64,000 bases of DNA from contig NZ_BONW01000033.1 of NCBI RefSeq assembly GCF_016862915.1, positions 1 to 64,000 on the forward strand, given 5' to 3'. The stretch is from Plantactinospora endophytica. GTDB lineage: Bacteria > Actinomycetota > Actinomycetes > Mycobacteriales > Micromonosporaceae. Numbering within the stretch: the first letter of the stretch is position 1; every line of letters starts with the position of its first letter. Below are positions 1 to 64,000 of the stretch, piece after piece. The position numbers and the translations under genes were made by a program. A model generated the notes under the pieces. The model did not search any database. It was not told the DNA's origin and saw only the letters and a list, made by a program, of their open reading frames with translations.

Positions 1-1257
1 CTCGCCCTGCGCGTCGACCGTGATCTTCTGCGACAGGTCGCCCTTGGCGACTGCCGTGGAGACCTGGGAGATGTTCCGAACCTGCGAGGTGAGGTTGCCG
101 GCGAGCTGGTTGACGTTCTCGGTGAGCGCCCGCCAGGTGCCGGAGACGCCGCGTACCTGCGCCTGGCCGCCGAGCTTGCCCTCGATGCCGACCTCCCGGG
201 CCACCCGGGTCACCTCGTCGGCGAACGACGAGAGCTGGTCGACCATCGTGTTGACGGTGTCCTTGAGCTCCAGGATCTCGCCCTGCGCGGCCACCGTGAT
301 CTTCTGGCTGAGGTCACCCCGGGCCACCGCCGTCGACACCTGGGCGATGTTCCGCACCTGGGCGGTCAGGTTCGAGGCCATCGAGTTGACGCTGTCGGTG
401 AGGTCCTTCCAGGTGCCGGCGACGTTCGGCACGTCCGCCTGGCCGCCCAGCTTGCCCTCGGTGCCCACCTCCCGGGCCACCCGGGTCACCTGCTCGGCGA
501 AGAGCCGGAGCGTGTCGGTCAGCCCGTTGATGGTGTGCGCCAGCTCGGCGACCTCGCCCTTGGCCGAGACGGTGATCTTCTGCGACAGGTCGCCCCGGGC
601 CATCGCCGTGGTCACCTGGGAGATCGACCGCACCTGGTACGTCAGGTTCGACGCCATGGTGTTCACCGAGTCGGTGAGGTCCTTCCAGGTGCCGGCGACG
701 CCGCGTACGTCGGCCTGGCCGCCCAGCTCACCCTCGGTGCCGACCTCCCGGGCCACCCGGGTCACCTCGTTGGAGAACGACGAGAGCTGGTCCACCATCG
801 TGTTCACGGTGCGGCCGATCCGCAGGTACTCACCGCGCAGCGGCCGGCCGTCGATCTCCAGCGCCATGTGCTGGGAGAGGTCGCCGTCGGCGACCGCCAC
901 GATGACCCGGGCGATCTCGGTGGTCGGCCGGCCCAGGTCGTCGATGAGCGAGTTGATCGCCCGCTGCCCCTCGGCCCAGGCGCCGTCCAGCCCCTCCTCG
1001 TCCAGCCGCTCGGTGAGCCGGCCGTCCCGGCCGACGATCCGGCTGATCCGGCGCAGGTCGAGGTGCTGGCGCTCCTGCACCGACACCACCTCGTTGAAGG
1101 CGTCCGCCACCTCGCCGGCCACACCGGCGCGGCGTGGAAGGCGTACCTTCAGGTCGCCGCGACGCACCCGCCGCAACGCTTCGGCGAGTTCACTGAGCAG
1201 CACCGCGTCCTCGGCGGCGGACCGCTCCTCGGCAGAGATCTGTTTCGCCGTGGTCAT
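1..1257 (-). CDS. Multi-HAMP-repeat signalling protein, N-terminal part
   Basis: The reading frame is open from the ATG at 1257 to the left edge, so only the first 419 codons are present. After about 35 residues it has a row of HAMP-like modules with the recurring pattern GDLSQKITV, followed by a linker with NxLTxQVRxIxQV and [19 protein letters not shown]. The repeat period is 276 bp (92 residues). Proteins with this build are usually hybrid histidine kinases of the Nik1/group III type, with GAF, HisKA, HATPase and receiver domains after the HAMP rows; those parts would lie outside the window. No membrane segment is visible, so a cytoplasmic sensor is likely. It is divergent from the SpoIIE-type regulator at 1575. 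The HAMP assignment is firm; the kinase part is inferred. Confidence 0.85.
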
Positions 1258-1389
1258 CGTTCCTCGCTCAGGTTCGAAGGAGGGGGGCCAGCCCGTAAGG
1301 GGTTCCGCGCGGGCCGTGGCCCACCCATCATTGTGCCTTTCGTCGAGCAAATGCCACCCTCGCCGCACGCCGACCCGCAAGATCGGCAG

Positions 1390-1435
1390 CCGTCGGGCAC
1401 CCCGGGCAGTAACCGTCGGGCACCCGGTGCAGTAA
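1390..1435. repeat. 23-bp tandem duplication in the divergent intergenic region
   Basis: Two adjacent 23-bp copies (1390-1412 and 1413-1435) of a unit beginning CCGTCGGGCACCC and ending GCAGTAA lie between the HAMP gene and the SpoIIE-type gene. They differ at two or three positions. They could be paired regulator sites or a simple slippage product. Confidence 0.6.
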
Positions 1436-1574
1436 AGCGGGCAGAACGGTCAAGTGGGGCAGGGTCCAGCCTAGCGCGGGCCCGTGCCGGCCGCCGGGTG
1501 GGCACGAGCGCGGCGCCGGGGTGCCCGGCCCGGATAGGGTGGCCTGGATCTCGGATCGGTGGAGGATACGAAGG

Positions 1575-3668
1575 GTGTCAGCGGAGGCGGGCGGCACGGG
1601 CACCGGCGGGGCGGGCACCGGCGGGGCGGGCGAACAACTGCGCCGGGTACGGCTGCCCGCAGATCGGCGTACCCCGGCGGCGGCGCGCGCCCTGGTCCGG
1701 TCGGTACTCGCCGAGGCCGGCTTGGACGAGTTGCTGAACGAGGCGCTGCTGCTCACCACCGAACTCTCCACCAACGCCGTCGAGCACGCCCGCACCGAAC
1801 TGGACATCGAGGTCATCGCCGACGGCGAGGGCCTGACCGTGACGGTCTCGGACTTCGCGGCCGGACCGATCGACGACGTGACGGCCCGACCGAAGAACGA
1901 CCTGACGGACATCTCGCAGGTTTCCGAGCGGGGCCGGGGCCTGCTCCTGGTCGACCACTTCGCCAGCCGGTGGGGCACCACCCACCAGGCCACCGGCAAG
2001 GGTGTCTGGTTCCGGCTGGACCGCAAGGGCCCGACCGAGCCGGGCTCCGTCCTGGAGGCGCCGCCGCACTCCGTCGCCACCAGCGGCGTCAACAGCCCGC
2101 CCGGCCCGTCCGCGCCGAGCGCCGGGGCGATGAGCGCGCTGATGCAGACCGCTCCCGACCCGTACGCGGACGATCCGCTGCCCACCTTCGCCGCCGACCT
2201 GCTGGTCCGGGTCGGCGACATGGTCGGCGCGGCCGGCGGCGCGGTACGCCTGGACCGGGGCGACGGCGCCGGCTGGCAGCTCCTGGCCCGGTACGGCCGC
2301 CAACCCCGCCCCGGCGACGAACTGCTCCGGGTGCCGTTGACGGTGCACCGGCCGTACGCCGGGGAGCTGGAACTCGACGCCGCGCCCTCCGGGTACGCCC
2401 GCCCGCTCGCCGCGCTGGTCGCCGAGCGGCTCTCGCTGCACCTGGAGAACGACCGGCTGCGCCGGGCCGACGTACGCCGGCAGACCTGGCTGACCTTCCT
2501 CGCCGAGGCGAGTGAGCTGCTCGCCCAGTCGCTGGACGTCGAGCTGACCATGGCGTTGATCCCGCAGCTCGTGGTACCCCGGCTCGGCCAGTGGTGCGCG
2601 GTGCACGTCACCGACGAGTGGGGCCGGCTCAAGCTGGCCGCCGCCACCCACGCCGACGAGGCGGTGCTGCCGCAACTGCACAAGATGCTCAAGGAGGACG
2701 GTCCGGAGTCGGTGCAGTCCCGACTGCGCGAGGCGTCCCGCAGCCAGGGGCAGGTGCCGATCGGCGCCCCGATGGACGGGTTCGCGATCCCGCTGGTCGC
2801 CCGGGGGCAGCGGCTCGGCACCCTGGCGGTCGGCCGGCACCAGCGGCACCGGCACGACCCGGACGAGGTCGCCGTGTTGGAGGACGTGGCCCGGCGGGCG
2901 GCGCTGGCGATCGAGAACGCCCGGATCCACGACGAGCGGCGCAAGGTGGCGCACACCCTCCAGCAGTCGCTGTTGCCGCCGGTGCTGCCGGTGGTGGACG
3001 GCATCGGGTTCGCCGCCGAGTACGTGCCGACCGGGGACGCGGCCGAGGTGGGCGGGGACTTCTACGACGTCGTACCGCTGGGCGAGGACCGCTGGCTGGT
3101 GGTGGTCGGCGACGTCTCCGGCAAGGGCGTGCAGGCGGCGGCGGTGACCGGGCTGGTCCGGGACGTGATCCGGGTACTCGTCGGGGACGGCAAGCCGCTG
3201 CCGGAGGCGCTGTCCCGGCTCAACGGCACGCTGGTGGAGCGCGGCGGCGGCCGATACTGCACCCTCGCGTTGGCCGCCGTGGACCGGGACCCGAGCGGGC
3301 GGCTCTCCGTCTCGCTCTATCTGGCCGGCCACGACCGGCCGGTACTGGTCCGGGGCGACGGGCGGACGTCGTTCGTGGGCTCCGGAGGTACGGCGCTCGG
3401 CCTGCTCGACTCGATCGCCTCGCCGGTCGCCGACGTGCGGCTCGGCCCCGGTGACGCGCTGGTCTTCTACACCGACGGGGTGACCGAGCGGCGGCGTGGC
3501 CGGGAACTCTTCGGCATCGAGCGGCTGCGGGACGCGGCGGCGCCGCTGGCCGGCTACTCGGCCGAGGTGGTGGCCGCCCGGCTGCGTGCGGCGGCGATCA
3601 ACTTCTCGGTCGAGTCGCCCCGGGACGACATCGCCATCCTGGTGCTGCGCAACGACGCCACCGGCTGA
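1575..3668 (+). CDS. RsbW-like ATPase / GAF / SpoIIE PP2C phosphatase
   Basis: This 697-residue protein combines both arms of a partner-switching module. Residues about 20-150 form an RsbW-like HATPase_c_2 domain (ELSTNAVEHA and GRGLLLVDHFASRWG motifs). One or two GAF-like domains occupy about 165-440. A SpoIIE-type PP2C phosphatase fills about 470-690, with the metal-binding pattern GGDFYD, GDVSGKG, YTDGVTE and RDDIAIL. Such proteins phosphorylate and dephosphorylate STAS-domain antagonists to control sigma factors; a STAS protein is encoded at 26069, but a link is only a guess. GTG at 1575 is chosen over an in-frame start at 1521 because GGAGG sits 9 nt upstream (1561-1565). A short duplicated Gly/Thr/Ala-rich stretch follows the start. 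Confidence 0.9.
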   Translation: MSAEAGGTGTGGAGTGGAGEQLRRVRLPADRRTPAAARALVRSVLAEAGLDELLNEALLLTTELSTNAVEHARTELDIEVIADGEGLTVTVSDFAAGPIDDVTARPKNDLTDISQVSERGRGLLLVDHFASRWGTTHQATGKGVWFRLDRKGPTEPGSVLEAPPHSVATSGVNSPPGPSAPSAGAMSALMQTAPDPYADDPLPTFAADLLVRVGDMVGAAGGAVRLDRGDGAGWQLLARYGRQPRPGDELLRVPLTVHRPYAGELELDAAPSGYARPLAALVAERLSLHLENDRLRRADVRRQTWLTFLAEASELLAQSLDVELTMALIPQLVVPRLGQWCAVHVTDEWGRLKLAAATHADEAVLPQLHKMLKEDGPESVQSRLREASRSQGQVPIGAPMDGFAIPLVARGQRLGTLAVGRHQRHRHDPDEVAVLEDVARRAALAIENARIHDERRKVAHTLQQSLLPPVLPVVDGIGFAAEYVPTGDAAEVGGDFYDVVPLGEDRWLVVVGDVSGKGVQAAAVTGLVRDVIRVLVGDGKPLPEALSRLNGTLVERGGGRYCTLALAAVDRDPSGRLSVSLYLAGHDRPVLVRGDGRTSFVGSGGTALGLLDSIASPVADVRLGPGDALVFYTDGVTERRRGRELFGIERLRDAAAPLAGYSAEVVAARLRAAAINFSVESPRDDIAILVLRNDATG

Positions 3669-3830
3669 CCGCCAGCTCCTCGGACTCCCGCGTCCTGGAG
3701 GAAACCTTCGGACCCGAACATCTATTAAGGTAAGTATTTACATGCCCTGATCTGCTCGACTAGCATCTCCGGTGCGTACGCAATGGCCGGCCGTTCCCCC
3801 GCCCCCACCCCTGGGAAGGACGGAACCCCC

Positions 3831-4616
3831 TTGCGATCGATCCGGTTACTTCTCACCCTGACGGCCACCCTCCTGACGACTCTCGCGGCGACGCTGGTGG
3901 TGGCGACACCCGCGCACGCCGCCCCGGTGTTCAAGGCGCCGTTCCCCTGTGGACAGCGCTGGACGTACAGCCACCACAGCGCCGAGGTACGCCTGGCGCT
4001 GGACTTCGTCCGCTCCGACGGCGGCGGCACCGCCGGTACCCCCGTACTCGCCTCCGCACCCGGCACCGCCCGGCGCTACTACCAGGCCGGCGGGGCGGGC
4101 AACTACATCGTGGTCAACCACGGCGGCGGCTGGACCACGTACTACTTCCACCTGGCCGCGTTCTCGGTCGCCGACGGCGCCACGGTCGGCCAGGGCCAGC
4201 AGATCGGCACCACCGGCAGCACCGGCAACTCAAGCGGTGCACACATCCACTACGAGCAGCTCTACAACGGGGTCGGGCAGACCATCGTGATCAACGGTGG
4301 CTCGCTGGCGCCGTATCCCGGGTCGTACAACCAGCGGTATCTGACCAGCGACAACGGCTGCGGCGGCGGTACCGCCTTCTGGACCTGGGGCAGCGGGGTC
4401 CGGGTACGCAGCGACGCCCGGCTCGCCGCCCCGACGGTGGCCACGCTGGCCGGTCCGACCCTGGTCTACGTGCTCTGCCAGAAGCAGGGCGACACGGTGA
4501 GTGCCGAGGGTTACACCAACAACTGGTGGTCGCGGCTGCGCGACCAGAACGGCTTCATGACCAACATCTACATCGACCATCCCGCCGCACAACTGCCCGG
4601 GGTGCCGAACTGCTGA
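3831..4616 (+). CDS. Secreted M23-family metallopeptidase
   Basis: This 261-residue protein probably cleaves peptidoglycan outside the cell. The N-terminus (LRSIRLLLTLTATLLTTLAA... ending AHA) is a clear signal peptide cut after about residue 30. The zinc site is read from D58 in LALDF, H108 in YYFH and the HxH pair H139/H141 in GAHIHYE. The first HxxxD histidine is not in its canonical place; H48 or H49 upstream may serve. The last 70 residues look like an SH3-type cell-wall module. TTG at 3831 is preferred to ATG at 3783 because GGAAGGA lies about 10 nt upstream and the signal peptide then begins directly. The upstream 160 bp are unusually AT-rich around 3723-3745 and probably hold the promoter. 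Confidence 0.85.
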   Translation: MRSIRLLLTLTATLLTTLAATLVVATPAHAAPVFKAPFPCGQRWTYSHHSAEVRLALDFVRSDGGGTAGTPVLASAPGTARRYYQAGGAGNYIVVNHGGGWTTYYFHLAAFSVADGATVGQGQQIGTTGSTGNSSGAHIHYEQLYNGVGQTIVINGGSLAPYPGSYNQRYLTSDNGCGGGTAFWTWGSGVRVRSDARLAAPTVATLAGPTLVYVLCQKQGDTVSAEGYTNNWWSRLRDQNGFMTNIYIDHPAAQLPGVPNC

Positions 4617-4621
4617 CCCAG

Positions 4622-4657
4622 GCCCGGCCCGCTCGGTTCGCACCGACCGGGCCGGGC
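4622..4657. terminator. Bidirectional hairpin terminator
   Basis: A 16-bp stem with one mismatch (arms 4622-4637 and 4642-4657, loop TCGC) lies between two converging genes. It is the expected position for a shared factor-independent terminator, although a U-tract is absent, as is common in actinomycetes. Confidence 0.75.
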
Positions 4658-4674
4658 GCACCCCCGCCCAGGGG

Positions 4675-6321
4675 TCAGATGCCGCCCGGGTAGCGCCCCG
4701 GAGCGAGTCGCCGGGCCGGGTCGAACCGCTCCTTGACCCGGCGCAGCCGTGGCAGGTCCGGCAGTTCGCCCCAGAGGTCGACGGCCTCGCGTACCCGGGC
4801 CGGCGCCGCCACCACCACGCAGCGGCCGGACCTGGCCCGCAGCACCGCGCGTACGCCGTCGAGGATCACGCCGACCCGCTCCGGCGACGAGTCGCCCGGC
4901 AGCGCGGCGTGTACGACGCCGAGCCCGGCGGAGCCACGCACCGGCACCGGCATCCCGGCGGCGTCCCGCAGCGCGTAGACGGCGGCGTGCAGGTCACCGA
5001 TCGGCACCTCGATGCGCAGCGCCACCTCGTCCGGCTGGAACGGATAGCGGCGCCACCACGGTGGGGCCACCCCGACGGCCCGGGCGTCACCACCGAGCAG
5101 CCTCGTCAGCCCGGCCGCCCGCTCGGCCACCTCGGCCGGCCCGCCCTCCAGCAGGATCGCCAGGGTGCCGGCGCCCGGCTCGGTCAACCGGCCGCGCACC
5201 CCGCGCCCGCGCCCGTACCGCGTCCGGTCGCCCGCGCCGCTCGTGGCGGCGACCGACCCGGCGGCGGACGCACCCGGCGCCTCGAACCAGCCCCGCGCGG
5301 CGGCCCGCCCGGACGGGCCGGGCGCCCCCGTGGCGCCCGGCCCGTCCGGCGGGAGATGACCGCCGGAGCCGACCGCCCGGAGGTGGCGACCGGCCGGGGA
5401 GACCCGACCGCCGGGCAGGTCCACCTCGATCGCGGTCGGCCGCAGCTCGGCGTCGAGGACGGCGCGGACCAGGTCGTGCACCTCAAGCGGCGTCCAGACC
5501 GAACGCGTCACCCAGGCCCGGCTGGCCGGGATCGGCTGCACCCGCAGGGTCGCCGAGACCAGCACGCCGAGCGCGCCCTGCGAGCCGCAGAGCAGCCGTG
5601 CGACGTCGGAATCCGCCAGCCGAGCGGGATCTGTCAGCCGGACGACGTCGGGACCCGCCAGCCGAGCGGGATCCGTCAGCCGCGCGACGGCGGCATCCGT
5701 CAGCCGGGCGACGTCGGAATCCGCCGGCACCGCGTCGGACCGCTCACCTGGCTGGCCCGCCGTGCCGACCCGGGCGTGCGAGAGCACCCCGGAGGCGTCG
5801 ACGTAACTCACCCCGACGAGCTGGTCGCAGGGCCTGCCGTGCAGATGACGCAGCGGGCCGCTCTCGTTGGCCGCGACCACGCCGCCGACGGTGGCGCCGA
5901 CCGACGGCACGTCGATCGGCAGCCGGCGGCCGGTCCGCTCCAGGATCGCCTCGGCGGCCCGGACCGGCGTACCGGCGCCGATCTCGGCGACCAGCTCGTC
6001 GTCCGGCTGCTGCCAGACGCCGGCGAGTCGACCGGTGTCCAGCACGATGTCGACCTGCGACGGGGGTGTGCCCCAGTCGAGTTTGGTCCCCGCCCCACGG
6101 GCGACCACCGACAGGTCGTGTTCGGCGGCCAGCCGGACCACCTCGGTCACCGCCTCCGGGGTGCCCGGTGCGGCAACCCAGCGGGCGACCGCGCCGGCCA
6201 CCCCGTCGGCCGCCCCGGCCGGTCGGGCGAACCGGGCACCGCAGATGCCCGCCAGCCGCCGGGCGATGTCCGCGCCCCCACGTCGTTCTATCGAGTCCCC
6301 CACCTTGGTAATCGTACACAT
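4675..6321 (-). CDS. FAD-binding oxidoreductase (GlcE/FAD_binding_4 type)
   Basis: This 548-residue protein is a flavin-dependent 2-hydroxyacid-type oxidase or dehydrogenase. The PCMH FAD-binding fold is visible: VVARGAGTKLDWG near residue 75, PSVGATVGGVVAANESGP near 145, and GSQGALGV near 250. The C-terminal third resembles the FAD-oxidase cap and ends LRRVKERFDPARRLAPGRYPGGI, typical of glycolate-oxidase subunit E. The substrate is not evident and no GlcD/GlcF partners are adjacent. Two segments look like insertions: a duplicated stretch at residues about 199-242 (see the repeat entry) and a Gly/Ala/Pro-rich stretch at about 320-375. It is divergent from the S9 peptidase, with starts 75 bp apart. 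Confidence 0.85.
   Translation of the reverse strand: MCTITKVGDSIERRGGADIARRLAGICGARFARPAGAADGVAGAVARWVAAPGTPEAVTEVVRLAAEHDLSVVARGAGTKLDWGTPPSQVDIVLDTGRLAGVWQQPDDELVAEIGAGTPVRAAEAILERTGRRLPIDVPSVGATVGGVVAANESGPLRHLHGRPCDQLVGVSYVDASGVLSHARVGTAGQPGERSDAVPADSDVARLTDAAVARLTDPARLAGPDVVRLTDPARLADSDVARLLCGSQGALGVLVSATLRVQPIPASRAWVTRSVWTPLEVHDLVRAVLDAELRPTAIEVDLPGGRVSPAGRHLRAVGSGGHLPPDGPGATGAPGPSGRAAARGWFEAPGASAAGSVAATSGAGDRTRYGRGRGVRGRLTEPGAGTLAILLEGGPAEVAERAAGLTRLLGGDARAVGVAPPWWRRYPFQPDEVALRIEVPIGDLHAAVYALRDAAGMPVPVRGSAGLGVVHAALPGDSSPERVGVILDGVRAVLRARSGRCVVVAAPARVREAVDLWGELPDLPRLRRVKERFDPARRLAPGRYPGGI
5597..5728. repeat. In-frame minisatellite inside the FAD oxidase gene
   Basis: Two 42-bp units (5597-5638, 5639-5680) are followed by two 24-bp units (5681-5704, 5705-5728) that match the first half of the larger unit. 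All lengths are multiples of three. They encode the repeated motif D-x-x-R-L-T-D-P-A-R-L between the FAD-binding strands, just before the conserved GSQGALG. The pattern fits replication slippage and unequal crossover. Confidence 0.9.
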
Positions 6322-6396
6322 GTGCTAATTTTCGGCAACGCCGGGCTCACACCACCGGGCCACCCTCCGGCCCGCCTCGGCGGGTAACGTGACCGG

Positions 6397-8484
6397 GTGA
6401 CCTCTGAGACGACCGCCGCCCCCGTCGCCAAGCGGGTGCCGACCGAGCGCACCCACCACGGCGACACGGTGATCGACGAGTACGCCTGGCTCGCCACCAA
6501 GGACGACCCGGACACGATCGGCTACCTGACCGCGGAGAACGCCTACACCGAGCAGACCACGGCCCGGCTCGGCATGCTCCGGGAGACGCTCTTCAACGAG
6601 ACGAAGCGGCGTACCAAAGAAACCGATCTATCGGTGCCGACCCGCAAGAACGGCCACTGGTACTACACCCGGACGGTCGAAGGCGAGCAGTACGGCATCC
6701 ACTGCCGCCGAGCGGTGCGGGACGGCGAGACGGCTCCGCCGATGCCGGCGGACGGCGCACCGCTGGACGGTGAGGAGATCCTGCTCGACGGCAACGCGCT
6801 GGCGCAGGGGCACGACTTCTTCGCGCTCGGCGCCTTCGACGTCAGCCCGGACGGTCGTTGGCTCGCCTACTCCACCGACTTCGCCGGAGACGAGCGGTTC
6901 ACCCTGCGGGTCAAGGACCTGCAGACCGGCGAGGTGCTCGCCGACGAGGTACCCGACACGTTCTACGGCAGCGCCTGGTCGGCCGACGGCTCCACGCTGT
7001 TCTACCTGACCGTCGACGAGAGCTGGCGACCTTACCGGGTCTGGCGGCACACCGTCGGCAGCCCGGCGGCCAGCGACGTCGTCGTCTACCAGGAGGACGA
7101 CGAGCGGTTCTGGGTCGGCGTCGGGCTGACCCGCTCGGAGCACTTCGTCGTCATCGACGCGCACAGCAAGGTGACCAGCGAGGTACGGGTCATCCCGGCC
7201 AGCAACCCGACCGGCGAGCCGGCGGTGGTCGCACCCCGGCGGCAGGGCGTCGAATACTCGATCGAGCACCACGGGCACCGCTTCCTGATCCTGCACAACG
7301 ACGGCGCGGAGGACTTCGCGCTGGCGTACACCTCGGCGGACGCCCCGGGTGACTGGGTGCCGATGATCGAGCACGACCCCGGCACCCGACTGGAGTCCGT
7401 CGACGCCTTCGCCAACCACCTCGTGGTGTCGCTGCGGACCGCCGGACTGACCGGGATCCGGGTGCTGCCGGTCGGCAGCACCGAGTCGTACGACATCGAC
7501 TTTCCCGAGCCGCTCTACAACGTCGGCCTGGACAGCAACCCGGAATACCAGACCACCAGCATCCGGCTGCACTACGCCTCGCTGATCACCCCCGACTCGG
7601 TCTACGACTACGACCTGGTCACCCGGGAGATGGTGCTGCGCAAGCAGAAGCCGGTACTCGGCGGCTTCGACCCGGCCGGCTACGAGCAGCACCGGGACTG
7701 GGCGCTGGCCGACGACGGCACCCGGGTACCGATCTCGCTGGTCTGCCAGGTCGACACGCCCCGGGACGGCTCGGCACCGTGCGTGCTCTACGGCTACGGC
7801 TCGTACGAGGCCAGCATGGACCCGTGGTTCTCCATCCCCCGGCTCTCGTTGCTGGACCGGGGCGTGGTTTTCGCCGTAGCGCACGTGCGCGGCGGCGGTG
7901 AGCTGGGCCGCCGCTGGTACGAAACCGGCAAGTTGCTGGCGAAGAAGAACACCTTCACCGACTTCGTGGCCGCCGCCCGGCACCTGACGAAGGCCGGCTG
8001 GACCTCGGCGGACCGGCTGGTCGCCCGGGGCGGCTCGGCCGGCGGGCTGCTGATGGGCGCGGTGGCGAACATCGCCCCGGACGCGTTCGCCGGGATCGTC
8101 GCGCAGGTGCCGTTCGTCGACCCGCTCACCTCCATCCTGGACCCGTCGCTGCCGCTGACCGTCACTGAGTGGGAGGAGTGGGGCAACCCGCTCGCCGACC
8201 CCGAGGTGTACGCCTACATGAAGTCGTACTCGCCGTACGAGAACGTCACCGCCCAGGACTATCCGCCGATCCTCGCCGTCACCAGCATCAACGACACCCG
8301 GGTGCTCTACCACGAGCCGGCGAAGTGGATCGCCCGGCTGCGCGCGCTCGCGCCACAGGGGTCGTACCTGCTCAAGACGGAGATGGGTGCCGGGCACGGC
8401 GGCCCGAGCGGGCGGTACGACTCCTGGAAGGAAGAGGCGTTCGTCGCCGCCTGGATCCTCGGCCGGCTGGGCGTCACGGCGTAG
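6397..8484 (+). CDS. S9 family serine oligopeptidase (protease II / prolyl oligopeptidase type)
   Basis: This 695-residue cytoplasmic peptidase cleaves short peptides. Residues about 1-400 form the beta-propeller gate with repeats such as DVSPDGRWLAYSTD. Residues about 430-695 are the alpha/beta hydrolase. The catalytic triad is visible: S547 in RGGSAGG, D633 in INDTRV and H667 in GAGHGG. The order and spacing match oligopeptidase B and prolyl oligopeptidase, and the length is typical. The GTG start at 6397 opens directly into the conserved N-terminus (KRVPTERTHHGD). The downstream DUF488 gene follows after 28 bp and may be co-transcribed. Confidence 0.95.
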   Translation: MTSETTAAPVAKRVPTERTHHGDTVIDEYAWLATKDDPDTIGYLTAENAYTEQTTARLGMLRETLFNETKRRTKETDLSVPTRKNGHWYYTRTVEGEQYGIHCRRAVRDGETAPPMPADGAPLDGEEILLDGNALAQGHDFFALGAFDVSPDGRWLAYSTDFAGDERFTLRVKDLQTGEVLADEVPDTFYGSAWSADGSTLFYLTVDESWRPYRVWRHTVGSPAASDVVVYQEDDERFWVGVGLTRSEHFVVIDAHSKVTSEVRVIPASNPTGEPAVVAPRRQGVEYSIEHHGHRFLILHNDGAEDFALAYTSADAPGDWVPMIEHDPGTRLESVDAFANHLVVSLRTAGLTGIRVLPVGSTESYDIDFPEPLYNVGLDSNPEYQTTSIRLHYASLITPDSVYDYDLVTREMVLRKQKPVLGGFDPAGYEQHRDWALADDGTRVPISLVCQVDTPRDGSAPCVLYGYGSYEASMDPWFSIPRLSLLDRGVVFAVAHVRGGGELGRRWYETGKLLAKKNTFTDFVAAARHLTKAGWTSADRLVARGGSAGGLLMGAVANIAPDAFAGIVAQVPFVDPLTSILDPSLPLTVTEWEEWGNPLADPEVYAYMKSYSPYENVTAQDYPPILAVTSINDTRVLYHEPAKWIARLRALAPQGSYLLKTEMGAGHGGPSGRYDSWKEEAFVAAWILGRLGVTA

Positions 8485-8512
8485 ACCGCATGGTTGTGGA
8501 AGGGTGAGTCGC

Positions 8513-8989
8513 ATGACGGTCCCGACGGACGAGCGCTTCGGACTGGTCGGCGTGGGTTACGAGGGCCGGGACATCGGGGACTTCGTGGCAGACCTGGTCG
8601 CGATGGGCGTGTCACGTCTGGTGGACGTACGGCTCACCCCGATCTCCCGGAAGCGGGGATTCAGCAAGACTGCGCTCGGGCAGGCGCTCGACGACGCGGG
8701 CATCGCCTACGAACACCGACGTGAGCTGGGAAACCCGAAGGACAACCGCACTGGGTTCACCGGCTCACCGGAAACGCTCACCCGGGCCCGGGCGGTATAC
8801 GCCGGGTTACTCGCCCGGCCGGAGGCCGTCGAGGCGCTTGACGCGCTCGCCGACGCAAGCCAGCGGGAACTCGTCGCGCTGCTCTGTTTCGAGGCTGATC
8901 AGCGGCAGTGTCACCGGGACCTGGTGCTTCAGGCCGCACACGACCGGCGCCCTATCGTCGAGGCGGCCAGTAAATTCCGAGGACACTGA
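8513..8989 (+). CDS. DUF488 domain protein
   Basis: This 158-residue protein matches the DUF488 family from end to end: VGYEGRDIGDFVADL, LVDVRLTPISRKRGFSK, YEHRRELGNPKD and ALLCFEADQRQCHRDLV. The family has a conserved ECHR-like Cys/His patch (here QCHR) and no established function; nucleic-acid-related roles have been suggested from context. ATG at 8513 follows AAGGGTGAG and is preferred to in-frame codons upstream. Its last 38 bp overlap, tail to tail, the gene at 8952-9794. Confidence 0.85.
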   Translation: MTVPTDERFGLVGVGYEGRDIGDFVADLVAMGVSRLVDVRLTPISRKRGFSKTALGQALDDAGIAYEHRRELGNPKDNRTGFTGSPETLTRARAVYAGLLARPEAVEALDALADASQRELVALLCFEADQRQCHRDLVLQAAHDRRPIVEAASKFRGH

Positions 8990-9794
8990 ACGTGTTGACC
9001 CGCTTGGCCTGGTTGCCGACGTAGAAGGCGACGTCGCGACCAGGTCCGCAGAGTTCGTGCAGGAACTTCTGCTCCACGGCCCGCCGCACCTCGTCGTCGG
9101 AGCGGCCCCGCAGATTGCGTTGCAGGGCGACGAGTTCCCAGTCCAGGATGCCCTGCCGATGTCCGCCGCAGCCCGGTTCGTGGCAGTGGTAGTGGTAGGC
9201 CGCGCGGAACCGGGGTGCCTCGAGTGGCGTCCGGTCGCGGCTGTCGAGCAGGTCGAGTTGGCTGACGTACGCTTCGATTTTGCGTTGGTCGTCAGCAGAC
9301 CAGCCCTCGTGCGGAGTGACCCGGATCCCGTCGACCCGGGCCGGTCGGATCAGCGCCAGGGACGGTGCGTCCGGGCGATCGGCCGTAGCTCGATGCACGC
9401 GGCACATCGAGTCCTCGACGTACGGGTCGAGCAGTTGGCGCCGTTTCTCCCACGGCGGCACGAACAACTCGCGCGTGACCGAGTCGACGATCGGTTTCCA
9501 GCTCTCCCGGCGTTGGTCCTGCCGTGCAGGCTTGGCGTCGATCGAGACGATCTCGTACTTCCGGAACCGGTCGTCACGGTCCAGGTCCCGATGATTGATC
9601 GGGTAGAGCCGCACCCACCCTCGCCGGAGTGGGTCCACGCTGAGCGCGGCCACACAGACCGTCTCGCCGTACTTCGCGGATGGGTTGGGGGCCGCCTTCA
9701 CGGTGATGAGCAGCCGAAGCCGCACCGGGGCGTCGCTGTCCGGCTTGGGCTCGGGGCCAGCCTCGTCGGGGCCGAAGAAGGACAGTTGCGTCAT
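8952..9794 (-). CDS. Uncharacterised protein, partner of the DUF488 gene
   Basis: I do not recognise a named family with certainty. The product has 280 residues from ATG 9794, which has GGAGG about 5 nt upstream; an in-frame start at 9899 is less likely. An N-terminal segment (LLITVKAAP...ETVCVAAL...GWVRLYPIN) resembles a beta-rich OB-like domain that I have seen in proteins encoded beside DUF488. A Cys/His cluster (YHYHCHEPGCGGH, middle to C-terminal part) could bind a metal. The C-terminus has FYVGNQAKRVNTFSVLGIYWPP. No signal peptide or membrane segment is seen. The tail-to-tail overlap with the DUF488 gene suggests the two reading frames have been kept together. Confidence 0.6.
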   Translation of the reverse strand: MTQLSFFGPDEAGPEPKPDSDAPVRLRLLITVKAAPNPSAKYGETVCVAALSVDPLRRGWVRLYPINHRDLDRDDRFRKYEIVSIDAKPARQDQRRESWKPIVDSVTRELFVPPWEKRRQLLDPYVEDSMCRVHRATADRPDAPSLALIRPARVDGIRVTPHEGWSADDQRKIEAYVSQLDLLDSRDRTPLEAPRFRAAYHYHCHEPGCGGHRQGILDWELVALQRNLRGRSDDEVRRAVEQKFLHELCGPGRDVAFYVGNQAKRVNTFSVLGIYWPPRR

Positions 9795-9909
9795 CGCGCC
9801 TCCAGCCAAGAGAGCTGTGAGTGTCGACGTAACTACTCCGAGAGATATTCCCATAGGTGTCGATATCTGGCCAGCCCTCGCGGATGCCCTCTCAACCACC
9901 CGTCACCGT

Positions 9910-11142
9910 CTACAAGAGACCTCGCTGGCGCAGCAGGGAGATCTGCCGCGCGGGTACGCACTCCGGCAGGTTGCGGTCGAAGTCGACCATCTGCCAGTCG
10001 GAGGCGTAGACGACGAAGTCGTCGGTGACGGGCAGGACAGCGGACCAGTCGACGGTGTTCAGTTCAGCCGCGACCTGGCAGAGCATGTGGCGTACGTGCT
10101 CGTTCACCCCACTGGGCGCCTCGGCGTCGGTATCGAAGCCGGCGTCGGCCAGTTGCAGTTCCTGACGGAGCAGCCGGGCAATCTTCGCCGCGTCGCCGTA
10201 GTCGACAGTCTCCAGCCCGTGCAGGTCGCAGGGGTTCCAGAGTACGAAGGTGTCCTCGTCGGGCGCGTCCGGCTCCGCCTGCGCGGCCAGCCACTCCCGC
10301 CGGTCGGAGTCGAGCCCGACGTGCACCACCACCCCGACCGGATCCGCCGCGAAATAGCCCAGCGCGACGCAGTACGCCGGCTCGTCGATTCCCATCTCCC
10401 GCGCCACGGCCGGCACCTGCCGGAGCAGCGCCCGGCGTAGCACCTCGATCGCCGCGTCGAGGCTGTAGCCGGCGGGCGGTCGTTCGTACCTCAGCTCGAC
10501 GTGACGCCGTGGGCCGGGCCAGGTGATCTCCAGCCGGGACAGGCCGGCGCCGTCGTAGCTGGCGTCGATCACCTGGTACGGCGCCGCCGGATGCAGTCGG
10601 CTGCCGGGTCCACCGGTCCGCTCGCCGTGGTACGCCCTGATCCGGGTCACCCGGTCGCCGGTGTACTCGTATTCCTCGTAGCCACCGCCGCGGGTCGCCA
10701 CGGCCAGGGCGGAGCGGATCCGACCCGCCTCGAACCTGTACTCGTGCAGGTAGATCGGCCCGTCACCGGTCCGGAACCGGGCCTCCCGCACGATCTCGGG
10801 GCCGGCCGAGTGGTCGCGGTACGTCTCCTCGGTGAGCTTCCCGCCGGGGAAGCCGCTGTGGTCGAGCCACGCGACGGGCCGACCGTCGGCGTCGAAGCCG
10901 ATCCGACAGTGGTCCCGTTGCAGCGGCGGGCGCTCGGCGAGTCGCCGCCCCGGCTTGCGGAGATCCCGCTCGTACCAGAGTGGACGGAGGTCGTGTGCCT
11001 CCGCGCTGTACCACTCCCACCGGACTGCGGCGGCATTGGCGGCGGCCCGCCACCGCTCGTACCCGCCGCGAAGTTGGGCGAGCCGCGCGTCGAGGTCGGA
11101 CAGGTCGGACGGCTCGGCGGGAAGCGGAGACGGGTCGGACAT
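9910..11142 (-). CDS. Hypothetical protein, 410 residues
   Basis: I recognise no catalytic domain. The protein is soluble and acidic. After an N-terminal coiled segment it has short YEYTGDRVTRI-like strands (residues about 80-200) that resemble RHS/YD-type beta repeats found in cytosolic proteins of actinomycetes. The second half (YSLDAAIEVLRRALLRQVPAVA..., VNEHVRHMLCQVAAELN) is helical, with ends resembling DUF4303-like proteins, but I cannot confirm this. It sits 116 bp upstream of the start of the gene at 8952-9794, on the same strand. The ATG at 11142 is the first start after the divergent glucanase promoter region. Confidence 0.6.
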   Translation of the reverse strand: MSDPSPLPAEPSDLSDLDARLAQLRGGYERWRAAANAAAVRWEWYSAEAHDLRPLWYERDLRKPGRRLAERPPLQRDHCRIGFDADGRPVAWLDHSGFPGGKLTEETYRDHSAGPEIVREARFRTGDGPIYLHEYRFEAGRIRSALAVATRGGGYEEYEYTGDRVTRIRAYHGERTGGPGSRLHPAAPYQVIDASYDGAGLSRLEITWPGPRRHVELRYERPPAGYSLDAAIEVLRRALLRQVPAVAREMGIDEPAYCVALGYFAADPVGVVVHVGLDSDRREWLAAQAEPDAPDEDTFVLWNPCDLHGLETVDYGDAAKIARLLRQELQLADAGFDTDAEAPSGVNEHVRHMLCQVAAELNTVDWSAVLPVTDDFVVYASDWQMVDFDRNLPECVPARQISLLRQRGLL

Positions 11143-11195
11143 CCGCAGCAGCGTAGCGGGACCGGATGACTTTCTTTTTAGTTAACAACCTTGCA

Positions 11196-11209
11196 AGAAA
11201 GCGCTCTCT
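11196..11209. promoter_or_regulatory. LacI-family-type operator
   Basis: AGAAAGCGCTCTCT is a 14-bp near-perfect palindrome with one mismatched pair, centred on GCGC, ending 17 bp before the GH16 start. It matches the general form of LacI-family carbohydrate operators in actinomycetes (for example CebR-like GGGAGCGCTCCC). It probably makes the glucanase gene sugar-responsive; the cognate regulator is not in the window. Confidence 0.65.
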
Positions 11210-11226
11210 GACGTAGAAATATTGAC

Positions 11227-12444
11227 ATGCGTACACGCCGAGCCGCCCTCGTCCTGGCCCTGTTGGCCACGACGCTGGTGGTCACCCCACCTAGCCCGGC
11301 CGTCGCTGAGCCGGGCGCGCTCACCTGGAGCGACGAGTTCAACGCACCGGCCGGCACCGCCCCCGACGGCAGCAAGTGGAAGCACGACATCGGCGGTGGC
11401 GGCTGGGGCAACAACGAGCAGCAGTACTACACCAACAGCACCAGCAACGCGGCACACGACGGCAACGGCAACCTGGTCATCACCGCCCGCCGGGAGAACC
11501 CGGCCAACTACCAGTGCCACTACGGCCGCTGCCAGTACACCTCGGCCCGGTTGCTCACCGCGGACCGATTCACCCAGACGTACGGCCGGTTCGAGGCCCG
11601 GATGAAGCTGCCGCGCGGCCAGGGCATCTGGCCGGCGTTCTGGATGCTCGGCGGCATGCCCTGGCCGGACATGGGCGAGATCGACATCATGGAGAACATC
11701 GGCCGCGAGCCCGGCAACCTCTACGGCACGCTGCACGGCCCCGGCTACTCCGGCGGCAGCGCGATCAGCTCCCGCTACACGCTCCCCGGCGGCCAGGCGT
11801 TCGCCGACGCCTTCCACACCTTCGCGGTCGACTGGGCTCCCGACTCGATCACCTGGTACGTCGACGGCATCCAGTACGCCCGCAAGACCCCGGCCGACCT
11901 GAACGGCAACCGTTGGGTCTACGACCACCCGTTCTTCATGATCATGAACATCGCGGTCGGCGGCTACTGGCCCGGCTACCCGGACGGCAGCACCACGTTC
12001 CCGCAGCAGATGCTGATCGACTACGTCCGCGTCTGGGGCTGGAACACCGGCGGCGGCAACCCCGGCACCGGTAGCCAGCTCGTCGGGCTCGCCAACAAGT
12101 GCATCGACGTGCCGGGCGCGAACCCGGCCGACGGCACCCAGTTGCAGATCTGGGACTGCAACGGCACCGCCGCGCAGCGCTGGACCTTCACCGGCGGCAC
12201 CGTCCGGGCGCTCGGCAAGTGCATGGACGTGGCGAACGGGTCCACCGCCAACGGCGCCAACATCCAGATCGTCGGCTGCAACGGCAACCCGGCCCAGCAG
12301 TTCGTGTTGAGCGCGGCCGGTGACCTGGTCAACCCGCAGGCGAACAAGTGCGTCGACGTACGCGACCGGAACACGGCCAACGGCGCAAAGCTCCAGCTCT
12401 GGGAGTGCACCGGCGGCGCCAACCAGAAGTGGCGTCGCGCCTGA
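11227..12444 (+). CDS. Secreted GH16 endo-beta-1,3-glucanase with ricin-type (CBM13) lectin domain
   Basis: This 405-residue exported enzyme probably hydrolyses laminarin or other beta-1,3-glucans such as fungal cell walls. Residues 1-28 are a signal peptide ending AVA. The GH16 domain spans about 35-275; its active-site strand reads GEIDIMEN, giving nucleophile E151, D153 and acid/base E156, the laminarinase-type spacing. Sequences such as WNNEQQYYT-like, RFEARMKLPRGQGIWPAFWMLG and DYVRVWGWN are typical of family 16. After a Gly-rich linker, a three-lobed ricin B-type domain (about 285-405) carries QRW, QQF and QKW signatures and three C(I/M/V)DV strands. A LacI-type operator precedes the gene and a strong hairpin follows it. 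Confidence 0.95.
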   Translation: MRTRRAALVLALLATTLVVTPPSPAVAEPGALTWSDEFNAPAGTAPDGSKWKHDIGGGGWGNNEQQYYTNSTSNAAHDGNGNLVITARRENPANYQCHYGRCQYTSARLLTADRFTQTYGRFEARMKLPRGQGIWPAFWMLGGMPWPDMGEIDIMENIGREPGNLYGTLHGPGYSGGSAISSRYTLPGGQAFADAFHTFAVDWAPDSITWYVDGIQYARKTPADLNGNRWVYDHPFFMIMNIAVGGYWPGYPDGSTTFPQQMLIDYVRVWGWNTGGGNPGTGSQLVGLANKCIDVPGANPADGTQLQIWDCNGTAAQRWTFTGGTVRALGKCMDVANGSTANGANIQIVGCNGNPAQQFVLSAAGDLVNPQANKCVDVRDRNTANGAKLQLWECTGGANQKWRRA

Positions 12445-12492
12445 CCCTGCCCCCATCAGACGCGCGGCGGCACGCCGACCCGCCGCGACCCC

Positions 12493-12524
12493 CGGCCCCG
12501 TACCGATTCCGGTGCGGGGCCGGT
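12493..12524 (+). terminator. Hairpin terminator after the GH16 gene
   Basis: A 14-bp stem (arms 12493-12506 and 12511-12524, loop ATTC, one G-U type pair) lies 48 bp after the glucanase stop codon. Confidence 0.7.
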
Positions 12525-12606
12525 GTTCGGGTAGGCCCAGCCATACCCCGCACCGACCGGCTACGGGTAGTGCGCCCGAACCACGCCGAATGATCTTCTC
12601 GTCGGC

Positions 12607-13287
12607 ATGGACCTACCCCGAACGGCGCGGATCGGCGCGCTCTGCTGGATCGTGGCCACACCGCTCTTCCTCGCCGCCAACGTGGTCGTCGGGCTCCGCT
12701 GGAGCGGACCGGCATTCAGTTGGGCCGAGCACAACATCAGCGACCTCGGCAACGTCACCTGCGGAATCTGGAACAGCAGCCGTCCCCGGTACGTCTGCTC
12801 GCCCTGGCACGACGCGATGAACGCGACCGTACTGCTCACCGCCCTGCTGCTGGCCGCCGGCACGCTGCTCACCTGGCGCGTCGCCGGTTCCGGCCGCCGG
12901 GTCCGCGCGGTCCAGTCGCTGCTGCTGCTCGCCGCCATCGGGTACGCCCTGGCCGGCGTCTTCCCGGCCGACGTCGACGAGAACCTGCACGTCCTCGGTG
13001 CACTCCTCATCATGGGCTTCGGCAACCTCGGACTGCTGCTCGCGGCACTCGCCCCCGGCAGCACACCGCTCGGCCGGCTCCGCGCTCGCACTCTGGCGCT
13101 GGCGCTGACCGCACTCGCCGGTACGACGCTCTTCTTCGCCCAACAGGGCCTGGGACTCGGTGTCGGCGGGATGGAACGGGTCGCCGTCTTTCCCCTGCTG
13201 CTCTGGACCTGCGCGGTCGGGATCACCCTGCTTCGCCCGGCGCACCACGCTTCCCGATCAACCGCCGAGACCGACGCGCGCCAGTAG
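12607..13287 (+). CDS. DUF998 membrane protein
   Basis: This 226-residue integral membrane protein has six hydrophobic segments (about residues 10-28, 72-92, 100-120, 125-147, 160-178, 187-205). The loop WAEHNISDLGNVTCG after the first segment is the DUF998 signature (HxISxL), as is the later GxFPxDxxxxLHxLGA region. The function is unknown in this family. The start ATG at 12607 has no strong ribosome site. The next gene follows after 52 bp on the same strand. Confidence 0.8.
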   Translation: MDLPRTARIGALCWIVATPLFLAANVVVGLRWSGPAFSWAEHNISDLGNVTCGIWNSSRPRYVCSPWHDAMNATVLLTALLLAAGTLLTWRVAGSGRRVRAVQSLLLLAAIGYALAGVFPADVDENLHVLGALLIMGFGNLGLLLAALAPGSTPLGRLRARTLALALTALAGTTLFFAQQGLGLGVGGMERVAVFPLLLWTCAVGITLLRPAHHASRSTAETDARQ

Positions 13288-13339
13288 AGTCGACCTCGGC
13301 CACCTCCGCCCGGCGTTTCACCTGCCCGGAGGCAGCCAG

Positions 13340-13831
13340 ATGGACACCGACCGCTTCGCCGACGCCCCGCCCCTCGAACTGCCCAGTCACCGGGCGATCG
13401 AGAACCTGGTCGCCCGCTACTACGAACTGCTGGACGCCGGAGACTTCGCCGGACTCGCCGACCTCGTCGCCGACGCGGGCGTCACCCTCGACAGCGGCCC
13501 GCCCCTGGACGGCCGCGACGCGGTCGAGCGGCTGGTCCACGACACGCTGATGCTCTACGACGACGGAACGCCGCGAACCAGACATGTGCTCAGCAACCTC
13601 GTCGTCGACGTTGACGAGTCGGCCGGTACCGCCGAGGCCAGGTCGTACGTCACCGTTTTCCAGGCCCTACCCGATTTTCCGCTCCAGGCGGTGGCGAGTG
13701 GGCGCTGCCAGGACCGCTTCGAGCGGCGCGACGCCGGCTGGCGCTTCACGGAACGGCGGCTCAGCACGGACTTTCTCGGCGACGTCAGCCACCACCTCCG
13801 CGCCGGAGGCACCGGCTCAGGAAAGGGCTAG
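13340..13831 (+). CDS. SnoaL/NTF2-like protein
   Basis: This 163-residue soluble protein has the NTF2-like cone fold pattern: an N-terminal helix (AIENLVARYYELLDAGDFAGLADLVAD), then VTLDSGPPLDGRDAVERLV, a TRHVLSNLVVDVD strand and YVTVFQALPDF. Members are polyketide cyclases, dehydratases or ligand-binding proteins; no substrate can be assigned here. ATG at 13340 has GGAGG 8 nt upstream and is preferred to earlier in-frame codons. Its stop overlaps the DUF397 gene by 4 bp, tail to tail. Confidence 0.8.
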   Translation: MDTDRFADAPPLELPSHRAIENLVARYYELLDAGDFAGLADLVADAGVTLDSGPPLDGRDAVERLVHDTLMLYDDGTPRTRHVLSNLVVDVDESAGTAEARSYVTVFQALPDFPLQAVASGRCQDRFERRDAGWRFTERRLSTDFLGDVSHHLRAGGTGSGKG

Positions 13832-14016
13832 AGCTGCCGGCCCGGTACCCGACTGACAAATGCCCGCCAAGCCTCGGGCGTGAAGGCCAGCACCGGTCCG
13901 CCCCGATCCTTCGAGTCCCGTACGCCGACCGCCCCACCCAGATCGTCGGCAACCTCCACGCACTCGGCCTGGGCGTTGCTCCTGCTCGACTTCTTCCAGC
14001 GCTGTTCGGTGGTCAC
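13828..14016 (-). CDS. DUF397 protein (BldB/WblI-type small regulator)
   Basis: This 62-residue protein has the complete DUF397 pattern: WKKSSRSNAQAECVEVA at the N-terminus, GVRDSKDRGGPVLAFTPEAWRAFV at the C-terminus. DUF397 proteins in actinomycetes pair with XRE/DUF5753 regulators encoded next to them and influence development or toxin-antitoxin-like circuits. Here the start overlaps the stop of the upstream DUF5753 remnant by 4 bp, so the two were translationally coupled. Confidence 0.9.
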   Translation of the reverse strand: MTTEQRWKKSSRSNAQAECVEVADDLGGAVGVRDSKDRGGPVLAFTPEAWRAFVSRVPGRQL

Positions 14017-14453
14017 GACTCGTTCACCAGCTTAAGAATCAGGTCCCTGGAGAGGTCACGCGGCAGCGCGACCGCCCTGACAATCTCCCACGAGCGTTGT
14101 AGGGCGGCAACCGGCCGGGGATCCGTGATAACTCGTCCCTGTAGGTGGTCCTCCAGGAACGCGACGTCCGGCCCCTCCTCGAAGGACGCGATCACGAACG
14201 GTCCCGATTGCCCGAGCCAGAGCCCGGCCGTCGCGGGCACGACGTGCACGATGACGCGGGGGCGCGCACTGAACTGGAGCAGGTGTTCGAGCTGTTCGCG
14301 CAGCACCTTCGGGTCACCGACGCGGAGTGCCACCTCGCCGATCACGAAGGTCGTCAGCGGCGGGTCGTCCTGCTCGAAGACGGCGCGCTGCCGTTCCAGC
14401 CGCAGCGCGAGGCGCTTCTCCATCTCTTCCGCACCGGACAACGCCGTCTCCAT
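14013..14453 (-). pseudogene. DUF5753 regulator missing its XRE helix-turn-helix half
   Basis: The 146 residues match only the C-terminal part of DUF5753 (RLALRLERQRAVFEQDDPPLTTFVIGE, LREQLEHLLQFSARPRVIVHVVP, FVIASFEEGPDVAFLEDHL). Full-length members have about 280 residues with an N-terminal XRE DNA-binding domain. The sequence before the ATG at 14453 holds no such domain and no ribosome site; instead a 19-bp hairpin starts 33 bp upstream. The gene therefore looks 5'-truncated by a rearrangement. Its coupled DUF397 partner is intact. A very short expressed form cannot be excluded. Confidence 0.75.
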
Positions 14454-14485
14454 GACGGCCCCGGCGCATATAGACCCGTCAACGG

Positions 14486-14533
14486 CATCGGGTACGGGCC
14501 AGCCGTGCGATCGAGGCTGGCCCGTACCCGATG
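14486..14533 (-). terminator. Perfect 19-bp hairpin after the MFS gene
   Basis: Arms 14486-14504 and 14515-14533 are perfectly complementary (CATCGGGTACGGGCCAGCC and its reverse complement) around a 10-nt loop. It lies 4 bp downstream of the MFS stop codon on the minus strand and also insulates the truncated DUF5753 gene. Confidence 0.85.
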
Positions 14534-14536
14534 GGG

Positions 14537-16024
14537 TCAGCGGGCGGATTCCACCGGAACACCGACGGCGGCGGCCGGCAGGTCAGCCCCGGCAGTCGGG
14601 TCGGCATCCCCTGAGCCGCTGGCGCGGCGTACCCCGAAGGCGGTGACGACGGCCGCGACGACGACGGCGGCGAGTGGTACCAGCAGAGCTGCCCGGTAGC
14701 CGTCGAGCATCGACTCCGGGCTGCCGTCGGCGCCGGTGGCGGCGACGTTGACGGCGGTCACCACGGAGAGGCCGAGGGCGGCACCGAACTGGATCGACGT
14801 GTAGAGCAGTCCGCCCGCCAGACCCTGCTCCCGCTCCTCGATCCCGTCGGTGGCGGCGATGGTGAGCGGCCCGTAGACCAGCGCGAACGCCACGCCGAGG
14901 ATGATCACCGTCGGGAACATCGCCGCGTACGTTGTGTCCGGGCCGATCCGCAGGAACAGCGCGTACGAGACGGCGGCGAGGAGCAGGCCGCCGAGGATCA
15001 CCCGGGGGTTGCCGTACCGGGCGACCAGCCGGGGTGTCAGCAGCGGGGCGAGCACGATGTCCACGCTGACGGCGAGCAGGGCGAGACTCGTCTCCAGGGT
15101 CGACCAGCCGCGCAGTTCCTGGAGGTAGAGCACGGCGACGAACTGGAACCCGAAGAAGGCGGCAAGGAACAGCAGGCCGGCGATGTTCGCCCGGACCAGC
15201 GCTCCGGAGCGGAGAATGCCGAGCCGGACCAGTGGGCTACGCGACCGCGACTCGATCACCAGGAACGCGCCGAGCAGGGCGAGTGAGGCGGCGAACGTAC
15301 CGACGGTCTGCACGGCGCTGGTGTGGGTGGCCCGCTCGACCGCGAGTACGAGCAGCATCAGGGCGCTGGTCACGGTGACCGCGCCGGCCAGGTCGACGCC
15401 CTGGCCGGTCGGCTCGGGCCGGGCCGACCTCGGCACCAGCGGTACCGCCGCGATCAGCAGGACCAGCGCGAAGAGTACCGGGGCGAAGAACACCCAGCGC
15501 CAGTCGATCGCGGTCAGCAGCCCGCCGACGACGAGCCCGAGCGAGTACCCGCCGGAGGCGATCCCGGCGTAGACCAGCAGTGCCCGGTTGCGCTGCGGTC
15601 CCTCGGGGATGCTGGTGGTGATGATCGAAAGCCCGGCGGGGGTCATGAACGCGGCGGCGACGCCGGTGACGAACCGGGCCAGGATGAGCATCCAGCTCTC
15701 CGTCGCCAGCCCGCCGAGTCCGGAGAAGAGCAGGAAGACGAGCAGCCAGAAGAGGAACATCCGGCGTCGGCCGTACAGGTCGGCGGCGCGACCGCCGAGC
15801 AGCATGAAGCCGCCGTACCCGAGGACGTAGGCGCTCATCACCCATTGCAGTGCGCCGGTCGACAGGCCGAGGTCGGCGCGGATCGACGGCAGGGCGACGT
15901 TGAGCATCGCCACGTCGATGCCCTCCAGGAAGATCGCCCCGCACATCACCACGAGTACGCCCCAGGCGCGTGGATCGAGCCGGTGCGAGGCGCCGGACTG
16001 CTGGGTTGACGGTGAACTGGGCAA
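14537..16024 (-). CDS. DHA2-family MFS drug-efflux transporter
   Basis: This 495-residue membrane protein has about 14 hydrophobic segments, as in the EmrB/QacA (DHA2) group. Motif A is visible as GGRAADLYGRRRMFL after the second segment, and the DHA2 N-terminus reads MCGAIFLEGIDVAMLNVALPSI. It probably exports a toxic compound using the proton gradient. TTG at 16024 is chosen because GAGGAG lies 7 nt upstream; the longer frame back to 16174 would run through the divergent promoter. A divergent HxlR regulator at 16150 is the likely repressor. A strong hairpin terminates the gene. Confidence 0.88.
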   Translation of the reverse strand: MPSSPSTQQSGASHRLDPRAWGVLVVMCGAIFLEGIDVAMLNVALPSIRADLGLSTGALQWVMSAYVLGYGGFMLLGGRAADLYGRRRMFLFWLLVFLLFSGLGGLATESWMLILARFVTGVAAAFMTPAGLSIITTSIPEGPQRNRALLVYAGIASGGYSLGLVVGGLLTAIDWRWVFFAPVLFALVLLIAAVPLVPRSARPEPTGQGVDLAGAVTVTSALMLLVLAVERATHTSAVQTVGTFAASLALLGAFLVIESRSRSPLVRLGILRSGALVRANIAGLLFLAAFFGFQFVAVLYLQELRGWSTLETSLALLAVSVDIVLAPLLTPRLVARYGNPRVILGGLLLAAVSYALFLRIGPDTTYAAMFPTVIILGVAFALVYGPLTIAATDGIEEREQGLAGGLLYTSIQFGAALGLSVVTAVNVAATGADGSPESMLDGYRAALLVPLAAVVVAAVVTAFGVRRASGSGDADPTAGADLPAAAVGVPVESAR

Positions 16025-16084
16025 CGGACCGCTCCTCGTGAAACCGATGTGTACGCGCGAGGGAACCGCCGGGGCGCGTCGTTC

Positions 16085-16120
16085 GGTTACCACCCGGCTG
16101 GTCGGTTCCCTCTTGTAACC
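16085..16120. promoter_or_regulatory. Divergent promoter region with spaced GGTTAC/GTAACC inverted repeat
   Basis: GGTTAC at 16085-16090 and GTAACC at 16115-16120 form a spaced inverted repeat between the MFS and HxlR starts. HxlR-family proteins bind such dyads, so this is a candidate operator. The short half-sites make this tentative. Confidence 0.35.
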
Positions 16121-16149
16121 AAGGAGATCGTCGGCCAGGATTGACCTTC

Positions 16150-16602
16150 GTGGAAGAAGGCACTTCGAAGTCACCCGGTTACTGCACGGGAACCGAGGGC
16201 GACTACACCGCCCGGCAGTGGGACGGACGCGAGGACTGCGAGGTCCGGCAGATCCTCGACCGGATCGCCGACAAGTGGTCGCTGCTGGTCATCGCCCTGC
16301 TCGACCGGCAGAGCCTGCGCTTCACCGAGCTGCGTCGGGAGGTCGACGGGATCAGCCAGCGGATGCTCACCGTCACACTCCGCCAGCTCGAACGCGACGG
16401 GCTCGTGCACCGCACCGTGCATCCGGTCGTACCGCCCCGGGTCGACTACGCGCTCACCCCGCTGGGCGTGACCCTGCACCACACGATCCAGTCCCTCGTG
16501 CACTGGACCGAATCCCACCTGGACGAGATCGCCGCCGCCCGGTCGAGGTACGACGAGCGCGCGGCGACCCCGGTCCCGGCGGCTACCGGGCCGGCCGGCT
16601 GA
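16150..16602 (+). CDS. HxlR-family winged-helix regulator
   Basis: This 150-residue protein carries the HxlR fold: CEVRQILDRIADKWSLLVIALL, RFTELRREVDGISQRMLTVTLRQLERDGLVHRTVHPVVPPRVDYALT. Members sense reactive aldehydes, quinones or drugs and repress adjacent genes; two cysteines near the N-terminus (SPGYC, EDCEV) could be the sensors. It is divergent from the efflux pump and probably controls it. GTG at 16150 has AGGA about 9 nt upstream; TTG at 16141 is also possible. Its end overlaps the DUF418 gene by 20 bp, tail to tail. Confidence 0.88.
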   Translation: MEEGTSKSPGYCTGTEGDYTARQWDGREDCEVRQILDRIADKWSLLVIALLDRQSLRFTELRREVDGISQRMLTVTLRQLERDGLVHRTVHPVVPPRVDYALTPLGVTLHHTIQSLVHWTESHLDEIAAARSRYDERAATPVPAATGPAG

Positions 16603-17773
16603 GTCGCCGCCAGGCGGGGCGGTCCGCGTTGGTGAACCAGCGCAGCAGCCACTCGACCGGGCCGTGTCCGTGCCGCTCCAGCCACCAGCGGCTGACCACC
16701 ACCTGGCCGACGAAGATGGCCACCGCGAACAGCATCATCTCCAGCGGCGACACCTGACCCACCAGCCCGAAGCCGACACCCGTGAAGATCAGCAGCGTGG
16801 CGACCGACTGGCCAAGGTAGTTCGACAACGCCATCCGGCCGGCCGGGGCCAGCGCCGTGCCGAGCCACCGGCCACGATCACTGTGCACCACCCGGATCAG
16901 CGTCGCGGCGTACGCGGCGGCCAGCAGCGGCGCGGTCAGCACACTCACGAGTACACCGAGGGTGTTGCCGGTGCCGCCGAGCGTGGCGTAGACCGCGCCA
17001 CCGACGATCCCGACCGGGAAGCCGACGAGCTGGACGATCCGCAGCCACGACTCCCGGCCGGTCAGTCCGACCAGCAGTCCCCGGCGGGCGGCGACCATGC
17101 CGAGCAGGAACATCGCCAGAGTGGTCGGGCCCTGCACGGTCAACTGGGAGAGGCCGTAGAGCGGCAGGATCGCGATGTGCTCGTGCACCACCGAGCCGAA
17201 CCCACCGGCCAGGTTCGCGGTCGTCTCCTGCGCGGCGGCAACCTGGCTGGCGTGGTCGAAGTAGCTCGACGTGTCCAGGAACAGGATGCTCGACCCCATG
17301 GCCAGCAGCAGATAGCCGTAGAGCACGGCGGCGACGATCAGCGCCGTACGGTCCCGTACCCCGCGCATCGCCAGCAGCACCGCGCCGAGCAGCGCGTACA
17401 CGGTGAGGATGTCGCCGCTCATCAGGAACACCATGTTGATCGCGCCGAGGGCGAGCAGGCCGAGCAGCCGGCGTACCATCCGGGGCCGGAACTCGGCCCC
17501 GGCCCGCGCCGCCGCCTGCGTCTGGAGCACGAAGCTGTAGCCGAACATGAACGAGAAGAGCAGGTAGAACTTCATCCCGAAGAAGCTCAGGTTGAGCCAG
17601 CGCACCGCGTCGTCCAGCCACGAGTCGTACGCCGGGTCGGTGACGTTCATGCTGAAGCCGGTGGCGGCGAAGGTGATGTTGACGACGAGGATGCCGAGCA
17701 GCGCGAAGGCGCGCAGTGCGTCGAGGTCGGGGATGCGGGTCCGGGGGGCCGTTGCGGCGGTAGCTGTACTCAC
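16583..17773 (-). CDS. DUF418 membrane protein
   Basis: This 396-residue membrane protein matches the DUF418/YeiB family: RIPDLDALRAFALLGILVVN at the N-terminus, then several hydrophobic segments, and the C-terminal DUF418 region (PAGRMALSNYLGQSVATLLIFTGVGFGL..., VSRWWLERHGHGPVEWLLRWFT). The C-terminal pattern is shared with acyltransferase-3-like membrane proteins, but function is not established. GTG at 17773 is the start. No operon partner is obvious; the SDR gene upstream ends well apart on the same strand. Confidence 0.88.
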   Translation of the reverse strand: MSTATAATAPRTRIPDLDALRAFALLGILVVNITFAATGFSMNVTDPAYDSWLDDAVRWLNLSFFGMKFYLLFSFMFGYSFVLQTQAAARAGAEFRPRMVRRLLGLLALGAINMVFLMSGDILTVYALLGAVLLAMRGVRDRTALIVAAVLYGYLLLAMGSSILFLDTSSYFDHASQVAAAQETTANLAGGFGSVVHEHIAILPLYGLSQLTVQGPTTLAMFLLGMVAARRGLLVGLTGRESWLRIVQLVGFPVGIVGGAVYATLGGTGNTLGVLVSVLTAPLLAAAYAATLIRVVHSDRGRWLGTALAPAGRMALSNYLGQSVATLLIFTGVGFGLVGQVSPLEMMLFAVAIFVGQVVVSRWWLERHGHGPVEWLLRWFTNADRPAWRRLSRPAR

Positions 17774-17867
17774 CAGTCGAGCACACCAGCGCCGGCCCGC
17801 CGGGTCAGGAGCGTCAGGTCCCGGGGCGGGGTGGAGCTAACTCCACCCTGCCCCGGGAAGGACTCGG

Positions 17868-18635
17868 TCAGTACCCGACGTGTTTGCCGCCGTCGACGAT
17901 GACCGCCTCGCCGGTCACCATGTCCATGCCGAGCAGCCCGAGCACCGCCTGGGCCACGTGTTCCGGGTCGGCGGTCCGGCGCAGCGGCACCACCTCCCGC
18001 TCCCGGGCACTGCGCTCCGCGAAGCCCTGCTCGCCGTGCAGGCCCGGTTGCCAGCGGGTGTGCTGCACGGTGCCGGGTGCCACCGCGTTGACCCGTACCT
18101 CCGGGGCGAGCGCCACCGCCAGGTTCCGGGTGAGCTGGAGCATCGCCGCCTTGCTCACCCCGTACGCGATCGAGGAGCCGCCGGCCCGGTAACCGGAGAT
18201 CGACGAGATGTTGACGATCGCACCGCCGGATTCGCGCAGCGCGGGGGCGAAGGCGCGGGCGCAGCGGAACGCGCCGAGCAGGTTCAGATCGAGCACGTCC
18301 CGCCAGATGTCGTCGGTCAGCCCGTCCAGGTCGGCGTGCTCCACCGCCCGGGTACCGCCGGCATTGTTGACCAGCACGTCGACCCGGCCGAAGGTGGCGA
18401 CCACCTGCGCGGCCATCGCGCGTACCTGATCGTCGTCGGTGACGTCGGCGGCGAGCGCCCGGGACCGGCCGGCCCACTCCCGGGCCTTCATCGCGGTCTC
18501 CTCGGCCTCCGTCCGCGACCGGCTGAAGTTGACCACCACGGCGTCCGCGCCGGCCCGGGCCAGCGCCAGGCTCACCGCCCGGCCGATCCCGGTGCCGCCG
18601 CCGGTGACCACCGCGACGGTCTTCTCCAGCCTCAC
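17868..18635 (-). CDS. SDR family oxidoreductase (3-oxoacyl-ACP reductase-like)
   Basis: This 255-residue NAD(P)-dependent dehydrogenase has the classical SDR features: TGGGTGIGRA cofactor loop near residue 12, NNAG, a catalytic serine in NISSISG, and YGVSK. The C-terminus (GEAVIVDGGKHVGY) is typical. It is the last gene of a catabolic operon: its GTG start overlaps the MHS transporter stop as GTGA, so translation is coupled. Together with the Ldh-family dehydrogenase it probably oxidises or reduces successive hydroxyl/keto groups of the compound imported by the transporter. The substrate is unknown. Confidence 0.85.
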   Translation of the reverse strand: MRLEKTVAVVTGGGTGIGRAVSLALARAGADAVVVNFSRSRTEAEETAMKAREWAGRSRALAADVTDDDQVRAMAAQVVATFGRVDVLVNNAGGTRAVEHADLDGLTDDIWRDVLDLNLLGAFRCARAFAPALRESGGAIVNISSISGYRAGGSSIAYGVSKAAMLQLTRNLAVALAPEVRVNAVAPGTVQHTRWQPGLHGEQGFAERSAREREVVPLRRTADPEHVAQAVLGLLGMDMVTGEAVIVDGGKHVGY

Positions 18636-20077
18636 CGCTGTTCCAACTTCACCGCGCGGTCGCCGTCGGGGTCGAGGCCGTCGGCGCCCCGCCCGCCGAC
18701 CCCGGTCTCCGGTCCCTCCTGGTACGCGTGCACGGCGCCGATGTCCATCGTCCGGGTTTCCCGGGCGACCAGGAACGCCACCAGCGAGACGACGGCGGTG
18801 CCGATGATCCAGAGTGCGACCAGCCAGGGTGAGCCGTCCCCGGCGCTGAGCAGTGCCGCCGCGACCAGCGGGGAGAAGCCGGAGATGGCCGCACCGATCT
18901 CCCGGGAGGCGGCGAACCCGGTGTACCGCACCCCGGCACCGAACAGTTCCGCGTAGAACGCCGGCTGTACGGCGATCATCGGGGCGAAGCCGATCCCACC
19001 AGCGATGATCAGGGCCAGCCAGATCAGCACCGTCACCTCGGAGTCGAGCAGCCAGAAGAACGGGAAGGCGAAGGCGGCGGTGAAGACCACACTGAAGACG
19101 TTGAGCGGCTTGCGCCCGATCCGGTCCGACAGTGCCCCGTAGACGGGCTGGACCGCGATCACCACCAGGCCCATCAGGATCACTCCGGTCAACGCCACCC
19201 AACGCGGCTGGTCGAGTTCGTTGGTCAGGTAGGCGACGCTGAACGTGGCGAAGATGTAGACGATCGCGGTGTCGCAGATGTGCGCGCCGATCCCGACCAG
19301 GAAGTTGCGCGGGTACATCTTCAGGGTGTCCAGCACCGGTGTCTGCACGACGGTCCGGCTGCGCTCCATCCGGCGGAACACCGGCGACTCGGTGACCCGG
19401 AGCCGGACGTAGACGGTCACGAAGATCATCAGGAAGCTGGCCAGGAACGGGATCCGCCAGCCCCAGGATTCGAGCTGGTCGTCGGGGAGCATCCCGACCA
19501 GCAGGAACGAGACGGTACCGAGGACCAGACCGATCTGCACCCCGGTCTGGGCGTACGAGGCGTAGTAGCCGCGCCGGTCCGGTGGGGCGTGCTCGGCGAG
19601 CAGGGTCGACGCGCCCCCGAACTCGGCTCCGGCACCCAGCCCCTGACAGATCCGCATCAGCACCAACAGGATCGGCGCCCAGACCCCGATCTGGTCGTAC
19701 GTCGGCAGCAGGCCGATCAGCCCGGTCGCGATGCCCATCACCAGGGTGGTGACGATCAGTGTGGAGCGCCGGCCGATCCGGTCACCGAGCCGGCCGAAGA
19801 AGAACCCGCCGACCGGCCGGAACAGGAACGCCACCCCGAAGGTGGCGAACGCGACGAGCGTGCCCACCGCCGGCTCGGCGTCCGGGAAGAAGATGTCGTC
19901 GAAGACCAGCGCGGCGGCGGTGCCGTAGATGAAGAAGTCGTACCACTCCAGGGCGGTGCCGACCAGCGAGGCCGAGACCACCCGGCGCAGCTCGGCCGGC
20001 GGGGTGCTCTCCTGGTCGGACGGTGCGGAAATGGGCTCGGGCTCGGGCGGGGGCGCGGGGTCCACCGACGTTGTCAT
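18632..20077 (-). CDS. MHS-family metabolite:proton symporter (MFS)
   Basis: This 481-residue transporter has 12 hydrophobic segments and the metabolite-H+ symporter signature: LVGTALEWYDFFIYGTAAALVF in segment 1, FRPVGGFFFGRLGDRIGRRSTL motif A, and the RICQGLGAGAEFGGA region. Relatives import organic acids, betaine-like compounds or aromatic acids (ShiA, KgtP, ProP type). The start overlaps the Ldh-gene stop by 4 bp and the end overlaps the SDR start by 4 bp, so the three form a tight operon under likely IclR control. Confidence 0.9.
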   Translation of the reverse strand: MTTSVDPAPPPEPEPISAPSDQESTPPAELRRVVSASLVGTALEWYDFFIYGTAAALVFDDIFFPDAEPAVGTLVAFATFGVAFLFRPVGGFFFGRLGDRIGRRSTLIVTTLVMGIATGLIGLLPTYDQIGVWAPILLVLMRICQGLGAGAEFGGASTLLAEHAPPDRRGYYASYAQTGVQIGLVLGTVSFLLVGMLPDDQLESWGWRIPFLASFLMIFVTVYVRLRVTESPVFRRMERSRTVVQTPVLDTLKMYPRNFLVGIGAHICDTAIVYIFATFSVAYLTNELDQPRWVALTGVILMGLVVIAVQPVYGALSDRIGRKPLNVFSVVFTAAFAFPFFWLLDSEVTVLIWLALIIAGGIGFAPMIAVQPAFYAELFGAGVRYTGFAASREIGAAISGFSPLVAAALLSAGDGSPWLVALWIIGTAVVSLVAFLVARETRTMDIGAVHAYQEGPETGVGGRGADGLDPDGDRAVKLEQR

Positions 20078-21333
20078 CTCCGGTCCTCCTGAGACGAGGG
20101 GGCCGCGCCCTCGGCGCGGCTGCGGGGGTGGGGTACGGACGTGCCGGGCAGCTCGGGTCCGCCCGGCAGCTCGGCCAGCTCGCGCCAGGTGGACGGGGCG
20201 AGGGGAACACCGTCGGAGATCCGGGCGGCGCGGGTCAGCGCCTCCTTCTCGCCGGGCACCAGCACGCCGTCCGGGCCGGGATCGCCGTCGACGGCCGGCG
20301 CGGTGTCACCGAGCAGCCGGCAGAACCCCTCCGACCGGGTACGGAACTCGGCGACCGGCAGGAAGGTCCCGATGTCGACGGCGACCAGTACGGTGCCGTT
20401 GGTGTTGTCGTAGCCGGGCAGGCTGGACACTCCGGCGCCGGAGAGCAGCCCGCCGACGATCTCGATCATCACGCTGAGGCCGTAGCCCTTGTGCTGGCCG
20501 AACGGCAGCAGCGCGCCCCCGGTGTAGAAGTCGTGCGGGTCGGTGGAGCCGCGTCCGTCCGCGTCGACCAGCAGGCCGGTGCCGACCCGTTCCCGACGGG
20601 CCAGCGACAGCGCGAGTTTGCCCTCGGCGATCGCCGAGGTGGCGAAGTCGACGACGACCGGTGGCCGACCCTCGGCCCGGGGCGCCGACCAGGCGAACGG
20701 GTTCGTGCCAAGCCGCCGCTCCCGACCGCCGTACGGGGCGACCGTCGGGTTGATGTTGCAGAACGCCAATCCGACCATGCCCGCCTCGGCGAGCAGTTGC
20801 ACGTACTCGCCGAGCCGGCCGATGTGGTTGCAGTTGCCGATCGTCACCACTCCGACGCCGTACTCGTCGGCGAGTTGCCGGGCCTCGGTAACGGCGAGCC
20901 GGGCGGCGAGCTGGCCGAACCCGCGCCGCCCGTCGACCACGGCGGTGGCCCGGTGCCGGCGCCGCAGCACGGGATCGGCCGAGGGGTCGATCATGCCGCT
21001 GTGCACCGCGTCGACGTACGGGACCAGCCGGCGTACCCCGTGCGAGTCGTGTCCGACCAGGTCGGACTCGACCAGTGAGCTGCCGACGGCTCGGGCGGCC
21101 GGTTCCGGGCTACCGGCGGTGGCGAGCACCCGGGCGGCGATCTCCACCAGCTCGTCGGCCGGTACGGCGACCGGCGCGACCTCGTCGGCGCCGTCCGCCG
21201 GCCCGTTGTCGCCCGGCGCCCGGCCGGTCGGCACGGTGGACCAGGACGGCGTCCGCTGCGCCGTCGCGTTGTCGTCGTCGTCCTCGTCGCGGTTGCGGTT
21301 GCGTTCTCGGTTCCGGTTCTCGCCGCGTGTCAT
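20074..21333 (-). CDS. Ldh-family (malate/lactate/ureidoglycolate-type) NAD(P)-dependent dehydrogenase
   Basis: This protein of about 419 residues belongs to the Ldh_2 family: SLVESDLVGHDSHGVRRLVPYV, NCNHIGRLGEYVQLLAEAGM with the conserved histidine, PYGGRERRLGTNPFAW, and VVVDFATSAIAEGKL. Known members oxidise ureidoglycolate, sulfolactate, malate or diketogulonate; the substrate here is open. The N-terminus has an unusual Arg/Asn/Asp/Glu-rich run (residues about 2-22) absent from the family core. ATG at 21333 is chosen because the 21360 alternative would put the start only 10 bp from the putative operator. It is the first gene of the Ldh-MHS-SDR operon. Confidence 0.85.
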   Translation of the reverse strand: MTRGENRNRERNRNRDEDDDDNATAQRTPSWSTVPTGRAPGDNGPADGADEVAPVAVPADELVEIAARVLATAGSPEPAARAVGSSLVESDLVGHDSHGVRRLVPYVDAVHSGMIDPSADPVLRRRHRATAVVDGRRGFGQLAARLAVTEARQLADEYGVGVVTIGNCNHIGRLGEYVQLLAEAGMVGLAFCNINPTVAPYGGRERRLGTNPFAWSAPRAEGRPPVVVDFATSAIAEGKLALSLARRERVGTGLLVDADGRGSTDPHDFYTGGALLPFGQHKGYGLSVMIEIVGGLLSGAGVSSLPGYDNTNGTVLVAVDIGTFLPVAEFRTRSEGFCRLLGDTAPAVDGDPGPDGVLVPGEKEALTRAARISDGVPLAPSTWRELAELPGGPELPGTSVPHPRSRAEGAAPSSQEDRR

Positions 21334-21370
21334 CTGGTCGCACCCCCAGAGCACGGCCATTCCGTCCTGC

Positions 21371-21383
21371 GGAACGGCGTTCC
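21371..21383. promoter_or_regulatory. IclR-type operator candidate
   Basis: GGAACGGCGTTCC is a perfect 13-bp palindrome around one central base, located 38 bp upstream of the chosen Ldh-gene start. Its GGAAC/GTTCC arms resemble IclR-family sites, and an IclR regulator is encoded immediately upstream on the same strand. Confidence 0.6.
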
Positions 21384-21677
21384 ACGGTTACCTTCGTCAC
21401 AGTCTGGCCGGTCTGCTCAGCCCGCGCAACCGGCCGGAAACAATTCGATGCCTGAGCCGAGGAAGCACTGTCTCGCCAGGACACTGTCGAGCTGCCCCGT
21501 CTGTGCGCCCGGGCTACGACCGGACTCCTGCCGAGACCGATTCCCTGGCTCTCAGAGCGGAGGTCCCGCTTGTGCACCCAGCTCTAAAGGACCGTTGACG
21601 GACACTCGTCCCCAGCCGACCGCAGCACGACTGGCGCCACCAGCACAACCGGCGGTGGCGGGTCGCCGGGGCGCCCG
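21384..21677. other. Intergenic region upstream of the Ldh operon
   Basis: About 340 bp separate the IclR stop from the Ldh start. Apart from the palindrome entered separately, I see no gene here; the sequence is of normal composition and likely carries the operon promoter. Confidence 0.5.
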
Positions 21678-22442
21678 TCAGCTCGGGACGGTGCGGGCGC
21701 CGAGCGCCCGGGACACCTGGGCGGCAGCCTCGACCACCTGCCGGCCCACCTCGTCCGCCGGCTGGTCGGCCGCCTCGTAGCTGAGCGTCGCCGCGCTCAC
21801 CCCGCCGATCACGTGGCCGGCGTGGTCGTACACCGCCGCGCCGGTGGCCGAGACTCCCGGCTCGTTCTCCTCGTGGTCCTCCGCCCAGCCTCGGGACCGG
21901 ACCGTGGCGAGTTCGGCCAGCAGCCGCCCGACCTCGACGATCGTTCCCGGAGTGTGCCGGCGCAGCCCGGTCCGCTCGGCGAGCGCGGCCACCCGGCCGT
22001 CGTCCAGGGTGGCGAGTACCGCCTTGCCGATCGACGTACTGTGCAGGTCGAGGCTCATCCCGACCCGGGAGGCGAGCTGGTACGGCTTGCCCGCCTCCAC
22101 CTTGGCCACGTAGACCGCCTCGTCGCCGTGCAGCAGCGCCAGGTGCACCGTACGGCCGGTGCGGCGTTGGAGTTCCTCCAGTTCCGGGCGTACCCGGGCG
22201 GGCAGGTCCAGCCGGTGCATCACCCGGCCGGCCAGCGCGAGCATCCGGGGGCCGGTGAAGTAGTCCCCGGTGCCGCTGGGCTGGGCCAGCCCTCGCTCGA
22301 CCATCACCTGGAGAATCCGGTGCACGGTCGCCTTCGGCAGGTTCGTCGCGGCGGCGATGTCGGTCAGCCGGCTGTGCTCGACCAGCGCCTCCAGCACCGC
22401 GAACGTCTTGTCCGAGGCGCTCGCGCCGGTCCGGTCAGCCAT
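21678..22442 (-). CDS. IclR-family transcriptional regulator
   Basis: This 254-residue regulator has an N-terminal winged helix (DKTFAVLEALVEHSRLTDIAAATNLPKATVHRILQVMVERGL, residues about 10-55) and the IclR effector domain (GRTVHLALLHGDEAVYVAKVEAGKPYQL, SIGKAVLATL, RGWAEDHEENEPGVSATGAAVYD, GGVSAATLSYE). It probably represses or activates the Ldh-MHS-SDR operon downstream, where a palindromic site lies, in response to the pathway substrate. ATG at 22442 fits the family N-terminus; longer frames upstream are not conserved in type. Confidence 0.9.
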   Translation of the reverse strand: MADRTGASASDKTFAVLEALVEHSRLTDIAAATNLPKATVHRILQVMVERGLAQPSGTGDYFTGPRMLALAGRVMHRLDLPARVRPELEELQRRTGRTVHLALLHGDEAVYVAKVEAGKPYQLASRVGMSLDLHSTSIGKAVLATLDDGRVAALAERTGLRRHTPGTIVEVGRLLAELATVRSRGWAEDHEENEPGVSATGAAVYDHAGHVIGGVSAATLSYEAADQPADEVGRQVVEAAAQVSRALGARTVPS

Positions 22443-22546
22443 GGTTCCAATGTAGGTAATGCCGCCGCCCGGCTCGGTCGGCCCGCATCGTCGCGCCGTC
22501 GGCCGTTGCCATCGAGGTGACGTCGGACCGTGCCACCAAGGCGCCG

Positions 22547-23503
22547 TCAGCCCGCGTCGGGGCGGCCGGCGGCGGCCACCAGTACCGCCGGGTCGACGTT
22601 GCCGCCGGAGATCACCGCCACGGTACGCCCGGCGGGCAGCTCGGCCGCGTGGAACATCCGGGCCGCGGTGGCCACCGCGCCACTCGGCTCCACCACCAGC
22701 CGGGCGGCCCGGACCAGCCGGGTCGTGGCGGCGGCGATCTCGTCCTCGGTGACCGTGACGATGCCGTCCAGCCGGGCGCTCAGGTGTGCGAAGGTCAGCG
22801 CGGAGAGGGTCGTCCGGAGCCCGTCCGCGCTGGTCCGGTAGGTGCGCTCCGGTTCCCACCGGCGCAGCTCTCCGGCGTGCAGCGACTCGGCGGCGTCAGC
22901 GGCGAGGGCCGGCTCGACCCCGATGACCTTGGCACCCGGGCGCAGCGCCCTGACCACCGTGGCGATCCCGGAGGCGAGCCCGCCGCCACCGACCGGCACC
23001 AGCAGTACGTCGACGTCGGGCAGGTCCGCCAGCACCTCCAGCCCGATGGTGCCCTGGCCGGCGATGATCCGCCGGTCGTCGAAGGGCGGGATCAGGGTGC
23101 GCCCCTGCTCGGCGGCGATCGCCTGTGCGACCGGCAGCCGGTCGGCCGGGGCGACCATGCGTACCTCGGCGCCGAGTGCGCGTACCTGGTCGATCTTTGC
23201 CGCCGGAGCACCCTCGGGGATCACCACCGTGCAGGGCACCCCCTGGGCCCGCGCGGCGTAGGCGAGCGCCTGCCCGTGGTTGCCGGAGGAGTGCGTGACG
23301 ACGCCCCGGATCCGCTGGTCCGGGTCGAGCCGGGCCACCGCGTGGGTCGCGCCGCGCAGCTTGAACGAGCCGACCGGTTGCAGGCTCTCCGGCTTGAGCC
23401 AGAGCTGGTCGTCCCAACGGCAGGGCAACAGCGGGGTACGCAGCACCACGCCGGCCACGTCGACCGCCGCAGCCCGTACGTCATCGACGGTAACGAGATC
23501 CAC
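22547..23503 (-). CDS. PLP-dependent threonine/serine dehydratase-type enzyme
   Basis: This 318-residue fold-type II enzyme has K48 in GSFKLRGA as the pyridoxal-phosphate lysine, the SSGNHGQA substrate loop, the GGGGLASG phosphate-binding glycine run and a C-terminal SGGNVDP. It should remove water and ammonia from L-threonine, L-serine or a related hydroxy amino acid such as 3-hydroxyaspartate. There is no C-terminal ACT regulatory domain, so it is a catabolic rather than IlvA-type enzyme. It lies 104 bp upstream of the IclR gene on the same strand and may belong to the same pathway. Confidence 0.88.
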   Translation of the reverse strand: MDLVTVDDVRAAAVDVAGVVLRTPLLPCRWDDQLWLKPESLQPVGSFKLRGATHAVARLDPDQRIRGVVTHSSGNHGQALAYAARAQGVPCTVVIPEGAPAAKIDQVRALGAEVRMVAPADRLPVAQAIAAEQGRTLIPPFDDRRIIAGQGTIGLEVLADLPDVDVLLVPVGGGGLASGIATVVRALRPGAKVIGVEPALAADAAESLHAGELRRWEPERTYRTSADGLRTTLSALTFAHLSARLDGIVTVTEDEIAAATTRLVRAARLVVEPSGAVATAARMFHAAELPAGRTVAVISGGNVDPAVLVAAAGRPDAG

Positions 23504-23659
23504 CGGCCCATCCTGCCACCCACCTCGGCACCCGTACCGGAGCGGTGCGGCCGTCCTCCTTCCCGGTCCGGAGGAGGACGAAGATGACGATCCCCACTGG
23601 GACGAATTGCGCTAAAGCCTACTATTTTCCCAGAGGCCCCGGATGATGCGAGGATCGTG

Positions 23660-24763
23660 ATGACCAGCCCCGACCAGCCCGGCGAGCAGCCGTACCGGCC
23701 CGGTGCGGGTTCCGGCGGGGCGCCGACGGGCGGGGACCGGCCGGCGGAGCCGACCGAGCCGGTACCCGGGTCGTGGGACTGGGCGATCGATCCGCCGCCG
23801 CCGGACGGGCCGAGCCAGGAGCCGACGCCGGACCCGGCGGCCGGGTCGACGGTCGACGAGATCCCGGATCCGATCCCGACCACCGGCCGCTTCCCCGACA
23901 CGATCGCGCCCGGCGCCGGCCCGCCCTCCCCACCGCCCCCCGAACGACCACCGCCCCCCGGCCAGCCACCGCCCCTCGGACAGCCACCGCAGCCGGCCCG
24001 ACCCCAGCCGGCGCCACCAGCAGAGCCGGCGCCACCAGCAGAGCCGGCGCCGGACTGGTCCACCCCGGAGACGTCGGCCACCATCCCACCGCTGAGCGGC
24101 TATCCACCGCCGGCACCACAGTCGCAACCGCCGATCTGGGCACCCCGGCCGACCGAGCCGGCAGGCGGAGGCGGTACGGAGCCGGGTGGTGCACCGTCCG
24201 GCGGTACCCCCAGGATTCCCGAGTTCCGGCCGACCGACCGACGGTGGTGGTTCGTACTCGGTCTCGTCGCCGCGCTGCTCTCCTGCTGCTGCGTGGCCGC
24301 CGCGGTGGTCGTACTGGCGTGGGGGCCGGACCTCTTCACCGGGCTGCGCGACCGGAGCCCCCAGGTCGTCGGCCTCAACCAGCCGGTCCGGGACGGCGAT
24401 CTCGAGTTCCAGGTGCGTGAGCTGCGCTGCGGGCTGACCGAGGTCGGCGACCCGCTGGTCAGTCAGCTCGCTGTCGGACAGTTCTGCGTGGTCCACCTGA
24501 CGATCCGCAACCTGGGCCGCCGACCGCTGACGTTCCAGGACAACCTGCAGATCGCGTACGGGCCGGCCGGGGAGCGGTTCGGGGTGGACAGTTCGGCCGG
24601 GCTGCTGGCCAACGCCGACCAGCTCGGTTTCCTCAGCGAGATCAACCCCGGCAACCGGGTCACCGGGGCGGTGGTCTACGACATCCCGCCGGACGCCCGG
24701 ATCGTCCGGCTCCGGCTGCACGGCTCCGCCACCTCGCCCGGCGCGCAGGTCCGGACCGGATGA
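23660..24763 (+). CDS. Pro-rich membrane-anchored DUF4352 protein
   Basis: The first half of this 367-residue protein (to about residue 195) is a Pro/Gly/Glu-rich cytoplasmic region containing a short duplication (PAPPAEPAPPAEPA; 18-bp units at 24008-24043). One membrane segment (WWFVLGLVAALLSCCCVAAAVVVLAW) follows, then an extracytoplasmic domain of about 140 residues with a DUF4352 pattern (VRDGDLEFQVRELRCG, FCVVHLTIRNLGRRPLTFQ, VVYDIPPDARIVRLRLHG). DUF4352 has an immunoglobulin-like fold of unknown role in cell-surface proteins. ATG at 23660 is preferred to GTG at 23657 by distance to GAGG. Confidence 0.8.
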   Translation: MTSPDQPGEQPYRPGAGSGGAPTGGDRPAEPTEPVPGSWDWAIDPPPPDGPSQEPTPDPAAGSTVDEIPDPIPTTGRFPDTIAPGAGPPSPPPPERPPPPGQPPPLGQPPQPARPQPAPPAEPAPPAEPAPDWSTPETSATIPPLSGYPPPAPQSQPPIWAPRPTEPAGGGGTEPGGAPSGGTPRIPEFRPTDRRWWFVLGLVAALLSCCCVAAAVVVLAWGPDLFTGLRDRSPQVVGLNQPVRDGDLEFQVRELRCGLTEVGDPLVSQLAVGQFCVVHLTIRNLGRRPLTFQDNLQIAYGPAGERFGVDSSAGLLANADQLGFLSEINPGNRVTGAVVYDIPPDARIVRLRLHGSATSPGAQVRTG

Positions 24764-24772
24764 CCGGAGCCG

Positions 24773-24869
24773 CCGGAGCCACTGGTCAGCACCGGCAACC
24801 GGGCACCGGGCCGGGCCGGCGACCGGGCACCGGGCTGAGTCGGCATCCGGAGCCATTGGTCAGCGCCGG
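24773..24869. repeat. Imperfect direct repeat between converging genes
   Basis: A 23-bp sequence (24773-24795, CCGGAGCCACTGGTCAGCAC then CGG) recurs at 24847-24869 with two differences, 74 bp apart. Between them are smaller ACCGGGCACCGGGC copies. No gene is seen here. Confidence 0.55.
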
Positions 24870-24915
24870 TGAAGCACCGGCGGCCCGGGGCAGCGCCGGT
24901 CAGGGCCGGCGGGCG

Positions 24916-25908
24916 TTACCTGGTGCGCCAGGCGGCGAGCAGCTCGGCCTCCTCCGCCTCGGTGAGCCCGATCCGCTGCCCCGCCCCGGGGCCGGCCGTG
25001 GCCAGCCAGTCCGCGGTGTCCCGGCCCGTCTCGGCCAGCGGCCGGGTGCGCAGTCCGGCCGCCAGACTCGCGGTCACGTCCCGGGTCAGGAAGCCGGCGT
25101 ACTCGGGCAGCGGCAGCCAGAGCGGCAGCGAACGCGGGCCGGTCCAGGGTTCCACCTGCTGCTCGACCAGGAACTCCTGGGACACCCAGGTCGGGGTGGC
25201 GCCGTCGGGAAGCAGGTCGGCCAGGAACGCGGCTCGGGTCATCGGGGCGCCGGTGCCGTCGTACGTGCCGGTCAGTCCGCGTTCGGCGGCCGCGACGATC
25301 CAGGCCGCCAGATCGCGTACGTCCACGAACTGCACCATGTCCTCCGGCGTGCCGGGGACGAGGACCTCGCCACCCCGTCCCGCCCGCCGCACCCAGTACT
25401 CGAAGCGCCCGCTCGGATCCTCCGGCCCGACGAGCAGCCCGGCCCGGCAGACGAAGACCCGCTCGGCACCGAACGCCTCCGTCACGATCCGCTCACAGCT
25501 CACCTTGCAGGCGCCGTACGACTCCGGGTCGCGGGTCGGGTCCTCCGCGTCCCGGGGCGCGGGCGCCAGCAGCGGGGCGGTGTCGACCCGCTGGCCGACG
25601 GTGCCGGTGTCGGAGTACACCGAGCCGGTCGAGACGAACGTGAAATGCCCCACCCGGCCGGCGAGCGCGGCGACCGCGTGCCGAACCTGGTCGGGGTGCC
25701 GGGCGACGTCGACGACCGCGTCGAACTCGCCGGTGAGCGCGGTCAGGCCGGCCGGGTCGGCGCGGTCCACCCGGACGAAGCGCACGCCGTCCACGGGATC
25801 GCCGGACGAGCCCCGGGCAGCACAGGTGACGTCGTGGCCGGCGGCCAGGGCCTGTCGGGCGACGGCCCGGCCGAGGAACACCGTGCCGCCGAGGACGAGG
25901 ATTCGCAT
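24916..25908 (-). CDS. NAD-dependent epimerase/dehydratase family protein
   Basis: This 330-residue extended-SDR protein begins MRILVLGGTVFLGRAVARQAL, the GxxGxxG dinucleotide-binding loop. It has a VVDVARHPDQV region, FVSTGSVYSD in the catalytic serine position, and YGACK as the YxxxK pair. Relatives act on nucleotide sugars or serve as NAD-binding reductases; no sugar-pathway neighbours are present, so the substrate is unknown. ATG at 25908 places the nucleotide loop at the very N-terminus. Confidence 0.85.
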   Translation of the reverse strand: MRILVLGGTVFLGRAVARQALAAGHDVTCAARGSSGDPVDGVRFVRVDRADPAGLTALTGEFDAVVDVARHPDQVRHAVAALAGRVGHFTFVSTGSVYSDTGTVGQRVDTAPLLAPAPRDAEDPTRDPESYGACKVSCERIVTEAFGAERVFVCRAGLLVGPEDPSGRFEYWVRRAGRGGEVLVPGTPEDMVQFVDVRDLAAWIVAAAERGLTGTYDGTGAPMTRAAFLADLLPDGATPTWVSQEFLVEQQVEPWTGPRSLPLWLPLPEYAGFLTRDVTASLAAGLRTRPLAETGRDTADWLATAGPGAGQRIGLTEAEEAELLAAWRTR

Positions 25909-26068
25909 TCCGCGATCGTGCCCGGGCCGGACGGCCGCCGGTAACCCCTGTTCGCGCAGAGCGGACCGCGCCCCCACCGGTTCGGCGGATCGCTGGTTTC
26001 CGGCCGCCCGTCATGCGTACCGACCCGGTCGTGGAGTACGGTTCGACCGATATCCCAGGAGGTCGCGA

Positions 26069-26422
26069 ATGTCCCTGACGGTGCACACCGAGGAGCGGGC
26101 CGACGTCGTCGTCGTGTCGGTCGCGGGCGAACTCGACATGGCCACCGCCCCGCAACTTCAGGACCAGATCACGGACCTGCTGGAGAAGGGTCGCCACAGG
26201 CTGGTCTTCGACCTGTCCGAGCTGTCGTTCTGCGACTCCACCGGGCTCTCCGTCTTCGTCCGCGCCCGGAACAGCGCCGACGAGGCCGGCGGCATGGTCC
26301 GGCTGGCCGCGCCGCGCCGGGGGGTGCTGCGCATCCTGGAGGTCAGTGGCCTGGTGGAGGTGTTGCAGACGCACGCCACGGTGGACGAGGCGGTGGCCGG
26401 CGGTCCCGCCTCCGCCGGCTAA
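26069..26422 (+). CDS. STAS-domain anti-sigma factor antagonist
   Basis: This 117-residue protein is a single STAS domain of the SpoIIAA/RsbV/BldG type: VVSVAGELDMATAPQLQDQI, then VFDLSELSFCDSTGLSVFV. S57 in the DSTG motif is the expected phosphorylation site for an RsbW-like kinase, reversed by a SpoIIE-type phosphatase. ATG at 26069 has AGGAGG (26057-26062) 6 nt upstream. No kinase gene is adjacent; the fused kinase/phosphatase at 1575-3668 is the only candidate partner in the window. Confidence 0.92.
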   Translation: MSLTVHTEERADVVVVSVAGELDMATAPQLQDQITDLLEKGRHRLVFDLSELSFCDSTGLSVFVRARNSADEAGGMVRLAAPRRGVLRILEVSGLVEVLQTHATVDEAVAGGPASAG

Positions 26423-26514
26423 CCGGACAGGACGCCGGTTACCGCGTTTTTCGTCCGCCCGACGTTGGGCACTAGGTTGTCGACCGACACGATCCCGGCA
26501 ACCTGGAGATGCCA

Positions 26515-26976
26515 ATGCTCAAGGGCTTCAAAGACTTCATCATGCGCGGCAACGTCGTCGACCTTGCCGTCGGTGTGGTCATCGGCGCGGCCTTCACCGG
26601 CCTGGTCACCCAGTTCACCACCTCGTTCCTGAAGCCACTGATCACGATGTTCGGTGGTGAGGACGGTCTCAAGGCAGGCACCTGGACGCTGCCCAACGAC
26701 GCCAAGGTCGACTGGGCGGCCTTCATCAACGCCACCATCACCTTCCTGATGACCGCCGCCGTGCTCTACTTCCTGGTGGTCTACCCGATGAACAAGCTCG
26801 CCGAGCGTCGCCGCCGGGGCGAGGAGCCGGCGCCGGCCGCGCCGAGCGAGGAGATCAAGCTGCTCACCGAGATCCGGGACGCGCTGGTCGCCGCCGGCCG
26901 GGCGCCGAACCGGCACCCCGAGGGCCCGGACGACCGGTTCGGCCAGCAGTACCCGCCGGCTCCGCGCCGGCCCTGA
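26515..26976 (+). CDS. mscL: Large-conductance mechanosensitive channel
   Basis: This 153-residue protein is a typical MscL. The conserved N-terminus MLKGFKDFIMRGNVVDLAVG leads into transmembrane helix 1, followed by the periplasmic loop, helix 2 (AAFINATITFLMTAAVLYFLVV) and a charged C-terminal helix. It opens as a pentamer in the cytoplasmic membrane under hypo-osmotic stress. The ATG at 26515 gives a 6-nt gap to GGAG; an ATG two codons earlier (26509) directly abuts that site and is less likely. Confidence 0.95.
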   Translation: MLKGFKDFIMRGNVVDLAVGVVIGAAFTGLVTQFTTSFLKPLITMFGGEDGLKAGTWTLPNDAKVDWAAFINATITFLMTAAVLYFLVVYPMNKLAERRRRGEEPAPAAPSEEIKLLTEIRDALVAAGRAPNRHPEGPDDRFGQQYPPAPRRP

Positions 26977-27023
26977 ACCGGGGGTCACCCCTCCGGGTGG
27001 CTGGCCGACACCCGGTGATCTTC

Positions 27024-27039
27024 TCGAACGTACGTTCGA
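27024..27039. promoter_or_regulatory. LexA box (SOS operator)
   Basis: TCGAACGTACGTTCGA is a perfect 16-bp palindrome that fits the actinobacterial/Bacillus-type LexA consensus TCGAAC-N4-GTTCGA exactly. It lies 12 bp before the ATG of the 78-residue gene at 27052, so it must cover that promoter. Confidence 0.85.
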
Positions 27040-27051
27040 TAAGGTCCCGGC

Positions 27052-27288
27052 ATGGAACAACGAAAGCACTGGTGGAACGGCAAGTGGGGGCGCCTGGCGC
27101 GGCGCGATGTCTACCTCCGGGCCGACGCCGACCAGTGGCACGTGGAGCAGCGGGCGGGCGGAGCCGAGGGAGTCTCCCGGTTCTACGAGTTCGACAGCGA
27201 GGAAGCGGCGTACGACGTCGTCCGTACCCTGCTGGCCGGCCCGGACACCTGGCGGGAACTCTCCGCCCGGCCACCCGGTGCCGGCTGA
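27052..27288 (+). CDS. Small LexA-controlled protein of unknown function
   Basis: This 78-residue, charged protein starts MEQRKHWWNGKWGRLARRDVYL and includes a compact segment FYEFDSEEAAYDVVRTLLAG. I recognise no domain. It has no signal peptide, membrane segment or cysteine. The perfect LexA box just upstream says it is induced by DNA damage. The very short leader (12 bp from operator to ATG) implies a transcript with almost no 5' untranslated region. It converges on the SCO2521-family gene, 34 bp away. Confidence 0.75.
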   Translation: MEQRKHWWNGKWGRLARRDVYLRADADQWHVEQRAGGAEGVSRFYEFDSEEAAYDVVRTLLAGPDTWRELSARPPGAG

Positions 27289-27322
27289 CCGGCCGGCAGG
27301 GGCGCCGGGTGCCGGCCCCGGG

Positions 27323-28255
27323 TCAGCGGGACGGGGCCTCCAGCAGCGCGATGGTGCTGAGCGTGACCTGGTCACGGATCCGGGTCACCGAGGTCTGCCA
27401 CTGCCGGGTGAACCCGGGCCGGTGTTCGAGGTCCCGCCACACCGGCAGCACCGACTCGTCGAGCCGGGCGGCGGGCATCCACAGGTGCAGCAGGCAGTCG
27501 ATCGCCGGGCGGAGCCGGTCGATCCGCTGGGTCCGGGTGCCCGGCCCGGTGAGGCTGAACTCGATCAGCGACAGCAGCGTGGTGAGCAGCCAGTCGTGCA
27601 GCGCGAGGTCCTCGCAGAACTCCACCAGGGCGGGTACGGCCTCCTGCGGCGCCGTCAGCTCCAGGGTACGCAGCGTGTCGGACTCGATCCGGAACTTCCC
27701 GTGCGCCTCGGTCGACTGGTCCGGTGCCGGCAGCACCGCCCAGCGCAGCCGGGTGCGCTTGGTCCGGAACGGCGGTCGACGGTCGAGCCGGGCCGAACTC
27801 TGCACCGCGTCGATCAGCCGGGCGCTGATCGCACCGAGGTTGAGCGTCTGCGGCTGGTAGGTGGGCCCGAGGAAGCCCTGGGCGACGTCCCGGATGTCGA
27901 CCTTGCCGATCGTCTCCACCCAGCCGGGCCGGGACAGGTAGTGCGACCAGATCAGCCGGCGGTTGCTGGCGGCCCGGTCCAGCCGGGTGTAGGTGGAGCC
28001 CTGCAACACGTGCCCGCCGGTCACCGCCGCGTGCGACACCACCGTGCCGACCCCCCGGGTACGGCTGCCGGTGTGGGTCGGCAGCCGGCAGTCGATCCCG
28101 GTGAGCTGGTCCGGCGAGACCGCGTACGCGATCGGGCGCTCGGACCGGCGGACCCGTTGGCCGACCAGGAAGTCGAGGAGTTGGGCGGTGTTCTCCAGCG
28201 AGAGTGAGCTGGAGTTCTGTAGGAGTCCGGTGTGGACCTCGCCCAAGGTCAGCAT
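27323..28255 (-). CDS. SCO2521 family protein
   Basis: This 310-residue soluble protein matches what I recall as the SCO2521 family of Streptomyces and relatives: MLTLGEVHTGLLQNSSSLS at the N-terminus, RPIAYAVSPDQLTGIDC, and a basic GTVVSHAAVTGGHVLQGS segment. No biochemical function is known. It belongs with the SCO2522-SCO2524 family genes at 32909-36619 on the same strand, but is cut off from them by the NACHT gene on the opposite strand. ATG at 28255 has GGAGGAG 5-6 nt upstream. Confidence 0.8.
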   Translation of the reverse strand: MLTLGEVHTGLLQNSSSLSLENTAQLLDFLVGQRVRRSERPIAYAVSPDQLTGIDCRLPTHTGSRTRGVGTVVSHAAVTGGHVLQGSTYTRLDRAASNRRLIWSHYLSRPGWVETIGKVDIRDVAQGFLGPTYQPQTLNLGAISARLIDAVQSSARLDRRPPFRTKRTRLRWAVLPAPDQSTEAHGKFRIESDTLRTLELTAPQEAVPALVEFCEDLALHDWLLTTLLSLIEFSLTGPGTRTQRIDRLRPAIDCLLHLWMPAARLDESVLPVWRDLEHRPGFTRQWQTSVTRIRDQVTLSTIALLEAPSR

Positions 28256-28535
28256 TGCTGCTCCTCCGCAACCTCGTGCAGCACCGGGACCGCGTCGCCG
28301 GGTCGCGGACCGGCTCGTCGCCAGCCGGCAGGCCCGGTGGGACGTTCGCCGTGACAGCGTCACGGTAACCGATATCGGCGTCGGGCACGGTGATCGGTGG
28401 GCGGCAATTCATCATGCACCGGCGGTGCAACTCCGTTGCCCGTGCCCACAGCCTCCCACCAGCGGAAACCGGCTTGTTGCGTCCTATTGGTACGGTGGGG
28501 TCACGCGCCGCTCACGAAGCCCCCTAGGAGCCGCC

Positions 28536-31500
28536 GTGACCAAGGTCTACGTCTCGGCCACTTTCCGTGATCTCCAGGAGTGCCGGGCCGCCGTCCAACT
28601 GGCGCTGCGCCGGCTCCGGGTCGAGGACATGGCCATGGAGTCGTACGTGGCCGAGGACCGGCGCCCGCTCGAACGCTGCCTGGCGGACGTCGCCGAATGT
28701 GACGTCTACGTCGGCATCTTCGCCTGGCGGTACGGCTTCGTCCCGGCCGGCTACGACCGCTCGATCACCGAACTCGAATACCGGGAGGCGCTGACCGGCG
28801 GCAAACCGTGCCTGATCTTCCTGCTCGACGAGGAGGCGCCCTGGCCACGCAGTTTCGTGGACCGGGGCCGGGACGCGGACAAGATCGAGTCGCTCCGGGC
28901 GGAACTGTCCGACCGGCACATGTGCAGCACCTTCCGTGATCCGGCCGACCTGGCCGCGATGGTGACCGCGGCGGTGGCGAACTGCCTCACCGACACCGGC
29001 GTGCCGACCGGCGGCGGCATGCACGCGCTGAGCCGGGACACCCTCAAGCAATACCTGCTCCGGCTGCGCCAGCACTACGGCGTACTGGACCTGGACGCGT
29101 TGACGCCGGAGCAGACCGAGGACTACCTGCGGATCCAGTTGATGTCGGTCTTCGTGGAGCAGTGGGTACGCGAGGATCCGCCGCCGGCCGAGCTGCCCCG
29201 GGAGTGGCTGCGCCGGATGCAGTCCGAGGGGCGGATCGGCACCGAGGACGTGCCGGAGGAGGTCGACCCCCGGGAGCTGGTGCAGTTGCACGAGTCGTAC
29301 CGGGCGAAGCCGTTGCAGCGGCTCTTCGACGTACTCGGTGCGCCGGACCAGCGGGCGATCGTGCTGCTCGGCGACCCCGGTTCGGGCAAGTCGACGGCCG
29401 CCCGGTACGTCACGCTCAGCCTGACCGGCGGGCCGGTCGACGACCGGCTGACCGCGCTCGCCGACCACCTGCCGCTGCTGATCGAGCTGCGTTCGTTCAT
29501 CACCCTGGCCGCCGAGGGCCGGTGCGAGAACTTCGTCGACTACCTCGACCACCGGGCCGGCACCGACGGGCTCGGCATCGAACGGACCGCGCTGCTGCGA
29601 CACCTCGGCGTCGGCGGCCGGGCGGTGATGATCCTCGACGGCCTGGACGAAGTCTTCGACCGGCACCGCCGGGAGGAGGTGGCCCGACAGATCGCCGGGT
29701 TCGCCGCCAACCACCCGCAGGTACGCATGATCGTCACCTCCCGGATCATCGGCTACTCCCGCCGGATCCTGACCAGCGTCGGCTTCGTGCACTACACCTT
29801 GCAGGACCTGGACGAGGAGCAGACCGGCGACTTCCTGTCGAGCTGGTACAGGCTGGCGATCCGGGACCGGCCGGAGGACGCACGCGCCCAGCGGGCCCGG
29901 CTGCTCGACGCGATGCGGCACTCGCACGCCATCCGGGAACTCGCCGGCAATCCCCTGCTGCTGACCATCCTGGCGATCATCGGCAAGCACCAGCCGCTGC
30001 CCCGGGAACGCTGGAAGCTCTACGACCACGCGGCGACCGTGCTGGTCGCGCAGTGGGACGTCGACCGGCACCTGCGGGAGCAGTCCGAGGCCGCCAGCTT
30101 CCTGGACACCGAGGACAAGAAGGAGCTGCTGCGCCGGCTGGCGTACCGGATGCAGTCGGCCGACCGGGGGCTGACGGTCAACTACATCGACCGGGTCGAG
30201 CTGAGCGACGTCTTCGAGCAATACCTGGTCGAGCGGTACCGCCGGGACGCCGCCACCGCCCGGACCATCGCACTGGCGATGATCGACCAGTTCCGGGAGC
30301 GGAACTTCATCCTCAGCCGGTACGGCCCGCACGTCTACGGCTTCGTGCACCGCACCTTCCTGGAGTTCTTCTGCGCCGACGCCATCCTGGCCAAGTTCCA
30401 GCACGACCAGGTGCTCTCGTTCGAGCAGCTCAAGGACCTCTTCCGGCAGCACTGGGCCGACCTGTCCTGGCGGGAGGTGCTCCGGCTGCTCGCCGGTGCG
30501 CTGCACCAGAAGCACACCGCGCAGCTCATCCAGCTCCTCACCACCGAGGTCAACCAGCCCTGGCCGCCGGCCGACTTCGCCCCGCCGCCGTGGAACCTGG
30601 CGCTCGCCGTGCAGTGCCTGGCCGAGGTACGCAACCTGCACACCGCCGCCGCCAAGCCGGCGGAGACGCTGCTGCGGCAGCTCATCCTGCTGTTGGAACA
30701 CTGTGTCTCGATCGACGACCGGGAGACCGCCCGGCTGATCGACGAGGAGATCCTGCCGGCTGCCAAGGCGATCGGGCCGAACTGGCCCGGCCGCAAGATC
30801 TACCTCTCCTGGTACCGCCGCCGGGGTGTCCGGGTCGTCTGGAACCCGGTCTCCACCCACGCCGCCCGGCTGGCCGCGATGCTCTCCACCCCGGCCGAGC
30901 GGATCGACGACCTCTTCGACGACGTGCTCGCCACCATGGACGACAGCCCCGCCTCCTACGCGTCGGTCGCCGGCCTGGCCGAGCTGGCCCAGCTCGCCAC
31001 CACCGCGGTCGACAGTCCGGCACACCAGGCCGCCGCCGCCCGGGCCCGGACCCGGCTGATCAAGCGCGCCCGGGCCGACAACCACGCCGGGGTACGCCTC
31101 GCCGCCGTGCAGGCCCTCGGCGAACGGTTCGGCACCGACGCCGAGGCCCGGGACCTGCTGATCGAACGGGTCCGCGCCGACGGGTACGCCGGGGTGCGGC
31201 TCGCCGCCGTGCAGGCGCTCGGGGAGCGGTTCCGGGACGAGCCGAACGTCCGCGAACTGCTCCGCGAGCGCGCACACGCCGACGAGCACGCCAGCGTGCG
31301 CCGGACCGCCATCCAGACCCTCGGCGACCGGTACGGCGGCGACGACGAACTCCGCGACGTGCTCATCGAGTGCCTGCGTACCGACACCGACGCCGAGGTG
31401 ACCCGGACCGCCGCGCACGTACTCGTCGAGCGGTTCGCCGCCACCCGACACGTCCGCGACCTGCTGATCGAGCGGGCCCGCGACGACACCGAACCGGTCA

Positions 31501-32897
31501 CCCGGCGGACGAGCGTCCGGGTGCTCGGCGAGCGGCTGGCCACCGACACCAAGGTCCGCTCGCTGCTCGTCGACCGGATCCGGGTGGACCGCGATCCCGG
31601 GGTGCTGCGGGCCGCCGCCCGTGCCCTGATCGAGCAGCACGGCCCGAACACCACCACCCGGGACCTGCTGGTCAGCCGTACCGGCGGGGACACCGACGAG
31701 ATCGTCCGGCACGCCGCGCTGCGGTTGCTGGTCGAGTACTTCGAGCGGGACACCGCCCTGATCGACCTGCTGGTCACCGCCGCGCGGCAGGACCGGGACG
31801 CCGACGTACGCCTGCTCGCCGCCCGGGCGTTGACCGACGAGATCGGGGCCGAGGCGTCGGTCGGCGCCGCGCTCGGCGAGTTGGCGCTGCGGGACCCGGA
31901 CGCCCGGATCCGGCTGGTCGCCGCCCGGGCCCTGATCGAACGGGTCGGGATGGACTCCGCCGTCTCCGAGGTGCTCGCCGGGCTGGCCCGGGACGACACC
32001 GACGCGGGCGTCCGGCTCGCCGCCGTCAACGCGCTCGCCGACACCGTACGCCGAGACCGGGCCACCCGGGAGGTGGTACTCGCCCGGGCCAGCACCGACC
32101 CCGACGCCGAGGTACGGCTCGCCGCGCTGCGGGCGCTGACCCGGGAGCCGCAGTTCTCCGACGAGGTGCACCAGGTGCTGGTGGACCGGGCACAGCGCGA
32201 TCCGGACGCCGCCGTCTTCGCGCTCGCCGCCACGGCGGTGGTGGAGCGCGGCGGGTCCCGGGACGACGTGCACGACCTGCTGGCCGGGCGGGTACACGGG
32301 GACAGCAACGCCCGGGTCCGGCTCGCCGCCGTACGACTGCTGGTGCAGCGGGTCGGCGTCGACGCCGACGTCCGGGAGGCGCTGCTGGAACGGATCCGGC
32401 ACGACCCGGACGCCGAACTCGTGCACGAGGCGGCCGTCGAACTCGCCACCCGGCTCGGTACCGACGTCGAGCAGTGCGAGGTGCTGATGGGCCGGGCCGC
32501 CGACGAGGACCCGCAGATCCGCACCGTCGCGGTACGCATCCTCGGCGAACACTTCGGCGCCGACCGGGCGGTACGCGAGCTGCTGATCGAGCAGGCCGGC
32601 GACGACCGGGACGTGCAGGTACGCCGGGAGGTGCTCCGGGTACTCGGTGAACGCCTCGCCGAACACCCCGAGGTGCGTACGTTGTTCGTCGAACGGCTCC
32701 GCGACCAGGACTGGTCGGTGCGGGCCGCCACCGTGCAGGCCCTCGGCACGCACTTCGGCGACGACCACCAGACCCGGGAACTGCTTACCGAACTCGCCCG
32801 GGACGACCCGGATCCCGGCTTCCGGCGCCGGGCCGGTCAGGTGCTCACCTGGCTACCCGACGCGGACCCCGACCACCTGCCGGACGTACGACGGTGA
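28536..32897 (+). CDS. DUF4062-NACHT-HEAT repeat STAND NTPase
   Basis: This 1453-residue protein has three parts. Residues 2 to about 105 are DUF4062 (KVYVSATFRDLQECRAAV, ECDVYVGIFAWRYGFVP, SITELEYREA), a TIR-like module common at the N-terminus of NTPase sensors. Residues about 270-440 are a NACHT ATPase: Walker A GDPGSGKST with K285, Walker B ILDGLDE with D368, and the IVTSR sensor strand. A helical linker leads to 18 HEAT-like repeats from about 847 to 1445. STAND proteins of this design switch on when the repeat domain binds a ligand; many act in phage defence or signalling. GTG at 28536 has TAGGAG 5 nt upstream. It is divergent from the SCO2521-family gene (280 bp apart, no other gene seen there) and ends 11 bp before the SCO2522-family stop. 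Confidence 0.88.
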   Translation: MTKVYVSATFRDLQECRAAVQLALRRLRVEDMAMESYVAEDRRPLERCLADVAECDVYVGIFAWRYGFVPAGYDRSITELEYREALTGGKPCLIFLLDEEAPWPRSFVDRGRDADKIESLRAELSDRHMCSTFRDPADLAAMVTAAVANCLTDTGVPTGGGMHALSRDTLKQYLLRLRQHYGVLDLDALTPEQTEDYLRIQLMSVFVEQWVREDPPPAELPREWLRRMQSEGRIGTEDVPEEVDPRELVQLHESYRAKPLQRLFDVLGAPDQRAIVLLGDPGSGKSTAARYVTLSLTGGPVDDRLTALADHLPLLIELRSFITLAAEGRCENFVDYLDHRAGTDGLGIERTALLRHLGVGGRAVMILDGLDEVFDRHRREEVARQIAGFAANHPQVRMIVTSRIIGYSRRILTSVGFVHYTLQDLDEEQTGDFLSSWYRLAIRDRPEDARAQRARLLDAMRHSHAIRELAGNPLLLTILAIIGKHQPLPRERWKLYDHAATVLVAQWDVDRHLREQSEAASFLDTEDKKELLRRLAYRMQSADRGLTVNYIDRVELSDVFEQYLVERYRRDAATARTIALAMIDQFRERNFILSRYGPHVYGFVHRTFLEFFCADAILAKFQHDQVLSFEQLKDLFRQHWADLSWREVLRLLAGALHQKHTAQLIQLLTTEVNQPWPPADFAPPPWNLALAVQCLAEVRNLHTAAAKPAETLLRQLILLLEHCVSIDDRETARLIDEEILPAAKAIGPNWPGRKIYLSWYRRRGVRVVWNPVSTHAARLAAMLSTPAERIDDLFDDVLATMDDSPASYASVAGLAELAQLATTAVDSPAHQAAAARARTRLIKRARADNHAGVRLAAVQALGERFGTDAEARDLLIERVRADGYAGVRLAAVQALGERFRDEPNVRELLRERAHADEHASVRRTAIQTLGDRYGGDDELRDVLIECLRTDTDAEVTRTAAHVLVERFAATRHVRDLLIERARDDTEPVTRRTSVRVLGERLATDTKVRSLLVDRIRVDRDPGVLRAAARALIEQHGPNTTTRDLLVSRTGGDTDEIVRHAALRLLVEYFERDTALIDLLVTAARQDRDADVRLLAARALTDEIGAEASVGAALGELALRDPDARIRLVAARALIERVGMDSAVSEVLAGLARDDTDAGVRLAAVNALADTVRRDRATREVVLARASTDPDAEVRLAALRALTREPQFSDEVHQVLVDRAQRDPDAAVFALAATAVVERGGSRDDVHDLLAGRVHGDSNARVRLAAVRLLVQRVGVDADVREALLERIRHDPDAELVHEAAVELATRLGTDVEQCEVLMGRAADEDPQIRTVAVRILGEHFGADRAVRELLIEQAGDDRDVQVRREVLRVLGERLAEHPEVRTLFVERLRDQDWSVRAATVQALGTHFGDDHQTRELLTELARDDPDPGFRRRAGQVLTWLPDADPDHLPDVRR
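31077..32880 (+). repeat. Array of 18 HEAT-like repeats of about 33 codons
   Basis: The 3' end of the NACHT gene is built of about 18 in-frame units of the form D-x-x-A-x-V-R-x-A-A-x-x-A-L-x-E-R-F followed by D-x-x-V-R-x-L-L-x-E-R. The first two units share LAAVQALGERF exactly. Such arrays form a superhelix for protein or nucleic-acid recognition and can change length by recombination. Confidence 0.85.
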
Positions 32898-32908
32898 GGA
32901 GGCTGCGG

Positions 32909-33871
32909 TCAGTCGCCGACGAAGACGTACTCCACGCGTTCGACCAGGTCCTTGGCCAGGTCGATGTGCTCGTTGCGGCTGCGCGTCTGGATCTGGTCGA
33001 GCACGGCGGGGCTGATCGAGACCTGGCTGAGGATCGTCCGGACGGCGTGCTCGACGGGCAGGAAGCGCGAGCCGAGCACCGAGAAGGTCCGGTACGCGCT
33101 GAACGGCGCGGCGTGCGGGTTGAGCTTGACCACCGCCGGCATCTCGTCCCAGTCGTCCGGCCAGTCGTCGAGCTGGTAGGGGTTGGTGACGCCCTCACCC
33201 TCGTGCCGGAGCAGGCCCAGCCGCATGAGCTGCCAGACCGCCGCCAGGAACGGGCAGGACCAGCGCCGCTGGCCGTTGTCCTCGTAGTCCCACAGCTCGA
33301 CGTCCATGAAGATGGAGTGCCGGTTCGCCGCGTTCTGCACCGGCGGCTGCCAGGCCCGGCCGGCGCTCATCGCCTGGCCGGGTCCGGAGGCCGGCGACCG
33401 TTCGCCGTTGCAGAGCCAGCCGGTTTCCGAGGTCGGCGGGCGGTCCCCGGTGGTTTCCGGGGCCGGGTCCGAGACGAGTTGGGTGAGCACCAGTTCGGCG
33501 AGCGGGATGTCGTCGGCCTGGGCGCAGCCGGCCTCCCGGGCGAAGTAGTCGATCACCAGCCCGGTGTCCTGCGCGGCCTCGCGGACCTGCTCCATCACCA
33601 CCCGGGGCGTGCTGAACCGGGTGAAGTAGTCGTCGATCAGGAAGCAGGTGCTGATCCGGGGACGGTTGCTCGGCGTCCGGTCCGCGCAGGCGGCCCGGGC
33701 CGCCGCCGCCCAGGGCGCGATCCGGGCGAAGTGCCGGCGGAGCTGGTCGATGCCGCCGGCGAACTCCTCGATGTAGAGGTGCCCCAGCTCGACGGAGAGG
33801 TGCGAGAGCGGTACGGACTCGACACTGCGTCTGGCCGCCGTCTCCTCGAAGGTCACATCCGGTCTCATCAC
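32909..33871 (-). CDS. SCO2522 family protein
   Basis: This 320-residue soluble protein matches the SCO2522 family as I recall it: VPLSHLSVELGHLYIEEF, LRRHFARIAPWAAAARAAC, and ISTCFLIDDYFTRFSTPRVVMEQVREAA. The function is unknown. Its ATG overlaps the SCO2523-family stop as ATGA, so it is translationally coupled to the P-loop protein. It is the last gene of a three-gene operon (SCO2524-SCO2523-SCO2522 families) and runs tail to tail into the NACHT gene with an 11-bp gap. Confidence 0.8.
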   Translation of the reverse strand: MMRPDVTFEETAARRSVESVPLSHLSVELGHLYIEEFAGGIDQLRRHFARIAPWAAAARAACADRTPSNRPRISTCFLIDDYFTRFSTPRVVMEQVREAAQDTGLVIDYFAREAGCAQADDIPLAELVLTQLVSDPAPETTGDRPPTSETGWLCNGERSPASGPGQAMSAGRAWQPPVQNAANRHSIFMDVELWDYEDNGQRRWSCPFLAAVWQLMRLGLLRHEGEGVTNPYQLDDWPDDWDEMPAVVKLNPHAAPFSAYRTFSVLGSRFLPVEHAVRTILSQVSISPAVLDQIQTRSRNEHIDLAKDLVERVEYVFVGD

Positions 33872-34785
33872 AGCATCTCCCAGGCCGCGTCGTCCACGAT
33901 GAGTTTCGCCAGTGCCGAGAAGGCCTCCACCGTCTCCAGGTTCGCGATCTTGCGTGCGTACACGTCGTTGTCGGAGATGAGCTGCTCACGCCATTGCAGC
34001 ACCGGGTCGAGCGGTACGGAGCCGATCAGCATCGTCCGACCGACCCGGTTGTTGCTGGCCAGCTCCAGCAGGTCCTGGTTGCACTCGCGCAGCCAGGCCA
34101 CCTGGGCCGGCCGCAGCCCCTCCAACTCCGGCGAGTCCGGGTCCACCACGGCGGTACGCACGAACCGCAGGCGGTTGACCAGTTCGTCGTAGTCGTGCCC
34201 GGCCCGGCTGCCGGCGTCCAGGATGCCCCGGGTGCCGTAGACCAGGCCGGAGGCGGCGAGGACGTGCTGCCGGGTCCAGCGGTGGAACACCAGCCAGCGG
34301 GAACGTACCGACTTCAGCTCCGGCATGGCGGTGGCGGCCAGCACCATCTGGGTGGCGTACGACCGGCCGGCGCTGAGGTCGACGAGGCTGAGGTCGAACT
34401 CCTCCTCCAGCCGCAGGAACAGCCGGGCGCAGCGCTCGATCCGTTCCCGGGTGGCCGGGAACTCACCGCCGCCGCTGTCGCCGGGGAGCAACACCAGCCG
34501 GCCCGCGCCGGGCGGCCGGTTGCGCAGGCTGGCCCGGTCGGACTCGGTCCACACCTCGATCCGCTGCGGCTCGGCGAGGGCGCCGTCCAGGTAGTCGTGC
34601 AGCCCGCCCCGGGTGGTGCCGCGCACGGCGGAGTCGATGTTGAAGATCGCGCCGGCCGTCGGCGACCCGAAGTCGAAGTCGAGATAGCAGACGTCACTGC
34701 CCTGCAACGCGCTGCGGTAGAGCATGTTGCTGCTGGTGACCGAGCGCCCGGTGCCGCCCTTGTCGGAGGCCGCGAAAATCAACAT
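33868..34785 (-). CDS. SCO2523 family variant P-loop protein
   Basis: This 305-residue protein has a ParA/MinD-like start, MLIFAASDKGGTGRSVTSSN, with the deviant Walker A carrying Arg where a catalytic Lys is normal (KGGTGRS). CYLDFDFGSPTAG follows as the switch region. The family name reflects this variant P-loop. It may bind nucleotide without normal hydrolysis and could localise or scaffold the partner proteins, but this is inference. It lies 1 bp from the SCO2524-family stop and overlaps the SCO2522-family start by 4 bp. Confidence 0.85.
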   Translation of the reverse strand: MLIFAASDKGGTGRSVTSSNMLYRSALQGSDVCYLDFDFGSPTAGAIFNIDSAVRGTTRGGLHDYLDGALAEPQRIEVWTESDRASLRNRPPGAGRLVLLPGDSGGGEFPATRERIERCARLFLRLEEEFDLSLVDLSAGRSYATQMVLAATAMPELKSVRSRWLVFHRWTRQHVLAASGLVYGTRGILDAGSRAGHDYDELVNRLRFVRTAVVDPDSPELEGLRPAQVAWLRECNQDLLELASNNRVGRTMLIGSVPLDPVLQWREQLISDNDVYARKIANLETVEAFSALAKLIVDDAAWEML

Positions 34786-34786
34786 G

Positions 34787-36619
34787 TCAGCCCGCCTCCG
34801 CGACGTCGCGCCGGGCCGCGTTCAACTCGTCCAGCGAGCGGAGCACGGCGTTGGTCAGCGCTGCCGCGGTGCCGGGCCGCTCGTGCACGATCTCCCGCGC
34901 CCGTCGCAGGTTGACCCGGATCACCTGGAGGGTCTGCTGCATCTTCGGCCCCGCCTCCGCCGCGCCGGTCAGCAGCTCCATGTCGTAGAGGTGCTCGGCC
35001 TCGTTGAGCAGGTCCAGCGCGTGCAGGGTGAGCCGGTCGCTGCGCAGTGGCGGCCGGCGCAGGATGCGTACGGTGGTGACCAGGGACTGCACCACGCGCT
35101 CGGTGTAATACCACGAGGGAGCGTCGTGGTATTCGTCGAACTGCCGGAACACCCGGGCCGGCTGGTCCCACAGGCTCCGGCCGCCACCACGGTCGAGACG
35201 GCGGAGCACCAGATGGTCCCAGACCCGGTCGGCCAGGTCGAGCATCCTGGCCCGCTGGTCGGCGTCGCTGAGCAGGCCGGCGATGAACGCGGTGCGCTGC
35301 AACAGCAGGGCGGAGAACTCGCTGACCGCCCACCGCAACGTCGGGCCGCCCAGCTTCTCGCTGTTCTGCAGAGTCAGTCGTACGCCGGGGGCGTGCAGCA
35401 CCAGCGCCGAGTCCTGGTCGAACGGCCGGCGGGTGATCCTCGCCCGGTTGGCCAGCTCCTCCAGCACCGCGCCGACCCGGCTAAGGTCGGCGTCCGCGCC
35501 CCGCTCGACGACCAGACCCTTGACCGCCAGCGAGGTCACCAGCAGGGTGTAGTAGTCGGAGGCGTCCCGGTCGGTGGTCCGCCAGGGGATGTCCTCCAGC
35601 GGCCAGCGGTGGCCGTCGCCGAAGGTGGCGACCGTGGCCCAGTAGCCCCGGGTCAGGTCCCACCGCAGTTGCAACGCCCGGGAGAGCCGCTGCTGCTCCT
35701 CGTTGAGCAGGCCGAGGATCCGGGTCCGTTCGGTGAACAGCTCCTCGATCGCGTCGATCGCGATGACGGTGAAGTAGAGGTACGGCTCCTCCGGGGCGAA
35801 CCCCGGCGGCTGCTGGCCGACCGGCTCGGTCGTCTCGACCTCCGGCGCGTCCTTGACGATGCCCCAGGACCAGCCGCACTCGAAGAGCCGGTTCGGACTG
35901 TCCAGGTCGGCCACCTGGCCGGAACCGATCATGACCTCGCGGAAACTCGCGATCGTCTGCCGCAGTCGGCGGCGGAGCTGGGCGACGATCTGCCGCTGCG
36001 GCAGGTCGCTCTGGTTGAGGGTACGGACGAGTGCCTGGCCCTCTTCGGAATCGACGTCGAAGACGTTCACCGCGAAACTGCGCAGCAGCCCGACCATGGC
36101 GGCGGTGAGCCGGGTGCTCGCCATGGTCTCCAACTCGTCGATCTCGCGGAGAACCTCCTCACGGCGCACGGCCGAACGGAAGACCCGGGCGAAACCGATG
36201 GCGGCCAGCGAGAGTGTGATCGACATGGCGTACGAGTCGACGATGTCGAGGTCGAGTTGCTGCTCGGACGGCTCCGCACCGTCGGTCTGGAAATAGGTGC
36301 GGCCGGAGAAGACCGGTGTCCCGGATTTGTCGGTGTAGCGCTGGTAATACTCGGTGAGCACCTGGATCAGCACCCGGGGAATCTGGGTGGCGGTGCCGAG
36401 CGGACGCAGCGCTTTGATCATTTCCTCGGCGGTCTCGTCCGGACGGTCCAGCCCGAAGTCCGCCTGGGTGGCCGGCAGCAGGATGCAGAGCAACTGCTCG
36501 GCGTCACTGATCGAGTTCGGCCCGTCTCGCCCGCCCCACTGCCACTTCCCGTCCTGCCAGCTTGACCGGACGGTGGCCGCCCAGATCTCCAGGAGCTCCT
36601 GACGGGGCTGGATCCTCAT
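34787..36619 (-). CDS. SCO2524 family protein
   Basis: This 610-residue soluble protein matches the SCO2524 family: MRIQPRQELLEIWAATVRSS, WGGRDGPNSISDAEQLLCIL, and a long helical body with DRVWDHLVLRRLDRG near residue 480. No enzyme motif is visible. It is the first gene of the SCO2524-2523-2522 operon, followed by the P-loop gene after one base. The conserved set suggests a protein complex with the variant P-loop partner. Confidence 0.8.
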   Translation of the reverse strand: MRIQPRQELLEIWAATVRSSWQDGKWQWGGRDGPNSISDAEQLLCILLPATQADFGLDRPDETAEEMIKALRPLGTATQIPRVLIQVLTEYYQRYTDKSGTPVFSGRTYFQTDGAEPSEQQLDLDIVDSYAMSITLSLAAIGFARVFRSAVRREEVLREIDELETMASTRLTAAMVGLLRSFAVNVFDVDSEEGQALVRTLNQSDLPQRQIVAQLRRRLRQTIASFREVMIGSGQVADLDSPNRLFECGWSWGIVKDAPEVETTEPVGQQPPGFAPEEPYLYFTVIAIDAIEELFTERTRILGLLNEEQQRLSRALQLRWDLTRGYWATVATFGDGHRWPLEDIPWRTTDRDASDYYTLLVTSLAVKGLVVERGADADLSRVGAVLEELANRARITRRPFDQDSALVLHAPGVRLTLQNSEKLGGPTLRWAVSEFSALLLQRTAFIAGLLSDADQRARMLDLADRVWDHLVLRRLDRGGGRSLWDQPARVFRQFDEYHDAPSWYYTERVVQSLVTTVRILRRPPLRSDRLTLHALDLLNEAEHLYDMELLTGAAEAGPKMQQTLQVIRVNLRRAREIVHERPGTAAALTNAVLRSLDELNAARRDVAEAG

Positions 36620-36969
36620 CTATCGTGCACCACCATCCGCGAAAAACACCGGCTAGGTCGAGCGGCACTTCTGTTGTGCGTCGGGAGGACCTGACGGCTC
36701 CCGCGTGCGTCTCGATGATAGAGACGCGACCGACGGGCTGCGGGAGCCCGGCTTCACGACCGGTAGTGAATCAGAAGAAGATGCTGGTCAACGCCGGACT
36801 GCTCGGCCTTTCCACAGTGGTGCCACGTTTCACCGCAGCCACCCCCTTCGCATCCCGGGCTATCCATCAATGATGGCGTACGCGTCAAGGCGGGCGGAAC
36901 CGTCGTCGTGGCGTTCACCAGGAAGTCGTCGAACCCGTTCACCAGGAACGGCGCGACCGGATGATCGGA
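36620..36969. other. Gene-free interval with nested inverted repeats
   Basis: No convincing gene lies in these 350 bases. At 36696-36748 an outer pair GGCTCCCG/CGGGAGCC encloses an inner perfect pair GCGTCTC (36707-36713) / GAGACGC (36721-36727) with a 7-base loop. This could be a structured leader, an operator of the SCO2524-2522 operon, or a terminator of the LuxR-type gene on the minus strand. Confidence 0.5.
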
Positions 36970-37995
36970 TCAGCCGTGCCGGGCCGGATCGGTGAGCCGC
37001 TGTCGTACCGCCCAGAGGGCCGCCTCGGTACGCGACGCCGAGCCGGTCTTACGGAGCAGGTTGGACACGTGCACGGTGACGGTGCGTACCGAGATCCCGA
37101 GTGAGCGGGCCACCTGCTTGTTGGACATGCCGGCGGCCAGACAGGACAGCACCTCGACCTCCCGGCCGGTCAACTCGGCGGTGGGTGCCGGCGGCGGCTC
37201 GACCAGCAGCCGCAGGTGCTCGGAAAGCGGCCCGGGGGCGAGTTCCTCGGGCCGCCGGCCGCGCTCGGCGACCAACAGCTCCACCAGCCGGTACGGGTTG
37301 CCGCCGGTCCGCCGCCAGAGCGCGTCGACGACGTCCGCCGGTACGGGCCGGCCGGGGTAGACCTGGCCGAGCACGGCGGCCACGTCCGGCCGGCCCAGCG
37401 GGCCGAGGTGCTGCCGGATCGCGCCGGGGGCACCGGAGAGTCGGGCCAGGGTGGCGGCGACCAGCCGGGGCGACACCGCCTCCTCCGCCGGCCGGCTGCC
37501 GACGAGCAGCAGGGCCGGCAGGTCGGGCGCGGTGGCCAGCTCGCCGACCAGGTTGAGGCTGGCCGGGTCGAGTGCGTGCAGGTCCTCCACCACCAGTACC
37601 GCCGGCCCGGCCCCGACCAGCGCCCGTACGGTGCGTACCGCGAGGCGTAACAGTGCGTCGGGGGCGTACCGCTCCCGGGGCGCGTTCGGGTGCTGGGCCA
37701 GCCAGGCCAGCGCGTCGGGCGGCAACGGGAGGTCCTGGGTGTCCCGTCCGCTGAGCGCGGCGGCCAGCCAGTCGTACGGTGCCGGGGTGTGCACCCGGGC
37801 GGTACCGCTGAGGATGGTCCCCGGTCGGGGTGAGAGGCCGTCCAGAGCCGCACTGATCAGCAGGCTCTTGCCCACCCCGGCGGCGCCGGTGACCACCACG
37901 CAGCCGGTCCGGGGGTGCCCACCGGCGACCGTGGCCCAGGCGGCGGCGAACTCGGCCAGTTCGCCGGCACGCCCGACCATGGAGACCGGCATCAT
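36970..37995 (-). CDS. ATPase-containing LuxR-family regulator (short LAL type)
   Basis: This 341-residue protein joins an AAA-type ATPase to a LuxR helix-turn-helix. The N-terminal part has Walker A GAAGVGKS near residue 38 and Walker B VLVVEDLHALDP near residue 135. The C-terminal 65 residues (LTGREVEVLSCLAAGMSNKQVARSLGIS...) are the DNA-binding domain. Usual LAL regulators exceed 850 residues because of a TPR-like middle, which is missing here. It is divergent from the PP2C gene across a perfect palindrome, which may be its own operator. Confidence 0.88.
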   Translation of the reverse strand: MMPVSMVGRAGELAEFAAAWATVAGGHPRTGCVVVTGAAGVGKSLLISAALDGLSPRPGTILSGTARVHTPAPYDWLAAALSGRDTQDLPLPPDALAWLAQHPNAPRERYAPDALLRLAVRTVRALVGAGPAVLVVEDLHALDPASLNLVGELATAPDLPALLLVGSRPAEEAVSPRLVAATLARLSGAPGAIRQHLGPLGRPDVAAVLGQVYPGRPVPADVVDALWRRTGGNPYRLVELLVAERGRRPEELAPGPLSEHLRLLVEPPPAPTAELTGREVEVLSCLAAGMSNKQVARSLGISVRTVTVHVSNLLRKTGSASRTEAALWAVRQRLTDPARHG

Positions 37996-38004
37996 GCGTC
38001 AACC

Positions 38005-38022
38005 CTACGCAGTACTGCGTAG
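38005..38022. promoter_or_regulatory. Perfect 18-bp palindrome between divergent genes
   Basis: CTACGCAGTACTGCGTAG is a perfect 18-bp palindrome, 10 bp before the LuxR-type start and 37 bp before the PP2C start. It has the size of a dimeric regulator site and could control both genes. Confidence 0.7.
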
Positions 38023-38058
38023 TGACTTTGCCGTGGATCTCGGGGCAAGCTGCACGGT

Positions 38059-38778
38059 ATGACCTTTGTCCTGCGCAGCCTGGCCGTCAGCGACCCTGGC
38101 CTGGTCCGGCCGAACAACGAGGACGTGGCGTTCGCCGGCAGCCGCCTGGTCGCCGTGGCCGACGGCATGGGCGGGGCCCCGGCCGGCGAGGTGGCCAGCG
38201 AGATCGTGATCAGCAGTCTGGCCCCGGTGGAGCGGTCCGCGCCGGACGCGGAACCCCTGGCCGCGCTGCGGGAGGCGATCGGTGCGGCCAACACCCGGAT
38301 CCGGGCGGTGACCGACGCCGACCAGGCCACCGAGGGGATGGGCAGCACCGTGACGGCGATGTTGCTCTCCGGCCGCCGGCTCGGGGTGGCGCATGTCGGC
38401 GACTCCCGGGGCTACCTGTTCCGGGCCGGCAGGCTGTCCCAGCTCACCCGGGACGACACCTTCGTGCAGGCGCTCGTCGACCAGGGCGGACTGACGCCGG
38501 AGGAGGCCCGGCGGCATCCGCAGCGGTCGCTGGTCACCCGCGTGGTGCTGGGTACCCCGGTCGAGCCGGCCACCGTCGCGCTGATCGCCCAGGCCGGTGA
38601 CCGGCTGCTGGTGTGCAGCGACGGCCTCTCCGACGTGGTCGAGGACGACGCCATCGCCGGGGTGCTGGCCGGCTTCGCCGACCGGGAGGAGTGCACGCGG
38701 CAGTTGGTCAAGCTCGCGCACCAGGCGGGTGCCCCGGACAACGTCACGCTGGTGGTGGCGGACGTCACTGACGAATAA
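38059..38778 (+). CDS. PP2C-family protein serine/threonine phosphatase
   Basis: This 239-residue soluble phosphatase has the full PPM motif set: RPNNEDVAF, AVADGMGGAPAGEVAS, VAHVGDSRGYLFR, LLVCSDGLSDVVEDD and PDNVTLVVADV, which hold the metal-binding aspartates. It is of the PstP type but lacks a membrane anchor. It should reverse Ser/Thr kinase signalling in the cytosol; no kinase gene is next to it. The following beta-propeller gene starts 54 bp later and may be co-transcribed. Confidence 0.92.
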   Translation: MTFVLRSLAVSDPGLVRPNNEDVAFAGSRLVAVADGMGGAPAGEVASEIVISSLAPVERSAPDAEPLAALREAIGAANTRIRAVTDADQATEGMGSTVTAMLLSGRRLGVAHVGDSRGYLFRAGRLSQLTRDDTFVQALVDQGGLTPEEARRHPQRSLVTRVVLGTPVEPATVALIAQAGDRLLVCSDGLSDVVEDDAIAGVLAGFADREECTRQLVKLAHQAGAPDNVTLVVADVTDE

Positions 38779-38832
38779 TGGCCGCCATCACGTGGCCGGT
38801 CCCGACCGGCCCGGCCGGGAGGGGGCGGCGCG

Positions 38833-40200
38833 GTGGTCGTGATCGAGCTCGGCGAGCAGCGGTACGACCCGCCGGCCGAGCCCGTCCCGCCGCGCCGGTT
38901 CACCTGGCGGCGGCTCCGGACCACCGCGCTCGGACTGGCCGGGGCACTGGTGTTCGGCCTGGGTGGCGCGGCACCGGCCGCACCGTCGCAGTTGACGGAG
39001 ATCTACCGGGGGACGGTGCAGGGCAGTGACTCCTTCACGCTGACCGAGGACCGGCTCGTCCTCACCGAGCCGCTCGGCACCGACGCGTACCGGATCACCG
39101 CGTACGAGACGGAGCGGGGGCGGCAGCTCTGGAGTACGACGTACCGGACGGAGCTGCGGCGGATCTGGCTGTACCAGGCGGCCGGTCTGCTGATCCTGCT
39201 GGAGGGCCGGCCCGACAGCAACGATTTCCGGACCGTCGCGCTGGACGCCGGTACCGGGCGGTGGCGCTGGTCGGTGCCGAGTCAGCTGACCGTGCTGGGC
39301 GAGGAACGGATCGGGCTGGTCGTCGAGGAGGTGTTCCCGCCGGGCAGCCGGGTCGATCCCGACAATCCGCCGCCGTCCGGCACCCCGACCTACCAGGCGA
39401 CCTGGGGTACCGGCAGCTACACCGCACCACCGGTCGGGCAGACCGGTCGGGTGGTCGACCTCGACACCGGTCGGGATCTCTGGACCTCTCCGGTGCTGTC
39501 CGGGATCAGCACGCTGCGGGCCGGTCCGGGCCGCCCCGCCGCCCTGCTGGCCGGGTACCGCGACGGCCTGCTCGAACTGCGTGACCCCCGGACCGGAGCG
39601 GTCCGGCAGCGGCTCGATTCCGGGGGCGGCGTGCCGTTCTACGCGGCGATGGCCGGTGACTGGCTGATGGTGCGGTTCGAGACGAACGTCGCCGTCTACT
39701 CGGCCGACCTGCGGCAGCGCCGATGGATCCGGGCGACACCGTCGGAGCAGCTACGGGCCGAAGCCTGTGGGCCCATGCTGTGCCTGGCCGACGGGAGCGG
39801 CACCGAGGTGGTCGATCCGGCCACCGGCGGCACCGCGTGGCGGAACCCCGAGCCGCTGAGGGTGACCCCGCACGGCGGGCACCTGGTGGAGACCACCGAG
39901 GACCTCACGATCCGCCGGACGGTCGATCCGCGCACCGGGCGTAGCGTGGTGGACCTGACCGGCTGGACGGAGGCCGAGAGTCCGGCGACCTCCGGGCCGA
40001 TGCTGCTCCGCCAGACCGGCGGCAGCGCCCGGACCTGGGTGGGCCTGCTCGATCCGGAGGGTACGGCGGTCCGCTCGCTGGACCCGCTGCCGTTCGCCCT
40101 GACGTCCTGCCAGGCGGCCCCCCGGGCGTTCGCCTGTCGCACGCATCTCGGCGACATGCGGGTCTGGCGGTACCGCCCGCGTCCGTCCCCACCGGGCTGA
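38833..40200 (+). CDS. Membrane-anchored PQQ-like beta-propeller protein
   Basis: This 455-residue protein has one N-terminal hydrophobic segment (residues about 28-50) and an extracytoplasmic body made of PQQ-like repeats such as AYETERGRQLWS, ALDAGTGRWRWS, DLDTGRDLWTS and DPATGGTAWRN. Such folds are scaffolds or ligand sensors rather than quinoprotein enzymes when metal residues are lacking. GTG at 38833 has GGGAGGG about 9 nt upstream. It follows the PP2C gene on the same strand. Confidence 0.8.
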   Translation: MVVIELGEQRYDPPAEPVPPRRFTWRRLRTTALGLAGALVFGLGGAAPAAPSQLTEIYRGTVQGSDSFTLTEDRLVLTEPLGTDAYRITAYETERGRQLWSTTYRTELRRIWLYQAAGLLILLEGRPDSNDFRTVALDAGTGRWRWSVPSQLTVLGEERIGLVVEEVFPPGSRVDPDNPPPSGTPTYQATWGTGSYTAPPVGQTGRVVDLDTGRDLWTSPVLSGISTLRAGPGRPAALLAGYRDGLLELRDPRTGAVRQRLDSGGGVPFYAAMAGDWLMVRFETNVAVYSADLRQRRWIRATPSEQLRAEACGPMLCLADGSGTEVVDPATGGTAWRNPEPLRVTPHGGHLVETTEDLTIRRTVDPRTGRSVVDLTGWTEAESPATSGPMLLRQTGGSARTWVGLLDPEGTAVRSLDPLPFALTSCQAAPRAFACRTHLGDMRVWRYRPRPSPPG

Positions 40201-40296
40201 GCGGCGGCCACCGGAACGGCTCGATTGGTCCCGCACCGGCGATCCCGCTCGGTAATCTCGACATATGGCACAAACCAGTCCGAGGGTCGGTTGTCG

Positions 40297-40848
40297 ATGA
40301 CCGAGCCACCGCACCGGTCGCCGGTCCGGCTCTCCGTCAACGGCAGACCGTACGAACTCGACCTCGACAACCGGACCACGCTGCTCGACGCGCTCCGGGA
40401 GCACCTGGCGCTGACCGGGGCGAAGAAGGGCTGCGACCACGGCCAGTGCGGATCGTGCACGGTGCTGCTCGACGGCCGGCGGGTGAAGAGCTGCCTGGTC
40501 TTCGCCGTGGCGGCCGACGGCGGCGACCTGGTCAGCGTCGAGGGCCTGGCCGAGGACGGGCAACTGCACCCGTTGCAGAGCTGCTTCGTCGAGCACGACG
40601 CCTTCCAGTGCGGCTACTGCACCTCCGGACAGCTCTGCTCCGCCCTCGGCATGCTCGACGAGCTGCGCCGGGGCTGGCCGAGCGTGGTCACCGCCGACCT
40701 GGCCGCCGGCCCAAACGGGGTCACCGACCCGGAGATCCGGGAACGGATGAGCGGCAACCTGTGCCGCTGTGCGGCGTACCCGCACATCGTCTCGGCGATC
40801 CGGGAGGCCGCGACGGTCGAGACCCGTCCGATGGGGAGCCTCCGGTGA
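40297..40848 (+). CDS. [2Fe-2S] subunit of a PaoABC-like aldehyde oxidoreductase
   Basis: This 183-residue subunit carries two [2Fe-2S] clusters: the plant-ferredoxin type in CDHGQCGSCTVL with a later C in VKSCL, and the xanthine-oxidase type in CGYCTSG and CRCAAYP. It transfers electrons from the molybdenum subunit to the FAD subunit. Unlike E. coli PaoA it has no Tat signal, so the complex should be cytoplasmic. Its stop overlaps the next start as GTGA. Confidence 0.92.
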   Translation: MTEPPHRSPVRLSVNGRPYELDLDNRTTLLDALREHLALTGAKKGCDHGQCGSCTVLLDGRRVKSCLVFAVAADGGDLVSVEGLAEDGQLHPLQSCFVEHDAFQCGYCTSGQLCSALGMLDELRRGWPSVVTADLAAGPNGVTDPEIRERMSGNLCRCAAYPHIVSAIREAATVETRPMGSLR

Positions 40849-41855
40849 GGAGCTTCCGGTACGAGCGGAGCACCGACCCCGGCCGGGCGGTGGCGCTGGT
40901 GGCCGGCGAGCCGGACGCGGCGTACCTGGGCGGCGGCACGAACCTGGTCGACCTGATGAAACTCGGGGTGGCCCGCCCGGGGCTGCTGGTCGACGTCACC
41001 CGGCTGCCCCTGGACTCGGTCGAGTCACTGCCCGACGGCGGGCTCCGGATCGGCGCCACGGTACGCAACAGCGACCTGGCCGCGCACCCGACCGTACGGC
41101 GGGACTTCCCGGTGCTGGCCCGGGCGCTGCTGGCCGGGGCGAGCGGACAACTGCGCAACATGGCCACCGTCGGCGGCAACCTGCTGCAACGTACCCGCTG
41201 CGCCTACTTCCAGGACGTCACCCGGCCGTGCAACAAGCGCGTCCCTGGGGACGGATGCTCGGCGCTGGAGGGGCAGAACCGGGACCTCGCCATCCTCGGC
41301 TGGTCGCCGCAGTGCGTCGCCACCCACCCCTCGGACATGGCGGTCGCGCTGGTCGCGCTCGACGCCGTGGTCGAGGTGCTGGAGCCGGCCGGCGCCCGGG
41401 ACATCCCGCTGGCCGAGTTCCACCGGCTGCCCGGGGAACGGCCGGACCAGGAGACCACGCTGGCCCCGGGCGGGCTGATCACGGCGGTACGGATTCCCGC
41501 GCTGCCGTTCGCGCGCCGGTCGACGTACCGGAAGGCGCGGGACCGGGCGTCGTTCGCCTTCGCCGCCGGTTCGGTGGCGGTGGCGCTCGACCTGGCCGGC
41601 GGGCTGGTCCGGGACGTCCGCCTCGGCTGGGGCGCGGTCGCGCACCGGCCCTGGCGGCCCCGGCTCGCCGAGGCGGCGCTGCGCGGCCAGCCGGCGACCG
41701 AGGAGACCTTCCGGCTCGCCGCCGAGGAGGAACTCGCGGCGGCCCGGCCACTGACGCACAACGCCTTCAAGATCCCACTGATCCGGAACCTGACCGTACG
41801 AACCCTGGTCGACCTGGCCGAGGACGCGACGGACCCGGCGGAGCGGGACCGGTGA
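40845..41855 (+). CDS. FAD subunit of a PaoABC-like aldehyde oxidoreductase
   Basis: This 336-residue subunit belongs to the molybdopterin-dehydrogenase FAD family: AAYLGGGTNLVDLMK and QLRNMATVGGNLLQRTRC for FAD. It also has the extra cysteine loop CAYFQ...PCNKRVPGDGCSA typical of the PaoB/YagS group, which holds an additional [4Fe-4S] cluster. The GTG start at 40845 overlaps the upstream stop by 4 bp. It passes electrons to oxygen or another acceptor. The next subunit follows after 22 bp. Confidence 0.9.
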   Translation: MRSFRYERSTDPGRAVALVAGEPDAAYLGGGTNLVDLMKLGVARPGLLVDVTRLPLDSVESLPDGGLRIGATVRNSDLAAHPTVRRDFPVLARALLAGASGQLRNMATVGGNLLQRTRCAYFQDVTRPCNKRVPGDGCSALEGQNRDLAILGWSPQCVATHPSDMAVALVALDAVVEVLEPAGARDIPLAEFHRLPGERPDQETTLAPGGLITAVRIPALPFARRSTYRKARDRASFAFAAGSVAVALDLAGGLVRDVRLGWGAVAHRPWRPRLAEAALRGQPATEETFRLAAEEELAAARPLTHNAFKIPLIRNLTVRTLVDLAEDATDPAERDR

Positions 41856-41877
41856 GCGGGTACGTCGAGGTGGCCCG

Positions 41878-43983
41878 GTGAGCGCGCCGGCCACCGCCAT
41901 CGGCCGGGAACAGCCCCGGCTGGAGGGCCGGGCGAAGGTGACCGGCACCGCCCGGTACGCGGTCGAGCACCCGGCCGACGGCGTGGCGTACGGGTGGGCG
42001 GTGCAGGCCAGCGTGGCGAAGGGACGGATCGTCCGGATCGACACCGGCGACGCGGAGCGCGAGCCGGGGGTGCTGGCGGTGCTCACCCACGAGAACTCGC
42101 CCCGGCTGCACCCGGCGGAGAGTCCCGAACTGCTGCTCCTCCAGCAGCCCCGGGTGCGCTACCGGGGCGAGATCGTGGCGCTGGTGGTGGCCGAGTCGCT
42201 GGAGTCGGCCCGGGAGGCTGCCCGGCTGCTCCGGATCGACTACGACACCGAGCCGCACAGCAGCGTACTCACCGAGCATCATCCGAGCCTCTACAAGCCG
42301 GACCACGTCAACCCGTCGTTCCCCACCGACACCAGCGTCGGCGACTTCGACAGCGGCTACGCGGCGGCGGAGGTACGGCTGGACCAGACGTACCGGACGC
42401 CGGCGTACCACAACAACCCGATGGAGCCGCACGCCGCGACCGCGAGCTGGACCGACGGTCGGCTGCTGGTGCACGACTCCAGCCAGGGCACCACGGACGT
42501 ACAGGTGGTCCTCGGCCGGCTCTTCGAGTTGCCGGCCGAGGCGGTCCGGGCCATCGCCGAGCACGTCGGCGGCGGCTTCGGCAGCAAGGGCACCACCCGG
42601 TGCACGCCGGTGCTCGCCGCGATGGCCGCCCGGCAGGTCGGCCGGCCGGTACGGCTGGCGTTGACCCGGCAGCAGCTCTTCGGCCCGATCGGCTACCGCA
42701 CCCCGATCATCCAGCGGATCCGGCTCGGTGCCGACGCCGACGGCCGGCTCGCGGCGATCTGCCACGACGCGATCAGCCAGAGTTCCACCATCGAGGAGTT
42801 CGCCGAGCAGACCGCCGTACTCACCCGGGCGCTGTACGCGGCACCGCACCGCCGAACGACGCACCGGCTGGCCCGGCTGGACGTACCGACGCCGTCCTGG
42901 ATGCGCGCACCCGGCGAGTGCCCGGGGTCGTTCGCGCTGGAGTCCGCGATGGACGAGTTGGCGGTGGCCTGCGGGGTCGACCCGGTGGAGCTGCGGCTGC
43001 GCAACGACACCGAGGTCGACCCGGAGGAGGGCGTACCGTTCAGCAGCCGGAAGCTGGCCGCCTGCCTGCGCGACGGTGCCCGGCGGTTCGGCTGGGCGGA
43101 CCGCGACCCCGCTCCGGGGGCCCGACGGCGGGGCAGGTGGCTGATCGGCACCGGGATGGCCGGCGCGATCTACCCGGCCCGGATCCCGGGTGCGTCGGCC
43201 GAGGCGGCGGCCGGCCCGGACGGGACGTACCAGGTGCGGATCAACGCCACCGACATCGGTACCGGCGCGCGGACCGCGCTGTGGCAGATCGCCACGGACG
43301 CCCTCGGGGTGCCCGGCGACCGGGTCGCGGTCAGCATCGGGGACAGCGACCTTCCGCCGGCGCTGGTCGCCGGTGGCTCGACCGGTACCGCCGGCTGGGG
43401 TCTGGCCGTGCACCGGGCCTGCCAGGAACTGCGCCGCCAGCTCGACGACCGGTACGCCGGCACGGCACCCCCCGACGGCCTGGCGGTACGCCTGGACACC
43501 ACCGACGAGGCGGCGGCCCTGCCCCGACTCGCCCGGTACGCCTTCGGCGCGCACTTCGTCGAGGCCCGGGTGGACGTCGACTCCGGCGAGATCCGGATCC
43601 CCCGGATGCTCGGCGTCTTCGCCACCGGTCGGGTGGTGAACCCGAGCACCGCCCGATCGCAGTTGATCGGCGGGATGACCATGGGCATCTCGATGGCGCT
43701 GCACGAGGAGGGGCTGCTGGACCACCGGTTCGGCGACTGGGTGAACCGGGACCTGGCCACTTACCACGTCACCGCCTGCGCGGACGTGGAACGGATCGAG
43801 GCGTACTGGGTGCCGGAGGAGGACGACGAGGGGAACCCGCTCGGCACCAAGGGGCTGGGCGAGATCGGCATCGTCGGCTCGGCGGCAGCGGTCGCCAACG
43901 CCGTCTACCACGCCACCGGCCTGCGGTTCCGTACCCTGCCGATCCAGCTCGACAAGCTGGTGGACCGGCTGCCGACCGGCTAG
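41878..43983 (+). CDS. Molybdenum subunit of a PaoABC-like aldehyde oxidoreductase
   Basis: This 701-residue catalytic subunit has the xanthine dehydrogenase family layout: RLEGRAKVTGTARYAVE, NNPMEPHAATASW, GGGFGSKG, and the C-terminal catalytic glutamate in GTKGLGEIG. It should oxidise aldehydes to acids with a molybdopterin cytosine-dinucleotide cofactor. A PaoD/XdhC-like maturation factor normally encoded after this gene is absent here; a TetR gene follows on the other strand. Confidence 0.92.
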   Translation: MSAPATAIGREQPRLEGRAKVTGTARYAVEHPADGVAYGWAVQASVAKGRIVRIDTGDAEREPGVLAVLTHENSPRLHPAESPELLLLQQPRVRYRGEIVALVVAESLESAREAARLLRIDYDTEPHSSVLTEHHPSLYKPDHVNPSFPTDTSVGDFDSGYAAAEVRLDQTYRTPAYHNNPMEPHAATASWTDGRLLVHDSSQGTTDVQVVLGRLFELPAEAVRAIAEHVGGGFGSKGTTRCTPVLAAMAARQVGRPVRLALTRQQLFGPIGYRTPIIQRIRLGADADGRLAAICHDAISQSSTIEEFAEQTAVLTRALYAAPHRRTTHRLARLDVPTPSWMRAPGECPGSFALESAMDELAVACGVDPVELRLRNDTEVDPEEGVPFSSRKLAACLRDGARRFGWADRDPAPGARRRGRWLIGTGMAGAIYPARIPGASAEAAAGPDGTYQVRINATDIGTGARTALWQIATDALGVPGDRVAVSIGDSDLPPALVAGGSTGTAGWGLAVHRACQELRRQLDDRYAGTAPPDGLAVRLDTTDEAAALPRLARYAFGAHFVEARVDVDSGEIRIPRMLGVFATGRVVNPSTARSQLIGGMTMGISMALHEEGLLDHRFGDWVNRDLATYHVTACADVERIEAYWVPEEDDEGNPLGTKGLGEIGIVGSAAAVANAVYHATGLRFRTLPIQLDKLVDRLPTG

Positions 43984-44003
43984 CCGTCGCTCCCGGCCGC
44001 CGA

Positions 44004-44052
44004 CCGGTCAGCCGTCGGTCCCGGGCGCCGGCCGGTCAGCCGTCGGTCCCGG
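44004..44052. repeat. 21-bp direct repeat across the TetR stop codon
   Basis: CCGGTCAGCCGTCGGTCCCG plus G occurs at 44004-44024 and again at 44032-44052, a 28-bp period. The TetR stop codon (complement of TCA, 44036-44038) lies in the second copy, and the first copy holds the same triplet. Confidence 0.7.
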
Positions 44053-44623
44053 TCGCGCGGTAGCGCAGTCCGTCGAGCAGCAGGTCGAGCAGGCGCCCGG
44101 CCTGGTCCCGCTGGTCCGGCTCGCCGACGGCGAGGGAGATCCCGCCGAGGCTGGCCAGTACGTCGGCGGCCGGGACGTCCGACCGAAGTGTCCCGGTCTC
44201 GGCACCGGCGGCCAGCAGGCTGGTGATCGCGCCGGTCAGCCGGTCCCGGCTGTGCGCGAACGGGTTGCCGCCGGAGGCGATCACGGCGCGCAGCGCGTCG
44301 GCCATGCCGCGCTTGGTGCCCAGGTAGTCGACGAAGCGGTCCAGCCAGACCCGGGTCGCCCGGTCCGGCGGCAGGCTGCGCAGCAGTTCGTCGACGGCGT
44401 CGCAGAGCCGGTCGAGTTCGCTGCGGTAGGCCGCCTCGACCAGCGCCTCCCGGGTCGGGAAGTGCCGGTAGAGGGTGCCGATCCCGACGCCCGCCTCCTT
44501 GGCGATGGCCTCCAGGGTCGCCTCCGGCCCGTCCTGCGAGAACGCCCGTACGGCCACCTCCAGCAGCCGGTCGCGGTTGCGCTGTGCGTCGGCCCGCAGT
44601 GGGCGCTGGCCGGTGGCCGCCAC
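44036..44623 (-). CDS. TetR-family transcriptional repressor
   Basis: This 195-residue repressor has the TetR helix-turn-helix RDRLLEVAVRAFSQDGPEATLEAIAKEAGVGIGTLYRHFPTREALVEA at residues about 19-62, then a ligand-binding domain of the TetR_C SbtR-like kind. GTG at 44623 has GAGGAG 5 nt upstream. It is divergent from the SDR gene; two identical-type inverted repeats between them are likely its operators. The ligand may be the SDR substrate. Confidence 0.92.
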   Translation of the reverse strand: MAATGQRPLRADAQRNRDRLLEVAVRAFSQDGPEATLEAIAKEAGVGIGTLYRHFPTREALVEAAYRSELDRLCDAVDELLRSLPPDRATRVWLDRFVDYLGTKRGMADALRAVIASGGNPFAHSRDRLTGAITSLLAAGAETGTLRSDVPAADVLASLGGISLAVGEPDQRDQAGRLLDLLLDGLRYRATGTDG

Positions 44624-44702
44624 GGCTCTCCTCGTCAGGTCTGGCGCGTACCGGACCGGTGGCGTGGCTCACACACCGGACCCGGGGATGCGGTTGGCAA
44701 CC

Positions 44703-44745
44703 GGAGGCTCCTCCGGTTAACGTGATTCGTAGTGGAGGTTCCTCC
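44703..44745. promoter_or_regulatory. Paired TetR operators
   Basis: GGAGGCTCCTCC (44703-44714) and GGAGGTTCCTCC (44734-44745) are two GGAGG-YT-CCTCC inverted repeats with starts 31 bp apart, about three helical turns. They fill the TetR/SDR divergent region and fit cooperative binding of two repressor dimers. Confidence 0.75.
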
Positions 44746-44806
44746 GCTTCACATCATACCGGCCGGCCCACCCCGACCAGCAGCACCGATCAAGGACGGG
44801 ATGATC

Positions 44807-45751
44807 ATGAACGCACCGCAACGCATCAGCACGCCGTTCTCGGCCGAGTCCACCGCCGCCGAGGTCGCGGCCGGAATCGACCTCACCGGCCGACGGGCCG
44901 TCGTCACCGGCGGCGCCTCCGGGATCGGCGTCGAGACCGCCCGGACGCTCGCCGGGATCGGCGCGGAGGTCACCCTCGCCGTCCGGGACCTGGCGGCCGG
45001 CGAACAGACCGCCAACGAGATCACCGCGACCACCGGCAACGACCGCGTCCACGTCGCGCCCCTGGACCTCGCCGACCGGGCCTCGGTCACGGCCTTCGTC
45101 GCCGCCTGGGACGGCCCACTGCACCTCCTGGTCAACAACGCCGGGGTGATGGCCGCGCCCGAGACGCGTACCCCGGAGGGCTGGGAACTCCAGTTCGCCA
45201 CCAACCACCTCGGGCACTTCGCCCTCGCCACCGGACTGCACCGGGCACTCGCCTCGGCCGGCGGGGCCCGGGTCGTCTCGGTCAGCTCCAGCGCGCACCT
45301 GCGCTCGCCGGTGGTCTTCGACGACATCCACTTCGCCCGGCGGCCGTACGAGCCGTGGGCCGCGTACGGGCAGTCCAAGACCGCCAACGTGCTGTTCGCG
45401 GTCGAGGCGACGAGCCGCTGGGCCGACGACGGGATCACCGCCAACGCGCTGATGCCGGGCGGGATCCGGACCAACCTCCAGCGGTACGTCAGCGAGGCGG
45501 AACTCGACCGGCTGCGCGCCGAGGCGGGACCGTCGGCGTTCGTCTGGAAGACGCCGGAGCAGGGCGCCGCCACCTCCGTACTGGTCGGCACCTCGCCACT
45601 GCTCGACGGGATCGGCGGCCGGTACTTCGAGGACTGCGCCGAGGCGGAGCCGCACCGGCCGGGCACCCGCAACGGCGTCGCCGCGTACGCCCTGGACCCG
45701 GAGGCCGCCGCCCGGCTCTGGGCGGAGTCGGTCCGTACCCTGGCCGGCTGA
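44807..45751 (+). CDS. SDR oxidoreductase, retinol-dehydrogenase-like
   Basis: This 314-residue SDR has TGGASGIGVETA as the cofactor loop near residue 33, NNAGVMA, VSVSSSAH and YGQSK as the active-site Ser-Tyr-Lys set, and a long C-terminal extension typical of retinol-dehydrogenase/WWOX-like members. It likely reduces or oxidises a lipophilic carbonyl or alcohol. ATG at 44807 or 44801 are both possible; AAGGA lies 10 or 4 nt upstream. The divergent TetR gene should repress it. Confidence 0.87.
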   Translation: MNAPQRISTPFSAESTAAEVAAGIDLTGRRAVVTGGASGIGVETARTLAGIGAEVTLAVRDLAAGEQTANEITATTGNDRVHVAPLDLADRASVTAFVAAWDGPLHLLVNNAGVMAAPETRTPEGWELQFATNHLGHFALATGLHRALASAGGARVVSVSSSAHLRSPVVFDDIHFARRPYEPWAAYGQSKTANVLFAVEATSRWADDGITANALMPGGIRTNLQRYVSEAELDRLRAEAGPSAFVWKTPEQGAATSVLVGTSPLLDGIGGRYFEDCAEAEPHRPGTRNGVAAYALDPEAAARLWAESVRTLAG

Positions 45752-45813
45752 CCCGCACCGCGACCGCCGGGCCGCCGGGTCGTCGGATCGCCGATGTGCG
45801 ATCGCAGGGGCCA

Positions 45814-45862
45814 CCGCCCGGGCCGCCGACGGACCGGTGGCGTCCGTCGGCGGCCCGGGCGG
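45814..45862. terminator. Perfect 20-bp bidirectional hairpin terminator
   Basis: Arms 45814-45833 and 45843-45862 are perfectly complementary over 20 bp with a 9-base loop. It sits between the converging SDR and membrane-protein genes. Confidence 0.85.
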
Positions 45863-45878
45863 CAGCCGTCAGACCCCG

Positions 45879-46301
45879 TCAGACCCGGGCGGTCGGCGAG
45901 TCGGACCGGTCCGGCGCCGGCACCGCCGGGGCGGGCCGGGTCGCCGGCACCCGCCCGGCGGCGATCCGGCCGAGCAGCACCGCCAGTACCACGCTGGGCA
46001 GGATCAGGAAGACGTGGTCGACCGGGAACTCGCCCCGGACCACGTAACTGAACAGCGACGTGGTGAAGACGGCCGCCGCCCAGGCGTACGCGAAGAGCAT
46101 CGCCGGTACCGCCACCCGCCGGGGCAGCAGCGACGAGCCCAGTGCGAAGACGGTCACCAGCAGGTCCGGGACCAGGAACAGATTGTCCGACCGGACCGCG
46201 CCCGAGGTCGCGAAGTACCAGACCATCACCACCGTCAGCAGAGCGGCGGTCCCCCGTGCGACCGCCACCGTGTCCACCCGCCCGAACCCCGGACCAGCCA
46301 T
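45879..46301 (-). CDS. Small four-helix membrane protein, unknown function
   Basis: This 140-residue protein has four hydrophobic stretches (residues about 12-30, 42-60, 63-85, 93-113) and a Pro/Ala-rich C-terminal tail. I recognise no family. ATG at 46301 has GGGAGGGA a few bases upstream. It lies 137 bp downstream of the response regulator gene on the same strand and could be controlled by it. Confidence 0.7.
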   Translation of the reverse strand: MAGPGFGRVDTVAVARGTAALLTVVMVWYFATSGAVRSDNLFLVPDLLVTVFALGSSLLPRRVAVPAMLFAYAWAAAVFTTSLFSYVVRGEFPVDHVFLILPSVVLAVLLGRIAAGRVPATRPAPAVPAPDRSDSPTARV

Positions 46302-46438
46302 CGTCGTCCCTCCCCGGATCCCGTTGCCGACGAGGACGAGTCTGCGGTCCGCGCGCCGGCCCCGGAAGCGAGCCAGCCCGCCCCCGGCACCGGGCCGGCC
46401 ACACCCACCGGGTGCGGCTACCCGTACCCGCCCCCTTC

Positions 46439-47086
46439 TCAGCCGTTGAGGTAGCGGAGTACGGCCAGCACCCGGCGGTGGTCGTCGGGCGAGGCGGGCA
46501 GGGCCAGTTTGGCGAAGATGTTCGTACAGTGCTTCTCCACGGTCCGCTCGGCGATGTCGAGCCGTTCCGCGATGGCCTGGTTGGTCCGGCCCTCGGCCAT
46601 CAGGGCGAGGACCGCCCGCTCCCGTTCGCTCAGCCCGCGCAGCGGGTCGTCGTCGCGGTCCCGGCGGCCGACGAGCTGGTCGATGACGACCGGGTCGAAC
46701 GCGGTACCCCCGGCACCGACCCGCCGGACCGCCGCCGCGAACTCGGCCAGGTCGGAGACCCGGTCCTTGAGCAGGTAGCCGACCCCCCGGGCGCCGCCGT
46801 CGAGCAGCTCGACGGTGTAGCTGACCCGGACGTACTGCGACAGCACCAGCACCCCGGTCGCCGGATGGCGGCGGCGGATCTCCCGGGCCGCCCGCAACCC
46901 CTCGTCGGTACGCGTCGGCGGCAGCCGGATGTCGACGACGGCGACCTCGGGGCGGTACCGGGCCACCCCGGCGAGCAGCGCCGTCGCGTCCTCGACACCG
47001 CACACCACCGTCAGGCCGGCCTCGGTGAGCAGCCGGACCAGCCCCTCCCGCAGCAGCGTGTTGTCCTCGGCCAGGGCTACCCGCAC
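46439..47086 (-). CDS. NarL/LuxR-family response regulator
   Basis: This 215-residue regulator has a receiver domain (VRVALAEDNTLLREGLVRLL; phospho-acceptor Asp in VAVVDIRLPP; K in YLLKD) and a C-terminal LuxR helix-turn-helix (LSERERAVLALMAEGRTNQAIAERLDIAERTVEKHCTNIF). The GTG start at 47086 overlaps the histidine kinase stop by 10 bp, so the two are translationally coupled and form a pair. Confidence 0.92.
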   Translation of the reverse strand: MRVALAEDNTLLREGLVRLLTEAGLTVVCGVEDATALLAGVARYRPEVAVVDIRLPPTRTDEGLRAAREIRRRHPATGVLVLSQYVRVSYTVELLDGGARGVGYLLKDRVSDLAEFAAAVRRVGAGGTAFDPVVIDQLVGRRDRDDDPLRGLSERERAVLALMAEGRTNQAIAERLDIAERTVEKHCTNIFAKLALPASPDDHRRVLAVLRYLNG

Positions 47087-48714
47087 GGCAGCACCGCCCG
47101 GACCCGGGTACCGCCACCGGCCGGGCTGACCAGCTCGAACGAGCCACCGGCGACGGCTACCCGATCGGCCAGCCCGCGCAGCCCCGTACCGCCGGCCGGA
47201 TCCGCACCGCCCCGGCCGTCGTCCCGGACCTCCACCACCAGCCGCCCGTCGTGCCGGTCGAGCCGCAGCTCGGCCGTTGCCGCCGCCGCGTGCTTGGTGA
47301 CGTTCGCCAGCGCCTCGGCGACCACGTAGTAGGCGGTGGTCTCCACCTCGGCCGGCAACCGGTCCGGCAGCTCGTCCGGCAGCTTCAGCGGTACCGGCGA
47401 CAGCGCGGCCAGCTCGCGTACCGCGCCGGGCAGGCCGCGCTCGGTCAGCAGCGGCGGATGCAGCCCCTGGGTCAGCGCCCGCAACTCGGCCAGGATCGCC
47501 AGCGTGCCGCTCCTGGCCTCGGCGATCAGCGGTACGGCCCGGTCCGGATCGGTACGCAGCACGGACTCCGCCAGGCCCAGCGTGAGCGGAATGGCCAGCA
47601 ACCGCTGCTGTACGCCGTCGTGCAGGTCCCGTTCCAGCCGTCGCCGTTCCGCCTCGCCGGCCCGCAGCAACGCGAGCCGGGAGTCGGCGAGTTGCCGCAG
47701 CCGGGCCCGCAGGTCGGCGGTGAGCCGCTCGTTCTCCAGCGCGAGTCCCGCCGCCGCACAGGTGGCCTCGATCAACTCCGGCTCCTCCGCCAGCGCCCGG
47801 TCGTGCACGAGTATCGCGATCGGCTCGGTCCCCCGGTCGATCCGGGTCACCGCCCGGTCCGCACCGTCCCGGTCCGCACCGTCCTCCGGCGGGACCACGG
47901 TACGGCCGTCGAGGTCGACGTACCGGCCCGACTCCGGCGCCCAGTAGCCGATCCGCAGGGTCGGGTCGTGCAGTGCCCGGGCCAGCGTCGACTCGATCGC
48001 CGCCGGCCGGGGTACCGCGTGCAGCCGGACGACCAGGTCCGCGACCCCGGCCCGGTCGAGCCGGCGGCGCAACAGCCCGGCCAGGTAGCCCAGCGGTACG
48101 GCCACCAGGGCGACCTGCAACGCCACGGTGAGCGCGACGACGTCCCGACCGGCGATCGTCGCCGGCTTCACCGTCACGAAGAGCGCCACCGCCAGCACGG
48201 CGGTGCCGAAGACCGGGTTGAGGTACCGGCGCCGGAGGGCGCTGCTGCGCCGCCAGCGGACGAGTAGCAGTACCACCGCCGCCGAGCCGCTGACCAGGAT
48301 CGCGACGATGGCGACCGCCCCGACCGGCGGGCCGGCGTCGGGCAACCCCGGGTCGGCACCGGACGGCCAGGTTCCGCCGGTTCCGCCACCGTCCGGCCCG
48401 ACACCGGGCACGGCCAGCAGGGCGACCACGGCGACGCTCAGGTAGGCCAGCCCGACCACCAGGCGCGGTGTCGGCGTGCCGAGTCGTCCGGTCGGAAAGG
48501 CCACCACCAGGTGCACCAGGACGGCCGCCCAGCCGGCGGCCCGGATCACGGCGAGACTCTCCGGCAGCGCCAACGGCAGCGGGAGCTTGGCGAACCACCA
48601 CGACAGGCCGACGGCGACCAGCAGCGGGCCGGTCCGGTTGCCCGGCCGGGCCCGCCAGCCGAGCAGGCCCGCCGCCACGAAGCTCAGGCCGACACCGATC
48701 GGGACAGCGAGCAG
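47077..48714 (-). CDS. NarL-type membrane sensor histidine kinase
   Basis: This protein of about 545 residues has six or so N-terminal hydrophobic segments (to about residue 200), a GAF-like region, and a HisKA_3 dimerisation helix with the phospho-acceptor His in RRRLERDLHDGVQQRLLAI. The HATPase_c domain follows (VVAEALANVTKHA, VEVRDDGRGGADPAGGTGLRGLADRV). The start is uncertain: CTG at 48714 has GGAGG exactly 7 nt upstream, but CTG starts are rare; no ATG or GTG is in frame before the tRNA fragment at 48834. Element integration may have removed an original 5' end. Confidence 0.82.
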   Translation of the reverse strand: MLAVPIGVGLSFVAAGLLGWRARPGNRTGPLLVAVGLSWWFAKLPLPLALPESLAVIRAAGWAAVLVHLVVAFPTGRLGTPTPRLVVGLAYLSVAVVALLAVPGVGPDGGGTGGTWPSGADPGLPDAGPPVGAVAIVAILVSGSAAVVLLLVRWRRSSALRRRYLNPVFGTAVLAVALFVTVKPATIAGRDVVALTVALQVALVAVPLGYLAGLLRRRLDRAGVADLVVRLHAVPRPAAIESTLARALHDPTLRIGYWAPESGRYVDLDGRTVVPPEDGADRDGADRAVTRIDRGTEPIAILVHDRALAEEPELIEATCAAAGLALENERLTADLRARLRQLADSRLALLRAGEAERRRLERDLHDGVQQRLLAIPLTLGLAESVLRTDPDRAVPLIAEARSGTLAILAELRALTQGLHPPLLTERGLPGAVRELAALSPVPLKLPDELPDRLPAEVETTAYYVVAEALANVTKHAAAATAELRLDRHDGRLVVEVRDDGRGGADPAGGTGLRGLADRVAVAGGSFELVSPAGGGTRVRAVLPCG

Positions 48715-48833
48715 GGCACTACCTCCGCAGGTGGTAGTCGCGCGGAACTCGACGGTATCGCCCCGGGACGACCAACTGGCATCCGCTGACCTGGCACGCG
48801 GCGGTCGCTGCGGCGATAGCCGCAGGTCACCTC

Positions 48834-48881
48834 TGGTGGGCCGCCTGGGATTCGAACCCAGAACCCGCGGATTAAAAGTCC
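48834..48881 (-). other. 3' fragment of tRNA-Lys(UUU): element attachment-site scar
   Basis: Read on the minus strand, these 48 nt give the tRNA from the anticodon stem onward: GGACTTTTAATCC (anticodon UUU), the T-arm CTGGGTTCGAATCCCAG, the 3' acceptor half GGCGGCCC and ACCA. The 5' half (acceptor 5' strand and D-arm) is missing: after AGTCC the sequence departs from any tRNA. Such 3' fragments are left when an element integrates into a tRNA gene. Since integration restores the intact tRNA at the far end, the element should lie to the right. Bases 48882-49140 contain no gene I can support. Confidence 0.85.
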
Positions 48882-49140
48882 AAAGTAGAAGGCATACTGA
48901 TCCAAAGTCGACTCTATCGCAAAACGCATCCCACCGCAACCCGCCAGTTCCAACCGCATCCCGGCACGTCCGCACAGGTCCTAGCCGTGTATAGGCCGCC
49001 ATCCAAGTCAATGGATGCGCTTGACCGCCTCGCAGTGGCCACGGAATCCGGCTACATCGCGCAACTTCCATACCACCTCCCTGGCGTCCGAGCACCCACG
49101 GAGCATCTGGAGCCGCCTGACTAGCGGTAGTTTGTCAGCT

Positions 49141-50578
49141 TCATGGTGGCAAATATAGATTCAGGGCGTGGCCATGCGCTACGGCGTTGAGCAGTTGCTG
49201 GAGTTCGTCGGGTGGTGGCTTGTTGGTCCAGGCTGTCCAGCAGCGGTGCAGCAGGAGCCACGGGGTGAGCCAGGGCGGACCGCGCGTAGCGCTTTGGACC
49301 AGCTGGGCTGGTCAGTCGGCGGCCCGGCTTCGGCGCCCCCTCTCTCCGGAGTTGTCGCGGGGCGGCTCCGGAGCGGGGGCAAGGGTGTCGTTTGTGGATG
49401 GTCGGTCGAACCAGGTGTCCCAGCAAACGAAATGCGCAGTTCACCAGTGTTTGGTGACGGCGGAGCGCGGTGGCGGAGCGGACTTGGAGGTCGGCCCAAC
49501 CGAGTTCGTCCTTGACCTGTTTATAGCTTTGCTCGATCCAGTGCCGGATCCCGTAGATGCGCACGACTTCGGTCAGGTTCGCCGGCTCGTGGGCCGGATC
49601 AGGAGTGTCGTGCGGGCCACCGGGTCGGGGCATGTTGGTGGCCAGGTACCAGGTGGCCTTGTCCGGCAAGGTTTCCGGGTCGGTGGTGGCGACCACGAGG
49701 CGGGTGCGCCCATCGGATCCCCACCAGCCCAATTGGGCGTCGGTGGCCCACCAGGTGCCGGTGCGCCCGTCGCGGAACCGGCGCTCGACGGGTGCCAGCC
49801 GCCGGGATCGCCGGGACCATTCCATGGCACGGCCCGGGCGGCGTCCTTCGGGGTGTAGGCCTCGGCACCGTACTGCCAGGTGCCGCGGGCGGGCTTGAGG
49901 GCCATGACAGAGCCCCAGCCGCTGGTACGCAGTTCGGCGCGTTAGGTCGTCGTGATCGCAGTAGAAGCAGTCCGCCACCACCGCCCGGCACGCCACACCG
50001 GCGGCGCGGGCCTTGGCGACCAGGTCGGCGGCGATCTGCAGCTTGGTCCGGAAGTCGGGATCGGCCCGCTTCTTCGCGAAGCGCGACGCGGGGGTGTAGG
50101 GCTCGGCGTGCAGCGGATAGTAGAGGCGTTCGTCGGCCCACATGGTGCTCACCGTGACGGTGCCGTTGTCGGTCTTGCCGTAACGGCCCAGCCACTGCCT
50201 GCCAACATGTGCCGTCGCGGTGCCGTCCTTGCGGTCGCCGGAGTCGTCGGTCGCGATCACCCCGCGCGCGTGCGGCGCGGTCGCCGGATCGTTGACCAGC
50301 AACTCCAGCCGCCGCCAGTTGACCTCGTCGGCGTTCCATGTCGACTGCGACAGGAAGTACTGCAACCGTTGCACCGCAGCGTGCTGTGCCCCCGCGACCG
50401 GCTCGGACCCGGCCAGGCCGGTCAAGGTCTTGTTCCGATCACGGGGCGGCAAAAGCCCGGTCAGATACTCACGAAACCCTCGCCGCTGCGCCAGCCTGGA
50501 GAACAACTCGTCGAAAGAGGCCGCATAGTCCTCCAACGGACCCGCAGCCGGACGACACGTCGCACGAACCACCAACAC
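49141..50578 (-). pseudogene. Decayed IS701-family transposase
   Basis: A long frame is open here, but the protein is scrambled. N-terminal and central blocks are IS701-like (GVIATDDSGDRKDGTATAHVGRQWLG, VVADCFYCDHDDL, YGIRHWIEQSYKQVKDELGW). Between about 49790 and 49940 the family sequence (MALKPARGTWQYGAEAYTP) lies in another frame, and the true C-terminus (WLTPWLLLHRCWTAW ... HALNLYLPP) lies in a further frame ending at 49141. At least three frameshifts are therefore present, disturbing the DDE core. I could not identify terminal inverted repeats. Confidence 0.85.
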
Positions 50579-50858
50579 CCCACTCGCTCGACAGGTCGCC
50601 TGCCGAATGAAACGCCGTCCGCCACCACCGGCATGCACCACGACCCGGACGACACCACCTCCACGATGCACTCACCGCGCCGGAGCGGACGCACAGCCCA
50701 ACTGCCATGCCGTGAGGAAGGCTGCCCGTGGTGCTCAAGGGAGGGACACCTCGCACGTGGTGACACTGGCTCAGAGCCACGGGGTCCGGGCTGAACTTTC
50801 GGAGATGGTGTCTGACTCGACGACTCCGCTGCGGCTATCCCTTCTGCAACTCTCTTGA

Positions 50859-53045
50859 TCAGTTGCCGGGAATGATTCGATAGACGTCGAATACACCGTC
50901 AACGGCCGCCACAGCATCGACGATGCCGCTCAATTTACTTGGCTCGCCGAACTCGAAGCTGAGCTGGCCGACTACAACGTAGTCGAGCGTGGTGGTCATT
51001 GTGACGGATAGAATCTTGACCGGCTCTTCGGAAAGCACTCGAACTACGTCTGCCATAAGCGCGTCTCGACTGAAGGCCTCGACTTGTATAGCCGCGATGA
51101 ACATCGAGGCAGTGGTCGGTTTCCACCTAACGTTGACAACCCTCTCTGCCTGCGCTCTCAACCCCTCCGCCATCGCGCAGTCGTCACGGTGGATGCTCAC
51201 CCCACTGAAGCGGGTAACAAAGCCGAACACGGTATCTGGTGGCACCGGGGTGCAGCAGCGGGAAAGCTTGATCCACACGTCACTGGCACCCTCGACCACC
51301 ACACCTGGGTTGCAGGCGTCACGGGGGCGCTGTGAACGGTCATCGACCGCGACCTCGGCGGAGCCCTCGGCAGCGTCCCCTTCACTTTCGTAGCCCGCCT
51401 CCAGAATTTGCACCACGGACTGCGCGGAGACCTGATTGTTACCTATTGCGGCATAGATCGAGGCGATATCGACCAGCCGTAGGTCCCTGGCGGCAGCCTC
51501 AAGATTGTCCCTGGTTAGCATCCGCTGCAACGACATGCCCTGCTTGCGCATCGCCTTGACGATCGCGTCCTTGCCGGCCTCGATCGCCTCCTCGCGCCGC
51601 TCCTTGTTGAAGTACTGCCGGATTTTCGCCCGCGCTCGAGGACTCTTGGTAAAGCCCAGCCAGTCCTGAGTCGGCCCGGCCGTACTGGATGTTGAGGTGA
51701 TGATTTCGACCAAGTCGCCGTTGGAGAGCGTCGACTCCAACGGCACCAGCTTGCCGTTCACCCGCGCGCCGATGCACTTGTGCCCCACCTCGGTGTGCAC
51801 CGCATACGCGAAGTCCACCGGCGTCGAGGCGGTCGGCAGTGGTAGGACGTCCCCCTTGGGGGTGAGAACGTAGACCTCCTGGCTGGACAGGTCGAAGCGG
51901 AGCGCGTCGAGGAACTCGCTCGGGTCGGCCGCCTCACGCTGCCAGTCCAGCAACTGCCGCAGCCACGTCATCTCGTCGATGTGTGCCGGCGGGCCGACGA
52001 CCGTCTCGCCCTTCTTCTCCTTGTACTTCCAGTGCGCCGCGATGCCGAACTCCGCCGTACGGTGCATCGCGTACGTCCGGATCTGCATCTCGACCGGCTT
52101 GCCACTCGGCCCGATCACCGTGGTGTGCAACGACTGGTACATGTTGAACTTCGGCATCGCGATGTAGTCCTTGAACCGACCCGGCACGGGCTGCCAGTTC
52201 GCGTGGATCACACCGAGCGCCGCGTAGCAGGCGACCACGCTGTCGACCAGGATGCGCACGCCGACCAGGTCGTGGACACGATCGAAATCACTGCCCCGCC
52301 CCATGATCCTTCGGTGGATCGCGTAGAGGTGCCTGGGTCGGCCGGTGGTCTCCGCCTTGATCTTGGCGGACCGCAGATCGATCTGCACCTTCTGGGTCAC
52401 CTGCCTCAGCAGCGCCTCACACTGCGGCTGGTGCTTCTCCAACAGCCGTTGTATCTCCGCGTAACGTCTCGGAAGGAGGTTCGCGAAGGCTAAGTCCTCC
52501 AGCTCCCACTTGATGGCGTTCATACCGAGCCGGTGCGCCAGTGGCACCAGAACCTCCAGCGTCTCCTTGGCCTTCTGCTCCCGCTCGGTCACCGGCAGGA
52601 AGGTCAACGTACGGAGGTTGTGCAATCGATCCGCGAGCTTTATCACCAGAACCCTGGGGTCTCTGGTCAACGAGACGATCATTGCTCGCGTGTCCGCAGG
52701 GTCCGCGTCAGCGTCAACTCTCATTCTGTCCAACGTCGCCGTACCAGCCATCAAAGACATGACCTCCCGGTCGAACGCACCCGAGAGATCCTGAGTACTA
52801 TCATCACAGTCATGCAGAAGCGCGACGACAATGGTTGCCGTGTCCATGCCCAGGTTGGCGAGGATCGTGGCGACAGCTAGCGGATGGACTATGTAGGGGT
52901 CGCCCGACTTCCGATACTGCCCCGTATGGAAGCGCGCAGCGAAGTCGTATGCACGGGCTATCTGTCTCGTGTCGGCATTCGGATGGCTGGATTTGTGGGT
53001 TTCGATCAATGGCTCCAGTACTTCACTGATTCTCCTGGAGCGCAC
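50859..53045 (-). CDS. Rel-type (p)ppGpp synthetase with altered hydrolase motif
   Basis: This 728-residue protein has the long RelA/SpoT layout: HD hydrolase (about 25-150), synthetase (about 215-345), TGS (about 385-450) and C-terminal ACT. In the HD domain, H54, H78-D79 and N143 are kept, but the usual HDTVEDT reads H78-D-C-D-D-S-T, so the catalytic Glu-Asp pair is Asp82-Ser83. The synthetase motifs RFKDYIA, YQSLHTTVIGP and EMQIRT look intact. This suggests a net alarmone maker. GTG at 53045 lacks a clear ribosome site. It starts 36 bp after the trypsin-NACHT gene, so it is probably its operon partner. It is likely additional to the chromosomal housekeeping Rel. Confidence 0.88.
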   Translation of the reverse strand: MRSRRISEVLEPLIETHKSSHPNADTRQIARAYDFAARFHTGQYRKSGDPYIVHPLAVATILANLGMDTATIVVALLHDCDDSTQDLSGAFDREVMSLMAGTATLDRMRVDADADPADTRAMIVSLTRDPRVLVIKLADRLHNLRTLTFLPVTEREQKAKETLEVLVPLAHRLGMNAIKWELEDLAFANLLPRRYAEIQRLLEKHQPQCEALLRQVTQKVQIDLRSAKIKAETTGRPRHLYAIHRRIMGRGSDFDRVHDLVGVRILVDSVVACYAALGVIHANWQPVPGRFKDYIAMPKFNMYQSLHTTVIGPSGKPVEMQIRTYAMHRTAEFGIAAHWKYKEKKGETVVGPPAHIDEMTWLRQLLDWQREAADPSEFLDALRFDLSSQEVYVLTPKGDVLPLPTASTPVDFAYAVHTEVGHKCIGARVNGKLVPLESTLSNGDLVEIITSTSSTAGPTQDWLGFTKSPRARAKIRQYFNKERREEAIEAGKDAIVKAMRKQGMSLQRMLTRDNLEAAARDLRLVDIASIYAAIGNNQVSAQSVVQILEAGYESEGDAAEGSAEVAVDDRSQRPRDACNPGVVVEGASDVWIKLSRCCTPVPPDTVFGFVTRFSGVSIHRDDCAMAEGLRAQAERVVNVRWKPTTASMFIAAIQVEAFSRDALMADVVRVLSEEPVKILSVTMTTTLDYVVVGQLSFEFGEPSKLSGIVDAVAAVDGVFDVYRIIPGN

Positions 53046-53081
53046 GCTGGCTGATTCAGGCCGGCGTCGAGCGAACAGCCC

Positions 53082-55904
53082 TCAGACAAGCGAGCGAGCG
53101 AGTGGTGCGTTCTTACTGGCATCGACCGGGACCGCCTGACCCGGGGTCGTGTCGGCCCCCGTTCGATTGAGCCGCGCAATCGAGTCTAGGGCGAGTTCCC
53201 GATCGAACGACAGTAGAGTTTTGTCGTTCGCTATCCGGGAAAGAAGGCTTCTTGCCCTCGGGTGTCTCGACTCAAGGAGCGCTTCTGCCGCCCACCGCCG
53301 GTCCACGCCATCGAGCCCCACGTCTTCAGCGAGCCTTAGGAGAAGCATATCGGTACCATGCTCGTTCAGCTTGGCGATGGTCTGTAGGGCCTGTCTATTA
53401 TATGGCGGCGTCGAGAGTTCAAGGCGCGCGTCCTTCGAAACATGGTCCGCTTTCACGAGCGCGAGGGCGCCGATAGCCCATCGTCGGTCGGCGTAGGAAA
53501 GGCGCCTATCCTGCGCGAGGCCGATCAGTGCAACTGATCCGGCGGACTCGTCGAGCTGGACCAGCAGCTCAGCGGAACGACGCCGGTCAGCCATTGGACT
53601 CCGCCGACGCCCTACAGAGTTCGCAAGCTTGGATACCGTGGTCTCCATAACCGACGGAGCAAGCTCCACACCGTCGGCTAGGAGGGTAACGACGAGGTCG
53701 CCCCCATGGAGAGTGTTCCTTGACACCAAATCACATAACGCAGGAGTCAAGTCCGACCTGCGTCGCCAAGCAGCTATAAGGAATCTGGTAAATGATTGTC
53801 TTCTGTCAAACCACTCGTCGTCGACTTCACCCCGCAGAAATAGCCTCTCGAAGAGAGCATCGCTCAAACTTGACTGAGACGTTATATGCTGCGCCGCCAG
53901 GTATTCTTGAATCGTCTGATGAAGGAACACAAAATCATCGGCTCGGGCAACCAGCACGCCGCTACGCCTGAGGATCTCACGTACGAGTGATTGCCAAACC
54001 TGCTCCGGGATTTGCTGGGGCCGGAGGTCAGCGGTCCAAGCCGTCACTAAGCACACCGCCGCCTCGGTCGACCCCATCTGCCGCGCCGAAGCCAATCCTG
54101 CAATAATCCCGGGCGCCCGCGCTAGAAGCGCCTCTCCGGCACGCTCCGCCACATCTCCGTATCGTCGCGTAATCGCCGCTATCTGCTGACGTATCCCGCC
54201 TTCCGAATCGTTGTACTGACGATCGCTGAACATCCGCATGAAAGTCGCATAGATGTTCGCTCGGCCGGCGGGAAAGTGGCGACGGGGATCTGAAGCGAAT
54301 ATCTGGCACAACATGGTACAGACGAGGGGAGTTCGGGCGAGTTCCCTGAGACTACTTCGGTCCAATAGATCAATGAAGCTTTGAGCCTCGTTCGCCGGGC
54401 CACGGAGTCGGAGTTGAGTGAACCAGCCCTTGGCGAACGCGAGCATCTGATCGCCATCAAATGGAAGAAGTCCGTATATTGCGAGCGCCGGTACGTTCGC
54501 TAGGAGATGGTCGCCGGGCCTAGAGGCCAAGATAAAGCGGTAGTGCTCTCCACCCTCACCTTGACGCAATCCGTGAAGCCGTTCCAGAACCTTCGCCCGA
54601 AGCTCTGGACTCATCACCTCATCTAGACCATCTATCAGGACAAGCCAGAGCGCTCCGGGCATCGGAGCGTCAGCGAATAATTCAGCGGGCAACCTGCGGC
54701 GTACACCGACATCACTGAGCGCAGAATTTACGCTAGCGGCTATTGATTCGGACACCGGACGGGATGGGACTAGGTCTGCGGCGAGCACTTGGACGGGTAC
54801 CGCCGAGGCTGCTCCTCGACTGACGCGGTCGAGGAGGTTAATGGATGCGATTCGAAGAAGGCTGGATTTGCCAGCTCCGGCTGCACCGATCAAAGCGGCG
54901 TCGCTCGGGCCATCGAATACTACGTCGGCCGGAACGTGCCGCCGATCCGGGGCATCGTCGTCCTCGCTAGCCTCGTCCACCGTCGCAAACTGCTGTACAT
55001 ACACAGTCGAAAGGGGAGGTGGCCGGTTGCCTGGGAGCACTCCTGGATAGGGGTGCATCTGGTTGGACTTTCGCGAAGCAGCTAGATAGGCGCGTAGTTG
55101 CGGGCTTGGAAAGGCCCATCCCCCAGCCTTGATCTCGTCATCGTCTAGCTGATCAAGCCAATGCCTGTGTCCCTCCAATCTTTCTTGCCAGGCCCGCACC
55201 GCCTCACATCTATTAGTCATCTCGTGGGCTCGCAGCAGGTGTGCGCTACCTTTTCCATCTGATGTGCAGAGCATGCCGCACACCGCACCGGTCCGTATAT
55301 TTACGACCGGGCTCCCGCTGAATCCCCCACCTACCGGGGGACCCCACACCCTAGGTAATAGCGAGGATCCAGGCCTGCTACGTTTGGAGTAGCCTTGGTA
55401 CTTGAAGGTTACGGATTGACCATCGCGAAAGTTGTTGGCGGGGTGGCCGTATGACCAGACTGGGTCTTGCACCGCAAGCACGTCGGATAGCAGTACAGCA
55501 TCGGTCGGTCCCGCCGAACACCCCTCTTCCGTCCTTACGAAGGCGAGGTCCAAGCCTGTCGGATCTCGGTAGTACTCTTCCCGGTCGGTGCGCAATGAAA
55601 TGACTCGTCCGGTCGGTCCTATCTGCGCTTGAATCGTTGGAGGCAGCGTATCGGCGGTATCAGCGAGGACGTGAGCGCAGGTCGCCACGATCCCAGGTGC
55701 GACAAAGAACCCCGTCCCCAACCGAGCTTTTTGCGATGCTGTAGCCGGGACGCACAGCGCAACGGTATAGGACGTGACCAAGCGTTCCCACACCTGTTGG
55801 GTTGGCAGTGTCATTGGAGGAGATTCGCCACCTCCCTCCTGTCCGAACTGAGACGCTCCTGCCTGTGCCGCAATCGAGCCAACTGCAGGACCGCGCTGAG
55901 TCAC
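53082..55904 (-). CDS. Trypsin-like protease fused to NACHT STAND NTPase
   Basis: This protein of up to 940 residues starts with a trypsin-like domain: H78 in VATCAHVLAD, D119 in GLDLAFV and S196 in GGFSGSPVV form the triad. The NACHT ATPase follows, with Walker A GAAGAGKSS (K346), Walker B LVLIDGLDE near residue 425, and LASRPGD as sensor. The C-terminal third is helical and repeat-like (LLRLAEDVGLDGVDRRWAAEALLE). Predicted role: a sensor NTPase releasing protease activity on detecting an invader. GTG at 55904 or ATG at 55814 could be the start; numbering uses 55904. Base composition is clearly poorer in G+C than in chromosomal neighbours. Confidence 0.88.
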   Translation of the reverse strand: MTQRGPAVGSIAAQAGASQFGQEGGGESPPMTLPTQQVWERLVTSYTVALCVPATASQKARLGTGFFVAPGIVATCAHVLADTADTLPPTIQAQIGPTGRVISLRTDREEYYRDPTGLDLAFVRTEEGCSAGPTDAVLLSDVLAVQDPVWSYGHPANNFRDGQSVTFKYQGYSKRSRPGSSLLPRVWGPPVGGGFSGSPVVNIRTGAVCGMLCTSDGKGSAHLLRAHEMTNRCEAVRAWQERLEGHRHWLDQLDDDEIKAGGWAFPSPQLRAYLAASRKSNQMHPYPGVLPGNRPPPLSTVYVQQFATVDEASEDDDAPDRRHVPADVVFDGPSDAALIGAAGAGKSSLLRIASINLLDRVSRGAASAVPVQVLAADLVPSRPVSESIAASVNSALSDVGVRRRLPAELFADAPMPGALWLVLIDGLDEVMSPELRAKVLERLHGLRQGEGGEHYRFILASRPGDHLLANVPALAIYGLLPFDGDQMLAFAKGWFTQLRLRGPANEAQSFIDLLDRSSLRELARTPLVCTMLCQIFASDPRRHFPAGRANIYATFMRMFSDRQYNDSEGGIRQQIAAITRRYGDVAERAGEALLARAPGIIAGLASARQMGSTEAAVCLVTAWTADLRPQQIPEQVWQSLVREILRRSGVLVARADDFVFLHQTIQEYLAAQHITSQSSLSDALFERLFLRGEVDDEWFDRRQSFTRFLIAAWRRRSDLTPALCDLVSRNTLHGGDLVVTLLADGVELAPSVMETTVSKLANSVGRRRSPMADRRRSAELLVQLDESAGSVALIGLAQDRRLSYADRRWAIGALALVKADHVSKDARLELSTPPYNRQALQTIAKLNEHGTDMLLLRLAEDVGLDGVDRRWAAEALLESRHPRARSLLSRIANDKTLLSFDRELALDSIARLNRTGADTTPGQAVPVDASKNAPLARSLV

Positions 55905-55961
55905 AGCATATCGCGGACGTTTAGCCCCACCCTCGCCGGTCCGCCATACAGTTTCGCCACT

Positions 55962-56315
55962 CTACGTTCCCGACTTCTCCCACTCAATCGTCACCTTGAG
56001 CCCGGATTTCGCCGAGACTTTCCCGAGGATCGCGACGAACGTTCCGGACTCCATCGCAAACTCACAGGCAACCTCGACGCTGAAGCGAGTCGCATCCGAA
56101 TTTTGCAGGCGAGCGGTCACCTTATCGGCGAATGCTACGACTCCTCGGAGCGCATCATCCAGCTCCGGCTGCTTGGCAGCGATCTCTACCTCATCGCCGG
56201 GCTGAGTGCGGTCGGTAGACGCTCTAGCGGACAGGAAGACGGTGTGTCCATCTATCTCCAAGGGAACGAGGACTTCCGACGCGGACGAGGGTTGGTCGAT
56301 ATCCTCGAGCACCAT
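55962..56315 (-). CDS. Trypco1 (trypsin-co-occurring domain 1) protein
   Basis: This 117-residue protein fits the small family found beside trypsin-NACHT genes in actinomycetes (Trypco1; NCBI name CU044_2847 family, from memory). It has an EVLVPLEIDGHTVFLSA strand pair, ALRGVVAFADKVTARLQ helix, and the hallmark C-terminal FSVEVACEFAMESG ... LKVTIEW. Such partners are thought to dock to or restrain the protease-NTPase. It lies 57 bp upstream of the trypsin-NACHT start on the same strand. ATG at 56315 or the GTG codon next to it could be used. Confidence 0.8.
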   Translation of the reverse strand: MVLEDIDQPSSASEVLVPLEIDGHTVFLSARASTDRTQPGDEVEIAAKQPELDDALRGVVAFADKVTARLQNSDATRFSVEVACEFAMESGTFVAILGKVSAKSGLKVTIEWEKSGT

Positions 56316-56504
56316 GACCTCCGGGCAGAGCCGACCGGTAACAGGTTCGACGCGTAGAGTAGTCGATGGTGTCAAGGACACGCGACCCGGCAACCACCAC
56401 CTCGTCAGGTACCGGCCAAGAACTGGGCCGCAGTGCGGCACGTTGGTATGTCCGCCCCGCCACGAGCGGGCATGTACTACCCGACGGTTAGTGCCCCCGG
56501 TGGC

Positions 56505-56972
56505 CTACTGACCAGGTGTGACGCTGACCCTCCTGGCGCTGGTTGCGGGAATCAGTGTGCGCAGGGTGTACGGGTCGGACTCGGCGAGGTAGCGGAAGCT
56601 CTGCGGGGGTTGGAACCGACCTTCTTCGCGGAGTCGGCGGAGGGATAGTGGCTCGTCGAGGGTGCAGACGCGGTGCAGCCGGAGTAGGTGAGCTCGGTCG
56701 TTGCCAGCAAGGTAGGCGTCGAACTCGGGGCGGCTGAGGCCGAGGCGGTCCTGGTACAGCCGCCATGCCTCCGGCGGGTCGAGCGTCTGAACGTCGCGTA
56801 AGCGGGCGGTGCCCACGATGGCCATGGCGGGGCTGCTGGCGTAGAGGATAATCGGGGTTTCTGGGTGAGCGTTGACGGGCCTTCGTCGCAGCTCCACGGT
56901 TTTCGTGCCGGACAGGATGGCGTCGGCGAAGCGGGGGCGGAGGGACAGCAGCAGGGTCCTGGATGTGCTCAC
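56505..56972 (-). CDS. ASCH/PUA-like domain protein
   Basis: This 155-residue protein resembles ASCH proteins: LLLSLRPRFADAILSGTKTVELRRR, IILYASSPAMAIVGTARLRDV, DAYLAGNDRAHLLRLHRV. The ASCH fold belongs to the PUA group, which binds RNA or modified nucleic acid. Its GTG start overlaps the stop of the GNAT-PIN gene by 4 bp, so the two products are made together. It is 189 bp upstream of the Trypco1 gene on the same strand. Confidence 0.75.
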   Translation of the reverse strand: MSTSRTLLLSLRPRFADAILSGTKTVELRRRPVNAHPETPIILYASSPAMAIVGTARLRDVQTLDPPEAWRLYQDRLGLSRPEFDAYLAGNDRAHLLRLHRVCTLDEPLSLRRLREEGRFQPPQSFRYLAESDPYTLRTLIPATSARRVSVTPGQ

Positions 56973-59044
56973 TGTCGGCGGCCTTCCTGGTAGAGCGCGG
57001 CAAACAGCCCGGGCGGTATCCGTAGCGGTCCTGGAGGTGGCACTCCTCGCTGCTGATGGGCGGCAGCCAGTACTTGCAGCCGTTGCGAGGATATGTGGGT
57101 CAGCAGCTCAGTGTTGGTGAAGCGCAAAGCTTGCACCTGCCCGTTGTGAGCAACGTTGTGGAGCTGATGCCCGTCCCAGACGCCAAGGTGCTGGAACCGC
57201 GCGTGGAAATCCTCCGGTGCCCCGATCTCCGCTAGGTCCAGTTGTGAGCAGGCGATGACAGCGGCAGGGTATGCGGTGGCAGGTCCACTGCGGCTCATGT
57301 ACCACAAAAGCCGAGCGGGGTGACGTGGCCGTGTACCTCGTGGGCTGCGGTAGTAGACGTGCTCGCGGGCGAGACCAAGGTTGTCGTGGCGGGGGAGCAG
57401 GCCGCCAGGGACGCCGAGCAGGTCGGCCGAGTACGCCTGCCGGATCGGGATGAGGTAGGTGAGCAGGGCACTGTCGGTGATCTTGGCTGGCCACCAAATC
57501 CGCTCGAGCTCGGCGGCAGCGACAGCGGGCATGTCTGATCCTAACGGCGCCGGTACGGGCACGCCGGCTTGCCGCGCTGCGGCAACGGCCTGCTGCTCGA
57601 CCTGTCCGGCCGGTCCGCAGACATCGATCACGAACGCGTAGAGCTGTTCGTCGTGCTGATAGAAGCCGTCCTGGAACGCCGCGAGCCGCAGTGCCGCGGA
57701 CACGTACCGGTCCGTGATCTTGATGATCGGGCTGCCGGCCGCGCGTGCCTTTTGCCGGAGTTGAAACAACAGTTGGCGGGCAAGGGTGTCGGCTAGGCCG
57801 ATGGTGGCTACCCGCGCCAACGGCACGGTCAGAGCGCCGTTCTCGGGCCGGGCCGCGATCACGGCCACCAGCCGTCCGTCCGGATCATAGATACCGGCGC
57901 GGTCGCAGCCTGCCAGGGCCATTTCGCGGTTGGTGTTGCGTAGATCCCGTCGTCGCTCGCCCGCCGCCGAGTTGACCAGTCCAGCTAGATCGTCTTCGGC
58001 GGCGATACCGAGCAGTTGCCTCCGGTAGCGGGTGCCAAGCAGGGCGGCCGGCTGGTACGCCTCCGCGCGGGCCAACTCGTCGATATGGATGAGGACCTCC
58101 AGCGGACGCAGGATTCGGAGTCCGTGTTGGCGCTGCGCGGGAGGGCCAAGGATGCTGGTGAGGTGCTCGTCTCGGGTGACGAACAGTTTGAGGCCGAGCG
58201 CGATCGCCTCGCAGACGTGCTCGAGGTCGTACCGGTCCTGATCCGTGCAGGGATACTTGGGATCAACGAGGTGCACCGCAGCCAGCAGGTCAGCTCGCAC
58301 CTGTTTCAGCTGTCCGTGGTCCACCCGCGGTGGCGGAGTGAACGACTGGGCGGCAGTGATGCACCGGGCACGTAGTGGCCCCTCCATACTGTTGACTTCC
58401 GAATCGAGTGCGCCCGTCCGCACCAGCTCCAGACGGTCGGCGAACTGGTCCCCTACCAGCGCTCTGGATTCGACGGCGTCTGATCGCTCCTCGTCGGCGA
58501 GGTCTCGTAGGACGTTGAGGTCGACCGCGGCGCGCGCCAGCACGCTGTCGTCGTCGCGGGTAAACAGGTTCGGCTGCCCGTGATCACGCCACCAGCTCGT
58601 CAACAGGTGACGAGCCCTGCTGCGCCCTGGTCGCTGTGACAACGGGGTGAAACGGAGTTTGATCCACATGTCGCCGAGGTTGTAGCTGTCGCGACACTTG
58701 GCTAATATCCCGGGGTAGTCGGAGTGATGATCACTGACCCAGTCGACCAGCAGGCGCGCAATGCCGTAGCCATGCCAGTGTGGATCGACGCAGAGATGCG
58801 TCAACCTCACGCGCCGACTGGTTAGCCCATATAGTGCATATCCGATGATCTGCTCGCCTGCGTACGCCAGCAGCAGGGTTCCCTTCTCCGCCGCGTCTCG
58901 GTAGCCGGCGAATGGCATGTGACCCAGGGTCGCGCGAGCTTTGTTACCCAACTCAACCGCCGCCATGATTCCCAAAACGTCATCACCTGCCGCCGACGCC
59001 AAGCGAATCGGTGTGGACGACGACGCTTCTTGATCGAGAGACAT
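56969..59044 (-). CDS. GNAT-PIN multidomain protein
   Basis: This 691-residue protein has an N-terminal GNAT acetyltransferase (about 12-137; HWHGYGIARLLV is the acetyl-CoA loop). A PIN nuclease-like domain follows (about 165-310), with aspartates at D175 in AVDLNVLRDLA, D273 and D292 in VTRDEHL. Residues about 350-475 resemble a second GNAT-like or helical region, and about 500-640 an ASCH/EVE-like part (VYYRSPRGTRPRHPARLLWYMS). PIN domains cut RNA, often as toxins; acetylation and PUA-type recognition could regulate or target it. It overlaps the ASCH gene by 4 bp. This combination suggests a toxin-like conflict module. Confidence 0.75.
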   Translation of the reverse strand: MSLDQEASSSTPIRLASAAGDDVLGIMAAVELGNKARATLGHMPFAGYRDAAEKGTLLLAYAGEQIIGYALYGLTSRRVRLTHLCVDPHWHGYGIARLLVDWVSDHHSDYPGILAKCRDSYNLGDMWIKLRFTPLSQRPGRSRARHLLTSWWRDHGQPNLFTRDDDSVLARAAVDLNVLRDLADEERSDAVESRALVGDQFADRLELVRTGALDSEVNSMEGPLRARCITAAQSFTPPPRVDHGQLKQVRADLLAAVHLVDPKYPCTDQDRYDLEHVCEAIALGLKLFVTRDEHLTSILGPPAQRQHGLRILRPLEVLIHIDELARAEAYQPAALLGTRYRRQLLGIAAEDDLAGLVNSAAGERRRDLRNTNREMALAGCDRAGIYDPDGRLVAVIAARPENGALTVPLARVATIGLADTLARQLLFQLRQKARAAGSPIIKITDRYVSAALRLAAFQDGFYQHDEQLYAFVIDVCGPAGQVEQQAVAAARQAGVPVPAPLGSDMPAVAAAELERIWWPAKITDSALLTYLIPIRQAYSADLLGVPGGLLPRHDNLGLAREHVYYRSPRGTRPRHPARLLWYMSRSGPATAYPAAVIACSQLDLAEIGAPEDFHARFQHLGVWDGHQLHNVAHNGQVQALRFTNTELLTHISSQRLQVLAAAHQQRGVPPPGPLRIPPGLFAALYQEGRRQ

Positions 59045-59621
59045 GGCGGAAGTCTGCCGGACCGCGAGAGGCTGGTGAACCCCTCAACCGTTCATAATGG
59101 CGTGGTCGAACCTCGCAATGCCGTCCCGCATCTGCGGAGGACGCCGGGTATGCGACGGACGGTCGGGCAGTCGGATTATCGACAGAACCAGGGCGTGGCG
59201 AAGAGCCTCCGCGCCGGTGCGAATTACCCCATCACCGATGCTGCTTCAGTGGGCGGTCGCCTGCTGGCTGCGGCATCGGTGGCGGATCAAGACCCGGATG
59301 CGGCCGACAGCCGGACGCACCATGTTTCTAGCATCTCCCGAGTCCACACATCGGCCACCTCCCAGGGGAACTGTCGTCGCAGCAGGCCTCGGTTGATGCA
59401 CCACCAGTGTTGGCTTACCGACACTTTCTGACAACTCGAGGACCGGCCGATCCCAAGATCGATAGACATCGGCCAGACCAGGGATCATGATCCGACATAT
59501 GTGGATCTTGACCCTTCCCTGGCACGGCCGAGGTGAGGTGACGTCAGCAGCATCACGGCCGGGCGCGACGCCGCCCCGAGGGCTAGGTCCTTGTCACGTG
59601 AGGCAGAATCTACGAGTGCAG
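59045..59621. other. Divergent intergenic region in the island
   Basis: About 577 bp separate the GNAT-PIN start from the NERD-helicase start. Short frames occur on both strands (for example 59287-59469 minus), but none has a recognisable domain or ribosome site. The interval probably holds promoters for both operons and perhaps decayed sequence. Confidence 0.4.
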
Positions 59622-61211
59622 ATGGTTCCAGAGCCAATCTCCCCCTCCACGCAGAGTGCCGCCGAGACCTCCCTATATCGGCGGTTGAAGCTGCTCGATA
59701 CAGGTTGGAGCGTGGCGTTGCACAGCCTCAACCTGCCAGAACATTCCTGGAAGCGGGTCAGCGAGATCGACTTCGTCGTCGTCGGTTCGCGTGGCGTCTA
59801 TGTACTCGAGGTGAAAGGCGGATTCGTCGGCTGCACCAACGGCATTTGGACGTACCGCGACCGGTCCGGTGCTGAAAGGCGTCGCAGGGAGAGCCCCTTC
59901 GCGCAGGTCAACGACGCGATGTTCGTCCTGCAGCGGCGGCTCGATGAGATTCTGGGCCACGACGTGATGCGACGGGTACCGATCGGCTATGGGGTTGTGG
60001 CGCCCGACTGTGACCTGTCGTCACAGGTCTCTGTCGAGTGGGCCGAGGAGACCCTGATAGATCGTCGGCAGTTGGATCGTCCGGACGGTCTGCAGCGCAG
60101 TCTCGGGCGGTTGGCGGCCTACTGGCGTGCCAAACCCGGTCGTCGTGACGCCACCCTGGACGCTCCAATGATCGACAAGATCGTGCAGGCCCTGCGTCCC
60201 ACGTTCGACACGGTGCCGACCCTGCGCCAGATCGTGACGGACGCGGAGGCCGATCTGGTGGCGTTGACCACCAACCAGTACCGGGCGCTGGATACCTACG
60301 GTCGCAACCCCCGGATCCTCGTGGAGGGCGGTGCTGGCACAGGCAAGACGATGCTTGCTGCGGAACTGTGCCGGCGGGCGGCAGCGGACGGGCGGCGGGT
60401 GCTCTTCACCTGTCGCAGTCAAGTGGTCGCCGGGTTCGTCCGTCATCAGCCGGGCCTGGAGTCCGTGGAGGTGGTGGCACTCGCCAACCTCCCGGATGTC
60501 GTCGCCGGCCCGTTCGATGCGATTGTCGTCGACGAAGCGCAGGACATCATCAACTTCCCCGACCTGTCGCGACTGGAGGCGCTGCTCAGCGGGGGCCTGG
60601 GCGACGGTTTCTGGTACATGTTCCTCGACAGCAACAACCAGCGGGGGCTGGTCGGCTCCTGCGACGACGAGGCTCTCGCCTACCTGCGCTCCATGCGACC
60701 GACTGAGGTGGTGCTGCGCGACAACTGCCGCAACACACGGCAGATCGTGTCCTCGACGCACCGCGTCACCGGAGCTGACACCGGTGTGTCCTCCGCCGGC
60801 GACGGCCCCGAGGTGACCACCGTCGTGGAGCCGGATCCCACTCGTCAGGCCGCCGCCGCCGCCCTCGAACTCGACCGTCTCGAGGAGAACGGAATCCCGG
60901 GCACGGAGATCACACTGTTGTCGCCGCTCCCGTTGCAGGAGTCGGTGTTCTCGGGTCTGCCGGCACGGTGGCGTCGTCGGGTCGATGTCCTTGACCTGCG
61001 CGGCCTGCGACGTCCGACCCGTGGACGGATCGCGTTCGCCCGGGTTGAGGACTTCAAGGGGTTGGAGAGCCGGTTCGTCCTTCTGGGTGATGTTGATATG
61101 GCTCATATGGCCGTAACGGAGCGCGTCCGCAATCTCTACGTTGGGATGACCAGGGCCAGGGTCGGGCTGTGGATCGTGACCGGCGAGCGGTCCGTGGGAT
61201 CGGAGGTCTGA
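59622..61211 (+). CDS. NERD nuclease-domain superfamily 1 helicase-like protein
   Basis: This 529-residue protein starts with a NERD domain (about 10-130), whose endonuclease-like core shows D50 and E63-V-K65 (SEIDFVVV, VLEVKGG). A UvrD-like ATPase follows: Walker A GGAGTGKT with K242, Walker B VVDEAQD with D304-E305, and the C-terminal MTRARVGLWIVTG motif. It should act on DNA as a nuclease-helicase. ATG at 59622 is chosen; GTG two codons earlier is possible. The DrmA-like gene follows after 3 bp on the same strand, so the two probably work together in DNA-targeting defence. Confidence 0.85.
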   Translation: MVPEPISPSTQSAAETSLYRRLKLLDTGWSVALHSLNLPEHSWKRVSEIDFVVVGSRGVYVLEVKGGFVGCTNGIWTYRDRSGAERRRRESPFAQVNDAMFVLQRRLDEILGHDVMRRVPIGYGVVAPDCDLSSQVSVEWAEETLIDRRQLDRPDGLQRSLGRLAAYWRAKPGRRDATLDAPMIDKIVQALRPTFDTVPTLRQIVTDAEADLVALTTNQYRALDTYGRNPRILVEGGAGTGKTMLAAELCRRAAADGRRVLFTCRSQVVAGFVRHQPGLESVEVVALANLPDVVAGPFDAIVVDEAQDIINFPDLSRLEALLSGGLGDGFWYMFLDSNNQRGLVGSCDDEALAYLRSMRPTEVVLRDNCRNTRQIVSSTHRVTGADTGVSSAGDGPEVTTVVEPDPTRQAAAAALELDRLEENGIPGTEITLLSPLPLQESVFSGLPARWRRRVDVLDLRGLRRPTRGRIAFARVEDFKGLESRFVLLGDVDMAHMAVTERVRNLYVGMTRARVGLWIVTGERSVGSEV

Positions 61212-61214
61212 CCA

Positions 61215-64000
61215 GTGACGTCCACGTCACCCGCCGAAGACAGGGCACAGATCCTCGACTACCTGCGCCGGCAACTGATCGGTCCGTGGGAGGACGAGGA
61301 CGAGGTCCTCGGCGAGCGCCCCGACCGCCGTTACCTGAGCGGCATCCTCTTTCCTTGTGAGGCGCCGCTGGATAGCGACGCGAGCGATGACATTGTGGAC
61401 GACGCTCCGGCGTCCGGCGCGGTCGATGACCTCGACGAGGATCCGGTGGCGCTTGCCGGCCAGCTTCTCCCCGCTTCCGTCGGTCTGAGCTTCGTGACGT
61501 CGACCTGGTCGGCGCTCCGGATCGAGGTCGAGGGTGCCCGCTACGAGCGCGAGGAACGGCAGCGGTGGCGACGCCGCCCATTCGAGGCCAGGGGTACAGC
61601 GGCTATCGAGGCACCGGCGCCCGCCACCCCGGGCCGTACCCGTCATGACCTGCCTGGGTGTGATGCCCATGTCGTGATCGTCTGGCGCGCCTACGGCGCC
61701 GGCGCGCTCGTGACAGTGTCGCTGGTCAACAGCCGTACGTTGTCCCCAGGGGGCCGGGTGGATCCGGCCGACTGCCTGCTGCAGGTCAGGCTGCGCTGCG
61801 ATCCCGTGAAGGGCCTCATCGCCCCGTACCCGTCAACCCTGCGGATGCACGTGGATCCCGAGGAGGAGGAGCTGGCCCTCCTCTACCGCGACGTCCCCGT
61901 GTTCGCGCTCGGTCACGGCGCCGCCGCGACCTGGCAGGCGCACGGCGCTGAAGCCACCTCGGTGGAAACCACCTACCTTCCCCGCCACGTCGTACCGGAC
62001 ATATCGTTCGAGCTGCCTCAGAGCGACGAGGAGACCAGGTCCGGCAGAGACGACACGCTCAGCCTGGTGCGGCTGGCCACCATCGAGACAGCCACCGACG
62101 ACATCATCGCCCGGCTCGACCGCTTCGTCGACGGCTATGACGACTGGGCGGAGAGCCTGAAGACGGTGCGCAACTCCGTCGATCCGCCACTGCAGAAGGC
62201 CGCCGGCCGTCTCTGTGATCGGGTCGACGAGGCCCGGGCGCGGATGCGTGACGGCGTCAGACTGCTCGAGAAGGAGCCCAAGGTCCGTCAGGCGTTCGCA
62301 CTGGCGAACACCGCGATGCTCATGCAGATGATCCACACCGGACCGTCGTTCGCCGCTACGGCTCGGGCCTGGAACGACCCCCTCCCTCCGGCACCCGACT
62401 ACGCCGACCCGGACCGCTGCTGGCGCCCGTTCCAGCTCGCGTTCCTGCTCCTCACCCTCCGCTCGGTGGTGGAGACCGACCACGAGCACCGGGATCTCGT
62501 CGACCTGATCTGGTTCCCCACCGGCGGTGGGAAGACCGAGGCCTACCTCGGACTCGTCGCCTTCACCGTGATGCACCGCCGACTCACCCAGGGCGACGCC
62601 GGCGCGGGCACCACGGTCATCACCCGTTACACGCTGCGGCTGCTGACCGCCCAGCAGTTCCAACGGGCCGCAACCCTCATCTGCGCCTGTGAACGGATCC
62701 GTCAGGGACGCCAGGACGACCTGGGCACCCGCCCGATCTCGATCGGTATCTGGGTCGGCGGCGGCAACAGCCCCAACAAGTTCGCGGAAGCGGTCAAACT
62801 GCTCAACGAGATCAGAAACAAGGAGCACACGACGGTCGGCTTCCAGGTGGAGCAGTGCCCCTGGTGCGGCACCAGCCTCCTGCCCACCGACGACGCACCC
62901 CCTCAGGCATGGGGCATCCACGCCGACAACAACAGCTTCCGTGTGAACTGCCCGAACAGCGGCTGCGTCTTCCACACCTCACTACCGGTCTCTTCGGTCG
63001 ACGAAGCCCTCTACGCCGACCCACCGACCCTGCTCGTCGCCACCGTCGACAAGTTCGCCCGGCTCACCCGTGAACCCCGCGCCGGCGTGTTCCTCGGAGC
63101 CGGGCCCGACCCTGGGCCGTCCCTGATCATCCAGGACGAGTTCCACCTCATCTCGGGACCCCTCGGCACCGTCGTCGGCCTCTACGAGGCCGCCTTCGAC
63201 GTCGCCATGTCCTCCCACGGCGTACGGCCCAAGATCGTCGCCTCGACCGCGACGATCCGTCGGGCCGACACCCAGTCGCTGGGCGTCTTCGGCCGACCCA
63301 TCGCGTTGTTCCCACCGGCCGGACTCGACGCAAAGAACTCGTACTTCGTCAGCACCGACGACACGAGGCCCGGACGCCTCTACGCCGGCATCATGCCCCA
63401 GGGCCACACCCCGCTCACCGGAATGGTCCATCTGTCCGCCGCCATGCTCAACGCACCGGTCCAGCTCCCGCTCGGCCCCGAGGCGGCGGATGCCTACTGG
63501 ACCCTGATCGCCTACCACAACAGCCTTCGGGAACTCGGGAAGACCGTCACGCTCGCCCACGATGACATCCCTGCCCGGCTGGGCGTCATCGCCCCCGCCG
63601 AGGACGATCGCCGCACGCTCGACGACTCGGACATCATTGAGCTGACCAGTAACGTCCCGGCGGCGGAAATCCCACGGTATCTGCAGCGGTTGTTCGTCCC
63701 CCGCGGCCAAGCGGGCGCCGTGTCGTTCGTGCCCAGCACCAACATGATCTCGGTCGGGGTCGACGTGCCGCGACTGGGCCTGATGCTCGTCGTCGGGCAG
63801 CCCAAGACCACGGCCGAGTACATCCAGGCCACCAGCCGTGTAGGGCGTCGTCAGCCCGGCCTGGTCGTGACCCTGTACTCGCCGTCGAAGCCCCGCGACC
63901 GCTCGCACTACGAGTCCTTCGTGCCCTACCACACCTCCCTCTACCGGGCTGTGGAGCCGACCTCGGTCACCCCGTTCTCGGTGCCGGCCCGCACGAGGGC
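61215..64000 (+). CDS. drmA: DrmA-like DISARM helicase (C-terminus outside the window)
   Basis: 928 codons are present; the frame is open at the right edge. GTG at 61215 has GGAGG 8 nt upstream. The helicase core is visible: Walker A WFPTGGGKTEAYLG (K440), a zinc ribbon with C548, C551, C579 and C584, the motif II strand IIQDEFHLI (D641), then STATIRRA and the C-terminal helicase motif QPKTTAEYIQATSRVGR. This matches the DISARM helicase DrmA as I know it. DrmB (DUF1998) and a methyltransferase should follow if DISARM is complete. The NERD-helicase gene immediately upstream is not a canonical DISARM component. Confidence 0.75.
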   Translation, partial: MTSTSPAEDRAQILDYLRRQLIGPWEDEDEVLGERPDRRYLSGILFPCEAPLDSDASDDIVDDAPASGAVDDLDEDPVALAGQLLPASVGLSFVTSTWSALRIEVEGARYEREERQRWRRRPFEARGTAAIEAPAPATPGRTRHDLPGCDAHVVIVWRAYGAGALVTVSLVNSRTLSPGGRVDPADCLLQVRLRCDPVKGLIAPYPSTLRMHVDPEEEELALLYRDVPVFALGHGAAATWQAHGAEATSVETTYLPRHVVPDISFELPQSDEETRSGRDDTLSLVRLATIETATDDIIARLDRFVDGYDDWAESLKTVRNSVDPPLQKAAGRLCDRVDEARARMRDGVRLLEKEPKVRQAFALANTAMLMQMIHTGPSFAATARAWNDPLPPAPDYADPDRCWRPFQLAFLLLTLRSVVETDHEHRDLVDLIWFPTGGGKTEAYLGLVAFTVMHRRLTQGDAGAGTTVITRYTLRLLTAQQFQRAATLICACERIRQGRQDDLGTRPISIGIWVGGGNSPNKFAEAVKLLNEIRNKEHTTVGFQVEQCPWCGTSLLPTDDAPPQAWGIHADNNSFRVNCPNSGCVFHTSLPVSSVDEALYADPPTLLVATVDKFARLTREPRAGVFLGAGPDPGPSLIIQDEFHLISGPLGTVVGLYEAAFDVAMSSHGVRPKIVASTATIRRADTQSLGVFGRPIALFPPAGLDAKNSYFVSTDDTRPGRLYAGIMPQGHTPLTGMVHLSAAMLNAPVQLPLGPEAADAYWTLIAYHNSLRELGKTVTLAHDDIPARLGVIAPAEDDRRTLDDSDIIELTSNVPAAEIPRYLQRLFVPRGQAGAVSFVPSTNMISVGVDVPRLGLMLVVGQPKTTAEYIQATSRVGRRQPGLVVTLYSPSKPRDRSHYESFVPYHTSLYRAVEPTSVTPFSVPARTR

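What the first reader, a model, noticed from the sequence alone, without database searches (positions are those of the whole stretch)
50859..56315. Rel-type alarmone enzyme in one operon with a Trypco1/trypsin-NACHT conflict module
Trypco1, trypsin-NACHT and Rel genes lie on one strand with gaps of 57 and 36 bp, inside a putative island. Trypsin-NACHT plus Trypco1 is a recognised predicted conflict pair, but I know of no description of a full-length Rel enzyme as a third partner. The Rel hydrolase motif is altered (Asp82-Ser83 in place of Glu-Asp) while synthetase motifs look intact. A possible logic is that sensing by the NTPase releases the protease, and growth arrest comes from unopposed (p)ppGpp synthesis, perhaps after proteolytic activation of Rel.
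Basis: partly seen in the sequence, partly recalled or inferred. Interest (0 to 1): 0.88.

Follow-up and report, generated by a model that had tools for sequence, protein, structure and literature searches.

The report
Protease-switch immune protein carrying host Rel
Some soil actinobacteria carry an immune-receptor-like protein with a protease at one end and a worn-out copy of the cell's own starvation enzyme Rel at the other, and that copy seems to be refreshed from the working host gene, which suggests a molecular decoy or sensor and can be tested.

Summary
Rel is not an independent third partner: its frame is continuous with trypsin-NACHT, broken by one in-frame TGA. In eight other genomes (two near-identical) it is one open frame, trypsin-NACHT-HEAT-Rel, 1465-1783 codons, with a Trypco1 gene beside it.

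Trypsin-NACHT parts of 11 Rel carriers form one clade. Their Rel parts do not (p-AU 4.8e-7): over synthetase plus C-terminal half, six of nine are exact sisters of their own genome's housekeeping rel. Tracts reach 99% DNA identity, with host-like GC3, in otherwise diverged genes. This points to gene conversion, or repeated replacement, from host rel.

Hydrolase residues are altered in 12 of 12 module rows, 0 of 17 housekeeping Rels. Synthetase Arg241 is lost in 7 of 10 distinct modules. Protease triad and Walker motifs persist in 11 of 11, the Rel zinc finger in 8 of 9.

Best reading: an NLR-like switch with a protease effector, where Rel sits in the sensor position as host-matched bait. Unopposed (p)ppGpp synthesis fits poorly. 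The trigger is unknown; no function was tested.

The parts
55962..56315 (-). Trypco1 gene (117 aa), small partner of trypsin-like conflict proteins
   Evidence: PF19493 4.7e-11; a homologue lies directly upstream of trypsin-NACHT in the other Rel carriers listed, except Trebonia, where it is downstream on the other strand
53082..55904 (-). trypsin-NACHT-HEAT protein (940 aa): N-terminal trypsin-like protease, central NACHT ATPase, C-terminal helical (HEAT-like, by eye) repeats
   Evidence: Pfam; protease triad and Walker A/B motifs aligned and kept in 11 of 11 Rel carriers; low-confidence model (pLDDT 63.9) whose best PDB matches are NOD2 and NLRP proteins, E 3.7e-8 but TM-score only about 0.3
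53082..53084 (-). in-frame TGA that splits the fused reading frame in this genome
   Evidence: frame continuous through 12 codons to the Rel start; the genome search also reports 1 TGA inside the match
50859..53045 (-). Rel moiety (728 aa): pseudo-hydrolase HD, synthetase, TGS, AH, RIS/zinc finger, ACT
   Evidence: Pfam; best match among solved chains is the full-length RelA chain 8fr8_I, 7e-264; HDCDDS for HDTIED
51786..52145 (-). approximate core of the gene-conversion tract (housekeeping codons about 301-420): 94-99% DNA identity to the own housekeeping rel and GC3 0.92-0.95, flanked by diverged, lower-GC3 sequence
   Evidence: sliding identity and GC3; window coordinates converted by hand from codon numbers, so approximate

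Best explanation
The locus is a bacterial NLR-like (STAND/NACHT) conflict system with Trypco1 as small partner. The N-terminal trypsin-like protease is the effector, the NACHT ATPase the switch, and the C-terminal Rel, following the HEAT-like repeats, is the sensing part. Rel is a catalytically decayed, host-matched copy of the cell's own stringent-response enzyme: most likely an integrated decoy for an invader protein (presumably of a phage) that binds or modifies Rel. When that protein acts on the bait, the NACHT domain changes state and releases the protease, killing or arresting the cell. Gene conversion from the housekeeping rel keeps the bait resembling the real target while its hydrolase stays off. 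In the window the chain is split by a TGA into a protease-NACHT protein and a separate Rel, which may still act together or may mark a decaying copy. Shown by sequence: the architecture, the single clade of trypsin-NACHT parts, the host-matching of Rel, the loss of hydrolase residues, dN/dS below 1. Inferred: Rel as sensor, the phage trigger, protease release, cell death.
For: Fusion in one open frame in MP36, G280, M. tulbaghiae (G208), its near-copy M. chalcea, G248, ATCC 39149, Trebonia and Amycolatopsis, and in Hamadaea up to a contig end. Trypsin-NACHT parts of 11 Rel carriers form one clade against 23 others, SH-aLRT 100; Rel parts are rejected as one clade, p-AU 4.8e-7 for SYN+CTD and 7.6e-46 for HD. 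In the SYN+CTD tree six of nine modules are exact sisters of their own hk rel and two more group with their two hosts' hk. MP36 and G280 modules are sisters in trypsin-NACHT and HD, but their SYN+CTD parts are rejected as sisters, p 0.00013. G280, a single-contig genome: 97-99% DNA identity to own hk over codons 241-660, 40-53% over codons 1-180. GC3 steps up at the tracts in four modules. Trebonia: own hk is the nearest in 17 of 17 windows. Hydrolase residues altered in 12 of 12 module rows, 0 of 17 hk; Arg241 lost in 7 of 10 distinct modules, 0 of 17 hk. Protease triad and Walker motifs kept in 11 of 11. dN/dS 0.05-0.47 in three pairs where computable. Precedents: inactive enzyme copies proposed as decoys in such systems (PMC7159879, passages); a bacterial NACHT protein sensing phage through host DnaJ (PMC12169576, passages).
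Against: No function was tested and no phage protein that attacks actinobacterial Rel was found here (one listing searched, not followed). The sensor position is an analogy with other STAND proteins. Gene conversion could be a passive result of similarity. In the HD tree only three of nine modules (Trebonia, G025, Amycolatopsis) pair with their own hk. By 60-codon windows own hk is strictly best in only 75 of 146. Longest exact run is not longest with own hk in 4 of 9 modules. The synthetase of M. tulbaghiae looks intact and that of the window nearly so. The window and NBS 11-29 copies are interrupted. dN/dS rests on three pairs, two of them with many dS values above 1.
Confidence: 0.5

Rival explanations
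1. Stalled-ribosome sensor. The Rel part, through its C-terminal half, binds ribosomes carrying uncharged tRNA as housekeeping Rel does, and the NACHT-protease fires when translation is attacked or starved. No invader protein needs to touch Rel.
For: TGS, AH, RIS and ACT are kept in most modules; the CC...HxxxC zinc-finger motif is intact in 8 of 9 and TGS is 77-100% identical to own hk in 8 of 9. That this half of Rel contacts ribosome and tRNA is recalled; E. coli RelA acting with uncharged tRNA at the A-site is stated in PMC8012599 (passages).
Against: Ribosomes should differ little between these hosts (inference), so binding them would not need repeated host-matching of the enzyme half; HD and SYN are retained with dN/dS below 1 although a ribosome binder could shed them. 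The Amycolatopsis module lacks RIS and has only 23% identity over AH.
Confidence: 0.2
2. Effector reading: Rel is an alarmone synthetase without hydrolase; NACHT activation, perhaps with self-cleavage by the trypsin domain, unleashes (p)ppGpp synthesis and growth arrest.
For: Hydrolase altered in 12 of 12 rows; Asp264 kept in all modules with data except Amycolatopsis, Glu323 in all with data; synthetase motifs complete in M. tulbaghiae and near-complete in the window. E. coli RelA is a precedent for pseudo-hydrolase plus active synthetase (PMC8012599, passages). In the window Rel is already a separate ORF. PADLOC lists a defence-candidate model, PDC-S33, that matches the synthetase region at 4.2e-11.
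Against: Arg241, which with Arg269 sandwiches the ATP adenine (PMC7983052, passages), is lost in 7 of 10 distinct modules; G025 also loses Arg269, Tyr308 and His312; in Amycolatopsis Lys297 is Ser and Arg269 aligns to a gap. It does not explain why the copy tracks the host rel, and the protease would be a second effector.
Confidence: 0.13
3. Passive history: a rel gene was once fused to a trypsin-NACHT gene, and similarity to the housekeeping gene alone drives conversion; the Rel part has no specific role or is decaying.
For: The window copy is split by TGA and the Micromonospora NBS 11-29 copy has broken frames; dN/dS is higher than in housekeeping rel.
Against: dN/dS in the Rel parts is 0.18-0.47 where computable (three pairs); the open frame is kept in 8 genomes of three orders by NCBI ranks (Micromonospora's order recalled); unselected conversion should sometimes restore the hydrolase (inference), yet 0 of 12 rows have it.
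Confidence: 0.12

Closest known systems
Trypco1/trypsin conflict proteins (Kaur et al. 2020, PMC7159879; passages read)
   Same: Trypsin-like protease with a neighbouring Trypco1 gene; the paper mentions a RelA nucleotidyltransferase as a less frequent vWA-fused domain, a STAND NTPase with an N-terminal trypsin domain in one system, and proposes inactive enzyme copies as decoys.
   Different: No MoxR or vWA domain found in the 13 neighbouring ORFs scanned; Rel is full length, decayed and host-matched.
Bacterial NLR-related (bNACHT) anti-phage proteins, e.g. bNACHT25 (PMC12169576; passages read)
   Same: N-terminal effector, central NACHT, C-terminal part; indirect sensing through a host protein is reported for bNACHT25.
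   Different: bNACHT25 has a nuclease effector and uses the host's own DnaJ; here the effector is a protease and a copy of the host protein is built into the receptor.
Plant NLRs with integrated decoy domains (search listing only; otherwise recalled)
   Same: Receptor carrying a copy of a pathogen target as bait.
   Different: No shared descent is claimed; the bait here is a housekeeping enzyme that seems to be refreshed by gene conversion.
Bifunctional Rel (RSH) enzymes
   Same: Full domain set HD-SYN-TGS-AH-RIS-ACT, 75% protein identity to the own housekeeping Rel.
   Different: Hydrolase residues lost, synthetase often degraded, fused to or split from trypsin-NACHT.
CARD-NLR systems such as LypABC (PMC13236601; passages read)
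   Same: Trypsin-like protease coupled to an NLR-like ATPase.
   Different: Separate proteins, CARD-like domains, TPR repeats; no Rel in the passages seen.

Membership tests
STAND/NACHT (NLR-like) switch protein | NACHT ATPase with Walker A and B | tested here: met
   Walker A GxxGxGKSS and Walker B VDGLDE-type motif kept in 11 of 11 carriers, G025 with DSLDE; Pfam NACHT 2.8e-4 but under its curated cut-off; Foldseek to NOD2/NLRP, TM about 0.3, model pLDDT 63.9
STAND/NACHT (NLR-like) switch protein | N-terminal effector with catalytic residues kept | tested here: met
   His, Asp and Ser of the trypsin triad kept in 11 of 11 carriers (role of the residues recalled)
STAND/NACHT (NLR-like) switch protein | C-terminal sensor that controls the switch | not testable with these tools
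   position fits; function needs experiment
Functional bifunctional Rel enzyme | HDxxED and related hydrolase residues | tested here: not met
   HDCDDS in window; altered in 12 of 12 module rows, 0 of 17 housekeeping
Functional bifunctional Rel enzyme | synthetase active-site residues | tested here: inconclusive
   window keeps Arg241, Asp264, Arg269, Glu323 but has K243R, S247A, K251R; 7 of 10 distinct modules lack Arg241
VMAP/MoxR-vWA ternary conflict system | MoxR ATPase and vWA protein in the operon | tested here: not met
   none among 13 neighbouring ORFs scanned with Pfam, some of which may not be genes; VMAP itself not searched by name
Anti-phage defence system | protects against phage | not testable with these tools
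   no experiment; PADLOC gives weak domain matches for trypsin-NACHT (best 2.6e-6) and PDC-S33 4.2e-11 for the Rel synthetase region
Integrated decoy receptor | integrated domain resembles a host protein and is enzymatically impaired | tested here: met
   resemblance and host-matching; impairment by residues only; no assay
Integrated decoy receptor | an invader effector acts on both target and decoy and triggers the receptor | not testable with these tools
   no candidate effector known here

The most novel reading that the evidence does not exclude
A bacterial NLR-like receptor with an integrated decoy: a disarmed copy of the housekeeping alarmone enzyme Rel, kept matched to the host's real Rel by recurrent gene conversion, guarding the stringent response and firing a protease when an invader acts on Rel.
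Probability: 0.4. Interest if true: 0.93.

Novelty: new variant of a known kind. Interest (0 to 1): 0.82.

Why it matters
Decoys made of inactive enzyme copies have been proposed for bacterial conflict systems (PMC7159879), without a worked case known to me. Here the sequence record shows one receptor lineage carrying a disabled Rel that follows the host gene in different genera. That is a concrete prediction that phages attack Rel in actinobacteria and that the cell watches for it. It can be tested by swapping the Rel part, by looking for phage proteins that bind Rel, and by asking whether protection fails when bait and host Rel no longer match. If instead the Rel part reads stalled ribosomes, it would be a direct link between translation stress and an NLR-like death switch.

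Tried and rejected
Three-gene operon with Rel as an independent partner: rejected as the usual state, because the frame is continuous and relatives are fused. Rel as the relocated housekeeping gene: rejected, an apt-linked rel is elsewhere. Chance association: rejected by recurrence. Assembly artefact as the source of the mosaic: unlikely, G280 and G248 are single-contig genomes. One clade of module Rels: rejected. Other host enzymes in the same C-terminal position: I printed the tails of 16 non-Rel relatives and judged them by eye only; most read as HEAT-like repeats, L112 is unassigned, and the open frame of L124 runs on into what looks like a KdpD-type sensor kinase (not followed). Phage carriage: no match in 50,697 phage records, one weak match without Rel in viral contigs. 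Plasmids: 7 records, all under 60% identity; I looked at one, which shows no Rel. Wider sampling: order, 6 of 397 genomes at 1e-110, Rel in own, G208 and the Amycolatopsis genome (G451), none in the roughly 5-kb stretches held for the other three; class, 2 of 394, no Rel in the one new stretch. Literature: no trypsin-NACHT-Rel protein in the listings (one search found no paper) or in the passages read; the library is open-licence only, so this is not proof of absence. One search (phage inhibitors of the stringent response) gave a listing only.
Full report
The observation. The three minus-strand genes lie at the coordinates given and their domains are as named. The Rel ORF of 728 aa has the full set of Rel domains, and its best match among solved chains is the full-length RelA chain 8fr8_I. 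The genome holds three RelA_SpoT proteins: this one, a housekeeping rel beside an apt-like gene (L002) and a second RSH paralogue (L003); its six held genus mates have two each. Trypsin-NACHT has no match at 1e-30 in those six. The window belongs to the family of Micromonospora: the stretch taken from G208, given as the same family, is 100% identical over 16 kb to L055, M. tulbaghiae.

Rel is a domain, not a neighbour. The 36 bases between the ORFs are 12 codons in one frame with both; a single TGA interrupts it. In 300 genomes of the family, 10 have a trypsin-NACHT relative at 1e-60. Of these, the window has Rel adjacent, four have it fused in one open frame (G288, G280, G208, G248), and one (G044) runs into Rel and then off the contig. 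In G025 the gene runs off its contig and a Rel piece open at a contig end lies on another, so membership is inferred. G037 and G148 have no Rel in the fetched stretch, and G105 ends at a contig edge and cannot be judged. A scan of the genome-contig collection (84,980 species by the tool's description) kept 79 loci of 125 relatives; 8 of the 79 carry Rel: Micromonospora MP36 (its contig length equals that of G288's), NBS 11-29 (frame broken), M. tulbaghiae, M. chalcea, ATCC 39149, Amycolatopsis coloradensis, Trebonia kvetii and a Hamadaea MAG. With the window, G280, G248 and G025 this makes 12 genomes, two of them near-copies of each other. Amycolatopsis is in Pseudonocardiales and Trebonia in Streptosporangiales by NCBI ranks; the genome search counts Amycolatopsis (G451) in the window's own order. 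Trypco1 lies directly upstream in the carriers listed, except Trebonia, where it is downstream on the other strand.

One receptor, many Rels. The trypsin-NACHT parts of 11 carriers form one clade with SH-aLRT 100 against 23 relatives taken as non-Rel; one of those 23, L076, is frame-broken and near a contig end, so it is not certain to lack Rel; the 23 are a choice from the 79 loci and the family search. The Rel parts do not form one clade: p-AU is 4.8e-7 for the synthetase and C-terminal half, and 7.6e-46 for HD. In the first tree the window, Trebonia, G025, MP36, M. tulbaghiae and G280 modules are each sister to the housekeeping rel of their own genome (support 86/83 to 100/100). The G248 and ATCC 39149 modules are sisters, then join their two hosts' genes (99/98). 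Amycolatopsis is a long branch there. In the HD tree only Trebonia, G025 and Amycolatopsis pair with their own host; the window, MP36 and G280 lie far out on long branches. MP36 and G280 are sisters in trypsin-NACHT and in HD, yet their Rel C-terminal parts are rejected as sisters, p 0.00013; the window with those two is rejected at 2e-77; a group of M. tulbaghiae, G248 and ATCC 39149 is rejected only weakly, p 0.033.

Mosaic genes. G280 is 97-99% identical in DNA to its own housekeeping rel over codons 241-660 and 40-53% over codons 1-180. The window copy reaches 99% in codons 301-360 and falls to 52% at 61-120. The own housekeeping gene is the nearest of 17 for the synthetase region in 8 of 9 modules, G025 being the exception; for the window the margin over the nearest genus mate is small, 90.9 against 90.3%. 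By 60-codon windows the own gene is strictly best in 75 of 146 windows summed over the nine modules: 17 of 17 in Trebonia, 13 of 17 in ATCC 39149, 12 of 17 in G280, 6 of 17 in the window. GC3 shows the same joints: trypsin-NACHT 0.56-0.61 and HD 0.57-0.71, but 0.82-0.95 for the rest of Rel and 0.97-0.98 for housekeeping rel, in the window, MP36, G280 and M. tulbaghiae. In the window GC3 peaks at 0.92-0.95 in codons 301-420 and drops to 0.64-0.70 at both ends. Trebonia shows a milder step, and G248, ATCC 39149, Amycolatopsis and G025 little or none. The longest exact run with own housekeeping rel beats all other 16 in 5 of 9 (G280 259 against 104, G248 154/97, M. tulbaghiae 128/116, window 116/90, ATCC 39149 113/88) and not in 4 (MP36 96/110, whose housekeeping gene is contig-cut, Trebonia 63/71, G025 21/32, Amycolatopsis 14/21). 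Housekeeping branches are short and module branches long, so the flow is most simply from host gene to module. Repeated whole replacement by a fresh host copy, rather than tract conversion, would also fit, above all in Trebonia.

What is lost and kept. Hydrolase residues are altered in 12 of 12 module rows (M. chalcea included) and 0 of 17 housekeeping rows, by differing changes: window HDCDDS, M. tulbaghiae SGTTDG, G248 GDTVED, ATCC 39149 SGTVED, Hamadaea QDVAED; Trebonia keeps HDTIED but has Ala at Asp144. The HDxxED motif and its loss in E. coli RelA are in PMC8012599 (passages); the other hydrolase numbers are recalled. Arg241 is replaced in 7 of 10 distinct modules with data and kept in the window, M. 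tulbaghiae and NBS 11-29; the Amycolatopsis alignment there is uncertain by a residue. Asp264 and Glu323, the catalytic acids (PMC7983052, passages), are kept except Asp264 in Amycolatopsis. The zinc-finger motif is intact in 8 of 9, absent in Amycolatopsis. The trypsin triad and the Walker motifs are kept in 11 of 11 carriers. Pairwise dN/dS is 0.05-0.47 in the module parts where it could be computed, against 0-0.15 in housekeeping rel; this is three pairs, one HD pair gave no value, and many dS in two pairs exceed 1. So the protein looks constrained, though less than the enzyme.

How it most likely works. STAND proteins usually put the effector first, the ATPase in the middle and the sensor last (recalled). 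Here that gives protease, NACHT, Rel. A disarmed Rel in the sensor position that keeps looking like the host's Rel is what a decoy would need: the same surface as the real target, without disturbing the alarmone pool. Kaur et al. proposed decoy roles for inactive enzyme copies in related conflict systems (passages), and a bacterial NACHT protein is reported to sense phage through a host protein (passages). The steps from trigger to protease release are inferred. Ribosome sensing is the main rival; alarmone synthesis is possible for copies with an intact synthetase.

Setting. A same-genus genome (G003) matches the window from 44.5 to about 48.7 kb; then come a DDE transposase gene and the module, for which the genus search lists no DNA match beyond rel itself, so it seems to sit in strain-specific DNA. 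A NERD-helicase gene similar to one of a reverse-transcriptase defence type lies nearby.

Limits. No function was tested. The trypsin-NACHT model is of low confidence. The sample of carriers is small. The window copy is split, and it is unknown whether the TGA is a sequencing error, a functional split or decay.

Noticed in passing
window 59487-61211 (+): NERD-domain helicase (574 aa) matching PADLOC RTasNERD-Hel at 3.5e-36, a helper of a reverse-transcriptase defence type; its partner was not looked for.
   Followed up: no
window 49121-50671 (-): DDE_5 transposase-type gene beside the module, just past the edge of synteny with a same-genus genome.
   Followed up: partly
window 56500-59238: A stretch upstream of the module, with a GNAT-domain protein, has an 88% identical copy elsewhere in the same genome (contig C50:68000-70739).
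   Followed up: no
L053 9821-11947: The Micromonospora NBS 11-29 module has its Rel part in several pieces with stops, a naturally broken copy.
   Followed up: partly
L031 and L046 (genome G044): Two Rel C-terminal pieces on separate contigs both begin at the same Rel residue (475), as if two similar copies broke the assembly; would fit conversion in that genome too.
   Followed up: partly
L124 6659-12466 (Streptomyces xiaopingdaonensis): The open frame of a NACHT relative runs on into what looks by eye like a KdpD-type sensor kinase; may be two genes in one frame.
   Followed up: no
L160 3582-7585 (Streptomyces canus plasmid NZ_CP108710.1): A plasmid-borne trypsin-like peptidase relative sits divergently beside a small CU044_2847 family gene, possibly a Trypco1 relative; not tested.
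   Followed up: no
L003 503-2377: A second RSH paralogue about 600 aa long without the ACT end; similar proteins appear in most other family genomes searched with Rel; its role is unknown to me.
   Followed up: no
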